Positions 1-58,678 of a DNA stretch of 58,678 bases are shown piece by piece (position 1 is the stretch's first letter; every line of letters starts with the position of its first letter). The stretch is taken from positions 1 to 58,678 of the forward strand of contig QXHL01000019.1 of assembly GCA_003584005.1 (NCBI GenBank), in the 5' to 3' direction. Under the pieces are notes generated by a model. It ran no database searches and was not told where the DNA came from. It saw nothing but the letters and a program-made list of their open reading frames with translations. A program made the position numbers and the translations under genes. This DNA comes from Alicyclobacillaceae bacterium I2511. GTDB taxonomy: Bacteria; Bacillota; Bacilli; Alicyclobacillales; Alicyclobacillaceae.

Positions 1-772
1 CCACCGGCGTCCCTTCAGCCACTCCCAACAATGCGGCAGCCTCCGCCGTCAGGTGGCCCACCACATCGGTCGACTCACAACTGTCGGGTAACAAGGTCAT
101 GGGTAAATCCAGGGCGTGGCACATGTTCACAGACCAACGGCGATGGGCCACGTCGTACAGTAGCGTCCCTGAGGCATCGGCGGCATCCATAGCAAATTGA
201 CCTGTCATACGATAGCGAACATAGTCCTTGGGCAATAAAATTTTAGCAATTCGACTAAAAGCTTGGGGTTCGTGTTGACGCATCCATAACAGCTTCGTTG
301 CAGTAAAGTTAGGTAAAGGCGGATTTTCTGTCCATGCAATGATGTTGTCCCGACCAATCTCCTGTTCCATCCACTGGGCTTGGGGTGCGGAGCGTAGGTC
401 ACACCAAATGAGGGCCGGGCGCACCACCTGACCCTGTCCATCCAGGGGTACGAGCCCGTGCATTTGCCCGGAAAAGCTGAGGGCCGCAATCCGCGTGTGC
501 GAATATTCCCCACCGCTTTGCGACTCCGACGCCGCCCCAGCGTCCAAGCTGGTCAAAACACGGCGTACCGCCTGTACCGTGGCCTGCCACCAGTCTTCTG
601 GCCGCTGCTCTGCCCAGCCAGATGTGGGCGCCTGCATGTCATAGGTACAAGTGGCGCTGGCCAAAGTCCGTCCATCCGGATTGACTGCAATCGCTTTCGT
701 CCCTGAAGTGCCAATGTCGATGCCTAACACGACGGTACGCGTAGAAATTTCCCCTTCCCACCGATTCCTCAT
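1..772 (-). CDS. xylB: Xylulokinase, FGGY family (3' end beyond left edge)
   Basis: About 257 N-terminal residues are present; the frame stays open to the left edge. Xylulokinase phosphorylates D-xylulose in the cytoplasm for entry into the pentose phosphate pathway. Seen: the FGGY/actin-like phosphate loop VLGIDIGTSGTKA near the N terminus, then SGQMHGLV, the conserved CDLRS and LLPKDYVRYRMTG, all typical of XylB. I place the start at the ATG at 770-772; no strong ribosome binding site precedes it, and an in-frame GTG fourteen codons later is an alternative. It diverges from a ROK repressor, with a xylO-like operator between them, so xylose-controlled repression is the likely regulation. A different pentulose or hexulose kinase is possible but less likely given the operator. 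Confidence 0.88.
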   Translation of the reverse strand, partial: MRNRWEGEISTRTVVLGIDIGTSGTKAIAVNPDGRTLASATCTYDMQAPTSGWAEQRPEDWWQATVQAVRRVLTSLDAGAASESQSGGEYSHTRIAALSFSGQMHGLVPLDGQGQVVRPALIWCDLRSAPQAQWMEQEIGRDNIIAWTENPPLPNFTATKLLWMRQHEPQAFSRIAKILLPKDYVRYRMTGQFAMDAADASGTLLYDVAHRRWSVNMCHALDLPMTLLPDSCESTDVVGHLTAEAAALLGVAEGTPV

Positions 773-811
773 TGTGTAAAATGAACTGGAGAATGATCTG
801 CAGGAGTCCAT

Positions 812-836
812 TTAGTTTGTCTTCCCAACAAATACA
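812..836. promoter_or_regulatory. xylO-like operator for XylR
   Basis: The stretch has TTAGTTTGT, a 6-base centre and AACAAA, which is the half-site layout of the Bacillus xylO operator (TTAGTTTGT...AACAAACTAA). Only the last four bases deviate. It lies 40 bases upstream of xylB and about 200 bases upstream of the ROK gene, so it most directly controls xylB. Confidence 0.7.
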
Positions 837-873
837 ACCTATCGCATTTCCCGAAAAATTGCAATAGGTTGTA
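833..873. repeat. Long imperfect inverted repeat upstream of xylB
   Basis: TACAACCTATCGCA at 833-846 pairs with TGCAATAGGTTGTA at 860-873 with one mismatch, and the stem can extend a few bases inward to a short loop. It overlaps the right half of the xylO-like site. It could be a second operator or a leader hairpin; there is no T-run to make it a clear terminator. Confidence 0.5.
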
Positions 874-1039
874 GAGGGAGCAAATGCTGGCTGTTAATAC
901 AGTCCAATAATGATAATAAGGCTGTCCGAGAATTGAAATATCTAGGCTGCTATTTGCTTGATCAATCAACAAATATAAGGCAAGATGAGAGGGTGTTGTA
1001 TACGTATCGATACCACAGTCGAAGAATTGCGAGGTTGAA

Positions 1040-2257
1040 GTGAATCCCATGACCCGAACCGGAGACCAAGCCTTTGTGAAGGAACTGAATCTCTCCATTG
1101 TGCTTAACGTACTGCGCTTTCAAGGCACAGTGTCGAGAACCCAAATCGCCAAACTTACGGGGCTTAACAAAGCCACCATCTCTTCTTTGGTAGACGAGTT
1201 GATTACCAAGCAACTGGTAATAGAAGTTGGCCGAGCCCCTTCTCAAGTAGGCCGCCGGCCGATTTTGTTACTGTTTAACGCCAACGCAGGATTTGCCCTA
1301 GGCATTGACCTGGAAGTGGATTTTGTCCGGGTGGTGGCCACCGATTTGTCGGGCCAAATTGTACAAACCCAGGAGTGTTCCTTGACACATCCTGAACATC
1401 CCCAAAGTGTCCTTGGTCAGTTGGTGGAACAGATTCAGACGCTGGTGGGCCAATTGCCCCCCACCCCTTTCGGAGTGGTGGGCATCGGAGTGGGCGTCCC
1501 CGGCCTGGTGGACTATAGGCGGGGGATTGTCATCAACGCCCCCAACCTCGGCTGGCGCGATATACACCTCAAAGCCTTGTTGGAAAGTTACGTTAACCTC
1601 CCGGTCTATGTAGACAATGAGGCCAATGCGGGCGCCTTGGGTGAAAAAATGCGGGGTGCTGGTCGGGATGTTTCCGACTTGGTCTATATCAGCGCCGGTG
1701 TGGGCATTGGCGTCGGTATCATTGTCAATCATGAACTCATCCGCGGTGCCCAAGGCATGGCTGGCGAATTCGGCCACATGACTGTGGAGCCGCAAGGACT
1801 GCGGTGTGGCTGCGGTAACCAAGGCTGCTGGGAAATGTACGCTTCTGAAAAGGCCCTGGTAGATCAGTATCGACGCCTGTCTGGTCGTTCATTGAATAGT
1901 GCGGCTATTCTTTCCCTGGTAGCGGAAAACGAAAACTTTGCATTAGAATCTCTACAGTCCATTGGCCAGTATTTAGGTATTGGGATTGCCAACATTCTCA
2001 ATGGCCTCAATCCCTCCCTTGTGATTATTGGCAACCGTTTAGGCCGTGCGGGCGACCGTCTGCTGGGTCCCGTGCTACACACGGTTCAGTCCCGCTGTTT
2101 TATTGCCCCTTACTCCGAAGTCAAGATTCAGATGTCGGCCTTGGGCCTAGATACCTGCGCTATTGGCGCGGCTTCGCTGGTTTTGCACGAGTATTTCGCA
2201 GGTCCCCTGGGACAGGTGCACCCACCCATGGGTCTAACAGGGTCCCTGAAGGCATAA
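1040..2257 (+). CDS. xylR: ROK-family xylose repressor XylR
   Basis: A 405-residue cytoplasmic repressor. The N terminus (about residues 20-60) is a winged helix-turn-helix (SRTQIAKLTGLNKATISSLV). The remainder is the ROK sugar-kinase-like fold, with VGIGVGVPGLVD, the sugar-site N-E-A-N-A segment (VDNEANAGALGE) and the zinc motif CGCGNQGCWE with cysteines at about 256, 258 and 263. Start: GTG at 1040 is preceded by GAGG at 1031-1034; the ATG at 1049 is the alternative. Its place opposite xylB across a xylO-like operator supports XylR rather than a NagC/Mlc-type ROK protein. By analogy xylose releases it from DNA. An aldose epimerase gene follows 49 bases downstream and may be co-transcribed. 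Confidence 0.85.
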   Translation: MNPMTRTGDQAFVKELNLSIVLNVLRFQGTVSRTQIAKLTGLNKATISSLVDELITKQLVIEVGRAPSQVGRRPILLLFNANAGFALGIDLEVDFVRVVATDLSGQIVQTQECSLTHPEHPQSVLGQLVEQIQTLVGQLPPTPFGVVGIGVGVPGLVDYRRGIVINAPNLGWRDIHLKALLESYVNLPVYVDNEANAGALGEKMRGAGRDVSDLVYISAGVGIGVGIIVNHELIRGAQGMAGEFGHMTVEPQGLRCGCGNQGCWEMYASEKALVDQYRRLSGRSLNSAAILSLVAENENFALESLQSIGQYLGIGIANILNGLNPSLVIIGNRLGRAGDRLLGPVLHTVQSRCFIAPYSEVKIQMSALGLDTCAIGAASLVLHEYFAGPLGQVHPPMGLTGSLKA

Positions 2258-2306
2258 GCCAGTCAATGGGATCACACACTGTTTTTATTTTTCAGGAGGG
2301 AACTTC

Positions 2307-3395
2307 ATGACGCGGATGCAACCGTGGATTGCAAAGAGTCTGTACGCAGGCTATCCTGCCCTTGTGTTGTACGCTGGCAACTACGAGGCCATTCTTCTGC
2401 CTTCGCTTGGAGGACATCTGATTGCTTTACGTGACACGGCGAGGGGATTTCACTTTTTACACGAACCCATTGCGATGTTTGAAGGGTCTGTGGATAGGGC
2501 ACAAAGTGAATCGATGGTTGCCTACTTTGAGCAACCCTTCGCCTATGGTATCCCGGTCCTATTTCCGCCCAATCGTTTTCAGGACGGATGGTTCCAGTTT
2601 GCGGACCGCACCTATCAACTGCCCATCAACGAGCCAGAAACGCATAATCACATTCACGGCTTTTTTTACAACCAGCCCTGGTCTGTGCTAGAAACAGGGA
2701 TTCGCGAAGAGCATGCTTACGCAATCCTCCGTCAACAGGTGGACACCCATCACTCAGTCTACAAGTACTTCCCACACACTTTCACGTTGACCCTCCAATA
2801 CGAATTGTCGGCAGCGGGTTTACAGCAGCAAGTGGACGTGTGGAATCAAGACCACACGTCGATGCCCTTAATGCTGGGATTTCACACCGCCTTTCAGGTT
2901 CCATTCAGTCCCCATAGTCAGCCGGAAGATTGTCGAATAGCCATCAACATCGGTGAAAAATGGGAACTTACGGATCGCAAACTGCCCAGTGGAAGAAAAC
3001 AGAAGTGGGACGAGATGGAGGAGAACCTAGCCCGTGCTGGCGGCGTTTACCCGTTCGCCCATCCCCTGGACGCCCACTACAATGCAACCACAGGGCCCGG
3101 ACCGAACCGCGCAGTATTAAAGGATTTGCGAGCAGAGGCGGAATTCGTTTACGAGACAGACCCACAGTACACCACCTGGATGTTGTGGAACAAGGATGCT
3201 AAAAGTAACTTTTTTTGTCCCGAACCCATGTCCTGTGTGGTCAATGCGCCCAATCTGAACCTGCCCGACACGGTGACAGGGCTTGTTTCTCTGGCCCCGG
3301 GGGAACACTGGTCTGCCGTTAGCCGCATGTACGTTCAACCATTATCCCTGCATGGAAGTGTGGAACCAATTAGTGAGCAACCCACCTTAGCATAA
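2307..3395 (+). CDS. Aldose 1-epimerase (galactose mutarotase family)
   Basis: A 362-residue cytosolic protein of the mutarotase fold, which interconverts alpha and beta anomers of free aldoses. Seen: LLPSLGGHL near the N terminus, GIPVLFPPNRF, the HNHIHGF segment with the first catalytic histidine, LGFHTAFQVPF with the second, and CPEPMSCVVNAPN near the C terminus with the likely catalytic glutamate. The start ATG has AGGAGGG eight bases upstream. Its position behind xylR suggests it serves xylose or xylan-derived sugar metabolism. The family also includes hexose-6-phosphate epimerases, so the substrate is not proven. Confidence 0.8.
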   Translation: MTRMQPWIAKSLYAGYPALVLYAGNYEAILLPSLGGHLIALRDTARGFHFLHEPIAMFEGSVDRAQSESMVAYFEQPFAYGIPVLFPPNRFQDGWFQFADRTYQLPINEPETHNHIHGFFYNQPWSVLETGIREEHAYAILRQQVDTHHSVYKYFPHTFTLTLQYELSAAGLQQQVDVWNQDHTSMPLMLGFHTAFQVPFSPHSQPEDCRIAINIGEKWELTDRKLPSGRKQKWDEMEENLARAGGVYPFAHPLDAHYNATTGPGPNRAVLKDLRAEAEFVYETDPQYTTWMLWNKDAKSNFFCPEPMSCVVNAPNLNLPDTVTGLVSLAPGEHWSAVSRMYVQPLSLHGSVEPISEQPTLA

Positions 3396-3397
3396 TA

Positions 3398-3450
3398 AGA
3401 CCAGGGGGACACTCCGGCCATACGGCTACCGCTGAGTGTCCCCCTGGTCT
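3398..3450 (+). terminator. Strong hairpin after the aldose epimerase
   Basis: A perfect 17-base inverted repeat (3398-3414 with 3434-3450; arms begin AGACCAGGGGGACAC) starts three bases after the epimerase stop codon, with a 19-base loop. No T-run follows, so this is a probable terminator or mRNA 3' stabiliser. Confidence 0.6.
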
Positions 3451-3548
3451 GTAGAACGATTTACCCGTTTGCCAGAGGGATGAACAAAAATGCTTCAACA
3501 TTACAAACCTGAACACATCCACATATGGGCAGTGATTTCGAACCCTAC

Positions 3549-3713
3549 TTACTCCCCGTGGTTCATACAGCGCTCACACTCATACATGGCGCCGTCCCGT
3601 TGTCCGTAAAAGTCGGCTCCACACTGGACACAGGTGTGACTGTGATGGGGCGTATTGCCCTGCTCCTCCCCCACAAACCTATCCTCTTCCCTCATCACTG
3701 GCTCTTTTCCCAT
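3549..3713 (-). CDS. Small zinc-ribbon protein, YhfH-like
   Basis: A 54-codon gene. The ATG has a textbook AAGGAGG seven bases upstream. The protein holds a CxxC pair (TCVQCGADFYGQ) and a second CxxC (CERCMN) separated by 17 residues, with a conserved-looking Tyr before the second pair. This resembles the short YhfH proteins of Bacillaceae (CxxCG...EQ...Y...CDxC). It probably binds one zinc ion; the function of the family is unknown. A 30-codon gene ends 12 bases upstream, so the two are likely one transcript. The similarity to YhfH is my recognition by pattern only. Confidence 0.6.
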   Translation of the reverse strand: MGKEPVMREEDRFVGEEQGNTPHHSHTCVQCGADFYGQRDGAMYECERCMNHGE

Positions 3714-3725
3714 GGTATTTCCTCC

Positions 3726-3818
3726 TTATTCGAATTCATTCACCCACATGTAGGTTGCGGCCATGGATGGTTGAATTGCCACCCCCTTGGGCCATCCATA
3801 GTCTTCCACCCCAAACAT
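3726..3818 (-). CDS. 30-residue putative microprotein upstream of the zinc ribbon
   Basis: ATG at 3816-3818 with GAGGG eight bases upstream and a stop 12 bases before the ATG of the zinc-ribbon gene. The predicted peptide (begins MFGVEDYGWPKG, ends MWVNEFE) is unlike any family I recognise. The good ribosome binding site, the tight spacing and a TATAAT box about 65 bases upstream argue for translation, either as a microprotein or as a leader peptide coupling translation of the next gene. Short chance frames of this size are common, so this stays tentative. Confidence 0.4.
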   Translation of the reverse strand: MFGVEDYGWPKGVAIQPSMAATYMWVNEFE

Positions 3819-3880
3819 TAAATCATCCCTCGACACGGCTTACATCCTCTGTACTAATACAGATATGTGTTTATGGAACT

Positions 3881-3886
3881 ATTATA
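3881..3886 (-). promoter_or_regulatory. Possible -10 box for the two small genes
   Basis: TATAAT on the minus strand, about 65 bases upstream of the 30-codon gene; no good -35 box lies 17 bases further up. The rest of 3819-4110 is AT-rich, with A and T runs and CTGTA/TACAG arms at 3850-3863, and holds no other gene that I can support. Confidence 0.35.
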
Positions 3887-4110
3887 TTACACTTCATTCT
3901 GATGCGCTACCCATTTCACAAAAAAAACACAGTATTTTTTCTATTTTCCCCTCCCCATATGACTTGACACGCCAGAAATTTCCTCCCCTTTCATACTCCA
4001 ACGCCTTAAATACTATTATATCATTTAATATATTCTGATATCAATACCCCTGAGCCACACAAAATTCCACGCGGACTGCCTCGAAGAAGAACTTGAAGCG
4101 CATGTGGCGA

Positions 4111-5034
4111 TCAGACGTGTGGCCCTTTCCCGCTTTGTGACAGGGGACCCTGTTTCAAACGTGTGGACTGAAAAGGCAACGGCACGTTGTTGACCAGTAC
4201 CACACTGGCCAAGATAATGAGTAGCCCCACCACCATGCTGGGCAAAAGGGGTTCTTGCAAAAACACGGCTCCCCACAGCACACCAAATATTGGTACCAGA
4301 AAAGTCACGGTAAGGGTTTTGACAGGACCCACACGGGCCATCAAGTGAAAATATAATAAATATCCTATTGAAGTAGAAAGAATGGCCAAGCCTAACACAG
4401 ACCCCACAACCGGCCAAGACGGCCAGTGTGTAGGGGGATGAACTAGGGCCAAAGGAAGTAATACCAGGGCGGCCCCCAACTGCTGACCTAAGGCCAAATC
4501 CAGCGGTCTTTCCCCACGAAAAGCTCGACTGGAAAAAACCCCGCCAATCCCGTAAGCCAAAGCGGCCCCCAAAGATGCGGCAATAGCCCACCCAGTACTC
4601 GGGTTATGATCCGTTCCCTGCCAACCCACCAAGACGCCCACACCGAGAATGCCCAGCAACAGTCCCACCAGTTTTTTACGTGTGAGTGGGTCTGAAATCC
4701 AAACCCGGGCCACCAAAGCGGTGAACATGGGTGTCGTAGCATTCAAGATGGCGGCCACGGCCGCCGACAGACTCAGTTCTGCGGTGGCAATAAGCGTGAA
4801 AGGAAGTGCCGCATTGACGGCCCCCAAAACCAAGTAGCGCCAACTGCGGTGTAAAATGTGGGGCCGCTGACGCCGAAACGCCAACACAGCCAACAATCCC
4901 AAAGCGGCAATCCAGACCCGAATATCGATGAGCACCGCAGGCCCAAGGACTGGTGCGGCCACCCGCATAAAAATGAATGAGGCCCCCCACAGGGCCGCCA
5001 GAAGTACCAGTGTCAAGATGTCGCGAAGGGTCAA
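4111..5034 (-). CDS. EamA-family (DMT superfamily) transporter
   Basis: A 307-residue integral membrane protein with about ten hydrophobic helices in two EamA repeats (roughly residues 8-137 and 150-285). The second repeat ends in VPIFGVLWGAVFLQEPL, a typical signature. Family members export metabolites or amino acids, often YdcZ/RhaT/YdeD-like; the substrate is unknown. The start is TTG at 5032-5034 with GAGGG seven bases upstream; the ATG inside that ribosome site is quickly followed by a stop and cannot be used. It lies 200 bases downstream of the aldehyde dehydrogenase on the same strand and could be the last gene of the GABA-type operon or independent. Confidence 0.82.
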   Translation of the reverse strand: MTLRDILTLVLLAALWGASFIFMRVAAPVLGPAVLIDIRVWIAALGLLAVLAFRRQRPHILHRSWRYLVLGAVNAALPFTLIATAELSLSAAVAAILNATTPMFTALVARVWISDPLTRKKLVGLLLGILGVGVLVGWQGTDHNPSTGWAIAASLGAALAYGIGGVFSSRAFRGERPLDLALGQQLGAALVLLPLALVHPPTHWPSWPVVGSVLGLAILSTSIGYLLYFHLMARVGPVKTLTVTFLVPIFGVLWGAVFLQEPLLPSMVVGLLIILASVVLVNNVPLPFQSTRLKQGPLSQSGKGPHV

Positions 5035-5234
5035 GCCCCGTCCCTCATTTCAGTTGTCTCACTCAATACTACCAATGCCACTTCCAGACTACACGAACCA
5101 GAACCAAAACGGTAGTGGAACCTGTGACAAACAGCTTGAGCCACACACAATGGAGTCCCAACCGTTGACTGGCTGAGACTCCATAGTACGAGCAAGATAC
5201 AAGTACGGTTTACCCCTGGTTGCTCAGAACGAGA

Positions 5235-6647
5235 TTAGACCTGATTGTGAATAACCACCAGCTTGCTTTCAGTCATCTCCTCAATAGCGTACTTTGGACC
5301 TTCCCGGCCAATCCCACTGTCTTTGACGCCCCCGTAAGGCATCTCGTCCGCCCGAAAGCCCGACGTCTCGTTAATGTGGACACCGCCTACCCGAATCTCC
5401 TTGGCACACTTGAGCATCACGTCAATCGAGGCGGTAAACACCCCGGACTGTAAGCCATACTTGGAATCGTTGACCTTCGCAATGGCTTCGGTCAGCGTGG
5501 TATATGGGTTGACCACCACCACTGGAGCGAATGCCTCCTCTGAACACACCCGACAGCTGGGGGCTGCGTCGGTCAGGATGGTTGGCGTCAAAACCGCTCC
5601 ACGACGTTCCCCCCCCGTGACGAGCTGGGCACCCGCCGCCTCTGCCTCTTTCACCCACGCCTCTGCCCTTTGTGCCTCCGCCTCGCTAATCATCGGCCCC
5701 ACCTGCGTATCCGGGTCTGTCGGATTGCCCACCTTGAGGGCATTCACCGCAGCCTTGAACCGGGTCATAAAGTCTTCGTACACCTGTTCTTGCACGTAAA
5801 TACGTTGCACAGATATGCATACCTGACCAGCATTGTTAAAGGCTGTTTTGGCACACCTGTCTGCGGCCAAATCCAAGTCCGCATCCCCGTGTACCACGAT
5901 GGCACTGTTAGACCCCAACTCCAGCGTGCTCTGCCGCAGCCCTACCGACTCTCGGAGGTGCCGCCCCACAGCTGGGCTACCCGTGAAGGTGTAAAAAGAA
6001 AAGCCTTCTTCCTGCAGCAAATACTCACCTACAGTGCCCCCACTCCCAATGACCAAATTCCCATAACCCTTGGGCAGTCCCGCAGCCTCAAAAATTCGCA
6101 TCAACGCGAGGGCCGTCAGCGGCGTATACGTGGCAGGTTTGAGAACAAATGCATTGCCCGCAGCAATCGCCGGTGCCACCTTGTGTGCCACCAGGTTGAG
6201 TGGAAAATTAAACGGGGAAATCGCGCACACCACGCCAATGGGTACCCGCAGCGTAAATGCAAGGCGGCCCTGGGCGTGGGGAGAAGACAAGGGGACCATC
6301 TCCCCCTGAATTCGCTTTGCCTCCTCTGCTGCCACGCGGAAAGTCTGTACCGCCCGCAACACTTCCGTTCTCGCCTCTGCGAAAGGCTTCCCTGCTTCCT
6401 GGGCAATCCCCATCCCCAATTCGTCCACTTGGGCAGCCAATTGTTCTGAGACAGACGATAAAATTTGATACCGCTCCTGCACGGTCAAAGGGTGCTCTGC
6501 CATGGCCCGCTGACCCGCCATCACTGCTTGGTGCACGTGTTCCCGGCTGGCCACCGACACCTGCCCCAACAACTCACCCGTGTATTTATTGGACACCGAT
6601 ATTTTTTCTTCCGTTTCCAGCCACTCTCCAGCAATCCATAAAGTCAT
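5235..6647 (-). CDS. NAD(P)-dependent aldehyde dehydrogenase, putative semialdehyde dehydrogenase
   Basis: A full-length 470-residue ALDH that would oxidise an aldehyde to its acid in the cytosol. Seen: SPFNFPLN with Asn147, the cofactor segment LKPATYTPLTA, the general base Glu243 in TLELGSNS, and catalytic Cys277 in NNAGQVCISVQR. The ELGSN form and the GQVCISVQR form occur in the lactaldehyde/phosphonoacetaldehyde/GapN-like branch as well as in succinate-semialdehyde enzymes, so substrate assignment rests on context. The gene lies downstream of an aminotransferase and an amino-acid permease on one strand, so succinate semialdehyde or malonate semialdehyde is most plausible. AGGAGGAGG precedes the ATG. 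Confidence 0.83.
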   Translation of the reverse strand: MTLWIAGEWLETEEKISVSNKYTGELLGQVSVASREHVHQAVMAGQRAMAEHPLTVQERYQILSSVSEQLAAQVDELGMGIAQEAGKPFAEARTEVLRAVQTFRVAAEEAKRIQGEMVPLSSPHAQGRLAFTLRVPIGVVCAISPFNFPLNLVAHKVAPAIAAGNAFVLKPATYTPLTALALMRIFEAAGLPKGYGNLVIGSGGTVGEYLLQEEGFSFYTFTGSPAVGRHLRESVGLRQSTLELGSNSAIVVHGDADLDLAADRCAKTAFNNAGQVCISVQRIYVQEQVYEDFMTRFKAAVNALKVGNPTDPDTQVGPMISEAEAQRAEAWVKEAEAAGAQLVTGGERRGAVLTPTILTDAAPSCRVCSEEAFAPVVVVNPYTTLTEAIAKVNDSKYGLQSGVFTASIDVMLKCAKEIRVGGVHINETSGFRADEMPYGGVKDSGIGREGPKYAIEEMTESKLVVIHNQV

Positions 6648-6694
6648 GTAAGTATCCTCCTCCTGTAGAATGCAATAAAATTAGATGTTTCCAC

Positions 6695-6730
6695 CGCATG
6701 CTCGAATCCGTACACGAACGCGTGCTCGAA
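6695..6730. repeat. 12-base direct repeat between permease and dehydrogenase
   Basis: CGCATGCTCGAA (6695-6706) and CGCGTGCTCGAA (6719-6730) repeat at a 24-base interval in the 105-base gap. This may be a regulator site or a chance duplication; nothing else is evident in the gap. Confidence 0.35.
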
Positions 6731-6752
6731 ACAACCTGTTACACCGTTTTGC

Positions 6753-8177
6753 TCAGTCTTCTGCAATAATGCTGCCCACCTTGTCGCTCAAGTCGGGATT
6801 CGCCCTGTTTAAAAATACCGCATAGATAGACGCCAATACCAAATACCCTAAAATAATATAGGGAAACAAATTGAATGGAGCGGGTTGGCCAGGTTGAATG
6901 AGTCCCCACAGCGGCAACAACATGGCCAGGGTCCCCAGACTGGGAAAAACGAGGTGACGCCACAGGCTGAACATGGACCGCCGCTCTCGTAAGTAATACA
7001 CCGGCAGCGCAATATTTAAAACAAGGTACACGAGTGCCACCGGAATCGTACCCAGTGTGGCCATCAAAGCGGCCGCTGTCATTGGTGTAGCCTGTGTCCC
7101 CCAAATGAGCGTAATGACAAGCGAGACCCCCAAGAAAAACAGGATGGCCGACCAGGGTGTTTTTTGCCTCCCCACACGAGCTAAAAATCCTGGCAGCAGT
7201 CCCTCTCTGGCAGCACTAAAAATCATTCGGGCCTGGCCATTTGTGGCGCCAATTAGAGAGGCAAAGGTGCTGGTGAAACCCGCCAAATACACAAGAATGC
7301 CGGCACTGCCTAACACCTTCACGCCGGCATCCACAAAGGGCACCGAAGCCCCGGTGAGTTGCGTGAGGTTGCCATCATAAGCCACTGTGGTGGACCAAGC
7401 CATAAACAGGTAAATGAGTGCCACTGAAACGGTGCTGGTAAAAATCGCAATCGGCACGGAGCGCCGGGGATTACGAGTTTCTTCCACCATCGGTGCTGGA
7501 TTCCCCACACCCATAAACATGAATACCGCAAGTGGAAAAGCCAGGCCAATCCCACGCAATCCGTTTTTCACCGCCAGCGGGTTGAATGCTTGAAGGTCCA
7601 AACTGCCCCTGTGGACCACCAACATGGCGATGGCACTGACCAAAATCAAAATGAGCTCAAAAGCAAAGGTCACCACCGCCCATTTTGTAGAAATTCTGAC
7701 ACCATGGATGACCAGGTATCCCACCAAAAACACCAGCACCACCGTGATGACTTGCCAGGGCACATGGATGGACAAAAACGTCTGCAGAATTGTCGAAGTC
7801 CATCCCCCGAGTACGGCCATGACAAAACCAACGGCGACAATGTAGCCAAAACTGAGCGCCAAGGCGGTGAGGGTTCCGGCAATCCCGCCAAAAGTGCGGC
7901 CAATATAGGAAATGTACGATCCGGTGCTGGGCATGGCCTTCGTAAATTCCATTAAACTGTTAATCTTCAAAAGAACCACAATCCCCGCAACGGCAATGGC
8001 AATCGGGCTCGCTATCCCTGCCGCTAAGGCAATGGCTCCAAAGGAAAAGAAAAAGCTCATGGCGGGTGCGGTGTTTGCCAAAGCGGCGGAAATAATATCA
8101 GCAGTCCCCAACTCTCCACGTTTCAAACGTGGGGGTCCAGTCGATGGCAACAATTCAGTCCTAGGTTCTATAGCCAT
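6753..8177 (-). CDS. APC-family amino-acid permease
   Basis: A 474-residue membrane protein with about twelve hydrophobic helices. The N-terminal cytoplasmic stretch is followed by helix 1 with SAALANTAPAMSFFFSFG, and helix 3 holds MPSTGSYISYIGR, typical of the amino acid-polyamine-organocation family; VGNPAPMVEETRNPRRSVP in the middle is a further family signature. The start ATG follows GGAGGG. It lies between an aminotransferase and an aldehyde dehydrogenase, so uptake of GABA, beta-alanine or another omega-amino acid is the likely role. Expression probably depends on the sigma-54 promoter before the aminotransferase, since I see no separate promoter in the 125-base gap. Confidence 0.85.
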   Translation of the reverse strand: MAIEPRTELLPSTGPPRLKRGELGTADIISAALANTAPAMSFFFSFGAIALAAGIASPIAIAVAGIVVLLKINSLMEFTKAMPSTGSYISYIGRTFGGIAGTLTALALSFGYIVAVGFVMAVLGGWTSTILQTFLSIHVPWQVITVVLVFLVGYLVIHGVRISTKWAVVTFAFELILILVSAIAMLVVHRGSLDLQAFNPLAVKNGLRGIGLAFPLAVFMFMGVGNPAPMVEETRNPRRSVPIAIFTSTVSVALIYLFMAWSTTVAYDGNLTQLTGASVPFVDAGVKVLGSAGILVYLAGFTSTFASLIGATNGQARMIFSAAREGLLPGFLARVGRQKTPWSAILFFLGVSLVITLIWGTQATPMTAAALMATLGTIPVALVYLVLNIALPVYYLRERRSMFSLWRHLVFPSLGTLAMLLPLWGLIQPGQPAPFNLFPYIILGYLVLASIYAVFLNRANPDLSDKVGSIIAED

Positions 8178-8242
8178 ATAAGTCCCTCCATTCGCGTCAC
8201 TTAGAATTTTCTGTATAAAGTTTCTAAAACATTCCTATCCCC

Positions 8243-8272
8243 ATTGGGGGGAGGCAAACCCCTCACCCCAAT
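8243..8272. repeat. Hairpin between aminotransferase and permease
   Basis: ATTGGGGGGAGG (8243-8254) pairs with CCTCACCCCAAT (8261-8272) with one mismatch. No T-run follows on the minus strand, so it may be an mRNA-processing or attenuation element that adjusts permease expression relative to the aminotransferase. Confidence 0.4.
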
Positions 8273-8278
8273 CTTTCC

Positions 8279-8312
8279 TTTCTGTCTACCCCGATTTTCT
8301 GTCTACCCCAAT
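8279..8312. repeat. 17-base tandem duplication at the aminotransferase stop codon
   Basis: TTTCTGTCTACCCC(G/A)AT occurs twice in tandem (8279-8295, 8296-8312). The stop codon of the aminotransferase (8303-8305) lies in the second copy, so the repeat straddles the coding and noncoding boundary. Confidence 0.7.
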
Positions 8313-9631
8313 TCCTGCTGTGTTTCCCTTACAGATTCTGCCAACAGGTCTAAACCCTGTTTCAGTTCCTCCGCCGGGATGTTCAAAGGTGTCAACAGCC
8401 GAATGACGTTGTTGTATACCCCCGCCTTTACCGTCAACAGTCCTTTTGCCAAGGCCTTGTGGCTGACTGAGGCGACAAACTCGGGGTAGGGTTCCCGAGA
8501 CTCTCTATCTTTGACAAACTCCATGGCTACCATGGCCCCCTGTCCTCGGACATCGCCGATGGCCGGAATCTCATTTTGCAAGGCACGGAGATAGTTCATG
8601 CTGGTTTCTCCCACCTGTTTTGCACGTTGAGAGATTTGGTCCCGCTCCATGATTTCCAGCACTTTCAGAGCTGCTGCTGCAGACACCGGGTTCCCGCCAA
8701 AGGTCCCCCCTAACCCTCCCACCTCTGTAGCATCCATTATCTGAGCCTTCCCCACCACGGCAGAAATGGGCAGGCCACCCCCCAAGGACTTCGCCATCAC
8801 AATGATGTCTGGGTCCAGGTGATTGTAATGTTCCACGGCAAACATTTCACCAGTGCGGCCAAAACCGGTTTGAATTTCATCCGCAATAAACACAATCCCT
8901 TTTTCGCGGCAGATTTCCCGAATCCGTGGCAGGTAATCAGGCGGTGGCACCACAAAGCCACCCTCGCCCTGCACGGGTTCCACAATCAGTGCGGCCACAT
9001 TGTGTGCATCCACATAGGTGTCAAACGCACTTTCCAAGGCCTGGACACAATCTCTGGCACAAGTCTCGGGGCTTTCCCCAAAGGGGCAGTGATAGCAATT
9101 GGCGTAGGGTAGCCGGTACACCTCCGGCACAAACGGACCAAACCCGGCCTTGTAGGGGTGCACTTTACTGGTTAGTGACATGCCCAGGTTGGTGCGACCG
9201 TGAAAGGCGGACTCAAAGGCGAGGACCGCACTGCGACCGGTGTAACTTCGCGCGATTTTAACTGCATTTTCCACCGCCTCAACCCCACTGTTGGCCAACA
9301 ACGCCTTGGTTTCACCAGCAATGGGTGCCAAATTGCACAGGGCCTCCACCAAATCCAGGTAGGGTTCATTAAGGGTCACATGGACACAGGTGTGAATCAA
9401 CTTCCCAGCCTGTTCTCTAATGGCCTCTACCACTTCTGGATGGGTGCTGCCCACATTCAAACAGCCAATTCCACCAGCAAAATCAATGTACTCCTTGCCG
9501 CTGTCATCCCACATTTTTGCACCCTGTGAACGGGTAATGCAGACTGGATTCTGAATTGAAATCCCCTTGGCCATATAGCGACGGCGTTTCTCTTCTGGTG
9601 ACAGGATTACACTGGATTGATTGACGGACAT
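8303..9631 (-). CDS. gabT: 4-aminobutyrate aminotransferase-like, class III PLP enzyme
   Basis: A full-length 442-residue class III aminotransferase, cytosolic, moving an amino group from an omega-amino acid such as GABA to 2-oxoglutarate. Seen: NSGVEAVENAVKIAR for phosphate binding, SAFHGRT, VEPVQGEGG, the PLP-aspartate in IADEIQTGFGRTG (Asp251) and the Schiff-base lysine in VMAKSLGGGLP (Lys281). A cysteine-bearing loop near 179-195 is common in GabT of Bacillus and actinobacteria. GGAGGG precedes the ATG. Its sigma-54 promoter and the divergent activator mirror the gab cluster of the Bacillus cereus group. A second class III aminotransferase is encoded 12 kb away. Confidence 0.85.
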   Translation of the reverse strand: MSVNQSSVILSPEEKRRRYMAKGISIQNPVCITRSQGAKMWDDSGKEYIDFAGGIGCLNVGSTHPEVVEAIREQAGKLIHTCVHVTLNEPYLDLVEALCNLAPIAGETKALLANSGVEAVENAVKIARSYTGRSAVLAFESAFHGRTNLGMSLTSKVHPYKAGFGPFVPEVYRLPYANCYHCPFGESPETCARDCVQALESAFDTYVDAHNVAALIVEPVQGEGGFVVPPPDYLPRIREICREKGIVFIADEIQTGFGRTGEMFAVEHYNHLDPDIIVMAKSLGGGLPISAVVGKAQIMDATEVGGLGGTFGGNPVSAAAALKVLEIMERDQISQRAKQVGETSMNYLRALQNEIPAIGDVRGQGAMVAMEFVKDRESREPYPEFVASVSHKALAKGLLTVKAGVYNNVIRLLTPLNIPAEELKQGLDLLAESVRETQQELG

Positions 9632-9661
9632 GAAACTCCCTCCTTCATTTCTAAAAAATAA

Positions 9662-9678
9662 AGCAAGTTTTATGCCAA
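9662..9678 (-). promoter_or_regulatory. Sigma-54 (-24/-12) promoter of gabT
   Basis: On the minus strand the site reads TTGGCATAAAACTTGCT, matching TTGGCAC-N5-TTGCT with one change in the -24 element. GG and GC are 10 bases apart, as required. Predicted transcription starts about 20 bases before the gabT ATG. Confidence 0.85.
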
Positions 9679-9725
9679 CTTCAACCCCGGCGCCTATTCA
9701 GCACAGGCTCAGCGTTTGCAGACAA

Positions 9726-9754
9726 TTCACACTCATAAAAATCCGTGTTATGAT
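9726..9754 (+). promoter_or_regulatory. Sigma-A promoter of the activator gene
   Basis: TTCACA (9726-9731), a 17-base spacer, then TATGAT (9749-9754), directed at the activator gene that starts at 9820. Confidence 0.65.
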
Positions 9755-9819
9755 GAAAACGATTCATATAAAACTCATTTAATTCATTATTGCATTAATA
9801 AGTGAGGTGGCCAACGCAG

Positions 9820-11556
9820 GTGAGTGTGTCCTCCATCACCCAAGTATTGTGGAATTTAGATACTCCTGTGTTTTTGGTTAATCCGTCAGGCATAGTTTCC
9901 TGGATGAACCGCACGGCTGAAGATAAAATTTCGGCCCATTTGGTAAACCAATCCTGGCAACAGGCCTACCTCAACCTGCCCGTTGAATTCGCTTACCGAT
10001 TTCACAGGAATGTACCGAGGGACAAGTGGTTATTGGTGGAATGTCTCCCCCAGGACAACCCTGATGGACTGGAAAGTTGCCAGGAACTACGAGATCGCAA
10101 CGAGGAGCTAGAGGCCATCTATCACTCCACTCTTGACGAGTGGTACGTGTGCGATGCCGCGGGAACAACCTTGAGCGTCAGCCCCTCGGCCCAGCAGCTA
10201 TATGGTGTGAACCCAGAAGAATTGGTGGGGAAATCGGTGTTCGATTTGGAAAAATCCAAGGTCTTTTCGCCTTCCGTAACCGCCATGGTCTTACGCCACC
10301 AATCAACACAAACGATTTTGCAAACCACACACACGGGACGACGCCTGTTGGTGACAGGCCACCCTCTGCGTGATGCAGAGGGACAAATTTATAAAATCGT
10401 TTCACACTCCAAAGATGTCTCAGACATAACGTGGCTGTCCAGCCAGCCCGTCCAAAAAGGTGCCGTCACCGGTACTAAAACTCCTCCCTCCACAGGGGGC
10501 GGAGAGGGAGGAGAAGAACTTCCCTGGGTTGTCGCCAGTCCACAGATGCAGTCTTGCGTCAACCTGGCCATGAAGGCAGCCCGTCGAGATGTAACAGTGC
10601 TTTTGTTAGGGGAATCAGGGGTGGGGAAAAACCGTCTTGCCCACTTGATTCACCAGCACAGCCCACGGGCCGGGGGGCCCCTGGTGGAGGTCAACTGTGC
10701 CGCATTGCCAGAGAACTTAGTGGAAAGCGAATTGTTTGGATATCAAGGGGGAGCCTTCACTGGAGCTCGCCGCGAGGGCAAACCGGGTAAGGTGGAAACA
10801 GCTCACGGCGGCACTTTGTTTCTTAATGAAGTGGGGGAGTTGCCCCTGAGTGTTCAGGCCAAACTGCTGGATTTGCTACAGACTCACACTTTCACCCGCA
10901 TTGGTGCAGTACAACCTACGCGCGTAAACATCCGGGTGATGGCTGCCACCAATCGGGACCTTGGTGCGATGGTGACCTCCGGCCAGTTTCGGAGTGACTT
11001 GTATTACCGCTTGCACGTGGTGCCAGTCTGGATTCCGCCCCTACGTCAGCGACAAGCGGAAATCCCGGCCTTGGCGCAAACTCTATGGTCTACCCTGTGG
11101 CAAGGGGAACCCCAGCCAACCTTGTCCCCACAGGTCCTAGCCGTGCTCTGCCAATACCCCTGGCCTGGCAACATTCGCGAACTTGAAAATGTGTTACAGC
11201 ACCTGTGGGTCACCGCTGACCCCCCACAGGTTACGCTTGCACAACTACCCCAAAATCTGTTTGGTCCGTTAGGGGAGTCTGTACCGTCATCCCATGTGAC
11301 CCCTTTTGGGCCCGCGGTGTGTGACAGAAGTGGGCCCACGGTCTCAGAGACCCCCCCTCAACTCGCCACTGTCAATCTGCGGGAAGAGGTGCGCAAACTG
11401 GAGGCACACTGGTATCGCTGGGCTGCCAACAAGTGTGACAGCACCTATGAGATTGCCCACAAACTGCAGGTCAGTCAGCCCACGGCGGTACGCAAATTGC
11501 ATCAGTTTGGCCTGGCGACAAAGGGGAATCGTGAATCCCCCGCGACGCACCCGTAG
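9820..11556 (+). CDS. Sigma-54-dependent activator with PAS sensor domain (GabR-type)
   Basis: About 578 residues. Layout: an N-terminal PAS-like sensor, a second PAS domain (about 95-205, with EELEAIYHSTLDEWYVCDAAG), an AAA+ domain (about 235-460) and a C-terminal helix-turn-helix (EIAHKLQVSQPTAVRKLHQFG). The AAA+ domain has Walker A GESGVGKN and the sigma-54 contact loop GAFTGA. The Walker B reads GTLFLNEVGELP, where most relatives have D in place of N. Start: GTG at 9820 with GAGGTGG nine bases upstream is preferred over GTG at 9802, which has no ribosome site. It is divergent from gabT and its sigma-54 promoter and most likely activates that operon. The C-terminal helix-turn-helix resembles TyrR-type rather than Fis-type domains. 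Confidence 0.85.
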   Translation: MSVSSITQVLWNLDTPVFLVNPSGIVSWMNRTAEDKISAHLVNQSWQQAYLNLPVEFAYRFHRNVPRDKWLLVECLPQDNPDGLESCQELRDRNEELEAIYHSTLDEWYVCDAAGTTLSVSPSAQQLYGVNPEELVGKSVFDLEKSKVFSPSVTAMVLRHQSTQTILQTTHTGRRLLVTGHPLRDAEGQIYKIVSHSKDVSDITWLSSQPVQKGAVTGTKTPPSTGGGEGGEELPWVVASPQMQSCVNLAMKAARRDVTVLLLGESGVGKNRLAHLIHQHSPRAGGPLVEVNCAALPENLVESELFGYQGGAFTGARREGKPGKVETAHGGTLFLNEVGELPLSVQAKLLDLLQTHTFTRIGAVQPTRVNIRVMAATNRDLGAMVTSGQFRSDLYYRLHVVPVWIPPLRQRQAEIPALAQTLWSTLWQGEPQPTLSPQVLAVLCQYPWPGNIRELENVLQHLWVTADPPQVTLAQLPQNLFGPLGESVPSSHVTPFGPAVCDRSGPTVSETPPQLATVNLREEVRKLEAHWYRWAANKCDSTYEIAHKLQVSQPTAVRKLHQFGLATKGNRESPATHP

Positions 11557-12274
11557 TCGCCGGGTGTGACGAATCGGTTGCGGCGGTCAAGTCATTATGC
11601 CAGCGTTTTGTGACATACTGACGCCGCAACCATGCAGCCACCTCCCCCGCCCCTGCCGCTCCCGTGCCACCAAACAGGTTTGTGAACAAAAAGGGACGGT
11701 CTCCCCGCATCTGTCGGGCATCCCGAGCCATCCCCGCCAGACTGGCCCCCACCCTGTGCGCAAGGTCCAATTTATTGATAATCAACAGGTCAGAAGTACA
11801 AACCCCGGGGCCACCCTGGCGGGGAGTGTGCTCTCCTTGACCCGTGTCAATCATGTAGATGCTCAAGTCTACGAGTCGTGGACTGACCATCCCGGTCCGG
11901 TTATCTGCCCCACCCTCAATCAAAATGATGTCCAAATCTGGGAAGCGGCGCTCCAACTGTGCCGCAACACCCAGATTAAGGACAGTGCTGTCCCGAGTTT
12001 GACCCCTCGGAGTAACCCCTGTTTCAATACCGGTAATTCGTTCCTTTGGTAATACCCCTGTTTCTCTCAACTTCTTCGCATCCACAGTGCTGACCAATCC
12101 ATTGGTAACTACCGCCAGACTAAACTCCTCTTTCAATGCCCACCCTAATTTCTCTACCAGCGACGTCTTGCCACAACCCACAGGCCCTGAAACAGATACC
12201 CGTAGGGCCCGATCTTTTTGATCAAAAAATCCCCACCTGCGCATCCGCCACAATCCCCAATCTGTGCTACTCAT
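11471..12274 (-). CDS. UreG-like GTPase (SIMIBI class), no urease nearby
   Basis: 267 residues with P-loop GPVGCGKT (30-37), EGGADNRTGMVSP, a guanine-specificity NKLD in LLIINKLDLA, and a UreG-like core. UreG is the GTPase that drives nickel insertion into urease. Here the nickel-binding Cys-Pro-His of UreG is replaced: GIETGVTPRGQTRD stands where ETGGCPHTAIRED is usual. About 50 extra C-terminal residues, rich in Ser, Thr and Pro, overlap the 3' end of the convergent activator gene by 86 bases. No ureABC or other urease accessory gene is present. It may serve another nickel enzyme or have lost that role. GGGAGG eight bases before ATG supports the start. Confidence 0.75.
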   Translation of the reverse strand: MSSTDWGLWRMRRWGFFDQKDRALRVSVSGPVGCGKTSLVEKLGWALKEEFSLAVVTNGLVSTVDAKKLRETGVLPKERITGIETGVTPRGQTRDSTVLNLGVAAQLERRFPDLDIILIEGGADNRTGMVSPRLVDLSIYMIDTGQGEHTPRQGGPGVCTSDLLIINKLDLAHRVGASLAGMARDARQMRGDRPFLFTNLFGGTGAAGAGEVAAWLRRQYVTKRWHNDLTAATDSSHPATTGASRGIHDSPLSPGQTDAICVPPWAD

Positions 12275-12563
12275 TTTTCATTCCTCCCAGCAAACTGTGA
12301 AAATTGTGAAATGACAAGGTTTTCTTAGAATACGTCTGCACAATTTAGCGTTATTATTGAATAATGTTATGTTATATAACACGCTTATGCTTTTAGTCCT
12401 TGAATTTATGGCTATTCTACCGTTATCAGCGCAGTATGGCAACGGAGTTTGTCATGTTTCATTACATTCGGGGCTGTAATATTAACGTTTTTCATAGGTA
12501 AGTGGTTTCGGCTGCTTTTGGGAGTTTTCACGGGTTTGTCCAAGGAGACCCTTTCCCCAGGAG

Positions 12564-12590
12564 AGGCAATCGGCAATCGCCGATATTGCC
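12564..12590. repeat. Inverted repeat in the noncoding stretch
   Basis: GGCAATCGGC and GCCGATATTGCC flank a 4-base loop, with a two-base bulge in the right arm. There is no T-run and no adjacent gene, so its role is unknown. Confidence 0.5.
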
Positions 12591-12727
12591 CGAATCACGA
12601 GGATAAGCACTAGTTTGAGACTGTCGATTCATTGGGTTTCGTAGAACAAACACATTCCATATTGGGGTTTCTTCTGCAAATTATACTCTCCAACTAAGAT
12701 TCTCTTGGGAACTGATTCGCCGCTCTC

Positions 12728-12918
12728 AAATAAGGGACCACAGGTCTCTTATAGGCTTTTTCAAGCCACTTTTCGCATAAATAGACGTTCGCCAGGCCCT
12801 TATTTCAGCAAATTTGGTGCAATCACGATGGGGTAACGTGAAATAGGCGATTTTCACGCCCTTATATGCGTTTCATCGCTCGATATTTGATGATTTAGCG
12901 ACTGGGGGACCCTTATTT
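12728..12918. repeat. Dispersed CCCTTATTT-type repeats at regular spacing
   Basis: CTTAT cores occur at 12748, 12799, 12861 and 12912 with intervals of 51, 62 and 51 bases. Three carry CCCTTATTT or CCCTTATAT. An inverted copy, AAATAAGGG, lies at 12728-12736. Flanking words such as CTATTT recur at similar offsets, which suggests degenerate tandem units. Confidence 0.45.
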
Positions 12919-13124
12919 CCAGAACCGTAAAAGTCGCTTCCCTGCTCTCCCTCCCGAGGACAGGGTAGAACTGAGGTCCCGCAAAGAAAATCAGGGCTCT
13001 GCCCCGCTTGTTCCCGGCCTGTGCTTCCGGCCTAGAGGATTTTACGTAAAATGGATGATGCACATTTTCATCCTTAGTGATAACCACTAGGCCATGTGAA
13101 TTTCGGTAAGATTCCCCTGAGTGA

Positions 13125-13153
13125 TTGACACTTTGAGCATGTTGTACTAATAT
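13125..13153 (+). promoter_or_regulatory. Sigma-A promoter of the YceI gene
   Basis: TTGACA (13125-13130), 17 bases, TAATAT (13148-13153). This is one of the best sigma-A matches in the window and points at the gene starting at 13237. Confidence 0.8.
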
Positions 13154-13174
13154 TAAATAAGTAACTAATATTAA
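13146..13174. promoter_or_regulatory. Duplicated ACTAATATTAA, possible operator
   Basis: ACTAATATTAA occurs at 13146-13156 and again at 13164-13174, 18 bases apart, each with the palindromic core TAATATTA. The first copy overlaps the -10 box, which is where a repressor of the MarR or HxlR type would bind. Confidence 0.45.
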
Positions 13175-13236
13175 GTTCAAATAATATGTGAGCTGGGGCG
13201 TACAAGAACCACAGACCCCGCAAGGAGGCAGGTTAC

Positions 13237-13773
13237 TTGGCAAGAGAATGGGTGATTGACCCGGTACATTCAGAGGTTGAGTTTTCCGTCAAACACATGA
13301 TGATTGCAAATGTAAAAGGGAGGTTTGAGAAATTCAGCGGGGTCATTACTGGAGACCCTGAGAATTGGGAGCAGGGGGCCGTACAGGTCACCATCGATGC
13401 CAACAGCATCCACACTCGGGATGAACAGCGAGATACCCACCTGCGTTCCAGCGACTTTTTCGACGTACAGCAGTTTCCGGATTTCCAATTCACCAGTCAG
13501 ACGATTCGCAACAAGGAAAACGGCAGCTATATGATTGAGGGTCCATTGACCCTGCACGGTGTCACCAAATCGATAATTCTGCAGGCTACTTTTGAGGGCC
13601 AAATTCGAGACCCTTACGGCAATGACCGAATCTCATTTTCTGCGGATACAGCACTCAATCGTAAAGACTTTGGTTTAAACTGGAACTCCCTCTTGGAGGC
13701 TGGCGGCGTCATGGTGGGTGACGCCGTAAAAATCAGTCTTGCAATTGAAGCTTATTCTCCCGTGCAGGCGTAA
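13237..13773 (+). CDS. YceI-family lipocalin-fold protein
   Basis: A 178-residue protein covering the whole YceI domain. YceI proteins form a beta-barrel that binds isoprenoid or amphiphilic ligands and often respond to stress. Seen: the opening WVIDPVHSEVEFSVKHM, the middle HLRSSDFFDVQQFPDFQF and LTLHGVTKSI, and the closing FSADTALNRKDFGLNWN, all conserved. It has no signal peptide, so it is probably cytosolic. Start: TTG at 13237 with AAGGAGG eight bases upstream; no better start exists. The strong promoter and duplicated operator suggest a regulated gene. It converges on aspartokinase with only 38 bases between them. Confidence 0.88.
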   Translation: MAREWVIDPVHSEVEFSVKHMMIANVKGRFEKFSGVITGDPENWEQGAVQVTIDANSIHTRDEQRDTHLRSSDFFDVQQFPDFQFTSQTIRNKENGSYMIEGPLTLHGVTKSIILQATFEGQIRDPYGNDRISFSADTALNRKDFGLNWNSLLEAGGVMVGDAVKISLAIEAYSPVQA

Positions 13774-13811
13774 CCTTGCAAAATTACATCCCTGCCCTGT
13801 CCCCGCCCGGC

Positions 13812-15122
13812 TCAACGAGCAGCCGGCACAGGGACAGGGTCTTTTGTGGATAAAACTCGTCGTACAAAAGGGACTTGCGATTTGGAGGTTTTTTGTGTGT
13901 GCACAACAAAGGTCTGGTGCAAAATTCCTAGCGCCGCCTGCAGGTGACGCTGTTCCACCAAACACCACACCCCATCACGGATGTCCCCCAACTGCAGCAC
14001 TGGAATTTGTGCCTCTCCAAGGGTGGACAATAACCCTGCCTGCACGTGTGGGTGGTGTTGAATGCCCTCACCCACCACTGTCACTCGAGCGCAGGGCACC
14101 TCCCCATAGAGGGTGCAACCCTCTGCCTGCATCACCTGCAAGGCTCGGGCCCAGTCGGATTCAGACAGGGTGCAAGTTACTCGCTGTTCGTGCATGGCCA
14201 CCCCCTCAAGACCAATTTTCTCGCGTGACAGTGCAAATAATACCTCGGACAAAGTTCCCTGTGGATTGCCAAATTCCACATGTATCAGCCGATCCCGTTG
14301 GGCCACACCAGTAAAGGTGGGATTTGTTGGGGTTCTCGCCTCCAACGAAACGGATCGGGCCACCAAGGTGCCCTCCTCATCACTGAAATTGCTGCGCACC
14401 CGCACAGACAGTCCATGGGCCATTGCCAAGGCCACAGCACGGGGATGCAGAACCTTCGCCCCTTCTTGCGCCAAGGCGTGGCACTGTGCGTAAGAAATTC
14501 GCGGCAAACACAGGGCCTGCGGAACCATCTGTGGATCTGCGGTCATCACACCGGGTACGTCTGTAAAGATGTCTACAGTCTGTGCTTGTAGGGCCACTCC
14601 CAAGGCCACCGCTGTCGTATCGCTTCCACCTCGGCCTAAGGTGGTAATTTCGCCCTCTGAAGTCATCCCTTGAAAACCAGCCACTACAGGTATCTCCCCC
14701 TGCGTGAGCGCGTTTTGTAAGGCCTCCGGATGGACCCGAAGAATTCGAGCATCTCCGAAGTGCCCATCGGTGGTGACACCGGCCTGGCCGCCCCCGAAAA
14801 CACGGGCTGGATGGCCAGACTCACGCAATAATGAGGCAAATACTGTGGCACTCACCAATTCTCCGCAGGACATCAGCAAGTCCCTATCCCTGGCGAACGC
14901 CGCCGAATTCACCGGGGCCGTCATCGGCGTCATCGCCGCGGACGTCAGCAAGTCTAGCAGGGTGTCTGTCGCATATGGATCACCGTGGCGCCCCATGGCG
15001 GAAACCACCACCACCACTTGCTGCTGTGCCTCAACAGCCTGTTCTACATGCCGCACCGCGGCCATGCGGCCCTCGGACGTGGCCAGAGAACTGCCCCCGA
15101 ACTTTTGGATGCAAACCTGCAT
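13812..15122 (-). CDS. Aspartate kinase with C-terminal ACT domains
   Basis: 436 residues. It phosphorylates L-aspartate, the first step toward lysine, threonine, methionine and diaminopimelate. Seen: the KFGGSSLA start motif, GFQGMTSEGEITTLGRGGSD in the catalytic core, FTDVPGVMTADP, and two ACT-type regulatory segments in the last 150 residues, implying feedback control by an end product. The C-terminal tail (about 30 residues, TSKSQVPFVRRVLSTKDPVP) is not part of the fold. The ribosome site GAGGGGAG lies rather far (about 12 bases) from the ATG, but the N-terminal motif fixes the start. It lies downstream of pheB, separated by a tandem repeat, so both may be co-transcribed. Which isozyme class it belongs to cannot be told. 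Confidence 0.88.
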   Translation of the reverse strand: MQVCIQKFGGSSLATSEGRMAAVRHVEQAVEAQQQVVVVVSAMGRHGDPYATDTLLDLLTSAAMTPMTAPVNSAAFARDRDLLMSCGELVSATVFASLLRESGHPARVFGGGQAGVTTDGHFGDARILRVHPEALQNALTQGEIPVVAGFQGMTSEGEITTLGRGGSDTTAVALGVALQAQTVDIFTDVPGVMTADPQMVPQALCLPRISYAQCHALAQEGAKVLHPRAVALAMAHGLSVRVRSNFSDEEGTLVARSVSLEARTPTNPTFTGVAQRDRLIHVEFGNPQGTLSEVLFALSREKIGLEGVAMHEQRVTCTLSESDWARALQVMQAEGCTLYGEVPCARVTVVGEGIQHHPHVQAGLLSTLGEAQIPVLQLGDIRDGVWCLVEQRHLQAALGILHQTFVVHTQKTSKSQVPFVRRVLSTKDPVPVPAAR

Positions 15123-15140
15123 GGTCTGACACTCTCCCCT

Positions 15141-15234
15141 CTATATCTAACCCAGCTTATCTAAATCCCCAGCCCAGTAGTTTATCTAATCCCCTCTGGC
15201 CCACCAGCTTATCTGGTCACCCCTGGCCCACCAG
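15141..15234. repeat. Tandem repeat of about 27 bases across the pheB end
   Basis: Units at 15208-15234 (27 bases), 15181-15207 (27), 15156-15180 (25) and a partial unit at 15141-15155. On the minus strand units begin CTGGTGGGCCAG or a variant and end AGATAA(G/A). The first unit encodes the last residues of PheB (LVGQG) and its stop codon; the rest fills the gap to aspartokinase. Confidence 0.8.
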
Positions 15235-15657
15235 GTTGACCTGTTCCACCCCGCTGACATTGCGCAAAGCTGTCCACACAGTGTCAAAAGAATGCTCAAT
15301 TTCGTGTGTATCCAGGGATACAATGACCGTGGCCACACCCTGCAGGGGCAGGGACTGGTTGATGGTGAGAATGTTCGCGTGAAAAACGGCCAAGGTGTTT
15401 AACACTTCTGACAGAACCCCCGGTGTGTGCTGTAAAGTCAACGCTAAGGTGACAATCTGCCCTTGCACCGCAGAATAAAAGGGCCGCACGACATCCTTGT
15501 ATTTATAGTATGCACTGCGGGAAATTCCGACTTGCTTTGCGGCCTGAGCCACATTCAAGGACGGCTGGCGCTGTAGCAATTCCGTAACCTCCACGGTTTT
15601 GCGGATGACCTCTGGAATATGAGACTTGCGGATGAGGTAGTAAGGGTCATCAGGCAC
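15217..15657 (-). CDS. pheB: ACT-domain protein PheB (UPF0735)
   Basis: 146 residues, the same size as Bacillus PheB. The N-terminal half has YYLIRKSHIPEVIRKTVEV and a helix-turn-helix-like AAKQVGISRSAYYKYKD; the C-terminal half is an ACT domain (TLALTLQHTPGVLSEVLNTL). The family is conserved near phenylalanine and threonine genes; its exact role is unsettled, and regulation by an aromatic amino acid is usually assumed. Start: GTG at 15655-15657 with AAGGAG six bases upstream, rather than the longer frame that begins at 15708. The C terminus (LVGQG) and stop lie inside a tandem repeat that extends to aspartokinase, its probable operon partner. Confidence 0.85.
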   Translation of the reverse strand: MPDDPYYLIRKSHIPEVIRKTVEVTELLQRQPSLNVAQAAKQVGISRSAYYKYKDVVRPFYSAVQGQIVTLALTLQHTPGVLSEVLNTLAVFHANILTINQSLPLQGVATVIVSLDTHEIEHSFDTVWTALRNVSGVEQVNLVGQG

Positions 15658-15752
15658 TTGAGTCTCCTTTTCTTCCACGATATGGATTTTCAGACGCCAG
15701 GTCCACACCGCAAGAACATTTGTTTTTTTAGAGAGAACAGTCTGGGTATAGA

Positions 15753-15786
15753 ATAGCCCCTTTCCACATCAGTGGCAAGGGGCTAT
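15753..15786. terminator. Hairpin between SGNH hydrolase and pheB
   Basis: ATAGCCCCTT (15753-15762) pairs with AAGGGGCTAT (15777-15786), with an inner CCAC/GTGG stem. T-runs lie close by on the right of the plus strand and on the far left, so it may work in either direction. It most likely ends the SGNH hydrolase transcript. Confidence 0.65.
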
Positions 15787-15831
15787 ATTCACAATTTTTT
15801 TCGTGCACTCCCCGCAAGCTTCGTTGAAACA

Positions 15832-16647
15832 CTAGTGGCTGGGTTGCACAGCCGCGGCTGTGGACACTGTTCCCTGGGATCCGGAACCGATGTGCCGCCA
15901 CCAAGCAATTTGTTGAGCAATGGTTTCCGCCATCACCCGGTACCCGGCAGCCGTTGGATGAATCCCGTCATCACTAATGAGGTCTGCCAAGTCCCCCGCC
16001 CGTTTGAGTGCGGTGCGCACATCAATATGGGGGACCTGCAGGGTTTGCATCAGCTTGCGCAGAGACAGGTTGTACATGCCATGCCAGTGCTCAATCCCCC
16101 CACACACGGCAATCCAATGGGACACAGCAGGCCCAAACTGACCGTTAACCGTCCGATAGTAACGGACGGGATCGAGCGGTGGCAAGTCCAGTACAATGGG
16201 CAAACTTCCGCGGTTGCGCACTTCACACACTAAGGATTGTAGGTTCGTCAGGTAACGAGACAGGGGTACAATGGCTTGATGCAACTCATGTGGCAAATGG
16301 GCCACTTGGTCCCAGTGAAAGTTGCAGTCGTTGCCACCGATGGCAATCAGCACGACATCTGGGTGCTGTGCCAATACATCCTTCTCCAAACGAGCCAAGA
16401 GCCCGTCGGAATTGTCATTGAAAACTCCTCTGTTTAATACCTCTACATCTGTGACCGAATCTGGAAAAACGGGACCTGGTTGGGTGGAAATTCCCGGCAT
16501 AGGGGTGGGCGTCCACCAGACGTCGAGCTTATGCAAGGCCTGTTCCAGCATTTTCGGATAGTTTTCTTTTACAATGCGCAGGCGTCCTTGAACATAGGTC
16601 ACCCCACGTGTCACACTGTCTCCAAAACAGACAATTCGCAGAGTCAT
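15832..16647 (-). CDS. SGNH/GDSL-family hydrolase
   Basis: 271 residues. Seen: the block I serine in CFGDSVTRGV, block III GGND in VVLIAIGGNDCNF, and block V DGIHPTAAGY with the catalytic Asp and His. SGNH enzymes cleave esters or deacetylate lipids and sugars. There is no signal peptide, so it acts inside the cell. The C-terminal twenty residues (GSGSQGTVSTAAAV) look like a disordered tail. AGGAGG lies 11 bases from the ATG. It lies alone on the minus strand, divergent from a penicillin-binding protein; substrate unknown. Confidence 0.82.
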   Translation of the reverse strand: MTLRIVCFGDSVTRGVTYVQGRLRIVKENYPKMLEQALHKLDVWWTPTPMPGISTQPGPVFPDSVTDVEVLNRGVFNDNSDGLLARLEKDVLAQHPDVVLIAIGGNDCNFHWDQVAHLPHELHQAIVPLSRYLTNLQSLVCEVRNRGSLPIVLDLPPLDPVRYYRTVNGQFGPAVSHWIAVCGGIEHWHGMYNLSLRKLMQTLQVPHIDVRTALKRAGDLADLISDDGIHPTAAGYRVMAETIAQQIAWWRHIGSGSQGTVSTAAAVQPSH

Positions 16648-16807
16648 CAGTCACCGTTCCTCCTGACTTGGGTCTATTCCACTGTGGACCTTGCCCATCC
16701 AGTTCAGTATATCACTGCAAACCCTGAGAGACTCTGTTTACATTAGAACAGCCTCTGGCGAACAACCGGGCTAGCAACAAAGTCCTTCTCTATGGGTGCG
16801 GCAGATA

Positions 16808-16841
16808 CCATCCCGAAGCTGCAGTTGCCATCCCGAAGCTG
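16808..16841. repeat. 14-base direct repeat upstream of the PBP gene
   Basis: CCATCCCGAAGCTG occurs at 16808-16821 and 16828-16841 (20-base period), just before the ribosome site of the PBP gene. It looks like a recent local duplication. Confidence 0.6.
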
Positions 16842-16859
16842 AGGAGGAGTGTTGAGCCC

Positions 16860-19484
16860 ATGTGGAAGCACACCGGGTTAAGAAAGACTTTGCTTTGGAT
16901 TGGGGCCTTGTTTGTCGGCTCAGTGGCCGTGTTTGCAGGTGCCCTGTTGCTGATGATTCGACTGGTTCCCTTCCAGGGTGCCCAACTTGTGGAACCCAAA
17001 CCCGCAACGGTCATCTATGACCGGGAGGGGCAAAAATTTTTGACGTTGTCCAACAATGGTATGCCCGCACTGACCTACGCGCAAATTCCACAAGTTCTAC
17101 AGGACGCTGTTCTTTCCACAGAAGACCACGCCTACTGGCAGAATAGCAGCGTGGATCCAAGGGGCATCCTGCGAGCCGCAGTGGCTGATTTAGTAACACA
17201 CAGTTATGCGCAAGGGGGCAGCACCATTCAAGAACAGCTGGCAAAAATTCTCTACCTGTCCGACAAAAAAACCATTACCCGAAAAGTCAAGCAGGTCATC
17301 CTAGGAATGCAGTTGAGTCGCTATTATACCAAACAGCAAATCCTTACCCTGTATATGAATCGGGTGTTTTTGGGCGAAAACGCCGTCGGTATGGACACTG
17401 CCGCTTGGCGTTACTTTGGCGTTGATGTGGCCAAAGACCCGCATGCGCTGACCCTGGACCAAGCAGCCATGCTGGCGGGTATGCTGCAGGCTCCGACAGG
17501 ATACAATCCCCTGATTCACCCCCATGCGGCCCTGCAACGGCGTAATCAAGTGTTGCAAAACATGGTTCGCTATGGCGGGCTGAGTCAAAGCAAAGCCACA
17601 CTGGCCGAGCAGCAGCCCATTGGAGCCAGTTACCACTCCCTGCCAGGGGACCCTTGGACTGCACACCCCCTGTTCACTAACTTTCTCTTTGATCAGGCGC
17701 AGCGGCAAGGCATTTCTGCAGCTGAACTGTTGCAAGGAGGATTGAAGGTTTACACCAGCATTGAGCCAGCAGTCCAGAGTGCTGTCCACGAGGTGTTTTG
17801 GAACACCAACTTGGATAACATTTGGCCCGGTCCAACCAGTGGTGTGGTCCCTGAAGGGGGAGCTGTTATCCTCAATCCGAAGACGGGCGGGGTATTGGGT
17901 GCAGCCGGATCTCGTAAACAGGGGTATACTCGGCTCGGGCTAGACCGGGTGTACGCCTACAGCCTGCCAGGGTCCTCAATTAAACCCGTGATGGATTATG
18001 GCCCAGCCATTCAAACCGGTAAGTGGGGACCCACTTCCGTCCTCAGCGATACCCCACAGAACTTTGGCGGCGGGTACACCCCACAAAACTGGAACAGTAA
18101 TGCTCCACAGGTCTGTACCCTGCAGTACGGGTTGGAGGACTCGCAAAACGTGGCCTCAGCCTGGCTGCTCAACCAGATTGGTCTACAAACGGGAGTACAG
18201 TTTGCCTTGCGGGACGGGATTAAGTTAACCACGCAAGATCAGCAACACCTTTCCATTGCCTTGGGCGGTATGCAGCATGGCGTTACACCCTGGCAAATGG
18301 CGGGCGCCTACGAGGCATTTGACAACGGCGGGGTACGGATGCAACCTCACCTCGTAGACCGTGTGGTAAACACGCACGGAAGTGTTTTATACACCTTTTC
18401 ACCACAGGCCACCACTGTCATGAGTCCCCAGACGGCAACCACAATGACGCGCCTTTTACAGGATGATGTGGTCTACGGAATTGACGCCGTAATTGGGGTC
18501 AAGGGTTGGGGTACAACAGGGAAGTCCGGCACACAGCAGTACTCCACCACGGGTCATTCCACATGGGTGCGAGACGGCTGGTTTGCTGGCTATTTGCCCA
18601 ATATGGTGGGAGCCGCCTATGTGGGATATGACAACAGCAGTTCCGCACACCACCTGTGGTGGAACTCCACCCACGTGGACCCGGCATGGAATGCGGGGAT
18701 GATTTTACACACCATCTTGACCCTGGCAACGCAAAACATGCAACCAGAACAGTTTGCACAGGGTCCCTATCCCTCCTGGCAAGGCACCCGATTGGCAGCC
18801 TACCATTTACAACAGGGCGCTGTTTCCAATCTTGCGGCCACCTGGAATCCCACCACACACGGTGTGCAATTGTCATGGCAGTCCCAGTTATCCGGTGCAA
18901 ATTTTCAAATTTCACGCACCCAAATTTCCACAACACCCAGCACTCCCAGCAACAGCACAGGTACCACGCAAGCCAACCAGACAGGCAATCTGGCGGGTGG
19001 AACACTTCCCCCAGCTGGCACCAACACCACCCCTGGAACCCCGGCGACGGCCGCATCCAACACCGCAATCAACGCCGCACCACCGGCAGAATCTGCGGGT
19101 GCCCCCGGCACTGTCCAATCCGGGAGCAATCAAACGAGCACGCCCGCAAACGGCTCTTCCCCACCCGGGAGTTCCGTCGTCAATCCAACGGCCACACATC
19201 ATCCCAGGCAACCTGGCCACACATCTCCTGTGCACACCACTGGCACTGGCACAACGAACCCTGGTGCCAGTGTGATTTTGACCGGAGTATCTACGAGTTC
19301 CTTGGTATTGGGGGAAACCTCGGCGCTCAGTTATTTGGATGCCAACGTCCAACCGGGAACCACCTACAGTTACACAATTCAGGCCTTGGCCCCGGGTACC
19401 CAGTCCCCCCTTGGTACGCCCGCGACGGTCCAAATCACCGTCCCCGCAGATACTGCGGCAACCCAGACTTCCAACCTACCTTGA
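16860..19484 (+). CDS. Class A penicillin-binding protein (glycosyltransferase-transpeptidase)
   Basis: 874 residues. Layout: a membrane anchor (about 11-35), a GT51 glycosyltransferase with LSTEDHAYW (Glu88) and QGGSTIQEQLAK, and a transpeptidase domain with SSIK (Ser372 and Lys375), SQN (428-430) and KSGT (555-558). After about 650 comes an extracellular tail. It starts like a fibronectin type III domain (VSNLAATWNPTTHGVQLSWQ), runs into about 120 residues rich in Thr, Pro, Ser, Gly and Ala, then resumes with fibronectin-like strands (TYSYTIQALAPG). The protein polymerises and crosslinks peptidoglycan outside the membrane. GAGGAGG lies 12 bases before the ATG. A hairpin follows the stop. 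It may be a PBP1A/PbpG/PBP4-type enzyme; the subtype is uncertain. Confidence 0.9.
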   Translation: MWKHTGLRKTLLWIGALFVGSVAVFAGALLLMIRLVPFQGAQLVEPKPATVIYDREGQKFLTLSNNGMPALTYAQIPQVLQDAVLSTEDHAYWQNSSVDPRGILRAAVADLVTHSYAQGGSTIQEQLAKILYLSDKKTITRKVKQVILGMQLSRYYTKQQILTLYMNRVFLGENAVGMDTAAWRYFGVDVAKDPHALTLDQAAMLAGMLQAPTGYNPLIHPHAALQRRNQVLQNMVRYGGLSQSKATLAEQQPIGASYHSLPGDPWTAHPLFTNFLFDQAQRQGISAAELLQGGLKVYTSIEPAVQSAVHEVFWNTNLDNIWPGPTSGVVPEGGAVILNPKTGGVLGAAGSRKQGYTRLGLDRVYAYSLPGSSIKPVMDYGPAIQTGKWGPTSVLSDTPQNFGGGYTPQNWNSNAPQVCTLQYGLEDSQNVASAWLLNQIGLQTGVQFALRDGIKLTTQDQQHLSIALGGMQHGVTPWQMAGAYEAFDNGGVRMQPHLVDRVVNTHGSVLYTFSPQATTVMSPQTATTMTRLLQDDVVYGIDAVIGVKGWGTTGKSGTQQYSTTGHSTWVRDGWFAGYLPNMVGAAYVGYDNSSSAHHLWWNSTHVDPAWNAGMILHTILTLATQNMQPEQFAQGPYPSWQGTRLAAYHLQQGAVSNLAATWNPTTHGVQLSWQSQLSGANFQISRTQISTTPSTPSNSTGTTQANQTGNLAGGTLPPAGTNTTPGTPATAASNTAINAAPPAESAGAPGTVQSGSNQTSTPANGSSPPGSSVVNPTATHHPRQPGHTSPVHTTGTGTTNPGASVILTGVSTSSLVLGETSALSYLDANVQPGTTYSYTIQALAPGTQSPLGTPATVQITVPADTAATQTSNLP

Positions 19485-19492
19485 GCGTTCAC

Positions 19493-19534
19493 TTCCCCGA
19501 GCATCCGGTCCCAAGAAACCGGCTGCTCGGGGAA
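19493..19534 (+). terminator. Terminator after the PBP gene
   Basis: TTCCCCGAGCA (19493-19503) pairs with TGCTCGGGGAA (19524-19534), with CCGGT/ACCGG inside, nine bases after the stop. The tail is only weakly T-rich. Confidence 0.65.
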
Positions 19535-19659
19535 AAATTTAATCGTAAGCGTTTTCGAAATTCGGGCTCCGGGTATCCGAGGTGTATACTGAAAAAAGTC
19601 TTGTACAGGTTATTATAGGGGGAACAATTCTCACCAAGGAATCCCAAGGGGGCCACAAA

Positions 19660-20049
19660 ATGTTTCGCGTCATGTTGAAATCAAAGCTTCATCGGGTCCG
19701 TGTAACGGGCACCAGTCTTCACTATGTGGGCAGCATTACCATCGACGAAGACCTGATGGAGGCTGTTGAACTAATAGAAAATGAGTTGGTCCAAGTAGTC
19801 AATGTCAACACGGGGGCTCGTTTTGATACCTATGCCATTCCTGGCAAACGAGGCTCAGGTGTAATTGAACTCAATGGAGCGGCAGCCCGCCTAGCGGAGC
19901 CTGGGGATTTGGTCATCATTATGGCCTTCGGATGGTTTGGCGAACTAGAAATAAAAAATCACACCCCCTTGGTAGTCACCGTGGATGACGAAAACCACAT
20001 TGCAGCCTACTTGCACAACGAGGCCGAACATAATCTCAGCCTACACTAA
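19660..20049 (+). CDS. panD: Aspartate 1-decarboxylase
   Basis: 129 residues, the usual PanD length. It makes beta-alanine from aspartate for pantothenate and CoA. The proenzyme cleaves itself between Gly24 and Ser25 ([10 protein letters not shown]) to form the pyruvoyl cofactor. Other conserved parts include [25 protein letters not shown] and INGAAARL-like [13 protein letters not shown]. The start is ATG at 19660, with AAGGGGG seven bases upstream; the frame is open further back but without a ribosome site. panB and panC are not adjacent. Its closest neighbour is a RocR-like activator on the opposite strand, then a second omega-aminotransferase, which could act on beta-alanine; this link is speculative. 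Confidence 0.93.
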
Positions 20050-20105
20050 GGGAAAACAGGCTCCGCACAGCGACTCTTCTGTGACCTACTTGGCGTATAA
20101 AGGGC

Positions 20106-21593
20106 TCAGGACTCCCCTGTGTCAGGCGCTATGTTGCGTCCCTTACGCAGGTGATACTGCAAGCGCTGACGGGAAATCCCCAACTGTCGCGCGGTGGCAG
20201 AAATGTTTCCGTGATTGGCCCTTAACACCTGCTGCACGAAGCGTTCCTCTAAGTGCACCACACTTGCAGAGGTTTGCCCCTGCGGATGGTGAATTTCTGC
20301 CGAATGAATGCCTGCTTGGCGCCCCCCTTCCAGCTCAGCCAGGGAGCGAGCGGGAACCCCTGGGTTCTGGTGTATGACCACCGCTGTTTGTGTGGTTTCA
20401 TTCTGGTACACCTGCATTACCTCTGTAACATTCCGTAAGTACAGTAACCCACGCCCAGAGGAAAGGGCGCTAGCTCCCTCGATGACATGCTTTAATTGGC
20501 GTACATTTCCAGGCCACGGGTAGTCTTGTAGCCATTCCAGAACATCTGCGGCAAATCCCTGCAGGGACAAATGGTGCCTATCATTGGCTTGGCGCAAAAA
20601 GTGCTCTGCCAAAGTTGGGATGTCCTCCCTCCGCTCGCGTAACGGCGGCACGTAAATAGGAATCACGCTGAGCCGATAAAACAAGTCCTCCCGCAACAAC
20701 CCCGTCTCTACAGCCTGCCAGGGATGAATGTTGAGGGCCGCGATAAAACGGGCCTCAACAACCTCATTGTGCACCCCCCCAATGGGTCGAAACTCCCGTT
20801 CTTGCAGCACCCGCAATAGCTTGGCCTGCAAATCGGGTGCCAGGGCCTGCAATTCATCCAACAAGAGGGTGCCCCCTTTGGCAAGTTCAAAAAGCCCAGG
20901 TCGGTCCACCGCCCCGGTAAACCCGCCCCTGCGGGTACCAAAGAGAATTCCCTCCATCAGTTCGGCCGGTAAAGCGGCGCAATTTTCAGCCACAAAGGCC
21001 GCTTCCTTGCGCCCACTGGCCGAGTGAATTCCTTGGGCAAACAGTTCTTTTCCCACCCCCGTCTCCCCCCATAAAATGACGGTGGCGTCTGTGCGCGCAG
21101 CGCGCAAGGCCCGCCCTTTGGCCTGTGCGATGGCCGCGCTGTGACCGACAATCTCTTCCAGGGTGTGTCGAGCAACCCCACCCTTTTGATGGCGACTTGG
21201 ATGACGGAGTATCGGCAACGCGGTTTGGGTGAACTCATCGGCGATTTCCATCGCCCCCAGGACCTCGCCCTGCCAAAGCAAGGGCAGGGTATAGTTGCGC
21301 GTCACAATGCGCTTCCCGCCTGCACCTAAGTACTCTTGACGCTCCGTTTGCACAGGTCGGCCGGTTTGCAAGACCTGCCAGAGGGTGCTGCTCTCCTCAG
21401 TCAACTGTGGGTAGAGGTCAAATATCCGTTTATGCACAGCCTGGGCCGGTCGAAAGCCGTCAATCTCTGCCATGCGGTGATTGTAAAGACGTGTATAACC
21501 CTCGAAATCAACGATATGAATGCCCAAGGGAATCTCTTCCCAGACTTCTTGATACACTTGCAACAATAAGTCTAACAAATCCTCCCGGGTCAC
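20106..21593 (-). CDS. Sigma-54-dependent activator, RocR-like
   Basis: About 495 residues. Layout: an N-terminal PAS-like sensor (about 10-120), an AAA+ domain with Walker A GETGVGKE (176-183), the sigma-54 loop GGFTGA (223-228) and Walker B LLLDE (243-247), and a Fis-type helix-turn-helix at the C terminus (NISATARQLGISRQRLQYHL). The GGFTGA form with a following RPGLFE is characteristic of RocR, activator of arginine and ornithine catabolism in Bacillus. Start: GTG at 21591-21593 with AGGGGGAG upstream; a longer frame reaches 21746 but would run through enhancer-like repeats. It is divergent from the second class III aminotransferase, its likely target. Confidence 0.85.
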   Translation of the reverse strand: MTREDLLDLLLQVYQEVWEEIPLGIHIVDFEGYTRLYNHRMAEIDGFRPAQAVHKRIFDLYPQLTEESSTLWQVLQTGRPVQTERQEYLGAGGKRIVTRNYTLPLLWQGEVLGAMEIADEFTQTALPILRHPSRHQKGGVARHTLEEIVGHSAAIAQAKGRALRAARTDATVILWGETGVGKELFAQGIHSASGRKEAAFVAENCAALPAELMEGILFGTRRGGFTGAVDRPGLFELAKGGTLLLDELQALAPDLQAKLLRVLQEREFRPIGGVHNEVVEARFIAALNIHPWQAVETGLLREDLFYRLSVIPIYVPPLRERREDIPTLAEHFLRQANDRHHLSLQGFAADVLEWLQDYPWPGNVRQLKHVIEGASALSSGRGLLYLRNVTEVMQVYQNETTQTAVVIHQNPGVPARSLAELEGGRQAGIHSAEIHHPQGQTSASVVHLEERFVQQVLRANHGNISATARQLGISRQRLQYHLRKGRNIAPDTGES

Positions 21594-21647
21594 CCCTTTC
21601 TCCCCCTTTCCTGAACATCCTAGCCCCATACGCACGGTTGGCAATCC

Positions 21648-21701
21648 TTTGCACGCAAATATCCGCGCTATTTTTGCACTATTAGGGTCATTTTGCGTGC
21701 A
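21648..21701. promoter_or_regulatory. Enhancer-like inverted pair (UAS) for the RocR-like activator
   Basis: TGCACGCAAA (21650-21659) and its reverse complement TTTGCGTGCA (21692-21701) are centred about 42 bases apart, with a further TTTTTGCAC between. They lie 140-190 bases upstream of the sigma-54 promoter, the usual distance for an activator binding site. Confidence 0.6.
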
Positions 21702-21836
21702 GAAGTGTGTGCTACGGTGAATGGTTTGCTCCCAATTCGCCTGCAAAATTCCCTCTCCTTGTCAATTTAACGCCGTCTGTGTAAAGTTGCAATCGGAAAC
21801 GTGCGTTTATTCCAAAGCAACGGTTCTTTCATGATG

Positions 21837-21853
21837 TTGGCACACTTATTGCT
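21837..21853 (+). promoter_or_regulatory. Sigma-54 (-24/-12) promoter of the second aminotransferase
   Basis: TTGGCACACTTATTGCT matches the consensus at every conserved base, with GG and GC 10 bases apart. The transcript should start near 21865, about 40 bases before the ATG. Confidence 0.9.
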
Positions 21854-21903
21854 ACATTCATTTCTTGTTAAGAAAAACATCTTTGTCAAAGGAGTTGTGG
21901 GCC

Positions 21904-23214
21904 ATGAAACAAACACGTCTTGCATTGCCTGGAGTGACGAGTGAGGCCTGGCTGGAGCGGGCACAACGTCGCGTGGCCCGAGCGTTTGACGTGTATCTCC
22001 CCAACATGATGGAACGAGCAAAAGGGGCACAGTTGTGGGATGTAGACGGTCAGGAATACATTGACTTTGTCGGCGGTGTGGGCTGCATGAACGTCGGTCA
22101 CAGCCATCCCAAGGTGGTACAGGCCATTGTGGACGCTGCCACCCGCTTCACCCATACCGATTACACCCTGGCACCCTACCCGGCACTGGTGGAATTGGCT
22201 GAACGCTTGACAGCCAAATGTCCCATTCCGGATGCCAAGTCACTGTTTTTCAACTCAGGTGCTGAGGCGGTTGAAAACGCCATCAAGATTGCCCGCGTCT
22301 ACACCAAACGGGCGGGCGTTATCACCTTTGATGGGGCCTTTCACGGTCGCACCTATATGGCCATGTCGGTCACAAGTAAACTAAAACCCTACAAAGCTGA
22401 CTTTGGCCCCTATGCCAGCGAAATTTACCGCCTACCCTATCCCAGCGCCACCCACGGCCCCAGCCTTGCAGAATTTCAAAAGGCTTTAGACCGGGCTGCA
22501 CTTGCCCTGTTTGATCCGGAGGCTATCGCGGCGATGATTGTCGAACCCATCCAGGGAGAGGGTGGCTTCATTGTCCCGGTATCTGGATTCTTCCAAGTTC
22601 TGCGGGAATTTTGTAATGACCATGGGATTGTCCTGATTGTCGATGAAATTCAATCCGGTTACGGCCGCACCGGGAAGTTTTTCGCCATTGAACACGAAGG
22701 AATTGTGCCCGACCTAATGACGGCAGGCAAATCAATTGCTGCCGGCTTACCCCTGTCCACCGTGATGGGCAAACCAGAGATTATGGATACGCCTGGCCCC
22801 AATACTCTCGGTGGAACCTACGTGGGCAACCCGGTTGCCTGCTCAGCGGGACTGGCGGTGTTGTCTGTGATGGACGAAGAAAATCTTGTGCAACGGGCTG
22901 TAACTGTAGGGAATCGAATTCGTACTGCACTCCAGGAAATCGCCGCCCAAAGTCCCTATGTGGGGGATGTCCGAGGACGTGGCGCCATGATGGCCGTGGA
23001 ATTTGTCAAAGACAAAGCCAGCATGGAACCGTATCCAGAGGCAGTGACCCAGATATTACAGGAAGCCTTGGCCAACGGCCTCGTCCTGATGAAGTCTGGC
23101 ATCAATAACAACGTCATCCGTTTTTTGTGCCCCTTAAACATTGAGCTTGACTTGTTGGACCAAGGCCTCCAGATACTCAAAACAGCCGCCTTGCAAGTGC
23201 AGTCCAAATACTGA
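21904..23214 (+). CDS. Class III omega-aminotransferase, second GabT-like enzyme
   Basis: 436 residues. Seen: FFNSGAEAVENAIKIAR, GAFHGRT, VEPIQGEGG, VDEIQSGYGRTG (Asp247) and the Schiff-base lysine in MTAGKSIAAGLP (Lys276). It is clearly related to the gabT product at 8.3-9.6 kb but lacks the cysteine-rich loop. The start ATG at 21904 has AAGGAG nine bases upstream and lies just downstream of the predicted sigma-54 transcript start, ruling out the longer frame from 21865. Substrate could be GABA, beta-alanine, ornithine or another omega-amino acid; the RocR-like partner would favour an arginine or ornithine breakdown product. A terminator follows. Confidence 0.85.
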   Translation: MKQTRLALPGVTSEAWLERAQRRVARAFDVYLPNMMERAKGAQLWDVDGQEYIDFVGGVGCMNVGHSHPKVVQAIVDAATRFTHTDYTLAPYPALVELAERLTAKCPIPDAKSLFFNSGAEAVENAIKIARVYTKRAGVITFDGAFHGRTYMAMSVTSKLKPYKADFGPYASEIYRLPYPSATHGPSLAEFQKALDRAALALFDPEAIAAMIVEPIQGEGGFIVPVSGFFQVLREFCNDHGIVLIVDEIQSGYGRTGKFFAIEHEGIVPDLMTAGKSIAAGLPLSTVMGKPEIMDTPGPNTLGGTYVGNPVACSAGLAVLSVMDEENLVQRAVTVGNRIRTALQEIAAQSPYVGDVRGRGAMMAVEFVKDKASMEPYPEAVTQILQEALANGLVLMKSGINNNVIRFLCPLNIELDLLDQGLQILKTAALQVQSKY

Positions 23215-23269
23215 AAGTAAGTTCTCAAGCCCAAAACTAATAAAAAAAACTGCATTGGCAAGGAAAAAG

Positions 23270-23315
23270 AGCCTCCAATGGATGGGTCTACACCCCACCA
23301 GCGGTGGCTTTTTTT
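23270..23315 (+). terminator. Rho-independent terminator
   Basis: AGCC-T-CC pairs with GG-T-GGCT around an inner GGGT/ACCC stem, followed by a run of seven T, 56 bases after the aminotransferase stop. Confidence 0.75.
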
Positions 23316-23465
23316 ATTTCACTTTTTGTCCTATCTTCGCAGTGAACTTTGCGGGGGTTACGCACGTCTATGTGTTGGACCTATGCATCCATACAGCAGT
23401 GAACTCGTTCAGTGAATTTTTCTGCTAGATTTAACAGAGGATTGTCCTATAAAGGGGGACTTTTG

Positions 23466-24527
23466 ATGAAAAAAGTAAAATCTGCCGTAACCGCACTACT
23501 GGGAACCCTGATGACGGCCGCCTTGATGACAGGATGTGCCACATCTCCCACGCTCAACGGAATTGCCCCCAATGTGGCGCCTGCAACCAATCATTCGAAA
23601 CCTTCCCATCATGCTATCGCACTCAGAACCTTACCCTTGCACGCGCAGGCCACTTACCAATTAACGGCAGACCCCCAGCGAGTGCGCCCGGACTTTTATG
23701 TGGATCTAAATAAGCATATCTATTATTCTGACCGCGTCATGGTGGTTTCTTTTCACGACATGTCACTGCACTTGAAGTCTCCCTACAACATGTCGCCAGT
23801 GGCCTTTGGCGAAGACCTACAGGCCCTGCAGCAGTACCACTTCAATGTCATTTCCAATCAACAGTTCACAGACTGGTTGGACCACGGCTACGCGGTGCCT
23901 GACAATGCGGTACTGTTGACTTTTGACGACGGGTATCAAAGCATGTACACCCATACCTTGCCAATATTGCGTAGCCACCACATGACAGGGACCTTTTTCA
24001 TCATTACACACGCCCAAGATGTACACTACCCTGGATTCATGTCTTGGCCAGAGGTGCAAGCCCTAGCCAATGAGGGCATGACTGTAGAAAGCCACACCTA
24101 TGACCTGCATTACGACGTAAATGTAAACGGAAAACTCATTCCTGCCTTTGACACCGCCTTTTATAAGGGTCACTGGCAGACTCCTACCCAGTACTTTCAA
24201 CGTGACTATCAGGACTTTTTGACGGCAAGACTGCAACTGCAACAGCATGTAGGACAGCCTGTGTCAGAGATTGCCTGGCCTTACGGATATGGCAATATGA
24301 TGGCCTACAGGGCCGCACAGGCGGCTGGGTACCATTACTTCTTCACCACCGCCGCAGGTGTTGATTCCCCTTCTACAAGTTCCTGGTATATTCGTCGCAT
24401 TGACGTTGGACTTGCCAGTACACCCCAACAGGTCCTCAACGAGATTTTCCAGGTCTCAGGCTCGCCAGCAGTGCTGGTGCCCGTCAAACAGGTTGCGGTT
24501 GCCCAATCGGACCGCCACAGCGTATAA
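23466..24527 (+). CDS. Polysaccharide deacetylase lipoprotein (PgaB/IcaB-like)
   Basis: 353 residues. The signal peptide ends in a lipobox (ALMTGC), so the protein is lipid-anchored outside the membrane. The NodB-type deacetylase domain starts near 95, with TFDDGY (Asp154, Asp155), a histidine pair in SHTYDLH (His210, His215) and WPYGYGN. The wider spacing of the histidines is like PgaB/IcaB enzymes that remove acetyl groups from poly-N-acetylglucosamine; no pga or ica synthase genes are nearby, so peptidoglycan or another polymer is possible. Start: ATG at 23466 with AAAGGGGGA upstream, preferred over the earlier in-frame start because it gives a clean signal peptide. Confidence 0.85.
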   Translation: MKKVKSAVTALLGTLMTAALMTGCATSPTLNGIAPNVAPATNHSKPSHHAIALRTLPLHAQATYQLTADPQRVRPDFYVDLNKHIYYSDRVMVVSFHDMSLHLKSPYNMSPVAFGEDLQALQQYHFNVISNQQFTDWLDHGYAVPDNAVLLTFDDGYQSMYTHTLPILRSHHMTGTFFIITHAQDVHYPGFMSWPEVQALANEGMTVESHTYDLHYDVNVNGKLIPAFDTAFYKGHWQTPTQYFQRDYQDFLTARLQLQQHVGQPVSEIAWPYGYGNMMAYRAAQAAGYHYFFTTAAGVDSPSTSSWYIRRIDVGLASTPQQVLNEIFQVSGSPAVLVPVKQVAVAQSDRHSV

Positions 24528-24552
24528 CTACAAAGAAACCGTGAAGCCGTGC

Positions 24553-24594
24553 ATGGAAAATGGAGTGCTAAAGTAGCAGCACTCCATTTTCCAT
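24553..24594. terminator. Perfect 17-base hairpin shared by two convergent genes
   Basis: ATGGAAAATGGAGTGCT (24553-24569) and its exact complement at 24578-24594. The right arm encodes the last residues of the minus-strand aminopeptidase and the loop its stop, so the coding end doubles as a terminator arm. No T-run on either side. Confidence 0.6.
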
Positions 24595-25512
24595 TACCCT
24601 CTGGTCATCCACGTACAGGGTAGGTTGCCTGATGACCCCATCCAAATGAATTCCAGCCTCTACCGTGCCCCCAAATGTGGCATTACTACCAAAGGCCACA
24701 TGAATTGTCCCATAGGCTTTTTCATCTTCCAAAATCACGCCCGTAAGCCGTGCCTGAGGATTTGTGCCAATTCCCAGTTCAGCCACATTGCGAGCTGCTG
24801 GCGAATCCCCCAAAATCTGCAACCACTCCGCCGCTCGCTCTCCCTCTGCCTGAACCAGCAACCCATCACGAACCGTCAGATGCAGAGGACTTGTCAATAG
24901 ACCCAATCCACCCATTGAACCGTCCACAATCAGTTCCCCAAATGCCCGCCCCTCCACTGGCGCAATGTAGGCCTCCCCAGAGGGTAAATTGCCCGATTCA
25001 CCCCGTTGCTTGTAAACACCTGTACTGGCAATTCCATTTCTACCCGTCACGTCGAGCTGAAATACCGCGCCAGCCTGTTCAATGCGAATCTGCTTTGCCT
25101 GTGTGAGCACCTCTGCAACCCGCAACGACAGTGCCGCCACCTGACCAAAATCTGCGGTAACAGGGCCCTGTTCAAACATTTCCAAGGTAATCCCTGGCAT
25201 GGTTGCCACCCGTGATCCACGCTCGCTAGCGAACTTCCTGGCCTGGGTATGTGTGAGCGAGTATTGTGTGGGGCACACCACCACGTCGGCGGCGGCCATA
25301 GCCGCCGCAACAGCGGATGGAGGTTCCTCCCCGCTGCGAGATCGGGGAAGTAGCGTCATCTCCATAATCTCTGCTCCCAAACTCACCCCTGCTTGGCAAA
25401 GAACCTGGGCTATTTCCTCCCGAGTGGTGTCACTCACCACCAGTAATGACTCCCCCACAGTCAATCCCATGGCTTCAGATAAAAGCCGCTTGGCCACCTG
25501 TATTAATTCCAT
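24568..25512 (-). CDS. M29-like aminopeptidase (COG2309)
   Basis: 314 residues. The C-terminal half carries the COG2309 signature: GEAYIAPVEGRAFGELIVDG, then NVAELGIGTNPQARLTG, ILEDEKAYGTIHVAFG and GIHLDGVI, which hold the acidic and histidine metal ligands seen in aminopeptidase T-type proteins and in 2,5-dihydroxypyridine dioxygenase. It is likely a metal-dependent cytosolic aminopeptidase, but the family is functionally mixed. Start: ATG at 25510-25512 with GAGGG nine bases upstream; a frame 18 codons longer exists without a ribosome site. It is divergent from pepF, another peptidase, and its 3' end lies in a perfect hairpin. Confidence 0.78.
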   Translation of the reverse strand: MELIQVAKRLLSEAMGLTVGESLLVVSDTTREEIAQVLCQAGVSLGAEIMEMTLLPRSRSGEEPPSAVAAAMAAADVVVCPTQYSLTHTQARKFASERGSRVATMPGITLEMFEQGPVTADFGQVAALSLRVAEVLTQAKQIRIEQAGAVFQLDVTGRNGIASTGVYKQRGESGNLPSGEAYIAPVEGRAFGELIVDGSMGGLGLLTSPLHLTVRDGLLVQAEGERAAEWLQILGDSPAARNVAELGIGTNPQARLTGVILEDEKAYGTIHVAFGSNATFGGTVEAGIHLDGVIRQPTLYVDDQRVMENGVLLL

Positions 25513-25725
25513 CTTCCGGGTCCCTCTGTCCCCCGCCCGCAACTCCGACTTCTTGATCGTGGACAAGGAATACAGGACCCCGCCACCTCCCTCACACTGG
25601 GCCCATTCACAGACACCTCATTGAGTGTCATCATAACAAAGTTTAAGTGCGCGAAACAAGACGGGAACAGTCATTCATGCATGCTGAACCGTCTGGGCAA
25701 GATTTAATTGAGCAATCGCGACAGA

Positions 25726-25754
25726 TTGCAAGTTTGTATTGTATGGAAGATAAT
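25726..25754 (+). promoter_or_regulatory. Sigma-A promoter of pepF
   Basis: TTGCAA (25726-25731), 17 bases, GATAAT (25749-25754), about 80 bases before the pepF start. The rest of the 320-base divergent gap (25513-25832) shows no gene. Confidence 0.65.
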
Positions 25755-25832
25755 TGAATAGATTCAATACAGAAAACGTTATCAACGGCATCAGGGTCTA
25801 TCCTGTAATCAAGTTTTTTAGGAGGTTTTTTG

Positions 25833-27629
25833 ATGTCTCGACCTTTACGCAAAGATGTCCCCCCCAGTCTGACCTGGAACCTTTCAGACCTTTTCCCTAC
25901 GGAATCAGCCTGGGCTGATGCCCTGTCATTGATTCCCACTTATTCCGCAGCGGTAACGCGCTACCGGGGACAGTTGCACACCGGACCGCAATCCCTGTGG
26001 TCCTGCCTGGTAGCCCTAGAAAAGTTGCAGGTGTACCTGACACAGGTAGCCACTTACGCACAGTTGCGTTTCTCTGAGGTGGGCAGCGATGCAAAAAACC
26101 AGGCCAACAGCGCCCGTGTCGCTGGCGTGTCTGCACAAGTGAGTGCCGATGTATCTTTTATAAAAGATGAAATTCTCGCCCTTCCGGACAAGACGGTGGC
26201 AGATTACTTAGAACAGGAGCCTCAATTAAACGACTTTGCAAAATTTCTAAAAGATCTATTAGCAACCAAGCCCCATCAACTCAGCCCAGAAACTGAACAC
26301 ACCTTGGCTGCTCTGGGGGAAGTGCACAACTCCCCTTATACCATCTATCAACACAGCAAATCTTCCGATATGCAGTTTGCTCCAGTCATCGATGCTAACG
26401 GTCAAGAACATCCGGTTTCTTTTGCCCTCTTCGAAGACCACTTTGAGTTTTTACCGGACACCCCGTTACGGCGGGCTGCCTACAGATCTTTCACAGACAC
26501 CCTGCAACACTACCAGAATACATTCGCCGCCACTTATGTGACAGAAGTGCGAAAACACGTCACGCTGGCTCGTTTGCGACACTACCCCTCGGCTACGGAA
26601 ATGCTGCTGGAAGCGCAACAAGTGAGTTTAGAAATGTATCACAACCTGCTGGACGTGATTCAAACTGAATTGGCCCCACACATGCGTCGCTTGGCTAAAC
26701 TTCGTCAACGAGTGCTGGGCTTAGACGAAATGCGATTTTGTGATTTAAAGGTTCCCCTCGATCCCAATTTTAACCCCACCACCACTTTTGCAGAGGCATC
26801 CCAGATTATTTTGGACGCCTTGTCTGTACTCGGGACGGAGTATGGGCACACGCTTCACAAGGCCTTGACAGAGCGATGGGTGGACCTGGCAGACAACGTG
26901 GGCAAATCCACTGGCGCCTTCTGCTCCAGTCCCTATGGGCGTCACCCCTACATTCTCATCACCTGGGCACACACCATGCGCAGCACCTTCGTGTTGGCAC
27001 ACGAATTGGGACATGCAGGACACTTCACCCTGGCCCAACAACATCAGCGGGCTATGAACTCCCGGCCCTCCATGTACTTCATTGAGGCCCCCTCAACCAT
27101 GCACGAACGCTTGCTGGCACAGCACCTGCTACGCACTCACACAGACCCCCGCATGCGCCGCTGGGTGATTGCGCAGTCCTTAGGTACTTACTATCATAAT
27201 TATGTCACACACCTGCTGGAAGCAGAATTACAGCGCCGTGTCTTTACCCTTGCCGAGCAGGACACCCCCATTACGGCCAGTTTGCTCAATCAACTACAGG
27301 GGTCCGTTTTGCACGATTTTTGGGGGGATGCCGTGGTATTGGATGACGGGGCTCGCCTCACCTGGATGCGGCAACCTCACTACTATATGGGCTTGTACCC
27401 CTACACGTACTCGGCAGGACTGACCCTGTCCACCGTAGTAGCCCAGCAGATGGAATCCGAGGGTCAACCCGCTGTGGACCGCTGGTTGCAAACACTGTCG
27501 GCAGGGGGGTCCCTGCAACCCTTGGAGCTGATGCGCATGGCTGGTGTGGACATGTCCACACCAGCCCCAATTCGCCAAGCCGTGTCTTATGTAGGAGCCC
27601 TGGTAAACGAACTGGAAAACAGTTTCTAA
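25833..27629 (+). CDS. pepF: M3-family oligoendopeptidase F
   Basis: 598 residues, the normal PepF length. It is a cytosolic zinc endopeptidase that trims short peptides. Seen: the opening WNLSDLFPTESAW, the conserved KSTGAFCSS, the zinc motif HELGHAGH (His390, Glu391, His394) and the downstream glutamate region FIEAPSTMHERLL, then HHNYVTHLLEAELQ-type text (YYHNYVTHLLEAEL) and YPYTYSAGLTL. Start: ATG at 25833 with AGGAGG seven bases upstream, with its own promoter. A hairpin follows 80 bases after the stop. It has no signal peptide. All catalytic residues I can locate are present, so it should be active. Confidence 0.92.
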   Translation: MSRPLRKDVPPSLTWNLSDLFPTESAWADALSLIPTYSAAVTRYRGQLHTGPQSLWSCLVALEKLQVYLTQVATYAQLRFSEVGSDAKNQANSARVAGVSAQVSADVSFIKDEILALPDKTVADYLEQEPQLNDFAKFLKDLLATKPHQLSPETEHTLAALGEVHNSPYTIYQHSKSSDMQFAPVIDANGQEHPVSFALFEDHFEFLPDTPLRRAAYRSFTDTLQHYQNTFAATYVTEVRKHVTLARLRHYPSATEMLLEAQQVSLEMYHNLLDVIQTELAPHMRRLAKLRQRVLGLDEMRFCDLKVPLDPNFNPTTTFAEASQIILDALSVLGTEYGHTLHKALTERWVDLADNVGKSTGAFCSSPYGRHPYILITWAHTMRSTFVLAHELGHAGHFTLAQQHQRAMNSRPSMYFIEAPSTMHERLLAQHLLRTHTDPRMRRWVIAQSLGTYYHNYVTHLLEAELQRRVFTLAEQDTPITASLLNQLQGSVLHDFWGDAVVLDDGARLTWMRQPHYYMGLYPYTYSAGLTLSTVVAQQMESEGQPAVDRWLQTLSAGGSLQPLELMRMAGVDMSTPAPIRQAVSYVGALVNELENSF

Positions 27630-27709
27630 ACAGATGTGACGACAGCCAAGCAAGCCCCGCAACACCTAGTTACAGTTTACCAAACTACACACATCAATCC
27701 ATCGTTAAG

Positions 27710-27747
27710 GTCATACCCAGGAAACCCCTGTGTCCCCTGGGTATGAC
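27710..27747 (+). terminator. Hairpin after pepF
   Basis: GTCATACCCAGG (27710-27721) pairs perfectly with CCTGGGTATGAC (27736-27747). No strong T-run follows. The remaining 100 bases to the next gene hold only its ribosome site. Confidence 0.55.
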
Positions 27748-27848
27748 TTCCCCCTCCAATCCTTCTACATCCCCCGTTAGCCAACGGGAACATTTTGCTG
27801 ATTCAAACTGTCTTTCCATTAATACAACCGAACGGAGGATGTGTGCGA

Positions 27849-28247
27849 ATGTACTTTATAGACAGGGAACACCAGTGGCACTATCGGAAGTTGCTCAACG
27901 ACCGCGCCGACGATGTTTCTTGCGAGTGCCGCCCACTTATCTATCTGCTGGCAGTACCCCCCATCTGGCAGGTATGGAACTTACACTATCGCCAAGAGTT
28001 TGCCAATCCCATCGACTGGGCGCTTCAATCCGAGGAATTTCCCCTACTCTCACTAGCACATTCCTTGCTCATTGAAGTGGGAATAAGCCTTTACAATGGG
28101 GCCCTGATTTCACTTGGAGAAGGGGTTCAGGTTTGGGATGAACGGCTTTACCGTGTATTTCTTCAGGCGCTGGAACTGAGACGTAGTCCAGTCTTCGCAG
28201 AAATGGTGAAATTCAGTCATCATCCCCAGGTGAAAAGTGCAGACTGA
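27849..28247 (+). CDS. Conserved-looking small hypothetical protein, DUF6075/DUF2538-like
   Basis: 132 residues from ATG at 27849, with GGAGG ten bases upstream; the frame is open further back without a ribosome site. The opening MYFIDREHQWHYRKLL and the CRPLIYLLAVPPIW segment recall the small Firmicutes DUF6075 or DUF2538 proteins, which start with a similar Phe/Tyr-Ile-x-x-E-H motif; I recognise this only by pattern. It is predicted soluble and mostly helical, with no signal peptide. Function unknown. A DUF2892 gene follows 103 bases downstream. Confidence 0.6.
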   Translation: MYFIDREHQWHYRKLLNDRADDVSCECRPLIYLLAVPPIWQVWNLHYRQEFANPIDWALQSEEFPLLSLAHSLLIEVGISLYNGALISLGEGVQVWDERLYRVFLQALELRRSPVFAEMVKFSHHPQVKSAD

Positions 28248-28350
28248 AAGTTCCGCGTTTGCATCTGCGCAACAGTGGTGTCCCTGGTAGGAAGTGTTAA
28301 CATATCAGGCGTACAATGCGCACAAGCTAATCGCACAGGAGGGGATTCCT

Positions 28351-28806
28351 ATGCGGAAATATCATGTGTCGCCAGCCACCAGCAACCCGGTGGATAAAGA
28401 TTCAAGCCCGGGTAAGATTGTGACCATGGCACAACGGACTGAAGAACACGTGCTTAATTTTGCCCAGCAACAGCTTGATGCGACGTCCGAGCGACTCGAA
28501 CAGTTAACCCATGAATGGAATACAGAACGAGCACTCGTGGCCATGGCTGGAACCTTTGTACTTACTGGCACCCTCCTCAGCCTTTTCCGCAACCGCACTT
28601 GGAGCATTGTCCCAGGTGTCATGGGCTGGTTTTTGGTACAACACGCGGTCCAAGGTTGGTGCCCACCCTTAACTCTGCTTCGTCAAGTTGGAGTCCGCAC
28701 CGCTGATGAAATTATGGAAGAACGTACAGCCCTGAAAGTTTTACGTGGAGATTTCCAAAACACAAGAGATCCCCTGGAAGCCCTGCGCGAAGCAAGACTG
28801 AGCTAG
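28351..28806 (+). CDS. DUF2892 membrane protein
   Basis: 151 residues. A basic and polar N-terminal 60 residues (helical, amphipathic) precede two hydrophobic helices (LVAMAGTFVLTGTLLSLF and WSIVPGVMGWFLVQHAVQG), then WCPPLTLLRQVGVRTADEI, the CPP-containing signature of DUF2892/YgaP-like proteins. Some relatives are fused to a rhodanese domain, so a role in sulfur or redox handling is possible. AGGAGGGG precedes the ATG at 28351. A second, much smaller DUF2892 protein is encoded at 39.2 kb. The 168 bases after it hold no gene. Confidence 0.75.
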   Translation: MRKYHVSPATSNPVDKDSSPGKIVTMAQRTEEHVLNFAQQQLDATSERLEQLTHEWNTERALVAMAGTFVLTGTLLSLFRNRTWSIVPGVMGWFLVQHAVQGWCPPLTLLRQVGVRTADEIMEERTALKVLRGDFQNTRDPLEALREARLS

Positions 28807-28974
28807 ACCGCCATGACTGTGGGGTTACAATCGTTCTGAGCAAAGTCAGGGGAACAGCCACTAACCAGGAGATGCTACTCCAGAATGTGGTGGCTGCTGC
28901 CCCCTTAGGTTCCGAACTAGAAGTCAATTTTCCTAGGTCTGCTCTACCCTTGGACAGTCCTTCAGGTTAAAAAT

Positions 28975-30333
28975 TTATTTAAAAGAGATGTCCTCAAGAT
29001 TTTTTTGCTTTGTAGCTGGACCAAATGCTCCAATCACAAAAGCCACCATGACCATGGCAAAAGCAATAAAAACAAACACACCAATTACACCGAAAGATTT
29101 CAATAGAGCCACAATGATGAACCCAATGAAAGCTGAACTGAGGCGACTCCAACTATAGGTAAATCCCACGCCAGTGGCGCGAATGCGCGTCGGGTATAGC
29201 TCCGCTTGATAAGCGTGAAACAGGGTGCTAAACCAGTTATTCAACAACGTAATCAAAATCCCCACAATAATGATGAGCACGGGAATGCGCATGAGAGCAA
29301 ACACGGTACCCGCCGCTCCAATGGCTAGGGACACAATGACAATCAACCACTTGCGTTGAATACGGTCAGATGTGAACATTCCAATAATTGGGCCAAAAGG
29401 ATTGGCCAATGCGATGACAAAGGTGTATAAAAGGGAATGCAGCAAAGTCACGCCCTCGCTGACCAAAAGCGTGGGTACCCAAGAAGCAAAACCATAAAAC
29501 CCGATTGTTTGAAATAAATTGAAAACTAACAACATAATGGTGCGTGACCTGTAAGGCGGAATCCAAATCTCCCTGAAGCTTCCTTTGCCCTCGTGTGCTT
29601 CACTATGGCCTTCGACAGGTGGCAGAGAACCTTTTTCTACTTCAATGCTTTGTTCGATTTGGCGCAGCACTTTTTCTGCATTTTCCACTTGTCCTATGTT
29701 TTCATACCAACGAGGGGATTCCGGCAAACCCCGGCGAATCCACCAGACCACGACAGACCCGAGGGCCCCAATCAAGACAACCCAACGCCAACCTGCCATT
29801 AAAAAGTGCGTGGGTACCAACAGAAAAGCGAGCAAAGCTACAACAGGTACAGCCCAGTACGTAACAAACTGACTGAAAGCAATGTAATAGCCTCGACTTC
29901 TAGATGGAGTCATTTCCGTAATATACGTATCAATAATCACCAACTGTGCGCCCACACCAATCCCAGCCGCAAAGCGCAGCCAATCAATCCAGACAGCGTT
30001 GGGTGCAAACGCAAGCAGTACCGTGAAAAATGAATAAATCAGCAGAGAATATACGTATCCGTTCCGACGACCAATTTTGTCACTTAACCTGCCAAAAAGT
30101 GTGGTTCCAAAAAACATTCCTAGAAAACCGGCCCCAATAAAATACGCCAATCCTCCGATGGTAATCACCTTTTCATGAACAAGTGCTGCACCTATGGCCC
30201 CTGCCATAAACAGCTCGTAAAATTCAAACAAGCCACCCACAGAAACACGAGCCACTAAAGACGTGAAATATCGAGATGACGGTAAACGATTCATGCGGTC
30301 AATCACAGACCCCGTAAGCAAAGGCTCTGCCAT
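28975..30333 (-). CDS. MFS transporter, metabolite:H+ symporter type
   Basis: About 452 residues and twelve membrane helices. Seen: the loop 2-3 motif GRLSDKIGRRNGY, its weaker repeat after helix 8 (GMFTSDRIQRKW), the PESPRWYENIG motif after helix 6, and YPTRIRATGVGFTYSWSRL, which are marks of the sugar porter/metabolite:H+ symporter branch. Start: ATG at 30331-30333 with AAGGGGG upstream, rather than the longer frame. It is the last gene of a minus-strand set with an HMG-CoA-lyase-like enzyme, an amidohydrolase, a CoA-transferase and an IclR regulator, so it probably imports the carboxylic acid or ester that the set breaks down. Confidence 0.85.
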   Translation of the reverse strand: MAEPLLTGSVIDRMNRLPSSRYFTSLVARVSVGGLFEFYELFMAGAIGAALVHEKVITIGGLAYFIGAGFLGMFFGTTLFGRLSDKIGRRNGYVYSLLIYSFFTVLLAFAPNAVWIDWLRFAAGIGVGAQLVIIDTYITEMTPSRSRGYYIAFSQFVTYWAVPVVALLAFLLVPTHFLMAGWRWVVLIGALGSVVVWWIRRGLPESPRWYENIGQVENAEKVLRQIEQSIEVEKGSLPPVEGHSEAHEGKGSFREIWIPPYRSRTIMLLVFNLFQTIGFYGFASWVPTLLVSEGVTLLHSLLYTFVIALANPFGPIIGMFTSDRIQRKWLIVIVSLAIGAAGTVFALMRIPVLIIIVGILITLLNNWFSTLFHAYQAELYPTRIRATGVGFTYSWSRLSSAFIGFIIVALLKSFGVIGVFVFIAFAMVMVAFVIGAFGPATKQKNLEDISFK

Positions 30334-30453
30334 TCCTGAATCCCCCTTCAGATTTGTAAAGTAGGTGTTCCAAATTCGCCGCAAAACGGTAGCGCTTTCA
30401 CCCCTGCTGATGTTCAAATTTGAAATTTTATCCTCACTGTGTTTATTCAGGGT

Positions 30454-31332
30454 CTAATTCTCATCCATCACTGGCGCGGCTAGCTTGCGACTCAACACCG
30501 ATAACAGCCGAACCCTGGTTGCTGCTAGCAAGTTTAGATCTATCGGTATAAAAATTTTTTGTGCTATGAAAAATTCCACCAATTTCTCCGTGTCCAGGTT
30601 TCCTGCTGCCCCAGGTGCATAAGGACATCCGCCCAAGCCTGCCAAGGCCACCTCATACTCTCTTACGCCATACTCGTACGCCATGGCTACATTGGCCAAT
30701 CCCCAACCAAATCGGTCATGTAAATGCAGACTCAGAGGTACCTTTCCACGAACAGTATTGAGTTCTTTGACTCTTTCCTTGACGGCCGCTGGATTTGCCG
30801 TTCCCATGGTGTCGGCAATGCCAATGGCATCCACACCCATGCGAAGGTAAGCCTCGGCTACCATTAGGACGTCTTTGGTGGGAATTTCCCCTTCAAAGGG
30901 ACAGCTGAAAGACGTGCTGATGGCTCCTTTTACTTGCATCCCTGCCTGATGTGCAAGCTCTGTCACCCTTGCCAAGGCCGCCAAGGTATCCACCCGAGAA
31001 CGATTCAAGTTAGATTTGTTGTGGCTCTCACTGGCCGATGCCACCAGTGTGACTGCAGGTATGCCCGCTGAAATTGCTCGTTTTAGCCCCCGTTCATTAG
31101 GAACAAGAGCAATCCACTCCCCATCCAGGTGGCGCAATTGGTCCACCAGCGGGTCCGCATCTGCCAACAAAGGAATCCAGTCAGGGCGTACAAAAGCAGT
31201 CACCTCTACGCTCCGAACTCCTGCCTTTAACAGCCCTTCAATTAAAGCTATTTTTTCAGACACTGGCACATATCCACTGGCATCCTGGAGACCATCGCGG
31301 GGGGTAACATCGATAATTTTTACCGTTTCCAT
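30454..31332 (-). CDS. HMG-CoA lyase-like enzyme (DRE-TIM family)
   Basis: 292 residues. Seen: IDVTPRDGLQ with catalytic Arg12-Asp13, the metal histidines in SLHLHDRFGWG (203, 205), and the signature GLGGCPYAPGAAGN with its cysteine (236). These are the marks of hydroxymethylglutaryl-CoA lyases, which split 3-hydroxy-3-methylglutaryl-CoA to acetyl-CoA and acetoacetate; some relatives split other 3-hydroxyacyl-CoAs such as citramalyl-CoA. The class III CoA-transferase two genes upstream would supply the CoA ester from a free acid. All catalytic residues look intact. The spacing to the preceding amidohydrolase gene is 17 bases. Confidence 0.82.
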   Translation of the reverse strand: METVKIIDVTPRDGLQDASGYVPVSEKIALIEGLLKAGVRSVEVTAFVRPDWIPLLADADPLVDQLRHLDGEWIALVPNERGLKRAISAGIPAVTLVASASESHNKSNLNRSRVDTLAALARVTELAHQAGMQVKGAISTSFSCPFEGEIPTKDVLMVAEAYLRMGVDAIGIADTMGTANPAAVKERVKELNTVRGKVPLSLHLHDRFGWGLANVAMAYEYGVREYEVALAGLGGCPYAPGAAGNLDTEKLVEFFIAQKIFIPIDLNLLAATRVRLLSVLSRKLAAPVMDEN

Positions 31333-31349
31333 TCCCTAGCCCCCCCTTT

Positions 31350-32447
31350 TTATTTTTCCATTTTTTGAACAATTACTCTCCCGTTGACTACCACCAAGAC
31401 AGGGAACCATACTCCCGGAGCAATCAATGTTTCTCCCTGCGCATCAGTGAACTTTTGCGTTTCTTTGTGAAAATCCAACACCACTGCTGCATCCTCCCGG
31501 GGATGCAGTTGTAAAAGACGGGATGGGTTTCGCACCACTCCCCAGTACAAATCTTCCCATGTCAGGCCTGCTGCCCACAATTTTGACATCACATACGATA
31601 GATTGAATACGGGTGCAGACTCCCAAGTGTTTTGAGTGTGGTCGGTACTGACCGTGGTGGGCACCAACCCCGCCTGTAGAGCCGCCTGAAAAACCCGCCA
31701 CGAAAAGTGATTTTTCCCATGCCCCACATCCAAAATAAGTCCATTTTTCACCGCTGCCGCCACCGTCGGAGAAATTCCTCCCTGACTAAGAATGTTCCCC
31801 CGTCTACCCTGGTAGGCATGTGTCAGTACATCCCCAGCGGCAAGACGTTCCACCACCTCCTCTGCAGATAGAAAAGAACCTGTCAAATGAACCATCAGGG
31901 GAACCTGCAAGCGTCTCGCTTGCGCCACACCCGTGATGAGTAACAACCGATCTTCTTGTTCACTGTGTTGTCCAAGTCGAATTTTTAAGCCCACCGGATG
32001 GTTCTCCGCCTGTTGTCTGTCCGCAAATAGCTCAGCCAGTTTTTCTTCTTCCAGCACAGTAAAACCAGTGAATGTGGGCACTTCTGGATGATGCGTCAGC
32101 CCATCTTTGAGTAGCGAGACCCAACCGCGACTTTGCACTACCTGGGTTCGCCCGCGTTGTGCCCAATTGTTCCATCCGTAGGTGCCCGCGTCGCCAACCG
32201 CCACCACACCAGATTTTAGCAAACCCAATTCCTCTATCCCGATGGTGTCGCATTGCCCCCGCAAATGAAGATGAAAGTCGATGAATCCCCCCTCAAAAAT
32301 CACTGCCGTTTCAGATAAGTGCACAACCTGTGTGTCTGTTTCCTCCTCTGATTTCTCAGGGGTTTGCACAGACATCAGGGTCCGCCCAGGGTTTGGAACT
32401 AAATGTCCATAGTGGTCAAACGTTTGGCCTCCTTGTAAAAAGACCAT
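31350..32447 (-). CDS. Amidohydrolase/deacetylase family metalloenzyme (COG3964)
   Basis: 365 residues of the amidohydrolase barrel. Metal ligands seen: His59 and His61 in DFHLHL, Lys155 in VGLKIRLG (candidate bridging lysine), His187 in MVHLTGS, His210 in VLTHAYQG, and Asp269 in STDHT. The VGHGKNHFSW stretch is typical of COG3964 proteins, of which characterised members remove acetyl groups from N-acetyl-D-amino acids or acetyl-(R)-hydroxy acids. The most plausible job here is freeing a hydroxy acid that the CoA-transferase and lyase then process. AGGGGGG lies before the ATG, 11 bases after the CoA-transferase stop. Confidence 0.78.
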   Translation of the reverse strand: MVFLQGGQTFDHYGHLVPNPGRTLMSVQTPEKSEEETDTQVVHLSETAVIFEGGFIDFHLHLRGQCDTIGIEELGLLKSGVVAVGDAGTYGWNNWAQRGRTQVVQSRGWVSLLKDGLTHHPEVPTFTGFTVLEEEKLAELFADRQQAENHPVGLKIRLGQHSEQEDRLLLITGVAQARRLQVPLMVHLTGSFLSAEEVVERLAAGDVLTHAYQGRRGNILSQGGISPTVAAAVKNGLILDVGHGKNHFSWRVFQAALQAGLVPTTVSTDHTQNTWESAPVFNLSYVMSKLWAAGLTWEDLYWGVVRNPSRLLQLHPREDAAVVLDFHKETQKFTDAQGETLIAPGVWFPVLVVVNGRVIVQKMEK

Positions 32448-32458
32448 CTGGAACCCCC

Positions 32459-33664
32459 CTATGCCCGAATAACGCCCGCTTCCTCAAGTTCCTGCAACTT
32501 TTCATCAGATATTTTCAGAATGTCTCGCAGCACTTCTTTTGTGTTTTGACCAAGGGCCCCCCCAGGACAGCGAACCTCGCCTCCATGGCGGACAAGTTTG
32601 GGTACCACTCCGGGCATCCCCACTGCACCCAAATTTGCATCAGGCACATGGAGAATCATGTCTCGAGCCAAAAATTGAGCATCCTCAGCCATATCCTTAG
32701 CGGTCATCACTGGACCTGCTGGGACACCTGAATTATTTAATTGAGTCAACAGCCATTGCAGAGATTTTTGGGCTGTCCAAGCCGCAATCAAATCATCCAG
32801 TTCACTTACGTGTGCCACTCGATCCGGATTCGTCTGATACCTTGAATCCATAGCCAGTTCTGGTTTCCCCATTAAGTTAACAAGACTCGCGAAGGTTTTC
32901 GTAGTGTTAGCACCAATTGCAACCCAACGTTTATCCACCGTAGGATAAATATTAGAGGGTGCAGCCCGCAACAGTTGATTACCCGTCCTTTCCTGAACGA
33001 TTCCCACCTGCAGATACTCTGGTAACATGGCTTCTGTCAAAGCTAAAATCGATTCTGTCAGCGCAACATCCACATAGTCCCCCCTGTGGTTTGGATCCAC
33101 CTCTCTTCTGTAAAGAGCCATTAATCCGCCAATCACCGCTTGCAGTGCAGCCACTTCATCCCCGAGCGATATCCCCGTGCGCACCGGAGGCTGGTCTGGA
33201 TAACCAGTGACATGCCGAATCCCCCCCATGGATTCGGCAATGTGTCCAAACCCTGGCCTGTCCTTATAGGGACCTGTGAGCCCGTAGCCAGAGATGGTGA
33301 TGTAGATGAGTCCGGGATTTTCCACGATTAGGTCCGCATATCCCAGTCCCCACGAATTTAAGCGGCCCGGACGTAAATTTTCAATCAACAGGTCACACTG
33401 CCCAGCCAGATTGCGCACCACACCTCTTCCCGCTTCCGATTTCAAATCCACTGCAACCAACCGTTTATTGCGGGCCTGCATGTGCCACCACCAGGAAGAC
33501 CCGGTTGGGGACTCTCTCCCCCACTTGCGCAGTGGATCCCCTTCCGGAGGCTCCACCTTAATCACATCGGCACCGAAATCCGCTAGAATTCGGCCTGCCG
33601 ATGGCGCGGCCACCAAGTTTCCAATTTCTAAAACGCGAATCCCTTTTAGTGCTGGAATTCCCAT
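32459..33664 (-). CDS. Class III (CaiB/BaiF) CoA-transferase
   Basis: 401 residues. Class III CoA-transferases move CoA between carboxylic acids. Seen: GIRVLEIGNLVAAPSAGRILADFGADVIKVE at the N terminus in fragments, GLTGPYKDRPGFGHIAESMGG, and DYVDVALTESILAL. The catalytic aspartate of formyl-CoA transferase aligns near GFGHIAES, where this branch has no obvious Asp; many members of this subgroup show the same GFGxxAE pattern. Start: ATG at 33662-33664 with GAGGG eight bases upstream. It follows the IclR gene by 14 bases and precedes the amidohydrolase by 11, so these are one operon. Confidence 0.83.
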   Translation of the reverse strand: MGIPALKGIRVLEIGNLVAAPSAGRILADFGADVIKVEPPEGDPLRKWGRESPTGSSWWWHMQARNKRLVAVDLKSEAGRGVVRNLAGQCDLLIENLRPGRLNSWGLGYADLIVENPGLIYITISGYGLTGPYKDRPGFGHIAESMGGIRHVTGYPDQPPVRTGISLGDEVAALQAVIGGLMALYRREVDPNHRGDYVDVALTESILALTEAMLPEYLQVGIVQERTGNQLLRAAPSNIYPTVDKRWVAIGANTTKTFASLVNLMGKPELAMDSRYQTNPDRVAHVSELDDLIAAWTAQKSLQWLLTQLNNSGVPAGPVMTAKDMAEDAQFLARDMILHVPDANLGAVGMPGVVPKLVRHGGEVRCPGGALGQNTKEVLRDILKISDEKLQELEEAGVIRA

Positions 33665-33678
33665 TAAATACACCCTCT

Positions 33679-34443
33679 TCAGACGATGGATGAAATATCA
33701 ATCCCATGTAAACGTTCCGTAATGGATTCCGCATCCGCTTTTAACTGGCTCGTCACCTGTTCAAGATCCATCTGAGCGAATCGTTCCACTGCTCCCGAAA
33801 TACTCAACGCGCCAATCACCTTTTGCTCTTTCCTCGTGGCCGGGCCAAAAATAGGTACACTGACAGATGCCAAGGCGGCATCCCGTTCTCCCATACTGAC
33901 AGCCCATGCCTGTCGTCGGATGACTTCCCAATCTGGGTGGTGAACTGGCGGAATGGATGGAAAGCGTTCACACGAAGCCCGCCAAAGTTCTTTGCGGAAT
34001 TCATCACTTTCCCAGGCCAGCAGGATTCCTCCCGTGGAACCCACATGTAACGGCATGGGTTCACCAATCACAATGGTATGCCGCAAGAGTGCAAGACCTT
34101 CTCTGCGATCCAGACATACCCGAGCATCCCCAACTCGAACATACACGGATGCAGTTTCCCTATATTGTTCCAGCAGCTTGTCTAACACTTGCACACTGGC
34201 ACCCCGCAAATCTGTGGACCGTAAAGCTGCATGGGCCCACATCACCAGACGAGTCGCCGGTTGGTAAGTGTCCGTCAGCACACCCTCCGCAACCAGAGTG
34301 GTTAAAATTCTAAACACGGTGGTTCTCGGTAAATGCACTTTCTCACTCAACTGACTTACATTGACCGACTCACCGTTTGCAACAGCATCCAAAATCTGTA
34401 CCATTTTACTGATGACTGCAACGCCGTTTCCATCTGTCCGCAT
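33679..34443 (-). CDS. IclR-family transcriptional regulator
   Basis: About 254 residues. The N-terminal winged helix-turn-helix (about 10-65: SVNVSQLSEKVHLPRTTVFRIL) is followed by the GAF-like IclR effector domain with PLHVGSTGGILLAW and GERDAALASVSVPIF. It binds an operator near its own operon and a small acid as effector. The start is uncertain: ATG at 34441-34443 leaves a usual 10-residue lead, while in-frame ATGs lie upstream at 34455 and 34461. It is the first gene of the CoA-transferase operon and probably its local regulator. Confidence 0.82.
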   Translation of the reverse strand: MRTDGNGVAVISKMVQILDAVANGESVNVSQLSEKVHLPRTTVFRILTTLVAEGVLTDTYQPATRLVMWAHAALRSTDLRGASVQVLDKLLEQYRETASVYVRVGDARVCLDRREGLALLRHTIVIGEPMPLHVGSTGGILLAWESDEFRKELWRASCERFPSIPPVHHPDWEVIRRQAWAVSMGERDAALASVSVPIFGPATRKEQKVIGALSISGAVERFAQMDLEQVTSQLKADAESITERLHGIDISSIV

Positions 34444-34571
34444 TGTGGATACCATCTCCATATCGTGAACAACTTTGATTTTAATCCAACGTGTTTTAAG
34501 CGTCAAGGGGTCAAGCAAATCAATTCATGCAATAATTAATTACAGAGGTTATCTGAAACTCACATGACAAT

Positions 34572-34601
34572 CCCGTTGCCAGGCAGGGAGCCAGCAACGG
34601 G
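34572..34601. terminator. Hairpin after the proline iminopeptidase
   Basis: CCCGTTGC (34572-34579) pairs with GCAACGGG (34594-34601), 33 bases past the stop of the minus-strand iminopeptidase. Probably its terminator; no T-run. Confidence 0.5.
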
Positions 34602-34633
34602 ACCAAATAGCGAAATCCGGATGTTGTCGGGTG

Positions 34634-35503
34634 TTAGGCTCTCTCTACCCAACTCAGAAAGTTACGGACAGTGTTCAAGTAGACCTCCGGTTGTTCCCGT
34701 AGAGGAGAATGGGAACAGCCTGCGAACACATGAAACTCAGAATTAGGGACCAGGGAACTGTAGTATTGGGTAGATTCGGGTGTGGCCTCATCGTAGGCGC
34801 CACAGGTAAACAAACTTGGAAGCTGGATTTCGTGCAATCGGTCTGTGCAATCAAACGTCTTCAAATTGCCAGTGGGGTAAAACTCTGACGGGCCCCACAT
34901 CGTGTGGTATACTTGCGTGCCAAAAGCAGCATCCCGCGCAGCTTTTTCCTCCGCGGGGACGGTCACCCGACAGACGTGACGTTGCATGTACACCTCTGTG
35001 GCCTGACAATACGCCTCAGAATCTGTGGTGCTCTGGACCTCGCATTTCTGCAGCACAGACTGGACATCCCTTGGCAATTGATCCCGATAGACATTGGCGT
35101 CTGCCACCCATCTTGGAGCACTCAAACACGGGCTGGAGAAAATGGCGCTCACCACACCCGTCGGGCGCGTCAACAGGTAGTCTGCCAGCAACATGGTCCC
35201 CCAGGAGTGACCGAGGATATGGACCTTTTCTAGGCCCAGAACTTCCCGGAGTGTAACCAGTTCTCGGGTGAATCGGTCCACAACCCACAAGGAGGAGTCG
35301 GTCGGTCGATCCGATTTCCCGCATCCCAGTTGGTCATATAGGACCACCGGGCGCTCCTCTTGGAGGACTGCCAACCGCTGCATGCCAAGATGAGAACTTC
35401 CCGGTCCACCGTGCAACACCACCAGTGGTACGCCCCCTCCCTCCCCCAGCACCTGATACCAGATGCGTCCACCTTCCACCTGCACAAACCCCTCTTGTTC
35501 CAT
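34634..35503 (-). CDS. Proline iminopeptidase-like alpha/beta hydrolase (S33)
   Basis: 289 residues. Seen: the oxyanion loop HGGPGSSH, the YDQLGCGKSDRP motif, the nucleophile in GHSWGTMLL (Ser100), an acid in GAYDEATP and a base in GCSHSP. These are the family S33 marks; such enzymes remove N-terminal proline from small peptides. GGAGG lies upstream of the ATG. It may be transcribed ahead of the IclR operon but a hairpin and 190 bases separate them. The window also carries PepF and an M29-like peptidase, but not as one operon. Confidence 0.85.
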   Translation of the reverse strand: MEQEGFVQVEGGRIWYQVLGEGGGVPLVVLHGGPGSSHLGMQRLAVLQEERPVVLYDQLGCGKSDRPTDSSLWVVDRFTRELVTLREVLGLEKVHILGHSWGTMLLADYLLTRPTGVVSAIFSSPCLSAPRWVADANVYRDQLPRDVQSVLQKCEVQSTTDSEAYCQATEVYMQRHVCRVTVPAEEKAARDAAFGTQVYHTMWGPSEFYPTGNLKTFDCTDRLHEIQLPSLFTCGAYDEATPESTQYYSSLVPNSEFHVFAGCSHSPLREQPEVYLNTVRNFLSWVERA

Positions 35504-35540
35504 CCTCTAGCCTCCTACAGCATGGTCTTGGCTCTCTTTT

Positions 35541-36410
35541 CTAATCGACCACAGACGTCAATCGAGGATGTAGCGGGTAACACAGAAGTGCTAGCAGCCC
35601 CGGACCCGCATGTGTGCTGATGACTGCGCTTAAAGCGACGACACTAACCCGTACGTGAGGGTATTGTGTCGCCAATTGTGCTGCCAACTCTGTGGCTTCC
35701 AACTCCCGTTGCGAATGAATCACAGCTAAGCGCAGGGGTTGCCCCGCAGCAGCCACTGTAGCAAATTCACTGAGTATCCGTTCCATCGCCCGATGGTGGG
35801 TTCTGACCTTTTCAAGCAAATCTACAGCACCGTCTTTGATAGTCAGGATGGGCTTGATTTGTAATAAGGCGCCAAATATCGAGGCCGCTCCGCCAATTCG
35901 ACCCCCTTTATGCATGTATTCCAAAGTGTCGACAACAAACCAGGATCGCACAGATTCACGCACACGTTCCCAAAAATGCACAATTTCCATTGCAGACACC
36001 CCCAGTTTAGCCAGCCTCACCCCATCCAACAGGGGGCCGCCAAGACCAAAGCTGGCAAATTTAGAATCCACCACGTGAATATCTCCACCCACCATCTGTG
36101 CGGCGGACAGTGCCGTCCGATAAGTTCCACTCAGTTTTTGCGATACAAATAATGCTAAAACTGTATCATAATCTTTCATCAATCGTGAAAAAGCTGCATG
36201 CAAATCTCCCACCGAAGGTTGTGAGGTAGTGGGTAATTGAGGAGACTCTTTGAGGAGGGTAAAAAACTTATCTGGGGTCAAATCAATCCCGTCCCGATAA
36301 GACTTGTCCGCAAAAATCACCTGCTGGGGAAGCACCGTAATGTTAAAATCACGAATCTCTTTTAACGTCAAATCGGCAGCACTGTCTGTGACAAAAGCAA
36401 TCTTCGGCAT
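35541..36410 (-). CDS. DegV-family fatty-acid-binding protein
   Basis: 289 residues. DegV proteins hold a fatty acid between two domains, and in some bacteria deliver it as the FakB subunit to the fatty-acid kinase FakA. Seen: KIAFVTDSAADLTL at the N terminus, LPTTSQPSVGDLHAAF, SQKLSGTYRTAL, and LEYMHKGGRIGGAASIFG; the ligand-contact Thr and Ser in TTSQPS are present. GAGG precedes the ATG. No fakA gene is adjacent. The gene is 37 bases upstream of the iminopeptidase start, so the two may share a transcript. Confidence 0.9.
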   Translation of the reverse strand: MPKIAFVTDSAADLTLKEIRDFNITVLPQQVIFADKSYRDGIDLTPDKFFTLLKESPQLPTTSQPSVGDLHAAFSRLMKDYDTVLALFVSQKLSGTYRTALSAAQMVGGDIHVVDSKFASFGLGGPLLDGVRLAKLGVSAMEIVHFWERVRESVRSWFVVDTLEYMHKGGRIGGAASIFGALLQIKPILTIKDGAVDLLEKVRTHHRAMERILSEFATVAAAGQPLRLAVIHSQRELEATELAAQLATQYPHVRVSVVALSAVISTHAGPGLLALLCYPLHPRLTSVVD

Positions 36411-36488
36411 ATACTTCCTCTTTTCAAACCGTTCATGATTTCTAGTTAAAAAGGATAGTAAAATTCCCTTGGAATTACTCGCCTGTGC

Positions 36489-37811
36489 TCAGTCTTGCCC
36501 CACTAAATCGAGTTCACCCAACACTTGCCCCGTCTCCACTGCGGGTAATTCCTCTACACTGCGCAACTTCCGTTCAATGGCTCGCGTCCTTTTGGCGGCA
36601 TCGTCAATCGTGTTGCTGGCTTCCTGCAACTTCTTCTGCGTTTTCTCCATAATGGCCGCAAACTTGGAAAACTCCGTTTTAACCGCCCCCAGTAGTTGCC
36701 ACACCTCACTGGAGCGATGTTGAATGGCCAAGGTGCGAAATCCCATTTGTAAGCTGTTTAGCAGGGCCGTCACAGTAGTAGGTCCCGCAACCACCACACG
36801 GAAATCCCGCTGTAGGGACTCCCACAGGCCTGGACGACGAAGCACCTCCGCAAATAATCCCTCCGTGGGCAAAAACAGCAGTGCAAAATCTGTGGTATGT
36901 GGCGGATTGACATATTTTTCGTGGATGGTCTTGGCTTCCTGTTTAATACGCATCTCCAGCAGTTTTGCAGCTTCTGCAGCGGATTGAATATCGCCTGCTT
37001 CCTGTGCATCCACCAGTCGTTGGTAGTCTTCCGTTGGAAACTTAGAATCAATAGGTAACCACACTGGCGAATCCAAACTATCTTTACCAGGCAGACGAAT
37101 GGCGAATTCCACCCGTTCCGCGCTGCCTGGACTTGTCGCCACATTCTTGTCGTACTGGTCCATGGTGAGGGTTTGTTCGAGAATGTTCTCCAATTGAATT
37201 TCTCCAAGCGTTCCGCGCGTTTTCACATTGGTCAGAACCTTTTTTAAGTCTCCCACACCAGCCGCCAAACTCTGCATCTCACCTAACCCTTTGTGTACCT
37301 GCTCCAACCTGTCGCTCACCATCTTGAACGACTCACCGAGTCGCTTTTCCAACGTATCGTTCAGTTTTTCATCCACCGTCGCACGCATTTGCTCCAGCTT
37401 TTTACTGTTGTCCGTTTGCAACAAGGTTAATTTTTGTTCGACAGTTTGACGTAGCTCCTCCAATTTTATTTCATTCAGGTGAGTCAAGTTTGACAACTGT
37501 GTGGCAAAACTGTCGAGCAATCGTTTTTGTTGTTCGGCCATCCCTTCCATGTTGGATAGTAAGGACTGGCTAAGTCGGTGAACGGATTCGTTCATTTCAG
37601 CTCGGTTCATACGTGCTGTTTTGCCCGTTTCCTCCCTGTTTTGTGCCATTTCCCCGCGTAAAGACTGTTCTAATCTGACTTGTCCTTGCTCCACTTGCGT
37701 CAGTTGACTGGCCAGGGTTGGCGGCATAGCCCGGCCACTTCCCTTCGTTACCAACAGGACAAGAATAACGAGATTCAGCACAATGGAGAGAATTAATAGC
37801 ACCTGGGTCAT
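36489..37811 (-). CDS. rmuC: DNA recombination protein RmuC
   Basis: 440 residues. One N-terminal membrane helix (VLLILSIVLNLVILVLLV) precedes a long coiled coil (about 40-190) and the RmuC nuclease-like domain with LENILEQ, the PD-(D/E)XK-type core VWLPIDSKFPTEDY, and LFLPTEGLFAEVLR. RmuC is thought to limit sequence inversions at short repeats. Start: ATG at 37809-37811 with GGGGGT upstream; GTG two codons earlier is an alternative. The gene stands on the minus strand 78 bases before degV. Given how many short tandem repeats this window carries, its presence is of mild interest, with no link shown. Confidence 0.88.
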   Translation of the reverse strand: MTQVLLILSIVLNLVILVLLVTKGSGRAMPPTLASQLTQVEQGQVRLEQSLRGEMAQNREETGKTARMNRAEMNESVHRLSQSLLSNMEGMAEQQKRLLDSFATQLSNLTHLNEIKLEELRQTVEQKLTLLQTDNSKKLEQMRATVDEKLNDTLEKRLGESFKMVSDRLEQVHKGLGEMQSLAAGVGDLKKVLTNVKTRGTLGEIQLENILEQTLTMDQYDKNVATSPGSAERVEFAIRLPGKDSLDSPVWLPIDSKFPTEDYQRLVDAQEAGDIQSAAEAAKLLEMRIKQEAKTIHEKYVNPPHTTDFALLFLPTEGLFAEVLRRPGLWESLQRDFRVVVAGPTTVTALLNSLQMGFRTLAIQHRSSEVWQLLGAVKTEFSKFAAIMEKTQKKLQEASNTIDDAAKRTRAIERKLRSVEELPAVETGQVLGELDLVGQD

Positions 37812-37940
37812 CCACACACCCCCATTCGAAGTGACCCTATTTCCTTAATCACTTTACCATAGAGACAACAAAGAATGGATGATACTGCAGCTTGGGGAAT
37901 CCCAATTTGTTTCAACAGGGAAACCGTTCGCCACACATTA

Positions 37941-37970
37941 CTTTAAACAGATAGAATTTAAACAGATAGA
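37941..37970. repeat. Perfect 15-base tandem duplication
   Basis: TTTAAACAGATAGAA is present twice in direct succession (37941-37955, 37956-37970) in the divergent gap between rmuC and the zinc-ribbon gene. An extended -10 (TGCTACAAT, 37998-38006) lies 28 bases downstream. Confidence 0.8.
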
Positions 37971-38060
37971 AAATTCACTGCTCCTCAAAGTTTGCCGTGC
38001 TACAATGGACACTATGGTGGAATAGTTTTGTAGACACTGCAGAGAGAGGGAGATAAAAAG

Positions 38061-38366
38061 ATGGGATTTTTTCACGAATTGGAAAACATCGCCCAAGGTA
38101 TGGGAATGAATAATGGGGAACAACAGCCCAACTTGCCAGACCACCTGTGTCACCAGTGCCACATTCCTATGCAGTATCATGGAGCCCACACCCTGCGTAC
38201 TGGTGGATTGAGCAGAGGCACAGGATTTGTCACAGACCTTTTGTTGGGTGGCCGAGATGAAGAATACCTGAATACAGCGATGGAAAAAAACGTGGTGTTG
38301 CACGTATTTGTGTGCAACGACTGTGGCAGAGTAGAGCTCATCAATGACCCACACCGCGGCTTTTAA
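38061..38366 (+). CDS. Small zinc-ribbon protein
   Basis: 101 residues. A CxxC pair near 30 (LCHQCHIPMQYHG) and another near 85 (FVCNDCGRVELI) should bind zinc; between them lies a Gly-rich GLSRGTGFVTDLLLGG. This layout occurs in small zinc-ribbon proteins of unknown role in Bacilli. GAGGGAG upstream of the ATG supports translation, and an extended -10 sits about 55 bases up. It is 120 bases upstream of the Crp/Fnr gene on the same strand. No function can be assigned. Confidence 0.72.
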   Translation: MGFFHELENIAQGMGMNNGEQQPNLPDHLCHQCHIPMQYHGAHTLRTGGLSRGTGFVTDLLLGGRDEEYLNTAMEKNVVLHVFVCNDCGRVELINDPHRGF

Positions 38367-38486
38367 AGTTCTTTTACCCTCATGTCTCCTGCAAATCTTG
38401 TCCACTGCTCCCACTTTCGCTGCGCTTAGAAGAGGACAGATTACAGGTAACAAGTTTGAGGGGGACATTCGAGGAGGGCTGTTGGA

Positions 38487-39152
38487 ATGGAAAGGTCGTT
38501 TCAGCCTGAGTCAGAACAATGGTTTCCATTTCTCGCAGCTGATGAGACTCGGACAGACCCCGCGTGGAAGGGCTTTTTCCCTCAAGGCACACTGTTGCTC
38601 GTTACTGGAGATATTTGTGAATCTGTAGTATTGGTTGTTCAGGGCACCATTCGCGTGTATCAGGTATCAGAGTCAGGACGTGAACTGACTCTGTACCGTG
38701 TAGAACCCGGAGAGTCTTGCGTGTTGATGCTCTCCAGTGTGTTGGCAGAAAAGAGCTATCCCGCAGTAGCCGTTGCAGAAACGGATGTCATGGCTGTGAC
38801 CGTGCCCGTGAAAACATTCCGTGCCTGGATGCAGCGCAGCACTGCCGTACAAAAGTTTGTTTACGACACGCTTCACCGTCGACTCACAAATGTCATGCTC
38901 CTCGTCCACGAAATTACCTTCGGCAAAATGGACACACGCATCGCTTGTTACTTACTCCAACACACCCTTGCAACACAACCTGAGTTGACGGTTCGGCATG
39001 AAGACATTGCAACTGAACTCGGCACCGCGCGAGAAGTGGTGACACGAATTTTGCGCAACTTTGAACAGGAAGGCATCCTTGTCACCGCCAAAGGTAAAAT
39101 TACAGTGGCCCACCGCAGTGGACTAGAAGCACATTGTTCTGATGCATTGTGA
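38487..39152 (+). CDS. Crp/Fnr-family transcriptional regulator
   Basis: 221 residues. An N-terminal cyclic-nucleotide-binding-type barrel (about 20-130, GTLLLVTGDICESVVLVVQGTIRV in fragments) is joined by a long helix to a winged helix-turn-helix (DIATELGTAREVVTRILRNFEQEG). No cysteine cluster for an iron-sulfur centre is seen, so it is not a classical Fnr; a heme, small molecule or redox signal is possible. GAGGAGGG precedes the ATG. A palindrome GTGACA-A-TGTCAC spans its stop codon, upstream of the DUF2892 gene, which makes that gene its probable target. Confidence 0.87.
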   Translation: MERSFQPESEQWFPFLAADETRTDPAWKGFFPQGTLLLVTGDICESVVLVVQGTIRVYQVSESGRELTLYRVEPGESCVLMLSSVLAEKSYPAVAVAETDVMAVTVPVKTFRAWMQRSTAVQKFVYDTLHRRLTNVMLLVHEITFGKMDTRIACYLLQHTLATQPELTVRHEDIATELGTAREVVTRILRNFEQEGILVTAKGKITVAHRSGLEAHCSDAL

Positions 39153-39161
39153 CAATGTCAC
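39149..39161. promoter_or_regulatory. Crp/Fnr-like palindrome
   Basis: GTGACAATGTCAC is a perfect palindrome around one central base. It resembles Crp/Fnr half-sites (TGTGA/TCACA) with a spacer one base short. It lies 68 bases upstream of the DUF2892 start. Confidence 0.5.
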
Positions 39162-39228
39162 TGATGAAATTGAGCCAACCTAGGATACTGTGACTGTAAG
39201 ACATTTGTATTCTCGGGAGGTTTGAATC

Positions 39229-39429
39229 ATGAAAAATGTGGGTGTGTTAGACCGCATTCTACGCATTTTCATCGGATTGGTGTTGTTGTCTGTCTTGATT
39301 TTTGCCCATGGATCCGTGCGCTACATCGGCTTGATTGGGTTGGTTCCGCTGCTCACAGCAGCCATCGGGGTTTGCCCGCTGTACCGATTGTTTGGCATCC
39401 GTACCTGCCCACTACGTGACCACAGCTAA
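39229..39429 (+). CDS. Small DUF2892 membrane protein (YgaP-type)
   Basis: 66 residues, the normal size for this family. Seen: GVLDRILRIFIGLVLLSVLIF, then YIGLIGLVPLLTAAIGVCPLYRLFGI with the CPLY signature; two membrane helices. GGGAGG lies seven bases from the ATG. It follows a Crp/Fnr regulator, a common pairing in bacteria that handle sulfur, oxygen or nitrogen stress. A strong two-way terminator follows. Confidence 0.85.
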   Translation: MKNVGVLDRILRIFIGLVLLSVLIFAHGSVRYIGLIGLVPLLTAAIGVCPLYRLFGIRTCPLRDHS

Positions 39430-39466
39430 TTCATCCGCTCTTTTGTGCACAAGTCCACATGAAAAG

Positions 39467-39511
39467 AAAAAGACCACCGTCCCCCAGAAAACCCAGGACG
39501 GTGGTCTTTTT
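39467..39511. terminator. Bidirectional terminator
   Basis: AAAAAGACCACCGTCC (39467-39482) and GGACGGTGGTCTTTTT (39496-39511) are perfect complements, with A- and T-runs on both sides. It ends the DUF2892 transcript and the converging oxidoreductase operon. Confidence 0.92.
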
Positions 39512-39575
39512 CAGTGCGAAAGCTGGGAGAAAGTCCCCTGAAAGCAACATTACAACCCCAGCCGTCAACGCAACC

Positions 39576-40118
39576 CTAGTGTGTCAGCTGGGGAATCATG
39601 CCTGCGCCCATTTCTATCGCCTTTTTGTTGGCCTCGAAAAAGGTCGCTTTCCCATGTTCATGAACAGATTGAAGCAGAATTTCTAGAGAAACAATCCCTG
39701 TTCTTTTGACCAGTGCTCCCAGCAAAATCATATTGGCCGCCTTTTTGCTGCCCAACTGCTCCGCAAGGGTCTGGGCAGGGATGTGAAGCACCTCTATGTC
39801 CGTTCTTGCGGCAGTACGATTCACTAGGTCGCTGTCAAGTATCAACAACCCTCCCGGTACCAATGTGTGCTCAAATTTGTCGAGTGAGGGACCATTCATC
39901 ACAAGTAGTGAGGTTGCTCTTGTAACCACAGGGGACCCAATGGTCTCATCCGTAAGAATGACATGGCAGTTTGCGGTACCCCCTCGCATTTCCGGACCAT
40001 AGGAAGGCAACCACGAAACGTTTAAGTGTGCGTCCATGCCCGCATATGCGAGAAATTTACCCATGGAAAGGATACCCTGCCCGCCAAAACCGGCAAAAAC
40101 AATTTCCTGTGACGCCAT
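39576..40118 (-). CDS. 2-oxoacid:ferredoxin oxidoreductase, gamma subunit
   Basis: 180 residues. The gamma subunit helps bind CoA in the complex. Seen: FAGFGGQGILSMGKFLAYA at the N terminus, WLPSYGPEMRGGTANCHV, and the closing part with NMILLGALVKRTG. It is the last gene of the operon, one base behind the beta subunit; GGAGG lies before the ATG inside the upstream gene. The complex converts a 2-oxoacid, CoA and oxidised ferredoxin to acyl-CoA, CO2 and reduced ferredoxin. Confidence 0.9.
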   Translation of the reverse strand: MASQEIVFAGFGGQGILSMGKFLAYAGMDAHLNVSWLPSYGPEMRGGTANCHVILTDETIGSPVVTRATSLLVMNGPSLDKFEHTLVPGGLLILDSDLVNRTAARTDIEVLHIPAQTLAEQLGSKKAANMILLGALVKRTGIVSLEILLQSVHEHGKATFFEANKKAIEMGAGMIPQLTH

Positions 40119-40119
40119 G

Positions 40120-40869
40120 CTATTTCACCTCCGCTGCAATATCCTTTTTGACCCCAAGAGAATAGTAGGGCATCATATTATCTCGCAACCAGCCCAGCGC
40201 CTCCGTGGGGGACAGTCCCCAGTTGGTTGGACAGGTGGACAGAACCTCCACTAAGCTGAACCCTTTCCCAGCCAGTTGGTACTCAAATGCCTTTTTGATT
40301 GCCTTTTTAGCTTTTAAAACATTTTTTACGCTATCCACGGAAACCCGTTCCACATAACACGCCCCGTCCAGCGTGGCAATCATTTCGGAAACTCTAATTG
40401 GGAAACCTGCCTGCTGTGTGTCGCGTCCGTAAGGAGTCGTTTCCGTGACTTGGCCTGGCAATGTTGTAGGAGCCATCTGCCCACCGGTCATCCCATAAAT
40501 TGCATTATTTACAAATACAGTGGTGATTTTCTCTCCACGCGTGGCTGCGTGAACCACCTCCGCTGTACCAATAGCTGCCAAGTCCCCATCCCCCTGGTAT
40601 GTGAAAACGACACTCTCTGGCTTGGCCCGTTTGATGCCTGTTGCCACAGCGGGTGCCCGGCCATGGGATGCTTCAAACATGTCTGCGGCAAAATAGTCAT
40701 ACGCCAAAACGGAGCACCCCACAGGTGCCACCCCAATGGTCTTGTCTAAAACCCCCAATTCATCGATGACCTCTGCAATCAGCCTGTGAATAAGGCCGTG
40801 GGTACACCCTGGACAGTAATGTGTAGGGGTGTCCGTCAGTGCTTTGGGCTTTGCGAATGTCAGTGCCAT
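40120..40869 (-). CDS. 2-oxoacid:ferredoxin oxidoreductase, beta subunit (TPP-binding)
   Basis: 249 residues. Seen: YCPGCTHGLIHRLI at the N terminus, GVAPVGCSVLAYDYF, GHGRAPAVATGIKRA-type text (HGRAPAVATGIKRA), and the TPP-binding GDGDLAAIGTAEVVHAATR with NNAIYGMTGGQMAPTT. The first ten bases overlap the end of the alpha gene, a sign of coupled translation. Relatives act on 2-oxoglutarate or branched-chain 2-oxoacids; the alpha subunit is closest to VorB. It shows no extra iron-sulfur motif. Confidence 0.9.
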   Translation of the reverse strand: MALTFAKPKALTDTPTHYCPGCTHGLIHRLIAEVIDELGVLDKTIGVAPVGCSVLAYDYFAADMFEASHGRAPAVATGIKRAKPESVVFTYQGDGDLAAIGTAEVVHAATRGEKITTVFVNNAIYGMTGGQMAPTTLPGQVTETTPYGRDTQQAGFPIRVSEMIATLDGACYVERVSVDSVKNVLKAKKAIKKAFEYQLAGKGFSLVEVLSTCPTNWGLSPTEALGWLRDNMMPYYSLGVKKDIAAEVK

Positions 40870-41942
40870 ACTTGCACCCCCTCGTGCACCATCTGTTTGA
40901 CTGTGGCCAAAATGTCATCCGGGTGTGGCACCATCCCACCGGTTCGTCCATAGAAGCCAATCGGAGCCCTACCGTTTACGGCCAGTTGTACATCCTCCAC
41001 CATCTGTCCAGCACTCATTTCAACCGTAAGATAACCAAACCGTGTATGATGGACCGTTTCTTCAAACGCTTTGGTTGGAAAGGGCCACAGCGTAATTGGA
41101 CGCACAAGTCCGAGCAGGATGCCTTCCCGTTCGGCCGATCGGATGACATTTTTACAAATTCTTGAGGTGGTACCATAGGCCACAAGAATCAAATCATTTT
41201 CTCGGTCACAATCGAACAACTCATATCGCACTTCGTTTTCCTTGATGATTTTATACTTTTCCTGCAGATGTGTGTTGTGTTGTTCCAGCTCTTCCGGAGC
41301 AAGAAAGAGGGAATTAATGACGTTATGTGTTTTCCTACCCAATAGTCCGGTGGCCGCCCAATCTTTGTTTGGAAGCTTGCGTGGCTGTCTATCCAAGAAC
41401 TCCACAGGTTCCATCATTTGACCTAGCATTCCGTCCCCCATAATCATACAGGGTGTTCTGTACTCGTCTGCAACATCGAATGCCTCTTGTATCAGGTCTA
41501 TCATTTCCTGCACAGACGATGGTGCGAACACAGGCATGTTGTAATCGCCGTGGCCGCCCCCTTTTGTGGCCTGAAAATAGTCGGATTGTGCCGCTTGAAT
41601 ACTCCCAAGCCCTGGACCCCCCCGAACAATGTTAACAATGAGACAGGGGAGTTCTGCGCCCGCAATGTAGGAGATTCCTTCTGACATCAAACTAATCCCC
41701 GGGCTACTGGAAGAAGTCATGCATCTCACACCAGTTCCCGCAGCACCGTACACCATATGAATCGCTGCAATTTCACTCTCAGCCTGAACAAACACCCTCC
41801 CTAACGCCGGCATTTTTTTTGCCATGTACGCCGCAACTTCAGTCTGGGGCGTGATGGGATATCCAAAAAAGCATTGACAGTTAGCCCTCATTGCCGCCTC
41901 ACCGATGGCCTCCGTGCCCTTCATCAAGACCTTGTTTCCCAT
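40860..41942 (-). CDS. 2-oxoacid:ferredoxin oxidoreductase, alpha subunit (VorB-like)
   Basis: 360 residues. Seen: VLMKGTEAIGEAAMRA, FFGYPITPQTEVAAYMAKK, VYGAAGTGVRCMTSSSSPG, EGISYIAGAELPCLIV and ATKGGGHGDY, which match VorB-type (3-methyl-2-oxobutanoate) alpha subunits better than KorA fused to a gamma domain. It holds the pyrophosphate-side part of the active site. Start: ATG at 41940-41942 with GGGGAGGGG six bases upstream, not the longer frame. The expected substrates are branched-chain 2-oxoacids or 2-oxoglutarate; sequence alone does not settle it. Confidence 0.9.
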   Translation of the reverse strand: MGNKVLMKGTEAIGEAAMRANCQCFFGYPITPQTEVAAYMAKKMPALGRVFVQAESEIAAIHMVYGAAGTGVRCMTSSSSPGISLMSEGISYIAGAELPCLIVNIVRGGPGLGSIQAAQSDYFQATKGGGHGDYNMPVFAPSSVQEMIDLIQEAFDVADEYRTPCMIMGDGMLGQMMEPVEFLDRQPRKLPNKDWAATGLLGRKTHNVINSLFLAPEELEQHNTHLQEKYKIIKENEVRYELFDCDRENDLILVAYGTTSRICKNVIRSAEREGILLGLVRPITLWPFPTKAFEETVHHTRFGYLTVEMSAGQMVEDVQLAVNGRAPIGFYGRTGGMVPHPDDILATVKQMVHEGVQVWH

Positions 41943-41958
41943 GGTGCACCCCTCCCCA

Positions 41959-42168
41959 CTATTTATTAACCGCAATGGCGACGTCCGGACACATGATGGC
42001 ACAGAAGGTACACCCTGTACACTCTTTCATGTTCTCTTCCAGTACAGTCGCAGCATGATATCCCTTGACATTAAGTCCGTCCGAAAACTGGATGATATGT
42101 CTGGGACAGGCGTCGATGCAAAGCCCACATCCCTTGCATATGTCCTCACTAAAGGTGACTCTCGGCAT
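41959..42168 (-). CDS. 2-oxoacid:ferredoxin oxidoreductase, delta subunit (2[4Fe-4S] ferredoxin)
   Basis: 69 residues. Two CxxCxxCxxxCP cluster motifs are visible (ICKGCGLCIDACP and ECTGCTFCAIMCP), with a normal 2[4Fe-4S] arrangement. It passes electrons from the complex to soluble ferredoxin. GGAGG precedes the ATG and the alpha gene begins 16 bases later. All eight cysteines are intact. Confidence 0.92.
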   Translation of the reverse strand: MPRVTFSEDICKGCGLCIDACPRHIIQFSDGLNVKGYHAATVLEENMKECTGCTFCAIMCPDVAIAVNK

Positions 42169-42213
42169 AACCGCCGCCTCCTATTGCAGAATATTGCAAT
42201 TAGTTGTATACGC

Positions 42214-42876
42214 TTACATCCAAGGTGTCTTCATATAGACGTCAATGTCGAAAATCTCACCTCGTACTCTGCCGTCCACACCACCCAGCAGGTCCTTCCG
42301 GCAAACCGTGTACTGGTGTGGGATGTGTAAGTCTGCAGCCAACTCGGAAACAAAATCATCCCCCCTCAGGATGTCGTCCACGGTTGTTTCATAGGACATG
42401 TTTGTATTAGAAATGAGGTGTGTCACCTTCAACCTGGAGGCGTTCTCAATGCTCCGGATGGATGCAGTCACTCCTTCCTGCGTCGACGTCAGGGGCCTAT
42501 TTTTATTGATGACAAAGGACATGTCATACGGTTCTTTCCGGAAGTACCGATTGAACTGTCCCAACGCAACTGCCCCCATATCGTCTCCGCCCACATCAAC
42601 CACCACTTCGTAAGTCGGATCATTAAAAATAGCCATCACTTCCGGCGAAATGACCGCCAGCTCGGCATTGGAAAGGTTGGGTTGTGCTGAAATGAGGCGA
42701 ATCCCTTGACTTTCCAGTTGTGGGCCCATGTCTCTGGCGCAGAAAAATGGGTTTACGATGTCCATGTCGACAAGGCAAACCCTGTTTCGTTGTTGACCTA
42801 GCTTTACAGCATAGTTCAGTGCAATTTCCGTCTTTCCACTGCCAAAATGACCTGTAACAATTCGTATCCTGGCCAT
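42214..42876 (-). CDS. MinD/ParA-like P-loop ATPase linked to the oxidoreductase operon
   Basis: 220 residues. The P-loop is GHFGSGKTE near the N terminus, followed by VCLVDMDIVNPFF, with DVGGDDMGAVALG as the Walker B region. It resembles deviant Walker A ATPases of the SIMIBI class that accompany VOR/KOR genes in Firmicutes. Assembly or metallocluster loading is a possible role, but this is inference. Start: ATG at 42874-42876 with GAGGAG eight bases upstream. It is the first gene of the operon, ending 45 bases before the ferredoxin subunit. The C terminus ends in MKTPWM, with no obvious domain truncation. Confidence 0.7.
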   Translation of the reverse strand: MARIRIVTGHFGSGKTEIALNYAVKLGQQRNRVCLVDMDIVNPFFCARDMGPQLESQGIRLISAQPNLSNAELAVISPEVMAIFNDPTYEVVVDVGGDDMGAVALGQFNRYFRKEPYDMSFVINKNRPLTSTQEGVTASIRSIENASRLKVTHLISNTNMSYETTVDDILRGDDFVSELAADLHIPHQYTVCRKDLLGGVDGRVRGEIFDIDVYMKTPWM

Positions 42877-43070
42877 CCTCAGGACTCCTCTTAGAGAAAC
42901 GCGGCGCAATCCAGTGTCACATAGGGACTTTTCAGTTTCGGCTGACACACACCAGAAGTGCCCCAACCCAGAATAGATCGTTTCAATGAAGGAAAGATAT
43001 AGTCCACTTGTACTAAACGAGGGGTCTAAAGTAATTCGCTCACGAGAATCTCCCCCACATTGCAATTGTT

Positions 43071-43102
43071 CATTGCGGTGTAAATCACGGAGGTCCGCAA
43101 TG
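43071..43102. promoter_or_regulatory. Inverted repeat in the divergent control region
   Basis: CATTGCGG (43071-43078) and CCGCAATG (43095-43102) lie just upstream of the promoter of the aldo/keto reductase gene. It is a candidate operator for either divergent unit. The remaining bases of 42877-43203 hold no gene. Confidence 0.4.
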
Positions 43103-43103
43103 T

Positions 43104-43132
43104 TTGATACTTAGTATACTTCAAGTAATAAT
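43104..43132 (+). promoter_or_regulatory. Sigma-A promoter of the aldo/keto reductase
   Basis: TTGATA (43104-43109), 17 bases, AATAAT (43127-43132), 70 bases before the first start codon. The -35 overlaps the end of the inverted repeat by a few bases. Confidence 0.55.
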
Positions 43133-43202
43133 GGCAATTTCATGTGACTACTTCAAAAAAATAACTCTCTCTGTTATTCTTACAGAGTAAATACAACCAC
43201 GA

Positions 43203-44195
43203 ATGATTGGAAGTGACTCTGTATTGAACTTCAGACGACTGGGCAAAACAAACCTCCAGATTTCAGAAATTGGTTATGGGTCTTGGGGAATTGGCAATTC
43301 AGGTTGGCGTGGCGCAGAAGACAACGAATCTGTGAAAGCACTGCACCGCGCGATTGCACTGGGTGTCAATTTTATTGATACCGCCCTTGTTTATGGTGAT
43401 GGACACAGCGAACAGCTTGTGGGCCAAGTTGTACGCGAACATACGGAGACGGTATTTGTCGCCTCTAAAGTGCCACCCGCGAATCGCCAGTGGCCAGCCC
43501 GCACTGGCGTCGATGTGAAGGAAACTTTTAGCGCTGAACACATCATCAAGTCAACGGAAACCTCCTTACGCAATTTGGGTCTCGACACGATTGATGTGCA
43601 ACAGTTTCACGTCTGGTCTGACGAGTGGCTGGGTCATGGGGATTGGCTGGAAGGTGTGCAACGGCTGAAAGAACAAGGGAAAATCCGTTTCTTTGGCGTG
43701 TCCATCAATGACCACCAACCGGCAAACGCCATTCGTCTGATTGAAACAGGAGTTGTCGACACCGTGCAGGTCATCTACAATGTGTTCGACCAGAGTCCAG
43801 AAGACGAACTGTTCCCGGCATGTTTAAAACATGACATAGGTGTCATTGTGCGGGTACCGCTGGATGAGGGTGGCCTGACAGGTCGCATCACTCCAGACAC
43901 CACATTTCCAGCCGATGACTTTCGCAATCACTACTTCAAAGGAGAGCGTAAGCGCGAGGTGTTTGAGCGGGTGCAGAAAATGGTAGACGCTCTCCACATG
44001 GACATTCAGCAAGCACCCACGGTTGCGTTGCGCTATGTACTCAGTCACCCGGCCGTCTCAACCGTCATTCCTGGCATGCGTACAGTTCGCAATGTGGAAA
44101 CCAACAGTGCATTGGCAGACGGACGCGGTTTGTCGGCTGACCAAGTGCAGGGGCTCAAATCGCACCGTTGGATTCGCAACTTCTACAACGACTAA
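43203..44195 (+). CDS. Aldo/keto reductase
   Basis: 330 residues of the AKR barrel, reducing carbonyls with NADPH in the cytosol. Seen: [17 protein letters not shown], the catalytic Asp and Tyr in [15 protein letters not shown], the Lys in VFVASKVPP and the His position in VQQFHVW, and the C-terminal cofactor region [16 protein letters not shown]. Start uncertain: ATG at 43203 has no ribosome site, while TTG at 43224 has GGAAG upstream and gives the usual AKR opening. Substrate unknown; it lies beside a uronate operon on the opposite strand, separated by a hairpin, so a sugar-related carbonyl is possible. Confidence 0.85.
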
Positions 44196-44218
44196 AATTG
44201 TACTGACTAAAATTGTAC
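44190..44218. repeat. 15-base tandem duplication across a stop codon
   Basis: GACTAAAATTGTACT occurs at 44190-44204 and again, one base shorter, at 44205-44218. The first copy contains the TAA of the aldo/keto reductase. Confidence 0.8.
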
Positions 44219-44253
44219 CGTTGTAGACAAAGTATTTTCAGTAAAAACGGCAG

Positions 44254-44286
44254 ACAGGCAGTGGCCCATCAGGTCTCCCTGCCTGT
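44254..44286. terminator. Hairpin between convergent genes
   Basis: ACAGGCAG (44254-44261) pairs with CTGCCTGT (44279-44286). It lies between the aldo/keto reductase and the end of the uronate operon and could end either; the T-runs are weak. Confidence 0.5.
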
Positions 44287-44306
44287 TTGCACATGGGCAG
44301 GCACAA

Positions 44307-45368
44307 TTAGCGTACCAAAATGTCGGGTAAATCCAGCGTCAAGTCGCCAATAGAAACGGTTTGTGTCGGAAAATTCCCCGTTTTAGTGAGAATCTCCACA
44401 CCTCTATCTGTCACGACAGCAGTGTCTTCAGCTTTCACCCCTAAAATAGTGGGATTCCAGGCTAAAAGGTGATTCACCTGGAAGACAACTTTTGATTCCG
44501 GAATGGCCCGTACCTCGCGCGACTGATACCCTGCAATTCCCCCCTGGTGATGGAATTGCCACTCCTTTTCATATCCCTCTTTCTGATACTGTGTCATGCC
44601 CCTTAAAAAAGCGTCCCCCACAGTACGCTCTGGACTAGAGCCAGCAAGAAATGCAGCTTCCACCCGCAGGACAGCCTGATACCGAGCCGAGAGGGACTTT
44701 GGAATCGGCCCAAAACAGAACATCCGAGTGGCCGACAACACGAGGCCATTGCGCCTACCCCCCACCGACACAATCCCGTACTCCGTTATTTTGTCACGCG
44801 TCGGAAGCAAATGCCGATACCGGATGGCCCGTTTTTCTCCGCCCACCAGGTTTACAATGGGCTCAATCCCTTGACGCAGACAGCCCATAGACAAAATACC
44901 CGCAATTTCGTTTTCCGTCTGTCCCTGTTGCACGTTGCGACACGTCGTTTCCAATATTTCTGCCAGCAAGAATCCAAACTCTCGCGTATCCGCCAGTCGA
45001 TCCGAATCCAATTGCATCCGCAACCGTTGTAAATCCAAACCTAATTGATGGTCTGTTGCCCCCCCTGGTTGGGCCATCCACGCATCCAGTTGACTTTGGC
45101 GTGCCTCGTCCATATACCACGGATACACATGTACCTGGTCCACATGTAACTCTTCTTCATCCGCAAGGCGCTGTGCCTCAATGTTGTTGACCAGCGCCTC
45201 AACCCGGTCTTGCGTGACCCACAGGGTAGCACAAGCGTCTTCTGTCGCGACGTTGATGTGATAGCGGCCACCCAGCAGCCATGTGACATTGGCTTGCTGG
45301 GTTAACAGCACTCCATCCAGTCCCAGTTGACTTAGCAAGCCACGAAGTTTGTCCAATCGCTCCGCCAC
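44307..45368 (-). CDS. M24-family (creatinase-like) protein with missing metal ligands
   Basis: 353 residues. An N-terminal creatinase-like domain (LDGVLLTQQANVTWLLGG) is followed by a pita-bread fold. In active M24 peptidases two aspartates in DxG...(S/T)DxTR bind metal; here the aligned part reads IVSVGGRRNGLVLSATRMF, with no Asp in either place. FHHQGGIAGYQSRE replaces the usual H-x-x-G-H-G-I-G. So it is probably not a metallopeptidase. It is the last gene of the uronate operon; a GTG start five bases after the preceding stop has AAGGG upstream, better than an ATG 21 bases earlier that overlaps the IolB-like gene. Role unknown; binding of a small molecule is possible. Confidence 0.72.
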   Translation of the reverse strand: MAERLDKLRGLLSQLGLDGVLLTQQANVTWLLGGRYHINVATEDACATLWVTQDRVEALVNNIEAQRLADEEELHVDQVHVYPWYMDEARQSQLDAWMAQPGGATDHQLGLDLQRLRMQLDSDRLADTREFGFLLAEILETTCRNVQQGQTENEIAGILSMGCLRQGIEPIVNLVGGEKRAIRYRHLLPTRDKITEYGIVSVGGRRNGLVLSATRMFCFGPIPKSLSARYQAVLRVEAAFLAGSSPERTVGDAFLRGMTQYQKEGYEKEWQFHHQGGIAGYQSREVRAIPESKVVFQVNHLLAWNPTILGVKAEDTAVVTDRGVEILTKTGNFPTQTVSIGDLTLDLPDILVR

Positions 45369-45373
45369 ACTAA

Positions 45374-46168
45374 TCAACCCTTCAGCCATTGATGATTGGG
45401 ATCATCATGGGGAATCATCACACGGTCCGTCTCCCCAGCCATCATCCACAAGTAGTAGAGACGATAGCCACCCCCAGCGCAAACAGGGTGATATCCGCCA
45501 GGCACAAGAAACGTATCTCCGTCCTGGACTCGGTAAGCCTCGTTGCGTGACCCGTCATTGGTATAAATGGACTGCACCCCAAATCCCTGCGCTGGATTTA
45601 GGCGATAGTAATAGACTTCTTCCATATTTGCCTCTACACCCTGTTCAAAATGGTCATGCTTGTGTGGCGGATAACTCGACCAATTTCCTGGATCATTGAA
45701 TGTCTCACCGACGATAATTCGATGCACGCGACCTTCCGCATTCTTGACCACAATGTCGTGCACCTCGCGATGCCAATTGTCTTGACCGACAGCGCGTGCC
45801 CAAACTTCCTTAGGTTGCACCATAAACGGCTCATATTGCGTCGGAGACGGTGTTCCACATAGGGCCGCTTGCAGTTCCTGGTTGCCTGTATTGGTCACTT
45901 TAAAGGTCGATTCAATGGGTAAGTATACTGCTGTCGCCCGTTCTTCAAAGACCCCTTTGCGCTGGCCAGAGAAAATCCGTGCGGCTACTTCAACCTGAAA
46001 ACTGCCCTGTAGGAGAATCAACACCTGTTCTTGTGCCCCCGTGTTGGCCACGTAAGTTTCATTCGGCTGTAGATTCAGCAGCCCAAAATTCAGCAGCTTC
46101 AGATGTTCATTTTCGGTCCCCACTATTTCTTGGTAGCCCATAGTTTTTTGAGCACGAATGTGTAACAT
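45374..46168 (-). CDS. IolB-like cupin isomerase in a uronate operon
   Basis: 264 residues and two cupin halves. The second half has the IolB signature: SYPPHKHDHF with His169 and His171, EEVYYYRL with Glu183 or Glu184, and PGGYHPVCAGGGY with His227, which are the metal ligands. IolB isomerises 5-deoxy-glucuronate in inositol breakdown. No inositol gene is present here; its partners are tagaturonate reductase, altronate dehydratase and KDPG aldolase, and no UxaC uronate isomerase is seen. Because IolB performs the same aldose-ketose reaction type as UxaC, it may isomerise galacturonate or glucuronate; this is inference. ATG with AGGAG eight bases upstream. Confidence 0.78.
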   Translation of the reverse strand: MLHIRAQKTMGYQEIVGTENEHLKLLNFGLLNLQPNETYVANTGAQEQVLILLQGSFQVEVAARIFSGQRKGVFEERATAVYLPIESTFKVTNTGNQELQAALCGTPSPTQYEPFMVQPKEVWARAVGQDNWHREVHDIVVKNAEGRVHRIIVGETFNDPGNWSSYPPHKHDHFEQGVEANMEEVYYYRLNPAQGFGVQSIYTNDGSRNEAYRVQDGDTFLVPGGYHPVCAGGGYRLYYLWMMAGETDRVMIPHDDPNHQWLKG

Positions 46169-46200
46169 GGACCTCACTCCTGTTTTTGTAGTTTTGTAGG

Positions 46201-47691
46201 TCAGGCTTTTACGGACATCAATTCAGACAAGGCATGGATAACCCCAGCACTGCGAATCTGCACAACATCATTGACGAGCGTCTTGGCCAGCCCAGGGAGC
46301 TTTGAAAGGTCCTGGCCCCAAACCCTTTGCAAGCGCAAGATTGCCTGGATGGCGGCATCCAACCCCGCTGATGGTTCAAGTTCCCAAGCAGCCTGCACCG
46401 CCTGCACCTGTTCAATATTGTCTTTAATCACCCAACGTTCATTGGGGGCTGTGGCATTGCGATAGTACAGTAGTAGCCCCGCTAGTGCCATCGTTAAAAG
46501 CGGTGGAATTTTGCCTGTCGCAACAAAGGAATCATGGAGTATGGGCAACACCCGCACGCCAATTTTTGATAATCCATTCAACTGAAGGGATGTGATTTCA
46601 TGTCGCAAGTAAGGATTACTAAATCGCTCCATCACTGAATTTGCAAACTCCTGGGCTGCCAATGCGGGAATTCCATGTGCGGGCAGGGTAGGGAGAATTT
46701 CATACTGCATTAGCCGTTGCACAAAAGTCCCCAGCACAGGATGTGTAACCACCTCTTTCACCGTTTGCAAACCAGCCAAATAAGCGAGTCCGGCGAGGGA
46801 CGTGTGTGCCCCGTTCAGCACTTTTACTTTAATTAAGCGATAAGGGGTGGCATCCGGGACATACCGGACATTTAGCTGTGCGGCAGGAAAATTAAGTTTT
46901 TCCGACAGCCGGGCAGGCCCTTCAATAACCCACAAATAGAAGGGTTCCCTGACCACACCCAAGCTGTCCACATAGGGAAACTCTTCTGCAAGAACCTTTT
47001 TATCCATACTTGCAAAACCCGTGATGATGCTATCCACCAGGGTGTTGTAAAAGAAATTGGATTGCTCTACCCACTTTGCAAATTGCTCTGGCAGCCGCCA
47101 GTCCGCAATATATTGTAGAACAAGTTCCCGCAATCGATCCCCATTGTTATCCACCAACTCACAGGGCACGATATCCAATCCCATGGACGAATCCCCGCCA
47201 AACGTTTGGTAACGTTCGTATAAATAAGCAGTCAGTTTGCCTGGAAATGAGGTTGGACACTGTCCACCTGTCAACGGTTCCTCAAGGTAGGTCAACCCAG
47301 CCTCTGTCGTGTTGGAGAAAACCGTATCCAGTAAGGGTTGACGGGCACATTCCAGCAACTCATTCCAATCTTGATAGGGGTCAATGGCCCGACTCACGGA
47401 AGTCACAACTTCTTTGGTGTCCACCAATTCCCCGTTTTGAATCCCCCGCAGCCAAACCGTGTAGAGTCCCTCTTGGTCCTTAAATTTTTGAATCGCCTGA
47501 GCTCCAGCGGCTAAAGGGGTCACAACAACGGTCCGTCCCTGATTTTGACCGCTTTTGTTCCACTGGTGTATCAGCCAATCGACGAATCCCTTCATGAAAT
47601 TCCCTTCGCCGAATTGGAGGAAACGTTCTGGATAATTCTCCACAGAGGGTAGGTTTGATTGTCTACCCATCCATTCTCTGCACAACAGCAT
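46201..47691 (-). CDS. uxaB: Tagaturonate (altronate) reductase, mannitol dehydrogenase family
   Basis: 496 residues. It reduces D-tagaturonate to D-altronate with NADH in the galacturonate route. Seen: FLQFGEGNFMKGFVDWLI for cofactor binding near the N terminus and KVKVLNGAHTSLAGLAYLAG, where Lys, Asn and His form the polyol dehydrogenase active site. Fructuronate reductase (UxuB) is the close alternative, but the partner altronate dehydratase argues for UxaB. Start: ATG at 47689-47691 with GGGAGG seven bases upstream; a frame five codons longer lacks one. It lies 36 bases after the dehydratase. Confidence 0.88.
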   Translation of the reverse strand: MLLCREWMGRQSNLPSVENYPERFLQFGEGNFMKGFVDWLIHQWNKSGQNQGRTVVVTPLAAGAQAIQKFKDQEGLYTVWLRGIQNGELVDTKEVVTSVSRAIDPYQDWNELLECARQPLLDTVFSNTTEAGLTYLEEPLTGGQCPTSFPGKLTAYLYERYQTFGGDSSMGLDIVPCELVDNNGDRLRELVLQYIADWRLPEQFAKWVEQSNFFYNTLVDSIITGFASMDKKVLAEEFPYVDSLGVVREPFYLWVIEGPARLSEKLNFPAAQLNVRYVPDATPYRLIKVKVLNGAHTSLAGLAYLAGLQTVKEVVTHPVLGTFVQRLMQYEILPTLPAHGIPALAAQEFANSVMERFSNPYLRHEITSLQLNGLSKIGVRVLPILHDSFVATGKIPPLLTMALAGLLLYYRNATAPNERWVIKDNIEQVQAVQAAWELEPSAGLDAAIQAILRLQRVWGQDLSKLPGLAKTLVNDVVQIRSAGVIHALSELMSVKA

Positions 47692-47727
47692 CCGTTTTCC
47701 TCCCAATTTACAAAATTAATCCGCACA

Positions 47728-49236
47728 TTACAAAGTGACTCCATCCTTAAAAATTGCTATCTCGCGAAATCCATTGTTCTCGTTTTGTGCAGTGGTCTTC
47801 CCGGAAGCTACATTGACTGTCAGTTGATACAACTCGTTGGCCATGGTTTCTATAGACAACCCGGACAACAATCGGCCTGCATCCAAGTCAATCCAGTGAG
47901 GTTTTTTCTCGCACAGTGCTGTGTTTGTAGAGACTTTTACGGTCGGGACCACCCCCCCCATCGGTGTCCCACGACCTGTGGTAAACAGCACCAGATGAGC
48001 CCCCGCGGCGGCTAAAGCAGTCACAGAAACCATATCATTCCCTGGTGCCTGAACCAGATTTAATCCATTCTGAACAGACTTCTCCGCATAGGACAAAACA
48101 TCCATAACTGGGCTAGTTCCTCCCTTTTGTATGCAGCCCAATGATTTCTCTTCGAGCGTGGTGATGCCCCCATCCTTGTTGCCGGGGGACGGATTGTCGT
48201 AAATTACCTGTTCGTGACGAGAATAATAATCTTTGAAATCATTGATGAGGTTCACTACCTTTTGAAAGGTCTCCCCATCTTTGGCCCGATTCATGAGAAT
48301 CGTCTCAGCTCCAAACATTTCCGGTACTTCTGTCAACAGCGTGGTCGCCCCTTGCTGTACCAACAAATCCGACACATTTCCTACCAGAGGGTTGGCTGTA
48401 ATTCCCGAAAACCCATCAGAGCCCCCACATTTTAATCCAATTTTTAATCTGGAGATGGGAACTGGCGTGCGCTGAAAAGTCTTCGCATAGGCCGCAAGTT
48501 CCGCCAAAATTTCCATTCCAGCCGTAAACTCGTTCTGAACCCCTTGGACAGTCAGAAATTTTACCCTCTGGTCCAAAACCTCTCCTATTACAGGTGCAAA
48601 GTCACTAATCCGGTTGTTTTCACAACCCAGTCCAAGTACAAGCACACCCGCCGCATTCGGATGGCGGACCAATCCAGCCAAAAGTTTTTGCGTATAGTGC
48701 AGGTCGTCCCCTAATTGCGAGCATCCGTAGGGATGCGAAAAATGAAACACGCCGTCAATTCCATTGCCTGTGAATCGAGCATTGGCCATTTCAGCCAACT
48801 TTTCAGCAGTCTTATTAATGCAACCTACAGTATTGATAATCCAAATTTCATTTCGAATGCCCACCTCGCCTGATTCTCGTACATACCCAGCAAAATATTT
48901 GGGTAGATTATGTCCCCCCATATCAGCCACTAACGGTTTCTCTGGCTGATATTGGTATTCCAATTTGCCCGACAAATTCGTTTGTAAGTTATGTGAATGC
49001 ACCCACTGCCCACGTTGAATTCTCACTACAGCTTGGCCAATGGGAACCCCGTACTTAAAGATTCCCCCACCCTGTTGTATATCGGTCAGGCTAATTTTGT
49101 GTCCCGCAGGAATATCCTCTAATACAATGAATTCCGCTTCGCCTACCCTCACTGCTTTCCCTGCACGTAATGCTCTGAGTGCTATGCCTACATTATCGTT
49201 AGCGTGTAGCTTTACTACTTCGTTTTCCGTGGACAT
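47728..49236 (-). CDS. uxaA: Altronate dehydratase
   Basis: 502 residues, full length. An N-terminal SAF domain (about 10-90) precedes the UxaA domain with GIRNEIWIINTVGCINKTA, FSHPYGCSQLGDD, GLKCGGSDGFSGITANP and TGRGTPMGG. It dehydrates D-altronate to 2-keto-3-deoxygluconate, using iron or manganese. The cysteines in GCSQLG, GLGCENN and KCGGSDG are in place. GGAGGTGA upstream of the ATG. KDG must next be phosphorylated by a KDG kinase, which this operon does not carry; the kinase may be elsewhere. Confidence 0.92.
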   Translation of the reverse strand: MSTENEVVKLHANDNVGIALRALRAGKAVRVGEAEFIVLEDIPAGHKISLTDIQQGGGIFKYGVPIGQAVVRIQRGQWVHSHNLQTNLSGKLEYQYQPEKPLVADMGGHNLPKYFAGYVRESGEVGIRNEIWIINTVGCINKTAEKLAEMANARFTGNGIDGVFHFSHPYGCSQLGDDLHYTQKLLAGLVRHPNAAGVLVLGLGCENNRISDFAPVIGEVLDQRVKFLTVQGVQNEFTAGMEILAELAAYAKTFQRTPVPISRLKIGLKCGGSDGFSGITANPLVGNVSDLLVQQGATTLLTEVPEMFGAETILMNRAKDGETFQKVVNLINDFKDYYSRHEQVIYDNPSPGNKDGGITTLEEKSLGCIQKGGTSPVMDVLSYAEKSVQNGLNLVQAPGNDMVSVTALAAAGAHLVLFTTGRGTPMGGVVPTVKVSTNTALCEKKPHWIDLDAGRLLSGLSIETMANELYQLTVNVASGKTTAQNENNGFREIAIFKDGVTL

Positions 49237-49254
49237 TTACAAATCACCTCCCAA

Positions 49255-49878
49255 TCATGTACTAAGGGATAATAGCTGCTTGGCCTTCTTAGTGATGGCC
49301 GACCAATTTTTCATCTCAATATCTGCACGGGGGAACAGTGAACTCCCCATGCCAACAGCGATGGCCCCTGCTTGCAAAAAATCTAAGAAGTTGTTCACAT
49401 TAAGCCCACCCGTCACCATCATTTGCAGTCCCGCAAATGGGCCCAGCACATCCCGTACAAAGCTCGCACCCAAGCTACTGGCCGGGAATACTTTCACAAC
49501 CTCTGCGCCAGCCGCCAAAGCCGTATGAATTTCCGTGGGTGTGAACACACCGGGAACCAATGGACAATTTAATTTCAAAGACTGTTCTATCAAACTCACA
49601 TCAAGGTGTGGACACACCAAAAATTTTGCGCCAGCGTCCACAGCTTCTCGCACCTGTTCCTTTGCAAACACCGTTCCAGCACCGACAACAACCTGGTCCC
49701 CATAGCGGCGATTAAGGTCGGCAATGCCGCTTGCTGCATCCGTAGAATCCATCGTGATTTCAATCGCCCGAATGCCCCCGTTCACAAGGGCATCCATTAC
49801 GTCTAAAAACGATTCCCGCGGAATTTTACGAACTACCGCAACCACTTTCGCTTGAGTAAAGAGTTCACTGACGTTCAT
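49255..49878 (-). CDS. kdgA: KDPG/KHG aldolase
   Basis: 207 residues. It splits 2-keto-3-deoxy-6-phosphogluconate into pyruvate and glyceraldehyde 3-phosphate. Seen: the catalytic Glu40 in AIEITMD, VVGAGTV, the Schiff-base lysine in VVKVFPAS (Lys129), and MVTGGLN. The name follows context with altronate dehydratase; relatives act also on 2-keto-4-hydroxyglutarate. It is the first gene of the uronate operon, with GGAGGTGA 12 bases upstream, and begins about 180 bases from the predicted transcript start. Confidence 0.9.
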   Translation of the reverse strand: MNVSELFTQAKVVAVVRKIPRESFLDVMDALVNGGIRAIEITMDSTDAASGIADLNRRYGDQVVVGAGTVFAKEQVREAVDAGAKFLVCPHLDVSLIEQSLKLNCPLVPGVFTPTEIHTALAAGAEVVKVFPASSLGASFVRDVLGPFAGLQMMVTGGLNVNNFLDFLQAGAIAVGMGSSLFPRADIEMKNWSAITKKAKQLLSLST

Positions 49879-50013
49879 CCTTTTAACAGGTCACCTCCAG
49901 TTTTCTATTTATATACTGTAAATCCATTTAAAAGGTAGGATACACACTGAAATCTTCCTCCCCCTGTGGTCAACTTTCATCAATACTTTCAACGTCTAAA
50001 CAGTTTTTCTGAT

Positions 50014-50061
50014 CACAACTCACAACTCACAACTCACAACTCACAACTCACAACTCACAAC
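50014..50061. repeat. Heptanucleotide microsatellite, (CACAACT)n
   Basis: Six full copies and six bases of a seventh (50014-50061), pure. On the minus strand it reads (AGTTGTG)n and lies where the uronate operon's transcript is predicted to begin, about 135 bases before kdgA. Confidence 0.93.
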
Positions 50062-50064
50062 AAC

Positions 50065-50094
50065 ATTATCATGTTACTAATTTCATTAGTCAAG
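50065..50094 (-). promoter_or_regulatory. Uronate operon promoter with embedded LacI-type operator
   Basis: On the minus strand TTGACT (50094-50089), 17 bases, GATAAT (50070-50065). The spacer and the -35 hold the palindrome ACTAAT-TTC-ATTAGT (50076-50090), as expected for a repressor site of the divergent LacI-family protein. Transcription would start about 50058, inside the heptamer array. The rest of the 420-base gap (49879-50297) holds no gene. Confidence 0.72.
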
Positions 50095-50297
50095 GGTTAA
50101 AAAGTACATACAAATATATAGCACTGTTAATTTCCGCTCTGTATAGCCCCGTTGATATTATCCAGACTTTAAGCTCTTTCATCAGTCAATATTCTCTGTT
50201 GAAGAGATGTTGTTTCATTACAAAAAATATGTTAGATTATCATTAGGTTGGGCAAGGATGGATAAGTTCCCTTCCTTGCAAGGGGGAGGGTGTGACA

Positions 50298-51305
50298 GTG
50301 TCCACTATGTCCGATGTGGCCAAAAAGGCCAGCGTATCTGTGATGACTGTATCCAGAATTATTAGCGGAAGTGGGTCTGTAAAAGAATCCACACGAAAAA
50401 AAGTACTGCATGCAATGGAAGAACTGAATTATATTCCAAAGGGTCTCAGTAAAAAGGTGATTCGCAGTGAAATAAGTACGTTGATGTTGATTGTTCCAGA
50501 TATAACTAATTCTTTTTTCACATTTATTGCCCGTGGTATGGAAGATGTAGCAAAAAAACATGGGTATCGAGTATTTTTAGCAAATACAGATGAAAACCTA
50601 CATAAAGAAAGCGAATATATTGAGATGTGCCTAGAATTTCACGCAGATGGTGTGCTCATTGCCCCTGTAGGGGACAGTTCAAAAGAAAATCTCGAATTGC
50701 TCTTACAACAAGAGATCCCATTTGTGCTGATAGATCGAGAGGTCAATGGAATTCAAGTGGATGTAGTCAAAGGGGACATCATCAGTGCCTCCAAAACTTT
50801 AATTGAACATCTCATCACTCTGGGTCACAGTCGCATTGCCATCATCACTGGCCCCCCTGATAATGGAGCGAGCCGGGATAGAATTGAAGGATATCGTCAA
50901 GCACTAAATGCGTCTGGTCTTCCCTATTTAGATCAACTCGTTAAGGAATCCACAATGATGCGAGATATAAACCCGACATTTATAGATGAATTGCTGTCGA
51001 TACCCCATCCACCTACAGCCCTGTTTGTGGCCAATATGTTTCAGTACGCACATTCCTTGAAACGCCTACATGAAATGGAACTACGCGTTCCAGAAGATAT
51101 CAGTATTGTTGGTTTTGGTAACACCGACTACTTAGCTGCTATTGATTCGGCTCTCACCGCTGCAATTCAGCCTACATACAGCTATGGTTCACTGGGAACC
51201 CAGCTATTAATCGAAAGAATTGAAGGTTCGCGAGAAATCCCGCGCAAAATTCTTTTACAAAACGATATCGTCTTTCGCAATTCAACAGCCCCACCTAAAC
51301 CGTAA
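50298..51305 (+). CDS. LacI-family repressor, likely of the uronate operon
   Basis: About 335 residues. The N-terminal helix-turn-helix is DVAKKASVSVMTVSRIISG with the hinge ALEEL-like HAMEELNYIPKG; the rest is a periplasmic-binding-protein-like sensor (LMLIVPDITNSFF, FHADGVLIAP, EGYRQAL, SIVGFGNTDY). Start: GTG at 50298 with AGGGGGAGG upstream; GTG at 50292 and ATG at 50307 are alternatives. It is divergent from kdgA, whose promoter holds a palindromic operator. Its codon use is more AT-rich than its neighbours' (many AAA, GAA, ATT), hinting at separate origin. Confidence 0.86.
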   Translation: MSTMSDVAKKASVSVMTVSRIISGSGSVKESTRKKVLHAMEELNYIPKGLSKKVIRSEISTLMLIVPDITNSFFTFIARGMEDVAKKHGYRVFLANTDENLHKESEYIEMCLEFHADGVLIAPVGDSSKENLELLLQQEIPFVLIDREVNGIQVDVVKGDIISASKTLIEHLITLGHSRIAIITGPPDNGASRDRIEGYRQALNASGLPYLDQLVKESTMMRDINPTFIDELLSIPHPPTALFVANMFQYAHSLKRLHEMELRVPEDISIVGFGNTDYLAAIDSALTAAIQPTYSYGSLGTQLLIERIEGSREIPRKILLQNDIVFRNSTAPPKP

Positions 51306-51384
51306 CAGTGCAGTGGTTTTTTCAAACAATCTACCCCCTCGGCGATCCCCATTTATTTACAGATGTGCCTCCTCTGCAACCGAA

Positions 51385-52080
51385 TCAGTCTGGCTGGTTG
51401 TCAATAGCGACATTCAACGACCGTAGGCGTTGATGTGTCATCACTACCGCCAAGGCATCATCCAAGTACCCTAAGGGAAATAGGTAGTCTGGAATGGAAT
51501 CTGTGGCCAGCACAAAATATAATAATCCGCTACCAAGAATGGCTCGTTCCTGCTCTAATGTTCCAGGTTGGCAAAAATGCGTATACATCTCATCCAGGTC
51601 TTCTACAAACGGTCCGATGCCCACCACCTGTTGGCGCTTCACCGGAAATTTTTCCTCAATTAAGGCCTTCCCCTCAGGAGTTCTCGCATAGTCTTCATAC
51701 GTACACAGTGCCTTAGCAATCTCTTCTGCTGTCAGACATTTTGCTGCAATGCCGAGGTGATCCATAAGTTTGGCAATCATGTCTTGCGCCAAAGTGGCAG
51801 ACCCCACCCATTGGGTCCATCGCGCAGACTCCGCAAAATTTGCGGGTTCCACTGACGAAAACCCAGCTGCCGTAAACAGCACCCAAGGGGCCACACCTAA
51901 TCCCTGTGCCAAACGTTGCAAGTAGTTTGGGTTAATGCGCTGTTTTCCTCTCACCATCTTAGAAATTGTCGCTGTGGGAATTCCCGTTTCCTTCGCCAAT
52001 TGACGCATCGACAGGCCACGAGTACGCAACAGGGTTTTGACAGTCTGTTCAAGATTTGCACCGCTGTCTGAAATCGGCAT
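51385..52080 (-). CDS. XRE helix-turn-helix fused to a DUF1232 (YkvA-like) domain
   Basis: 231 residues. An XRE domain at the N terminus (about 15-70: MRQLAKETGIPTATISKMVRGKQ) is followed by a helical middle and a C-terminal DUF1232-like segment (about 180-220: GSGLLYFVLATDSIPDYLFPLGYLDD in parts). DUF1232 usually sits in small membrane-associated proteins with the Pro-x-Asp-x-Ile-Pro-Asp pattern; fusion to a DNA-binding domain suggests a membrane- or ion-linked regulator. GAGGTG precedes the ATG. An inverted repeat lies 12 bases upstream of the ATG. It diverges from an Nramp-like transporter, its likely target. Function unknown. Confidence 0.8.
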   Translation of the reverse strand: MPISDSGANLEQTVKTLLRTRGLSMRQLAKETGIPTATISKMVRGKQRINPNYLQRLAQGLGVAPWVLFTAAGFSSVEPANFAESARWTQWVGSATLAQDMIAKLMDHLGIAAKCLTAEEIAKALCTYEDYARTPEGKALIEEKFPVKRQQVVGIGPFVEDLDEMYTHFCQPGTLEQERAILGSGLLYFVLATDSIPDYLFPLGYLDDALAVVMTHQRLRSLNVAIDNQPD

Positions 52081-52091
52081 TCGATTACACC

Positions 52092-52111
52092 TCGAATTTT
52101 AAAAAATTTGA
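52092..52111. promoter_or_regulatory. Inverted repeat upstream of the XRE gene
   Basis: TCGAATTTT (52092-52100) and AAAATTTGA (52103-52111) form a near-perfect AT-rich palindrome next to the XRE ribosome site; a candidate autoregulatory operator. Confidence 0.35.
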
Positions 52112-52240
52112 TGTCCAGTATCGCTGGCACAACGACCCTGCCGTGTAGTTCGATATTTTCTGTGTTTCTCGTTTAGCAATGCCAGGCAACACACTTTTTC
52201 GCGGCCTTGTGTAGGATATGCAAACACCTGCGGAGGAGTT

Positions 52241-53530
52241 GTGGCCAAAATGGAATCGCCAGAAATTGAGATTACGCAAAAACAGCGGAAGCCCCATATT
52301 TTCCCGATGAAACTTCTATGGTTAGTGATTGGGCCCGGTCTTCTGGCCATGATTGGTGACAACGATGCAGGGGGAGTGCTCAGCTACGTAATCACCGGTG
52401 CACAGTTTGGCGTCGGATTTTTCATTCCCTTTGTACTGTTACTAGGCCCACTGACCTACACAGTTCAGGAAATGGTAATGCGACTGTGCATTGTTACACA
52501 ACGCAGTTTCACACAGTTGATTCAGGAACAATTTGGGAAGTGGTGGGTGACTGTCTCCCTAAGCACGTTGATGGTCAATAATCTGCTGTCCCTCGTTACA
52601 GAATTTATCGGCATGACTGCCGGATTGACAACCCTCGGTTTGCCCTTTGCAGTCAGTGACCTGGTCAGCCTATGTCTGGTTGTAGTTTTGGCGCTCGCTG
52701 GAAGCTACTGGACCAAGGAACGATTGGCCCTCTTTTTGGGTAGCCTAAACTTGGTCTTTTTAGTCGTTTCTTTCATGACCCATCCAAGCCTCAGTCGTGT
52801 CGCACACGCCTTCACAAACTGGTCCATCCCTTCCGGGGTGCATTCCCTCCTTTTGCTGTACCTGATTGCCACCATTGGTAATGCATTCGCACCGTGGATG
52901 ATTTTTTTTCAAGGCAATGCTGTTCTGGATAAGGGAATGACCGTCAAAGACCTGCGCCTGGGCCGCTTGGACACAGCCTTGGGCAGTTTTATTCAAGTCG
53001 TGATTGCTGCCATTCTCATTCTCTGTGGTACTGCCCTGTACGGCCCAAGCCACAACATCGTAGCTTCCCTGTCTGGGCCCGCCCAAGTCATCGCAGCTTA
53101 CCTACAGCACGCTGGGCCCGTTGCCTCAGACCTGTTTGCCTTTGGATTATTCAATGCTGGATTCCTAGCCGCATTCACCATTTCCATGTCCACCGCATGG
53201 ACCTTTGCCTCCACCCTGGGCTGGGCCCGCAGTCTCGACGACAAGTGGCACCAGGCACCGCGTTTCTATGGAATCTACCTGGGTAGTGTAGTCATTGCCG
53301 CACTTGTGGTTTTAATTCCCTCCCTTCCCCTCACCCTGATGGCCATTGTGGCACAATTCACATCCGCCATTCTGATGATTCCAGCCTTAATATTTTTACT
53401 GTTGTTGGTAGGCAACCAAAAAATCATGGGCCGCTACCACAACCGTCCTTTGTACCAATTGTGGGGCTGGGTCATTACATCAGGCATCACCGGGCTGTCC
53501 CTGGTCCTTCTCTACACCAGCCTGTTCTAA
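52241..53530 (+). CDS. Nramp-related divalent metal transporter with altered binding site
   Basis: 429 residues, about eleven membrane helices of the SLC11 (Nramp) fold. Helix 1 normally has DPGN; here the aligned motif is DAGG in MIGDNDAGGVLSY. Helix 6 normally has A-x-x-M-P-H; here it reads NAFAPW, so the metal-selective Met is Ala and the His is Trp. These changes are of the kind that shift Nramp transporters from manganese or iron toward magnesium (the NRMT branch). Import into the cytosol with protons or metal alone is expected, but unproved. Start: GTG at 52241; ATG at 52250 is the alternative. Divergent from the XRE-DUF1232 gene. Confidence 0.82.
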   Translation: MAKMESPEIEITQKQRKPHIFPMKLLWLVIGPGLLAMIGDNDAGGVLSYVITGAQFGVGFFIPFVLLLGPLTYTVQEMVMRLCIVTQRSFTQLIQEQFGKWWVTVSLSTLMVNNLLSLVTEFIGMTAGLTTLGLPFAVSDLVSLCLVVVLALAGSYWTKERLALFLGSLNLVFLVVSFMTHPSLSRVAHAFTNWSIPSGVHSLLLLYLIATIGNAFAPWMIFFQGNAVLDKGMTVKDLRLGRLDTALGSFIQVVIAAILILCGTALYGPSHNIVASLSGPAQVIAAYLQHAGPVASDLFAFGLFNAGFLAAFTISMSTAWTFASTLGWARSLDDKWHQAPRFYGIYLGSVVIAALVVLIPSLPLTLMAIVAQFTSAILMIPALIFLLLLVGNQKIMGRYHNRPLYQLWGWVITSGITGLSLVLLYTSLF

Positions 53531-53674
53531 TCCTGAGACACAACCGTTGCTTGTTTCATACTTTCCAACCAATTGTTAATGAATCGCTCATGATTGGCTC
53601 ACGGCTCTCCCTTTTTCACGAAGTAAGATGTCCACAGACGAATCACCAGCGCTATCGAAAGAGGGAGGTTCCGC

Positions 53675-54202
53675 ATGTCAGGAAGAATGAGCCAACAACT
53701 TGTGGCCTTATGCAGCGTCGCCATCGGATCTATCTACGCCGCAGGTTATTTTATTACTGCAGTCCCCACCAATGCGGCTGTCCTCAGTGCACCCGTACCA
53801 ACAACCGGATCCACTGCAGGGTCTGCCCCTGTTGCCCCCGCACAGTCGAGTGGCCAAGCCCAGTCTAGTTCTGCAAGGACAATCCAGACGGCGGCCAGTT
53901 CATCCCAGGGCAAAGCAAAAACACCGGCTAAAGCAAAATATCGGGATGGGACCTTCTACGGAACTGGCAGCAGTGTATATGGAACCGTGGCTGTTGCACT
54001 AGCGGTGAAACAAGGTCGGATTGCTTCCGTGCAGATTACCCAGTGCACCACACATTACCCACAGTCTGTCATAGATCCAGTGTTGCCCCAGATGGTACTG
54101 TCCCGGCAAAGTTGGCGGGTGGACATCGTCTCTGGGGCCACTGCGAGTACCATCGACTTCGCGCAAGCGGTCTATAGTGCGTTGCAGCAGGCCAAATTAT
54201 GA
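53675..54202 (+). CDS. Exported FMN-binding-domain protein
   Basis: 175 residues. A signal peptide or anchor (about 8-35) is followed by a Ser/Pro/Thr/Ala-rich linker (36-85) and one FMN_bind domain. The flavinylation motif Dxx(S/T)GAT is present in DIVSGATAST, with Thr156 as likely FMN acceptor. Such domains carry covalently bound FMN outside the membrane and pass electrons. GGGAGG six bases before the ATG. The 3' end overlaps the apbE start by four bases (ATGA), a sign of translational coupling. Together with ApbE and an RnfD-like protein it forms a short redox chain. Confidence 0.88.
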   Translation: MSGRMSQQLVALCSVAIGSIYAAGYFITAVPTNAAVLSAPVPTTGSTAGSAPVAPAQSSGQAQSSSARTIQTAASSSQGKAKTPAKAKYRDGTFYGTGSSVYGTVAVALAVKQGRIASVQITQCTTHYPQSVIDPVLPQMVLSRQSWRVDIVSGATASTIDFAQAVYSALQQAKL

Positions 54203-55155
54203 GCCACCCGGAACAGCATGTGGAAATGGCTGTGCACTCGCGCAAGCAATCCAGACTCTGTATGGGCACGGTTGTAAGCATCAAAGTGGTCTCCACACTG
54301 CCGAATCAGAGGATAGACCAAGCCCTGGAAAAATCCTTCGAGGCCATTCAGTTTGTCGAATCCATGTGCACTCGCTTTTCTGAAAACAGTCCATTGCGTC
54401 GTTTGGCTACAAGGATTGGCGTCCCGGTGGAAGTGCCCACCATTCTCTACGAAGCCATCCGCTTCGCGCTGGAAGTCGCTCACTGGACCGATGGTGCCTT
54501 CGATCCGACGGTCGGCCACGTCATGGAACAGCATGGATTTCACCATCACTACCTCACCGGGGACAGGGTCCGCCCGCTGACGGATACCCCAGCATCCGTC
54601 AGCTACCGGGATGTCCTTCTTGATGAAGACAAGCGAACCGTTTTGCTGCAAAAACCGCTCCTGCTGGATTTAGGAGCTGTCGCTAAAGGCCTCGCTGTAG
54701 ACCTGGCGGCCAAAGAATTGCAACAGTTTGACGGATTCGCTATTAATGCTGGCGGCGATGCCTACCTGCACGGCAAAAATGAATATGGTTTAAATTGGAA
54801 TGTTGGAATTACACATCCAGTTCACAAACAGCAAACTATTGCCACCTTGGAGATCACAGACATGGCGGTGTGTACATCAGGCAGCTATGAACGGATAAGC
54901 CCCTCAACGGCCAACACACATCACCTAGTGGATGGCCGCACCGGGGTGTCCCCAACAGAACTCGTCAGTTGCACTGTGCTGGCCCCCTACGCAATGCTCG
55001 CAGATGCCCTATCCACGGCTGCCTTTGTGCTTGGTAAAGACCGTGGCATGCACCAACTGGCAGAAATGAACTTGGAGGGCCTATTCGTCACCTCTACATT
55101 GGAGGTTCACCACACAACGCAAATAAAGGAGTTTATTCATGAACGAGCAAACTAA
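54199..55155 (+). CDS. apbE: ApbE FAD:protein FMN transferase
   Basis: 318 residues. ApbE takes FMN from FAD and links it to a Thr in FMN_bind proteins, using magnesium. Seen: CMGTVVSIKV, the flexible FDPTVG part, LLLDLGAVAKGLAVD, NAGGDAYLHG, and DALSTAAFVLG. No signal peptide or lipobox is seen at the N terminus, although many ApbE proteins act outside the cell; either flavinylation precedes export, or a nonstandard N-terminal signal exists. It overlaps both neighbours and its target is very likely the product of the gene before it. Confidence 0.9.
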   Translation: MSHPEQHVEMAVHSRKQSRLCMGTVVSIKVVSTLPNQRIDQALEKSFEAIQFVESMCTRFSENSPLRRLATRIGVPVEVPTILYEAIRFALEVAHWTDGAFDPTVGHVMEQHGFHHHYLTGDRVRPLTDTPASVSYRDVLLDEDKRTVLLQKPLLLDLGAVAKGLAVDLAAKELQQFDGFAINAGGDAYLHGKNEYGLNWNVGITHPVHKQQTIATLEITDMAVCTSGSYERISPSTANTHHLVDGRTGVSPTELVSCTVLAPYAMLADALSTAAFVLGKDRGMHQLAEMNLEGLFVTSTLEVHHTTQIKEFIHERAN

Positions 55156-55978
55156 AACTAGGACCAAATCGAGTTCCATTGGGCAATTTTTGCACACGCC
55201 AAAAGGGCTGGTACTCGTCCTTTTGCTGGCAATGACTGAACTGGCCACCCTTAATCCCAGCGAAAGCCACGGTGAGGTGAACGTATTAGCTGCTGTCTTG
55301 ACAGCTCTCGGATTGGACTTGCTGATGGGCTTGGGGCAAAAACCGCGCCGTCTGATTTCTGTGGGAGGCCTAATAACCGGACTGATTGTGGCCGACATTC
55401 TGAGTGCCACCGCACCCTGGTATGTTGCAGCGGCCACCACAGCCATTGCCATTGTCTCTAAACACCTGCTAAAGATAAAAAGGAAGCCCATCTTTAATCC
55501 GGCTGCCTTTGGACTGCTAGCAGCCATCTTCCTGTTTCCTGTCGGGCAAAGCTGGTGGGGGAGTTTATCCCTGCTACCAGGTTGGTGTATTGTTCTCCTT
55601 GTGGCAGCGGGGGGTCTTGTGGCACAGAAAGTCAATAAATTCCCACAAGTTTTGGCTTTCTTAGGCACTTACTTCAGCCTGTTACTCATGATGGGAATCT
55701 TTCATCTCGGCTTGCCTTCAGATACACCTGGAGATGCCTTACGTATTCCCTTCGTCAATTCCGCAGTGTTCTTAGCCTTCTTTATGCTCACAGACCCGCC
55801 AACCTCACCAGCCAAATATAAGCAACAGGTTTATTTTGGTGTGATTTCTGCGGTGTTTAGCATTCTGATATTCGCACTGCAAGGGGGACTAGCCTACTTA
55901 TTTGTAGGTCTCCTGCTTGCCAACGGATGGCGGGTGTGGGCCATGCGCAAGCCCCAATTTGTCAGGGTATCGACATGA
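55139..55978 (+). CDS. RnfD/NqrB-like membrane protein of a flavin redox cluster
   Basis: 279 residues and about eight membrane helices. Seen: SVGGLITGLIVADIL, RKPIFNPAAFGLL and FFMLTDPPTSP, the usual motifs of the NQR2/RnfD family, which carry flavin and electrons across or along the membrane. AAAGGAG lies seven bases before the ATG; the gene overlaps apbE by 17 bases. Rnf/Nqr complexes need six subunits, but here only this one plus the FMN-binding protein and ApbE are present. So the set is not a normal ion pump but likely a route for electrons to the outside. Confidence 0.85.
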   Translation: MNEQTKTRTKSSSIGQFLHTPKGLVLVLLLAMTELATLNPSESHGEVNVLAAVLTALGLDLLMGLGQKPRRLISVGGLITGLIVADILSATAPWYVAAATTAIAIVSKHLLKIKRKPIFNPAAFGLLAAIFLFPVGQSWWGSLSLLPGWCIVLLVAAGGLVAQKVNKFPQVLAFLGTYFSLLLMMGIFHLGLPSDTPGDALRIPFVNSAVFLAFFMLTDPPTSPAKYKQQVYFGVISAVFSILIFALQGGLAYLFVGLLLANGWRVWAMRKPQFVRVST

Positions 55979-56891
55979 TTTGGTCCAGGTGTCTGCTGTA
56001 CAGTCGAAGTGTTTGTACACTTGGCCATTGACGCACAACCGACAGATGACGATGACGGTGCAATCGGATTTGACGGGCTACTGTGTGGGGAGTGTACAGG
56101 AGCATGGTCAAAAGCGCACAGTCTTCCCCACTTAAGGGTCGGACGCGATTGTATACGTCCAGCCACCGCAAAACTTTTTCTCCTGACCAACCACAGTTTC
56201 TCTGCAGCAAATGTGCTAAATCTACCATTCGAACCTGGTATGCAACCGCATCAAAATCAATCACATAAAGATGCCCCCTTGTGTTGCGCACCAAGTTAGG
56301 ATAGTTGAAATCGCCGTGTGCAAGGGCACCATGGGCGGTCTCATGACGGATTCCATCCTGGACAGTGGGCTCTTGCAACCGCGATTGTGCGAGATCACAA
56401 AAATCTAACAACAGGGCCCGAGTATCTGAAGGAATAGACCCGGTTTGTTGGAGAACGTGTCGTGTTTGACGGATGCCATTCTCCAGTTTTTCTACTTTTC
56501 TTCTGCAAGTTATGCCATCCGAACAAACAAACCCCTCACTGTGTTTGTGGAAACGTGCGAGGGTTTGAACAGCTTGTCCGTATTCATCCAGATTAGAAAA
56601 ATTAGGACTCCGTCCACGAATCCAATCGGTCAGCATATATTTGCGTTGCTTGATACGAGCCCAAAGGAAACCCTCTTTTGTCCGCAAAATCTTAGGAATG
56701 TACGGGAACCCAGACTTTTTCAAATATTCCATTGCCATCGCGATAAATTGCATTTCCTGTTGGTTGTAGTCAAATGGTTTGAGACACAGCACACTCCCAT
56801 TTTGGGTGGTAATGCGAAACACATCGCGAACCGGCTGAACCTCACTCAGGCGCAAAGAATACACATTTTCAAATCCCCGCCACAATCCCAT
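55962..56891 (-). CDS. CotS-type spore-coat kinase-like protein
   Basis: 309 residues of the APH/CotS kinase-like fold. Seen: SVLCLKPFDYNQQEMQFI at the N-terminal lobe, YMLTDWIRGR, the catalytic loop HGDFNYPNLV and the metal-binding VIDFDAVAYQVRMVDLA. The family includes CotS, YsxE and YutH of sporulating Bacilli; members are spore coat components or assembly factors, with kinase activity uncertain. AGGGGG lies before the ATG. The 3' end overlaps the convergent RnfD-like gene by 17 bases. It agrees with the spore-forming host suggested by spoVR. Confidence 0.82.
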   Translation of the reverse strand: MGLWRGFENVYSLRLSEVQPVRDVFRITTQNGSVLCLKPFDYNQQEMQFIAMAMEYLKKSGFPYIPKILRTKEGFLWARIKQRKYMLTDWIRGRSPNFSNLDEYGQAVQTLARFHKHSEGFVCSDGITCRRKVEKLENGIRQTRHVLQQTGSIPSDTRALLLDFCDLAQSRLQEPTVQDGIRHETAHGALAHGDFNYPNLVRNTRGHLYVIDFDAVAYQVRMVDLAHLLQRNCGWSGEKVLRWLDVYNRVRPLSGEDCALLTMLLYTPHTVARQIRLHRHRHLSVVRQWPSVQTLRLYSRHLDQIMSIP

Positions 56892-57028
56892 CCATCATAG
56901 CCCCCTGAAGATTCAGGCGTAGAAGCGTCCGTACCCCTAGTGTATGCATGGGACACCTGCACGGTTGGGCCAATTTACAGCCAGTGATTACAGTCAGGGA
57001 GTTGGAAAGAGTGCCGGGACAAACGAAA

Positions 57029-57295
57029 TCAGTGATTCACTCTGTAATCATCAATATTCCGCAACATAATCACATCGTCATCCGTAAATTCCAGCGTCAT
57101 CCGAATGGTTGCATTCACAGAGCATTCATACACTTCATTTGTTCTCTGCACATGTTTAAACCTAAAGGACGGAGAAGCAGACGAAAAGTGTTCTAAGTGC
57201 TGTGCAGTCACCAAAACGGCCATGCGAATTTCCGGGTTGTCCCGAACCAATTTGACATATTGCCTATCAAAGCGAGATGAGGTGTCAATTTTCAT
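57029..57295 (-). CDS. RelE/ParE-superfamily toxin-like protein
   Basis: 88 residues, the usual toxin length. Seen: FDRQYVKLVRDNPEIRMAV and the closing FTDDDVIMLRNIDDYRVNH, typical of RelE/YafQ-type folds, with a beta-hairpin IRMTLEF. It would act as an mRNA-cleaving or gyrase-poisoning toxin when its partner is lost; which, if either, is not shown. The start overlaps the last codons of the upstream antitoxin by 11 bases, the normal layout for toxin-antitoxin pairs. Confidence 0.7.
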   Translation of the reverse strand: MKIDTSSRFDRQYVKLVRDNPEIRMAVLVTAQHLEHFSSASPSFRFKHVQRTNEVYECSVNATIRMTLEFTDDDVIMLRNIDDYRVNH

Positions 57296-57545
57296 CGTTT
57301 TTGACCCCAGCCAGTAAATCTAGGTGTTGCATCAGTTCTTCAGAACTGTTGAATGGCCCGTACACTTGCCCCGCTACAATATCTTCATTTGCTTCTCGCT
57401 CGCCAGCCTGCCACCGTTCCGTCCAATACCAAGACTGATCCGCATGTTCTACAGCCGTTCGAATCGTTTGATACACCGTCTCCAACTCCATTGGGTCTGT
57501 AATTTGATCAATCAGTTGATGTAACTTTTCTTTGTTTATAGCCAT
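57285..57545 (-). CDS. Putative cognate antitoxin
   Basis: 86 residues. Helical N-terminal part (KLHQLIDQITDPMELETVY) and an acidic C-terminal part (EREANEDIVAGQVYGPFNSS), which is typical of the toxin-binding end of RelB/YefM-like antitoxins. I do not recognise a precise family. It precedes the toxin with an 11-base overlap and has a strong promoter upstream. AAGGGG lies about 13 bases before the ATG. Confidence 0.65.
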   Translation of the reverse strand: MAINKEKLHQLIDQITDPMELETVYQTIRTAVEHADQSWYWTERWQAGEREANEDIVAGQVYGPFNSSEELMQHLDLLAGVKNDEN

Positions 57546-57586
57546 GTTTCAAGCACACCCCTTTGTCCCTGACTTCTTGGCTCTCA

Positions 57587-57615
57587 AGTATAAGAGGTTG
57601 CCCGGAAAGGGTCAA
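57587..57615 (-). promoter_or_regulatory. Sigma-A promoter of the toxin-antitoxin pair
   Basis: On the minus strand TTGACC (57615-57610), 17 bases, TATACT (57592-57587), about 40 bases before the antitoxin start. The -35 overlaps the left arm of the hairpin that follows spoVR. Confidence 0.75.
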
Positions 57616-57641
57616 GAACTTCGCTTCGCATCACCCTTTCC
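57604..57641 (-). terminator. Hairpin after spoVR
   Basis: GGAAAGGGT (57604-57612) pairs with ACCCTTTCC (57633-57641), 17 bases past the spoVR stop. No T-run. Confidence 0.55.
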
Positions 57642-57657
57642 GAACCGCTCGACAGCA

Positions 57658-58678
57658 CTATAGAAACTTTCGTTGGGTTCGTTTCCCATCATGTGTAAAC
57701 AACACCTCTCGCCCCTCTATCACCGTTTGCAGGTGACTGGGGCGACCCCACAGTTGGTATACATAAGGCAGGGTTTTCTCTAGATACTTGACATCCAATT
57801 CCACCCCCTCATAGGCATGTCGCAGGTACAATTCCCCGTTTTGATTGTAGTCACCGTCTTGCACATAAAGCACCGGGATGCCCCCATTGACCCGCGAGGT
57901 ACAAATCTCGTCCCGTACTTTCTCCCAATCGGTCTCCACCACCCGCCACTCGTTCCCAACTTTTTGGTACAAGAACAAGTCCAGTTTCTGTACCAGTTCT
58001 TTAGTCAGATAATTGCGTAAAAATGAAAGGTCGTTTTCCGTTTCCCGTACCTCGAATATTTTTTCCTTTCCACAACCCGGTTTTCGGCCATAAAGCGTTT
58101 GTTCTTCTTGTGTTGGATTGTCCCATCGTCGCTCAATGTCTTCCCAGAGGGCCAGTCCCAAGTGATACGGATTGACGTTGAATTTTGAGGGCAGAACGAC
58201 TCCAGAGTGCATCTTGGCAAATTCCAGTGCCTCTGCATCTGTCAATTCCATTTCACGCATAATCCGTAAATGCCAGTAAGTAGCCCAGCCTTCGTTCATA
58301 ATCTTCGTCTCCAACTGAGGCCAAAAATACAACATTTCCTCCCTCAGCAAGGACAGCACATCCCGTTCCCATTCTTCCAGCAAACGACTGTGCTCAATCA
58401 AAAACAACATCAAATCTTTTTGTGGAACCTCCGGGCTGCGTGCCCTCGAAAGCGCTGCTGCAGAGGCTGCACCGTTGGTGGCCGTACCGCCGCTTTGCGA
58501 GTTTCCGCCGCCCCCCGCATTGGCTGTCCCAGTCACTGCGTTGTCCCCCACTTTTTGCAGGCGTTTGTCCAGACCCCACAAATCTTCATAGCCCCCACTT
58601 TTCTGCCATGGGCCTCGATTTGAAGCGGCCATAGGCAGACTCCGCCCCGTGTTTTGGGAAGCCCCCCCCGTCTGTACT
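57658..58678 (-). CDS. spoVR: Stage V sporulation protein R, SpoVR (5' end beyond right edge)
   Basis: About 340 residues of the C-terminal two-thirds; the frame stays open to the right edge, so the ATG at 58632 is internal. Very close to Bacillus SpoVR: YEDLWGLDKR, LLREEMLYFWPQLETKIMNE, WATYWHLRIMREM, FEVRETENDLSFLRNYLTK, ARVNGG-like SRVNGGIPVLYV and YLEKTLPYVYQLWGR. SpoVR is needed for a normal spore cortex. A Gly/Asn/Ser-rich insert (NAGGGGNSQSGGTATNGAAS) separates the DLW motif from the rest and is longer than in the Bacillus protein. A hairpin and the toxin-antitoxin promoter follow its stop. Confidence 0.95.
   Translation of the reverse strand, partial: VQTGGASQNTGRSLPMAASNRGPWQKSGGYEDLWGLDKRLQKVGDNAVTGTANAGGGGNSQSGGTATNGAASAAALSRARSPEVPQKDLMLFLIEHSRLLEEWERDVLSLLREEMLYFWPQLETKIMNEGWATYWHLRIMREMELTDAEALEFAKMHSGVVLPSKFNVNPYHLGLALWEDIERRWDNPTQEEQTLYGRKPGCGKEKIFEVRETENDLSFLRNYLTKELVQKLDLFLYQKVGNEWRVVETDWEKVRDEICTSRVNGGIPVLYVQDGDYNQNGELYLRHAYEGVELDVKYLEKTLPYVYQLWGRPSHLQTVIEGREVLFTHDGKRTQRKFL

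Follow-up and report, generated by a model that had tools for sequence, protein, structure and literature searches.

A predicted uronate isomerase of the KduI/IolB family in a galacturonate operon without UxaC

Results

The window, by which we mean the whole stretch of 58,678 nucleotides analysed here, carries five genes on the minus strand in the order kdgA-uxaA-uxaB-IolB-like-M24-like, at the place where an earlier note on this DNA had put them. The first, kdgA/eda (49255..49878), encodes the KDPG aldolase of the last pathway step (PF01081, 156.7 bits; TIGR01182, 192.3 bits, cut-off 156.05). It is followed by uxaA (47728..49236), coding for an altronate dehydratase with SAF and GD_AH domains (PF20629, 340.8 bits; PF04295, 156.3 bits; PF08666, 29.5 bits); compared with 340.8 for GD_AH_C, the galactarate dehydratase model TIGR03248 gave 297.8 bits, far under its cut-off of 730.85. 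The uxaB gene (46201..47706), which begins with a TTG codon, encodes a tagaturonate reductase (NF002969, 546 bits, cut-off 359) that scores just 99.7 bits with the fructuronate reductase model NF011611 (cut-off 603). Next lies the IolB-like gene (45374..46177; GTG start, with an ATG at 46168), whose product is a bicupin and a predicted uronate isomerase (PF04962, 265.2 bits; TIGR04378, 230.9 bits, cut-off 205). The last gene encodes an M24/creatinase-fold partner protein (44307..45389; Creatinase_N, 37 bits; Peptidase_M24, 35.5 bits). Gaps of 36 bases or less had been claimed; computed from the coordinates, they are 18 bases between kdgA and uxaA, 21 between uxaA and uxaB and 23 between uxaB and the IolB-like gene, while the IolB-like and M24-like genes have 16 bases in common. 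The operon is divergent from a gene for a LacI-family regulator on the plus strand (50292..51305; PF00356, 69.1 bits). Family profiles of its genes bear out the claim that UxaC, inositol genes and a KDG kinase are all missing from it. Since an IolB-like gene adjoins uxaB in 24 of 60 relatives, the arrangement is not due to chance.

The earlier note had proposed that the IolB-like protein may be a uronate isomerase, a reading to be given up if a functional UxaC were encoded elsewhere under the same LacI regulator. In the whole assembly, which is 98.4% complete, UxaC (PF02614) gave no matches. We considered and rejected the idea that UxaC was missed through assembly gaps, as 22 relatives in which the gene is linked to uxaB do not have it either, and five of these are assembled in 1-4 contigs (G002, G010, G024, G026 and G032). 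A genome search for iol genes, likewise suggested in the note and covering IolD, returned nothing over the cut-off in the assembly (best 226.5 bits versus 715). There is thus no sign of an iol operon that the IolB-like gene would serve, and this possibility was set aside. Profile searches of the assembly found no second gene of the KduI/IolB family (PF04962), and the window's genome is without uxuA. A pfkB kinase encoded elsewhere (C167, locus L175) reaches 204 of the 400 bits required by the KDG/KDGal kinase model and 194 of the 300 required by the IolC model, and by its sequence is a possible KDG kinase.

The protein belongs to PF04962 by its family profile score of 265.2 bits and by a bicupin fold with the HxH...E...H pattern; it matches this family alone, and homology to the UxaC family PF02614 is absent. 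Residues H169, H171, E184 and H227 (numbered from the ATG at 46168) are invariant in 29 of 29 aligned sequences, and we take H169, H171, E183 or E184, and H227 to be the cupin metal site. The structural comparison with IolB and KduI that had been called for was run on a predicted model (pLDDT 94.7), and gave a TM score of 0.94 to the IolB-like structure 2qjv and of 0.63-0.71 to KduI structures. This shared fold, together with the score of 230.9 against the curated TIGR04378 cut-off of 205, would be consistent with an ordinary IolB (5-deoxy-glucuronate isomerase) that is merely located in a uronate operon. However, the tree places the 25 uxaB-linked sequences on one side of a branch with moderate support (77/74) and 12 IolB proteins from iol operons on a separate branch (92/89); 8 KduI-like sequences split off at 100/100. 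The uronate-branch proteins form a separate subfamily: at 15 columns the residues of its 26 members differ from those of the 12 iol-branch members, and at 13 of these columns the difference has no exception. Mean identity to the 12 iol-branch IolB proteins is 32%. IolD is present over the cut-off in 12 of 61 genomes, which are exactly the genomes of the 12 iol-branch proteins. Seven genomes (G002, G006, G010, G018, G019, G025 and G030) hold both an iol-branch and a uxaB-linked copy, and the latter is never within 4 kb of IolD. The iol-branch gene lies less than 4 kb from IolD in six of them; the exception is G018, where it ends a contig and IolD is on a different one. Taken with the lack of IolD over the cut-off in the assembly, these observations make an ordinary IolB very unlikely.

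The Pfam family and fold are also common to KduI, and the assembly has no other PF04962 gene that could fill a KduI role, in which 5-keto-4-deoxyuronate from lyase-cut pectin is isomerised and another enzyme makes tagaturonate. Yet five genomes with the uxaB-linked gene possess a separate KduI-branch gene (G003, G010, G021, G028 and G048). Moreover, the route in which KduI acts depends on a KduD-type reductase instead of UxaA and UxaB, and the step to tagaturonate would then be left without any gene. We regard this role as very improbable.

To return to the uronate isomerase reading, its distribution was assessed in 61 genomes, the window's own and 60 relatives. The 34 genomes with uxaB comprise 23 with a linked IolB-like gene and no UxaC, 6 with UxaC and no linked gene, 2 with both and 3 with neither (Fisher p 0.0014, uncorrected for kinship, the genomes being related and the counts non-independent). 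This near-complementary distribution is also seen in the 28 genomes for which a single fetched stretch contains both uxaA and uxaB (20, 5, 2 and 1 in the same classes; p 0.0012). In the two genomes with both, UxaC lies just ahead of uxuA, with 26 bases separating the matches, whereas uxaA-uxaB is accompanied by the IolB-like gene. Neither isomerase was found in G008 (uxaB), G046 (uxaB and uxuA), G051 or G056 (both uxuA), and in G011 the IolB-like gene is present but away from uxaB. No more than one switch is forced by the UxaA tree. At 10 of 24 relatives' loci a pfkB-type kinase is present as well, giving a full set of KdgK, KdgA, UxaA and UxaB around the IolB-like gene, which leaves the isomerase step alone to be accounted for. 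Furthermore, uxuA is found in 17 UxaC-less genomes with the IolB-like gene, suggesting that the protein may take glucuronate too. Points against the reading include the genomes with neither isomerase, the position of the gene in G011, the inclusion of the protein by the curated IolB model and the two genomes that keep UxaC as well.

Related genes occur in several other settings, the first two of which also speak against the reading. Bacillus sp. OV166 has the order IolB-like-uxaA-uxaB, yet two UxaC, and an Anaerolineae MAG has an IolB-like/UxaE pair (UxaE being PF16257) plus a divergent UxaC. The large plasmid of Lachnospira eligens, a pectin degrader, encodes a 41-43% relative whose neighbours are a YhcH-family gene and an SLC13 permease instead of uronate genes, and an unannotated match on a Halomonas plasmid has more affinity to true IolB. 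Split transketolase genes have IolB-like paralogues next to them, two in L071 and one in L072. The sulfoquinovose transketolase pathway was rejected as a precedent, as the proposed SE isomerase SqwI is assigned in passages of PMC9594981 to PF02502 and not to the IolB family; the passages from PMC11659671 and PMC12890257 do not mention IolB.

Both UxaC and the IolB-like gene are found together with close relatives of one LacI regulator. Regulators 72-73% identical to that of the window are found at IolB-type loci (L065, L069) and at UxaC-type uxa loci (L085, L087, L088), and in the LacI tree three UxaC-type regulators, two of them identical, fall inside a 99/99 set with six of the IolB type. 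In G035 and G036, UxaC comes directly after uxaB, and the neighbouring LacI is 72% identical to that of the window. This regulator sharing bears on whether the operon might handle some other sugar acid feeding tagaturonate or altronate, the IolB-like protein isomerising that compound. The two flanking genes examined, for an aldo-keto reductase and LacI, encode neither a transporter nor a pectinase, and other proteins with the same W-type residues occur in unlike contexts, with D-lyxose isomerase and glycerate kinase (L101) or acetate kinase (L103), which would suit such a role. Against this, the uxa locus of G007, G035 and G036 has UxaC beside close kin of this regulator, which points to the same substrate, and we give another sugar acid little credence. 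Among 23 regions upstream of lacI, a strict CG-centred palindrome matched only that of L056, and the window had no match. A looser 18-base word from G036, selected as the best among seeds that came from four loci, is also present in most of the other regions; in the window it has 5 mismatches (P 0.175, not significant).

The M24-like partner aligns weakly to 5cdl (E 6e-05). The five metal ligands of M24 metallopeptidases are presumably D, D, H, E and E at positions known from the family; in the partner, S, S and N align with both D and with the first E, and H and the last E are kept. The same D, D and E are replaced in 14 of 14 aligned M24-like proteins, and the alignment indicates that the protein has lost three of the five presumed ligands. 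The 14 best M24-like matches in the 61 genomes are all at uxaB-linked IolB-like genes, and the gene is present at 14 of 25 uxaB-linked loci and at 0 of 9 fetched loci holding UxaC, as would be expected if the M24-like protein, not the IolB-like one, were the missing isomerase. However, at 11 of the 25 loci the IolB-like gene has no M24-like gene nearby, and this, with the missing ligands, renders the suggestion scarcely credible.

Discussion

The earlier inference that the IolB-like protein may act as a uronate isomerase is supported by the added genome evidence: the near-complementary distribution, the separate branch, the shared regulator kin and the full gene set in 10 of 24 relatives' loci. 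We predict from sequence that this KduI/IolB-family protein replaces the non-homologous UxaC, and assign to this a probability of about 0.8. In the window's genome, the protein would most likely convert D-galacturonate (aldehyde at C1) to D-tagaturonate (ketone at C2). UxaB would then form altronate, which UxaA would dehydrate to KDG; a kinase probably encoded elsewhere would phosphorylate KDG, and KdgA would split the product. In the 17 genomes that encode the protein and UxuA but not UxaC, D-glucuronate is probably converted to fructuronate too. The chemistry would be the aldose-ketose shift of IolB, at a cupin metal site retained from IolB, whose substrate 5-deoxy-glucuronate lacks one hydroxyl only.

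Extracts of Escherichia coli overproducing KduI converted galacturonate and glucuronate faster than controls, according to passages of PMC3578941, and this member of the same Pfam family may serve as a weak precedent by analogy. Among the papers listed by targeted searches of open-access literature, none was seen to make the uronate isomerase claim for IolB-like proteins. As to growth of Alicyclobacillus on uronates, passages of PMC5901876 discuss an alpha-glucuronidase gene and contain no free-uronate growth data.

If the prediction is correct, Alicyclobacillus-type genes called iolB by the curated model are misnamed and fill the sole gap in the galacturonate pathway and, in many genomes, the glucuronate pathway. 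Genome-based models would wrongly predict that such bacteria cannot use the uronates of pectin and xylan. The case would represent a clean non-orthologous enzyme replacement within an otherwise conserved operon, could supply pectin conversion with an isomerase adapted to acid and heat, and would tie the M24-like partner, a protein without assigned function, to a defined pathway. More tentatively, and less likely than not, a second, non-homologous class marked by GETFN and YYLW instead of VVEV.TP and YYLN might take both galacturonate and glucuronate, and might have reached Chloroflexota, a chromosome and a plasmid in Bacillaceae, and perhaps archaea, joined in Alicyclobacillales by a metal-less creatinase-fold partner with a new function in uronate catabolism.

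Among known systems, the protein resembles IolB (TIGR04378), which carries out aldose-ketose chemistry on a uronate, in sequence family, bicupin fold and presumed metal-binding residues. It differs in its 32% mean identity, separate branch and 15 differing columns, in an assembly without IolD over the cut-off and in its place in a galacturonate-degradation operon. With UxaC (PF02614) it shares the predicted place in the pathway, and in some relatives UxaC lies in an operon of this kind whose regulator is closely related; UxaC, however, belongs to the amidohydrolase superfamily, and the IolB-like protein has no PF02614 match, the families being unrelated. KduI has PF04962 and the fold in common with it (TM 0.63-0.71, 11-16% identity), but is distant in the tree (100/100 split) and pairs with KduD, not with UxaA and UxaB. 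Finally, UxaE (tagaturonate-fructuronate epimerase, PF16257) acts in the same hexuronate network, and an IolB-like relative (L105) adjoins its gene, although it belongs to another family and catalyses another reaction, an epimerisation.

The operon and its host assembly

The operon comprises kdgA, uxaA, uxaB, an IolB-like gene and an M24-like gene on the minus strand (window 44307–49878), and coordinate checks and profile searches bore out the positions and family assignments made in the earlier note. The IolB-like gene (45374–46177, minus strand) is the predicted source of a uronate isomerase in place of UxaC. As the earlier note had proposed, we searched the host genome for uxaC; the UxaC profile PF02614 was without match in the whole assembly (3.48 Mb, 232 contigs, 98.36% complete; the window is its contig C108). 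As a control, the same profile was run on 14 other genomes and matched in seven of them, E. coli, B. subtilis and T. maritima among these. The KduI/IolB profile PF04962 gave a single match in the assembly, namely the IolB-like gene of the operon. An inositol operon served by this protein as its only IolB was one of the findings that the earlier note named as counting against its reading, and the inositol-pathway marker IolD did not exceed its cut-off in the assembly (best score 226.5 versus 715 bits). A whole-assembly search also failed to find UxuA, which makes galacturonate, not glucuronate, the likely substrate in this genome. Contig C167 encodes a pfkB kinase that is akin to both KDG kinases and IolC, and scores under the curated cut-offs of both.

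Two features adjoin the operon. On the lacI side, the 7-base unit TCACAAC is repeated seven times without error in the stretch separating lacI from the operon (50013–50061), possibly a variable spacer within the control region. At the other end an aldo-keto reductase gene (43203–44195) lies on the opposite strand; its nearest model is the YdjG methylglyoxal reductase, with a score far under the cut-off.

Distribution of the IolB-like gene and UxaC

PF04962, UxaC and UxaB were searched across 61 genomes (the host and 60 relatives). UxaB is present in 34. In 23 of these a same-strand PF04962 gene lies no more than 5 kb from uxaB and UxaC is missing; six carry UxaC without a linked PF04962 gene (G007, G016, G035, G036, G050, G057), two hold both (G043, G048) and three hold neither (G008, G011, G046). 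This near-complementary pattern has a Fisher p of 0.0014, uncorrected for kinship. A stricter count took only the 28 genomes in which a single fetched stretch holds both uxaA and uxaB (the window being counted by hand); there the IolB-like gene alone occurs in 20, UxaC alone in five, both in two and neither in one (p 0.0012). This last genome, G046, has uxaA and uxaB on a 5.2-kb contig. Around the uxaB-like genes of G008 and G011 the fetched stretch lacks uxaA, and the neighbours are unrelated genes (an AMP-binding enzyme and a hydrolase in G008, a sulfotransferase in G011). Since UxaC lies immediately 5′ of uxuA in G043 and G048, labour may be split there, with UxaC acting on glucuronate and the IolB-like protein on galacturonate.

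Thirty of the 61 genomes have a UxuA match, or 28 when G021 and G028, whose sole matches are weak and half-length, are left out; among these 28, 17 have the IolB-like gene only, six UxaC only, two both and three neither (G046, G051, G056). Moreover, uxuA is clustered with the IolB-like gene at four relatives' loci (L047, L051, L054, L061). This co-occurrence and clustering suggest that the IolB-like protein acts on both uronates. The 24 genomes lacking both uxaB and uxuA contain neither UxaC nor an IolB-like gene of the uxaB-linked (uronate) branch, a test that is not independent because the branch is partly defined by its link to uxaB. One of the 24 is G001, the sole other genome of the host's genus; its operon may have been cut by the assembly, since it is 82% complete and has an M24-like gene fragment (50% identical) at a contig end. 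In G010, G021 and G028 (loci L049, L050 and L052), kdgA, uxaB, the M24-like and the IolB-like genes are grouped and uxaA is absent from the fetched stretch; a DeoR regulator and an FGGY sugar kinase adjoin the group in L049.

A separate subfamily with the IolB fold

In a tree of 49 PF04962 proteins, a branch with support of 77/74 sets the 25 uxaB-linked proteins apart; when an unlinked member from G011 is included, the support is 80/91. Twelve high-scoring IolBs form another branch, the iol branch (92/89), eight KduI-like proteins lie far off (100/100), and three further paralogues (two from G043, one from G015) are loosely placed by the uronate branch (80/23). IolD exceeds its cut-off in 12 of the 61 genomes, exactly those with the 12 iol-branch IolBs. 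The 26 members of the uronate branch share a mean identity of 64% and the 12 of the iol branch 48%, compared with 34% between the two. The branches differ at 15 columns, each conserved in no fewer than 25 of the 26 and 11 of the 12, among them G154, T156, N158, W241 and M251; 13 of the 15 are exceptionless. The presumed metal-site histidines and glutamates are common to both branches. The structural comparison called for in the earlier note used a predicted model (mean pLDDT 94.7, pTM 0.92), which gave a TM score of 0.94 to the IolB-like structure 2qjv and 0.63–0.71 to KduI structures. These matches confirm the fold but do not bear on the substrate.

Regulator and control region

The lacI gene lies divergently at 50292–51305. 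In G035 and G036, UxaC is located immediately 3′ of uxaB and the adjoining LacI is 72% identical to that of the window, as is the LacI of G007, where the order is lacI, uxaA, uxaB, kdgK, kdgA, uxaC. In a tree of 20 LacI sequences (19 distinct), a set with 99/99 support unites three UxaC-type regulators, two of them identical, with six of the IolB type, and the UxaC-type ones lie nearest to the window's group (94/92). Two changes between UxaC-type and IolB-type labels are required; the best UxaA tree has three, and its well-supported branches force just one. An 18-base word 5′ of the G036 UxaC operon recurs with a single mismatch at two IolB-type loci, those of G024 and G002. Over 20 regions its best mismatches sum to 75; in 200 block shuffles the sum averaged 141.7 and never fell under 133. 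These odds are flattering because the word was chosen for recurrence and two of the 20 regions are zero by construction. The window has no significant match to the word (five mismatches at best, P 0.175), and neither do loci L064, L073 and L086.

IolB-like genes in other genome contigs

A scan of genome contigs gave at least 592 candidates, of which the best 80 were kept, with a bias to proteins close to the query; typed solely by whether position 241 holds W or N, the 80 comprise 54 N-type, 24 W-type and two unreadable proteins. Among these best 80, 45 of the 54 N-type genes lie near a match to IolD or to either of two further genes of the iol locus L035, and none of the 54 has a match to a uronate gene nearby. 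Nine of the 24 W-type genes in the same 80 have a uxaA, uxaB, uxaE (tagaturonate-fructuronate epimerase) or uxuA match nearby, and two have one weak match each to genes of L035: in L100 a 33% match to an aldehyde-dehydrogenase-like protein, and in L107 one of 29%, about 7 kb off.

Five of the nine (L095–L099) were already among the relatives and show the operon core in Alicyclobacillus pomorum, A. contaminans, A. sendaiensis and two MAGs. In Bacillus sp. OV166 (L100), whose genome has two UxaC, the IolB-like gene, uxaA and uxaB are consecutive. The same trio occurs on the Priestia megaterium plasmid pBP01R2b, annotated as 5-deoxy-glucuronate isomerase, altronate dehydratase and tagaturonate reductase, with a uxuA-like stretch in two pieces beyond it on the other strand. 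A Helarchaeota MAG (L102) has uxaB (579.7 bits) about 2 kb from the IolB-like gene on the opposite strand and one GD_AH_C gene; UxaC was not found in its genome. An Anaerolineae MAG (L105, 6215–10400) has two ABC permeases, the IolB-like gene and UxaE in a row, and its genome also holds a divergent UxaC. The uxaB match in the Actinomycetota MAG (L146) is 27%. Other W-type proteins adjoin unrelated sugar genes, hence the whole W-type group need not be uronate isomerases. In L101 (4338–8290) the IolB-like gene lies amid D-lyxose isomerase, xylose-isomerase-like and glycerate kinase genes, a context that suggests another sugar substrate inside the group. IolB-like paralogues of a third kind (L071, 414–2151; L072, 8139–8954) lie immediately next to genes for split transketolase subunits and for ABC sugar transport; of the L071 copies, one is interrupted by an internal stop.

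The M24-like partner

The M24-like gene occurs at 14 of the 25 uxaB-linked loci, the window included (about 5 kb distant in L063), and at none of the nine fetched loci holding UxaC. Across the 61 genomes, the 14 best matches (at least 279 bits) are those same 14 loci; weaker matches (222 bits or less) lie elsewhere, including the UxaC genomes G035, G036 and G050. When the protein is aligned, weakly (E 6e-05), with the dipeptidase structure 5cdl, three presumed metal ligands (two aspartates and a glutamate) are replaced by S, S and N, and D, D or E is found at these columns in 0 of 14 aligned members. Given this replacement throughout the 14, a role as a metallopeptidase is unlikely.

Comparison with known systems

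IolB shifts the carbonyl of 5-deoxy-glucuronate from C1 to C2, and UxaC performs the same shift on galacturonate and glucuronate. The UxaC pathway is also described in PMC6353982. No proposal of an IolB-family uronate isomerase was found in the portions of the open-access literature covered, among them PMC4428132, PMC3578941, PMC6353982 and PMC12838403. As reported in PMC3578941, extracts of KduI-overproducing E. coli converted galacturonate and glucuronate faster than controls, and a December 2025 paper places KduI in the KduI/IolB family and describes another replacement, of KduI by DhuI (PMC12838403). On the present reading the pathway of the operon is a known one, and its predicted isomerase, not homologous to UxaC, comes from a known family.
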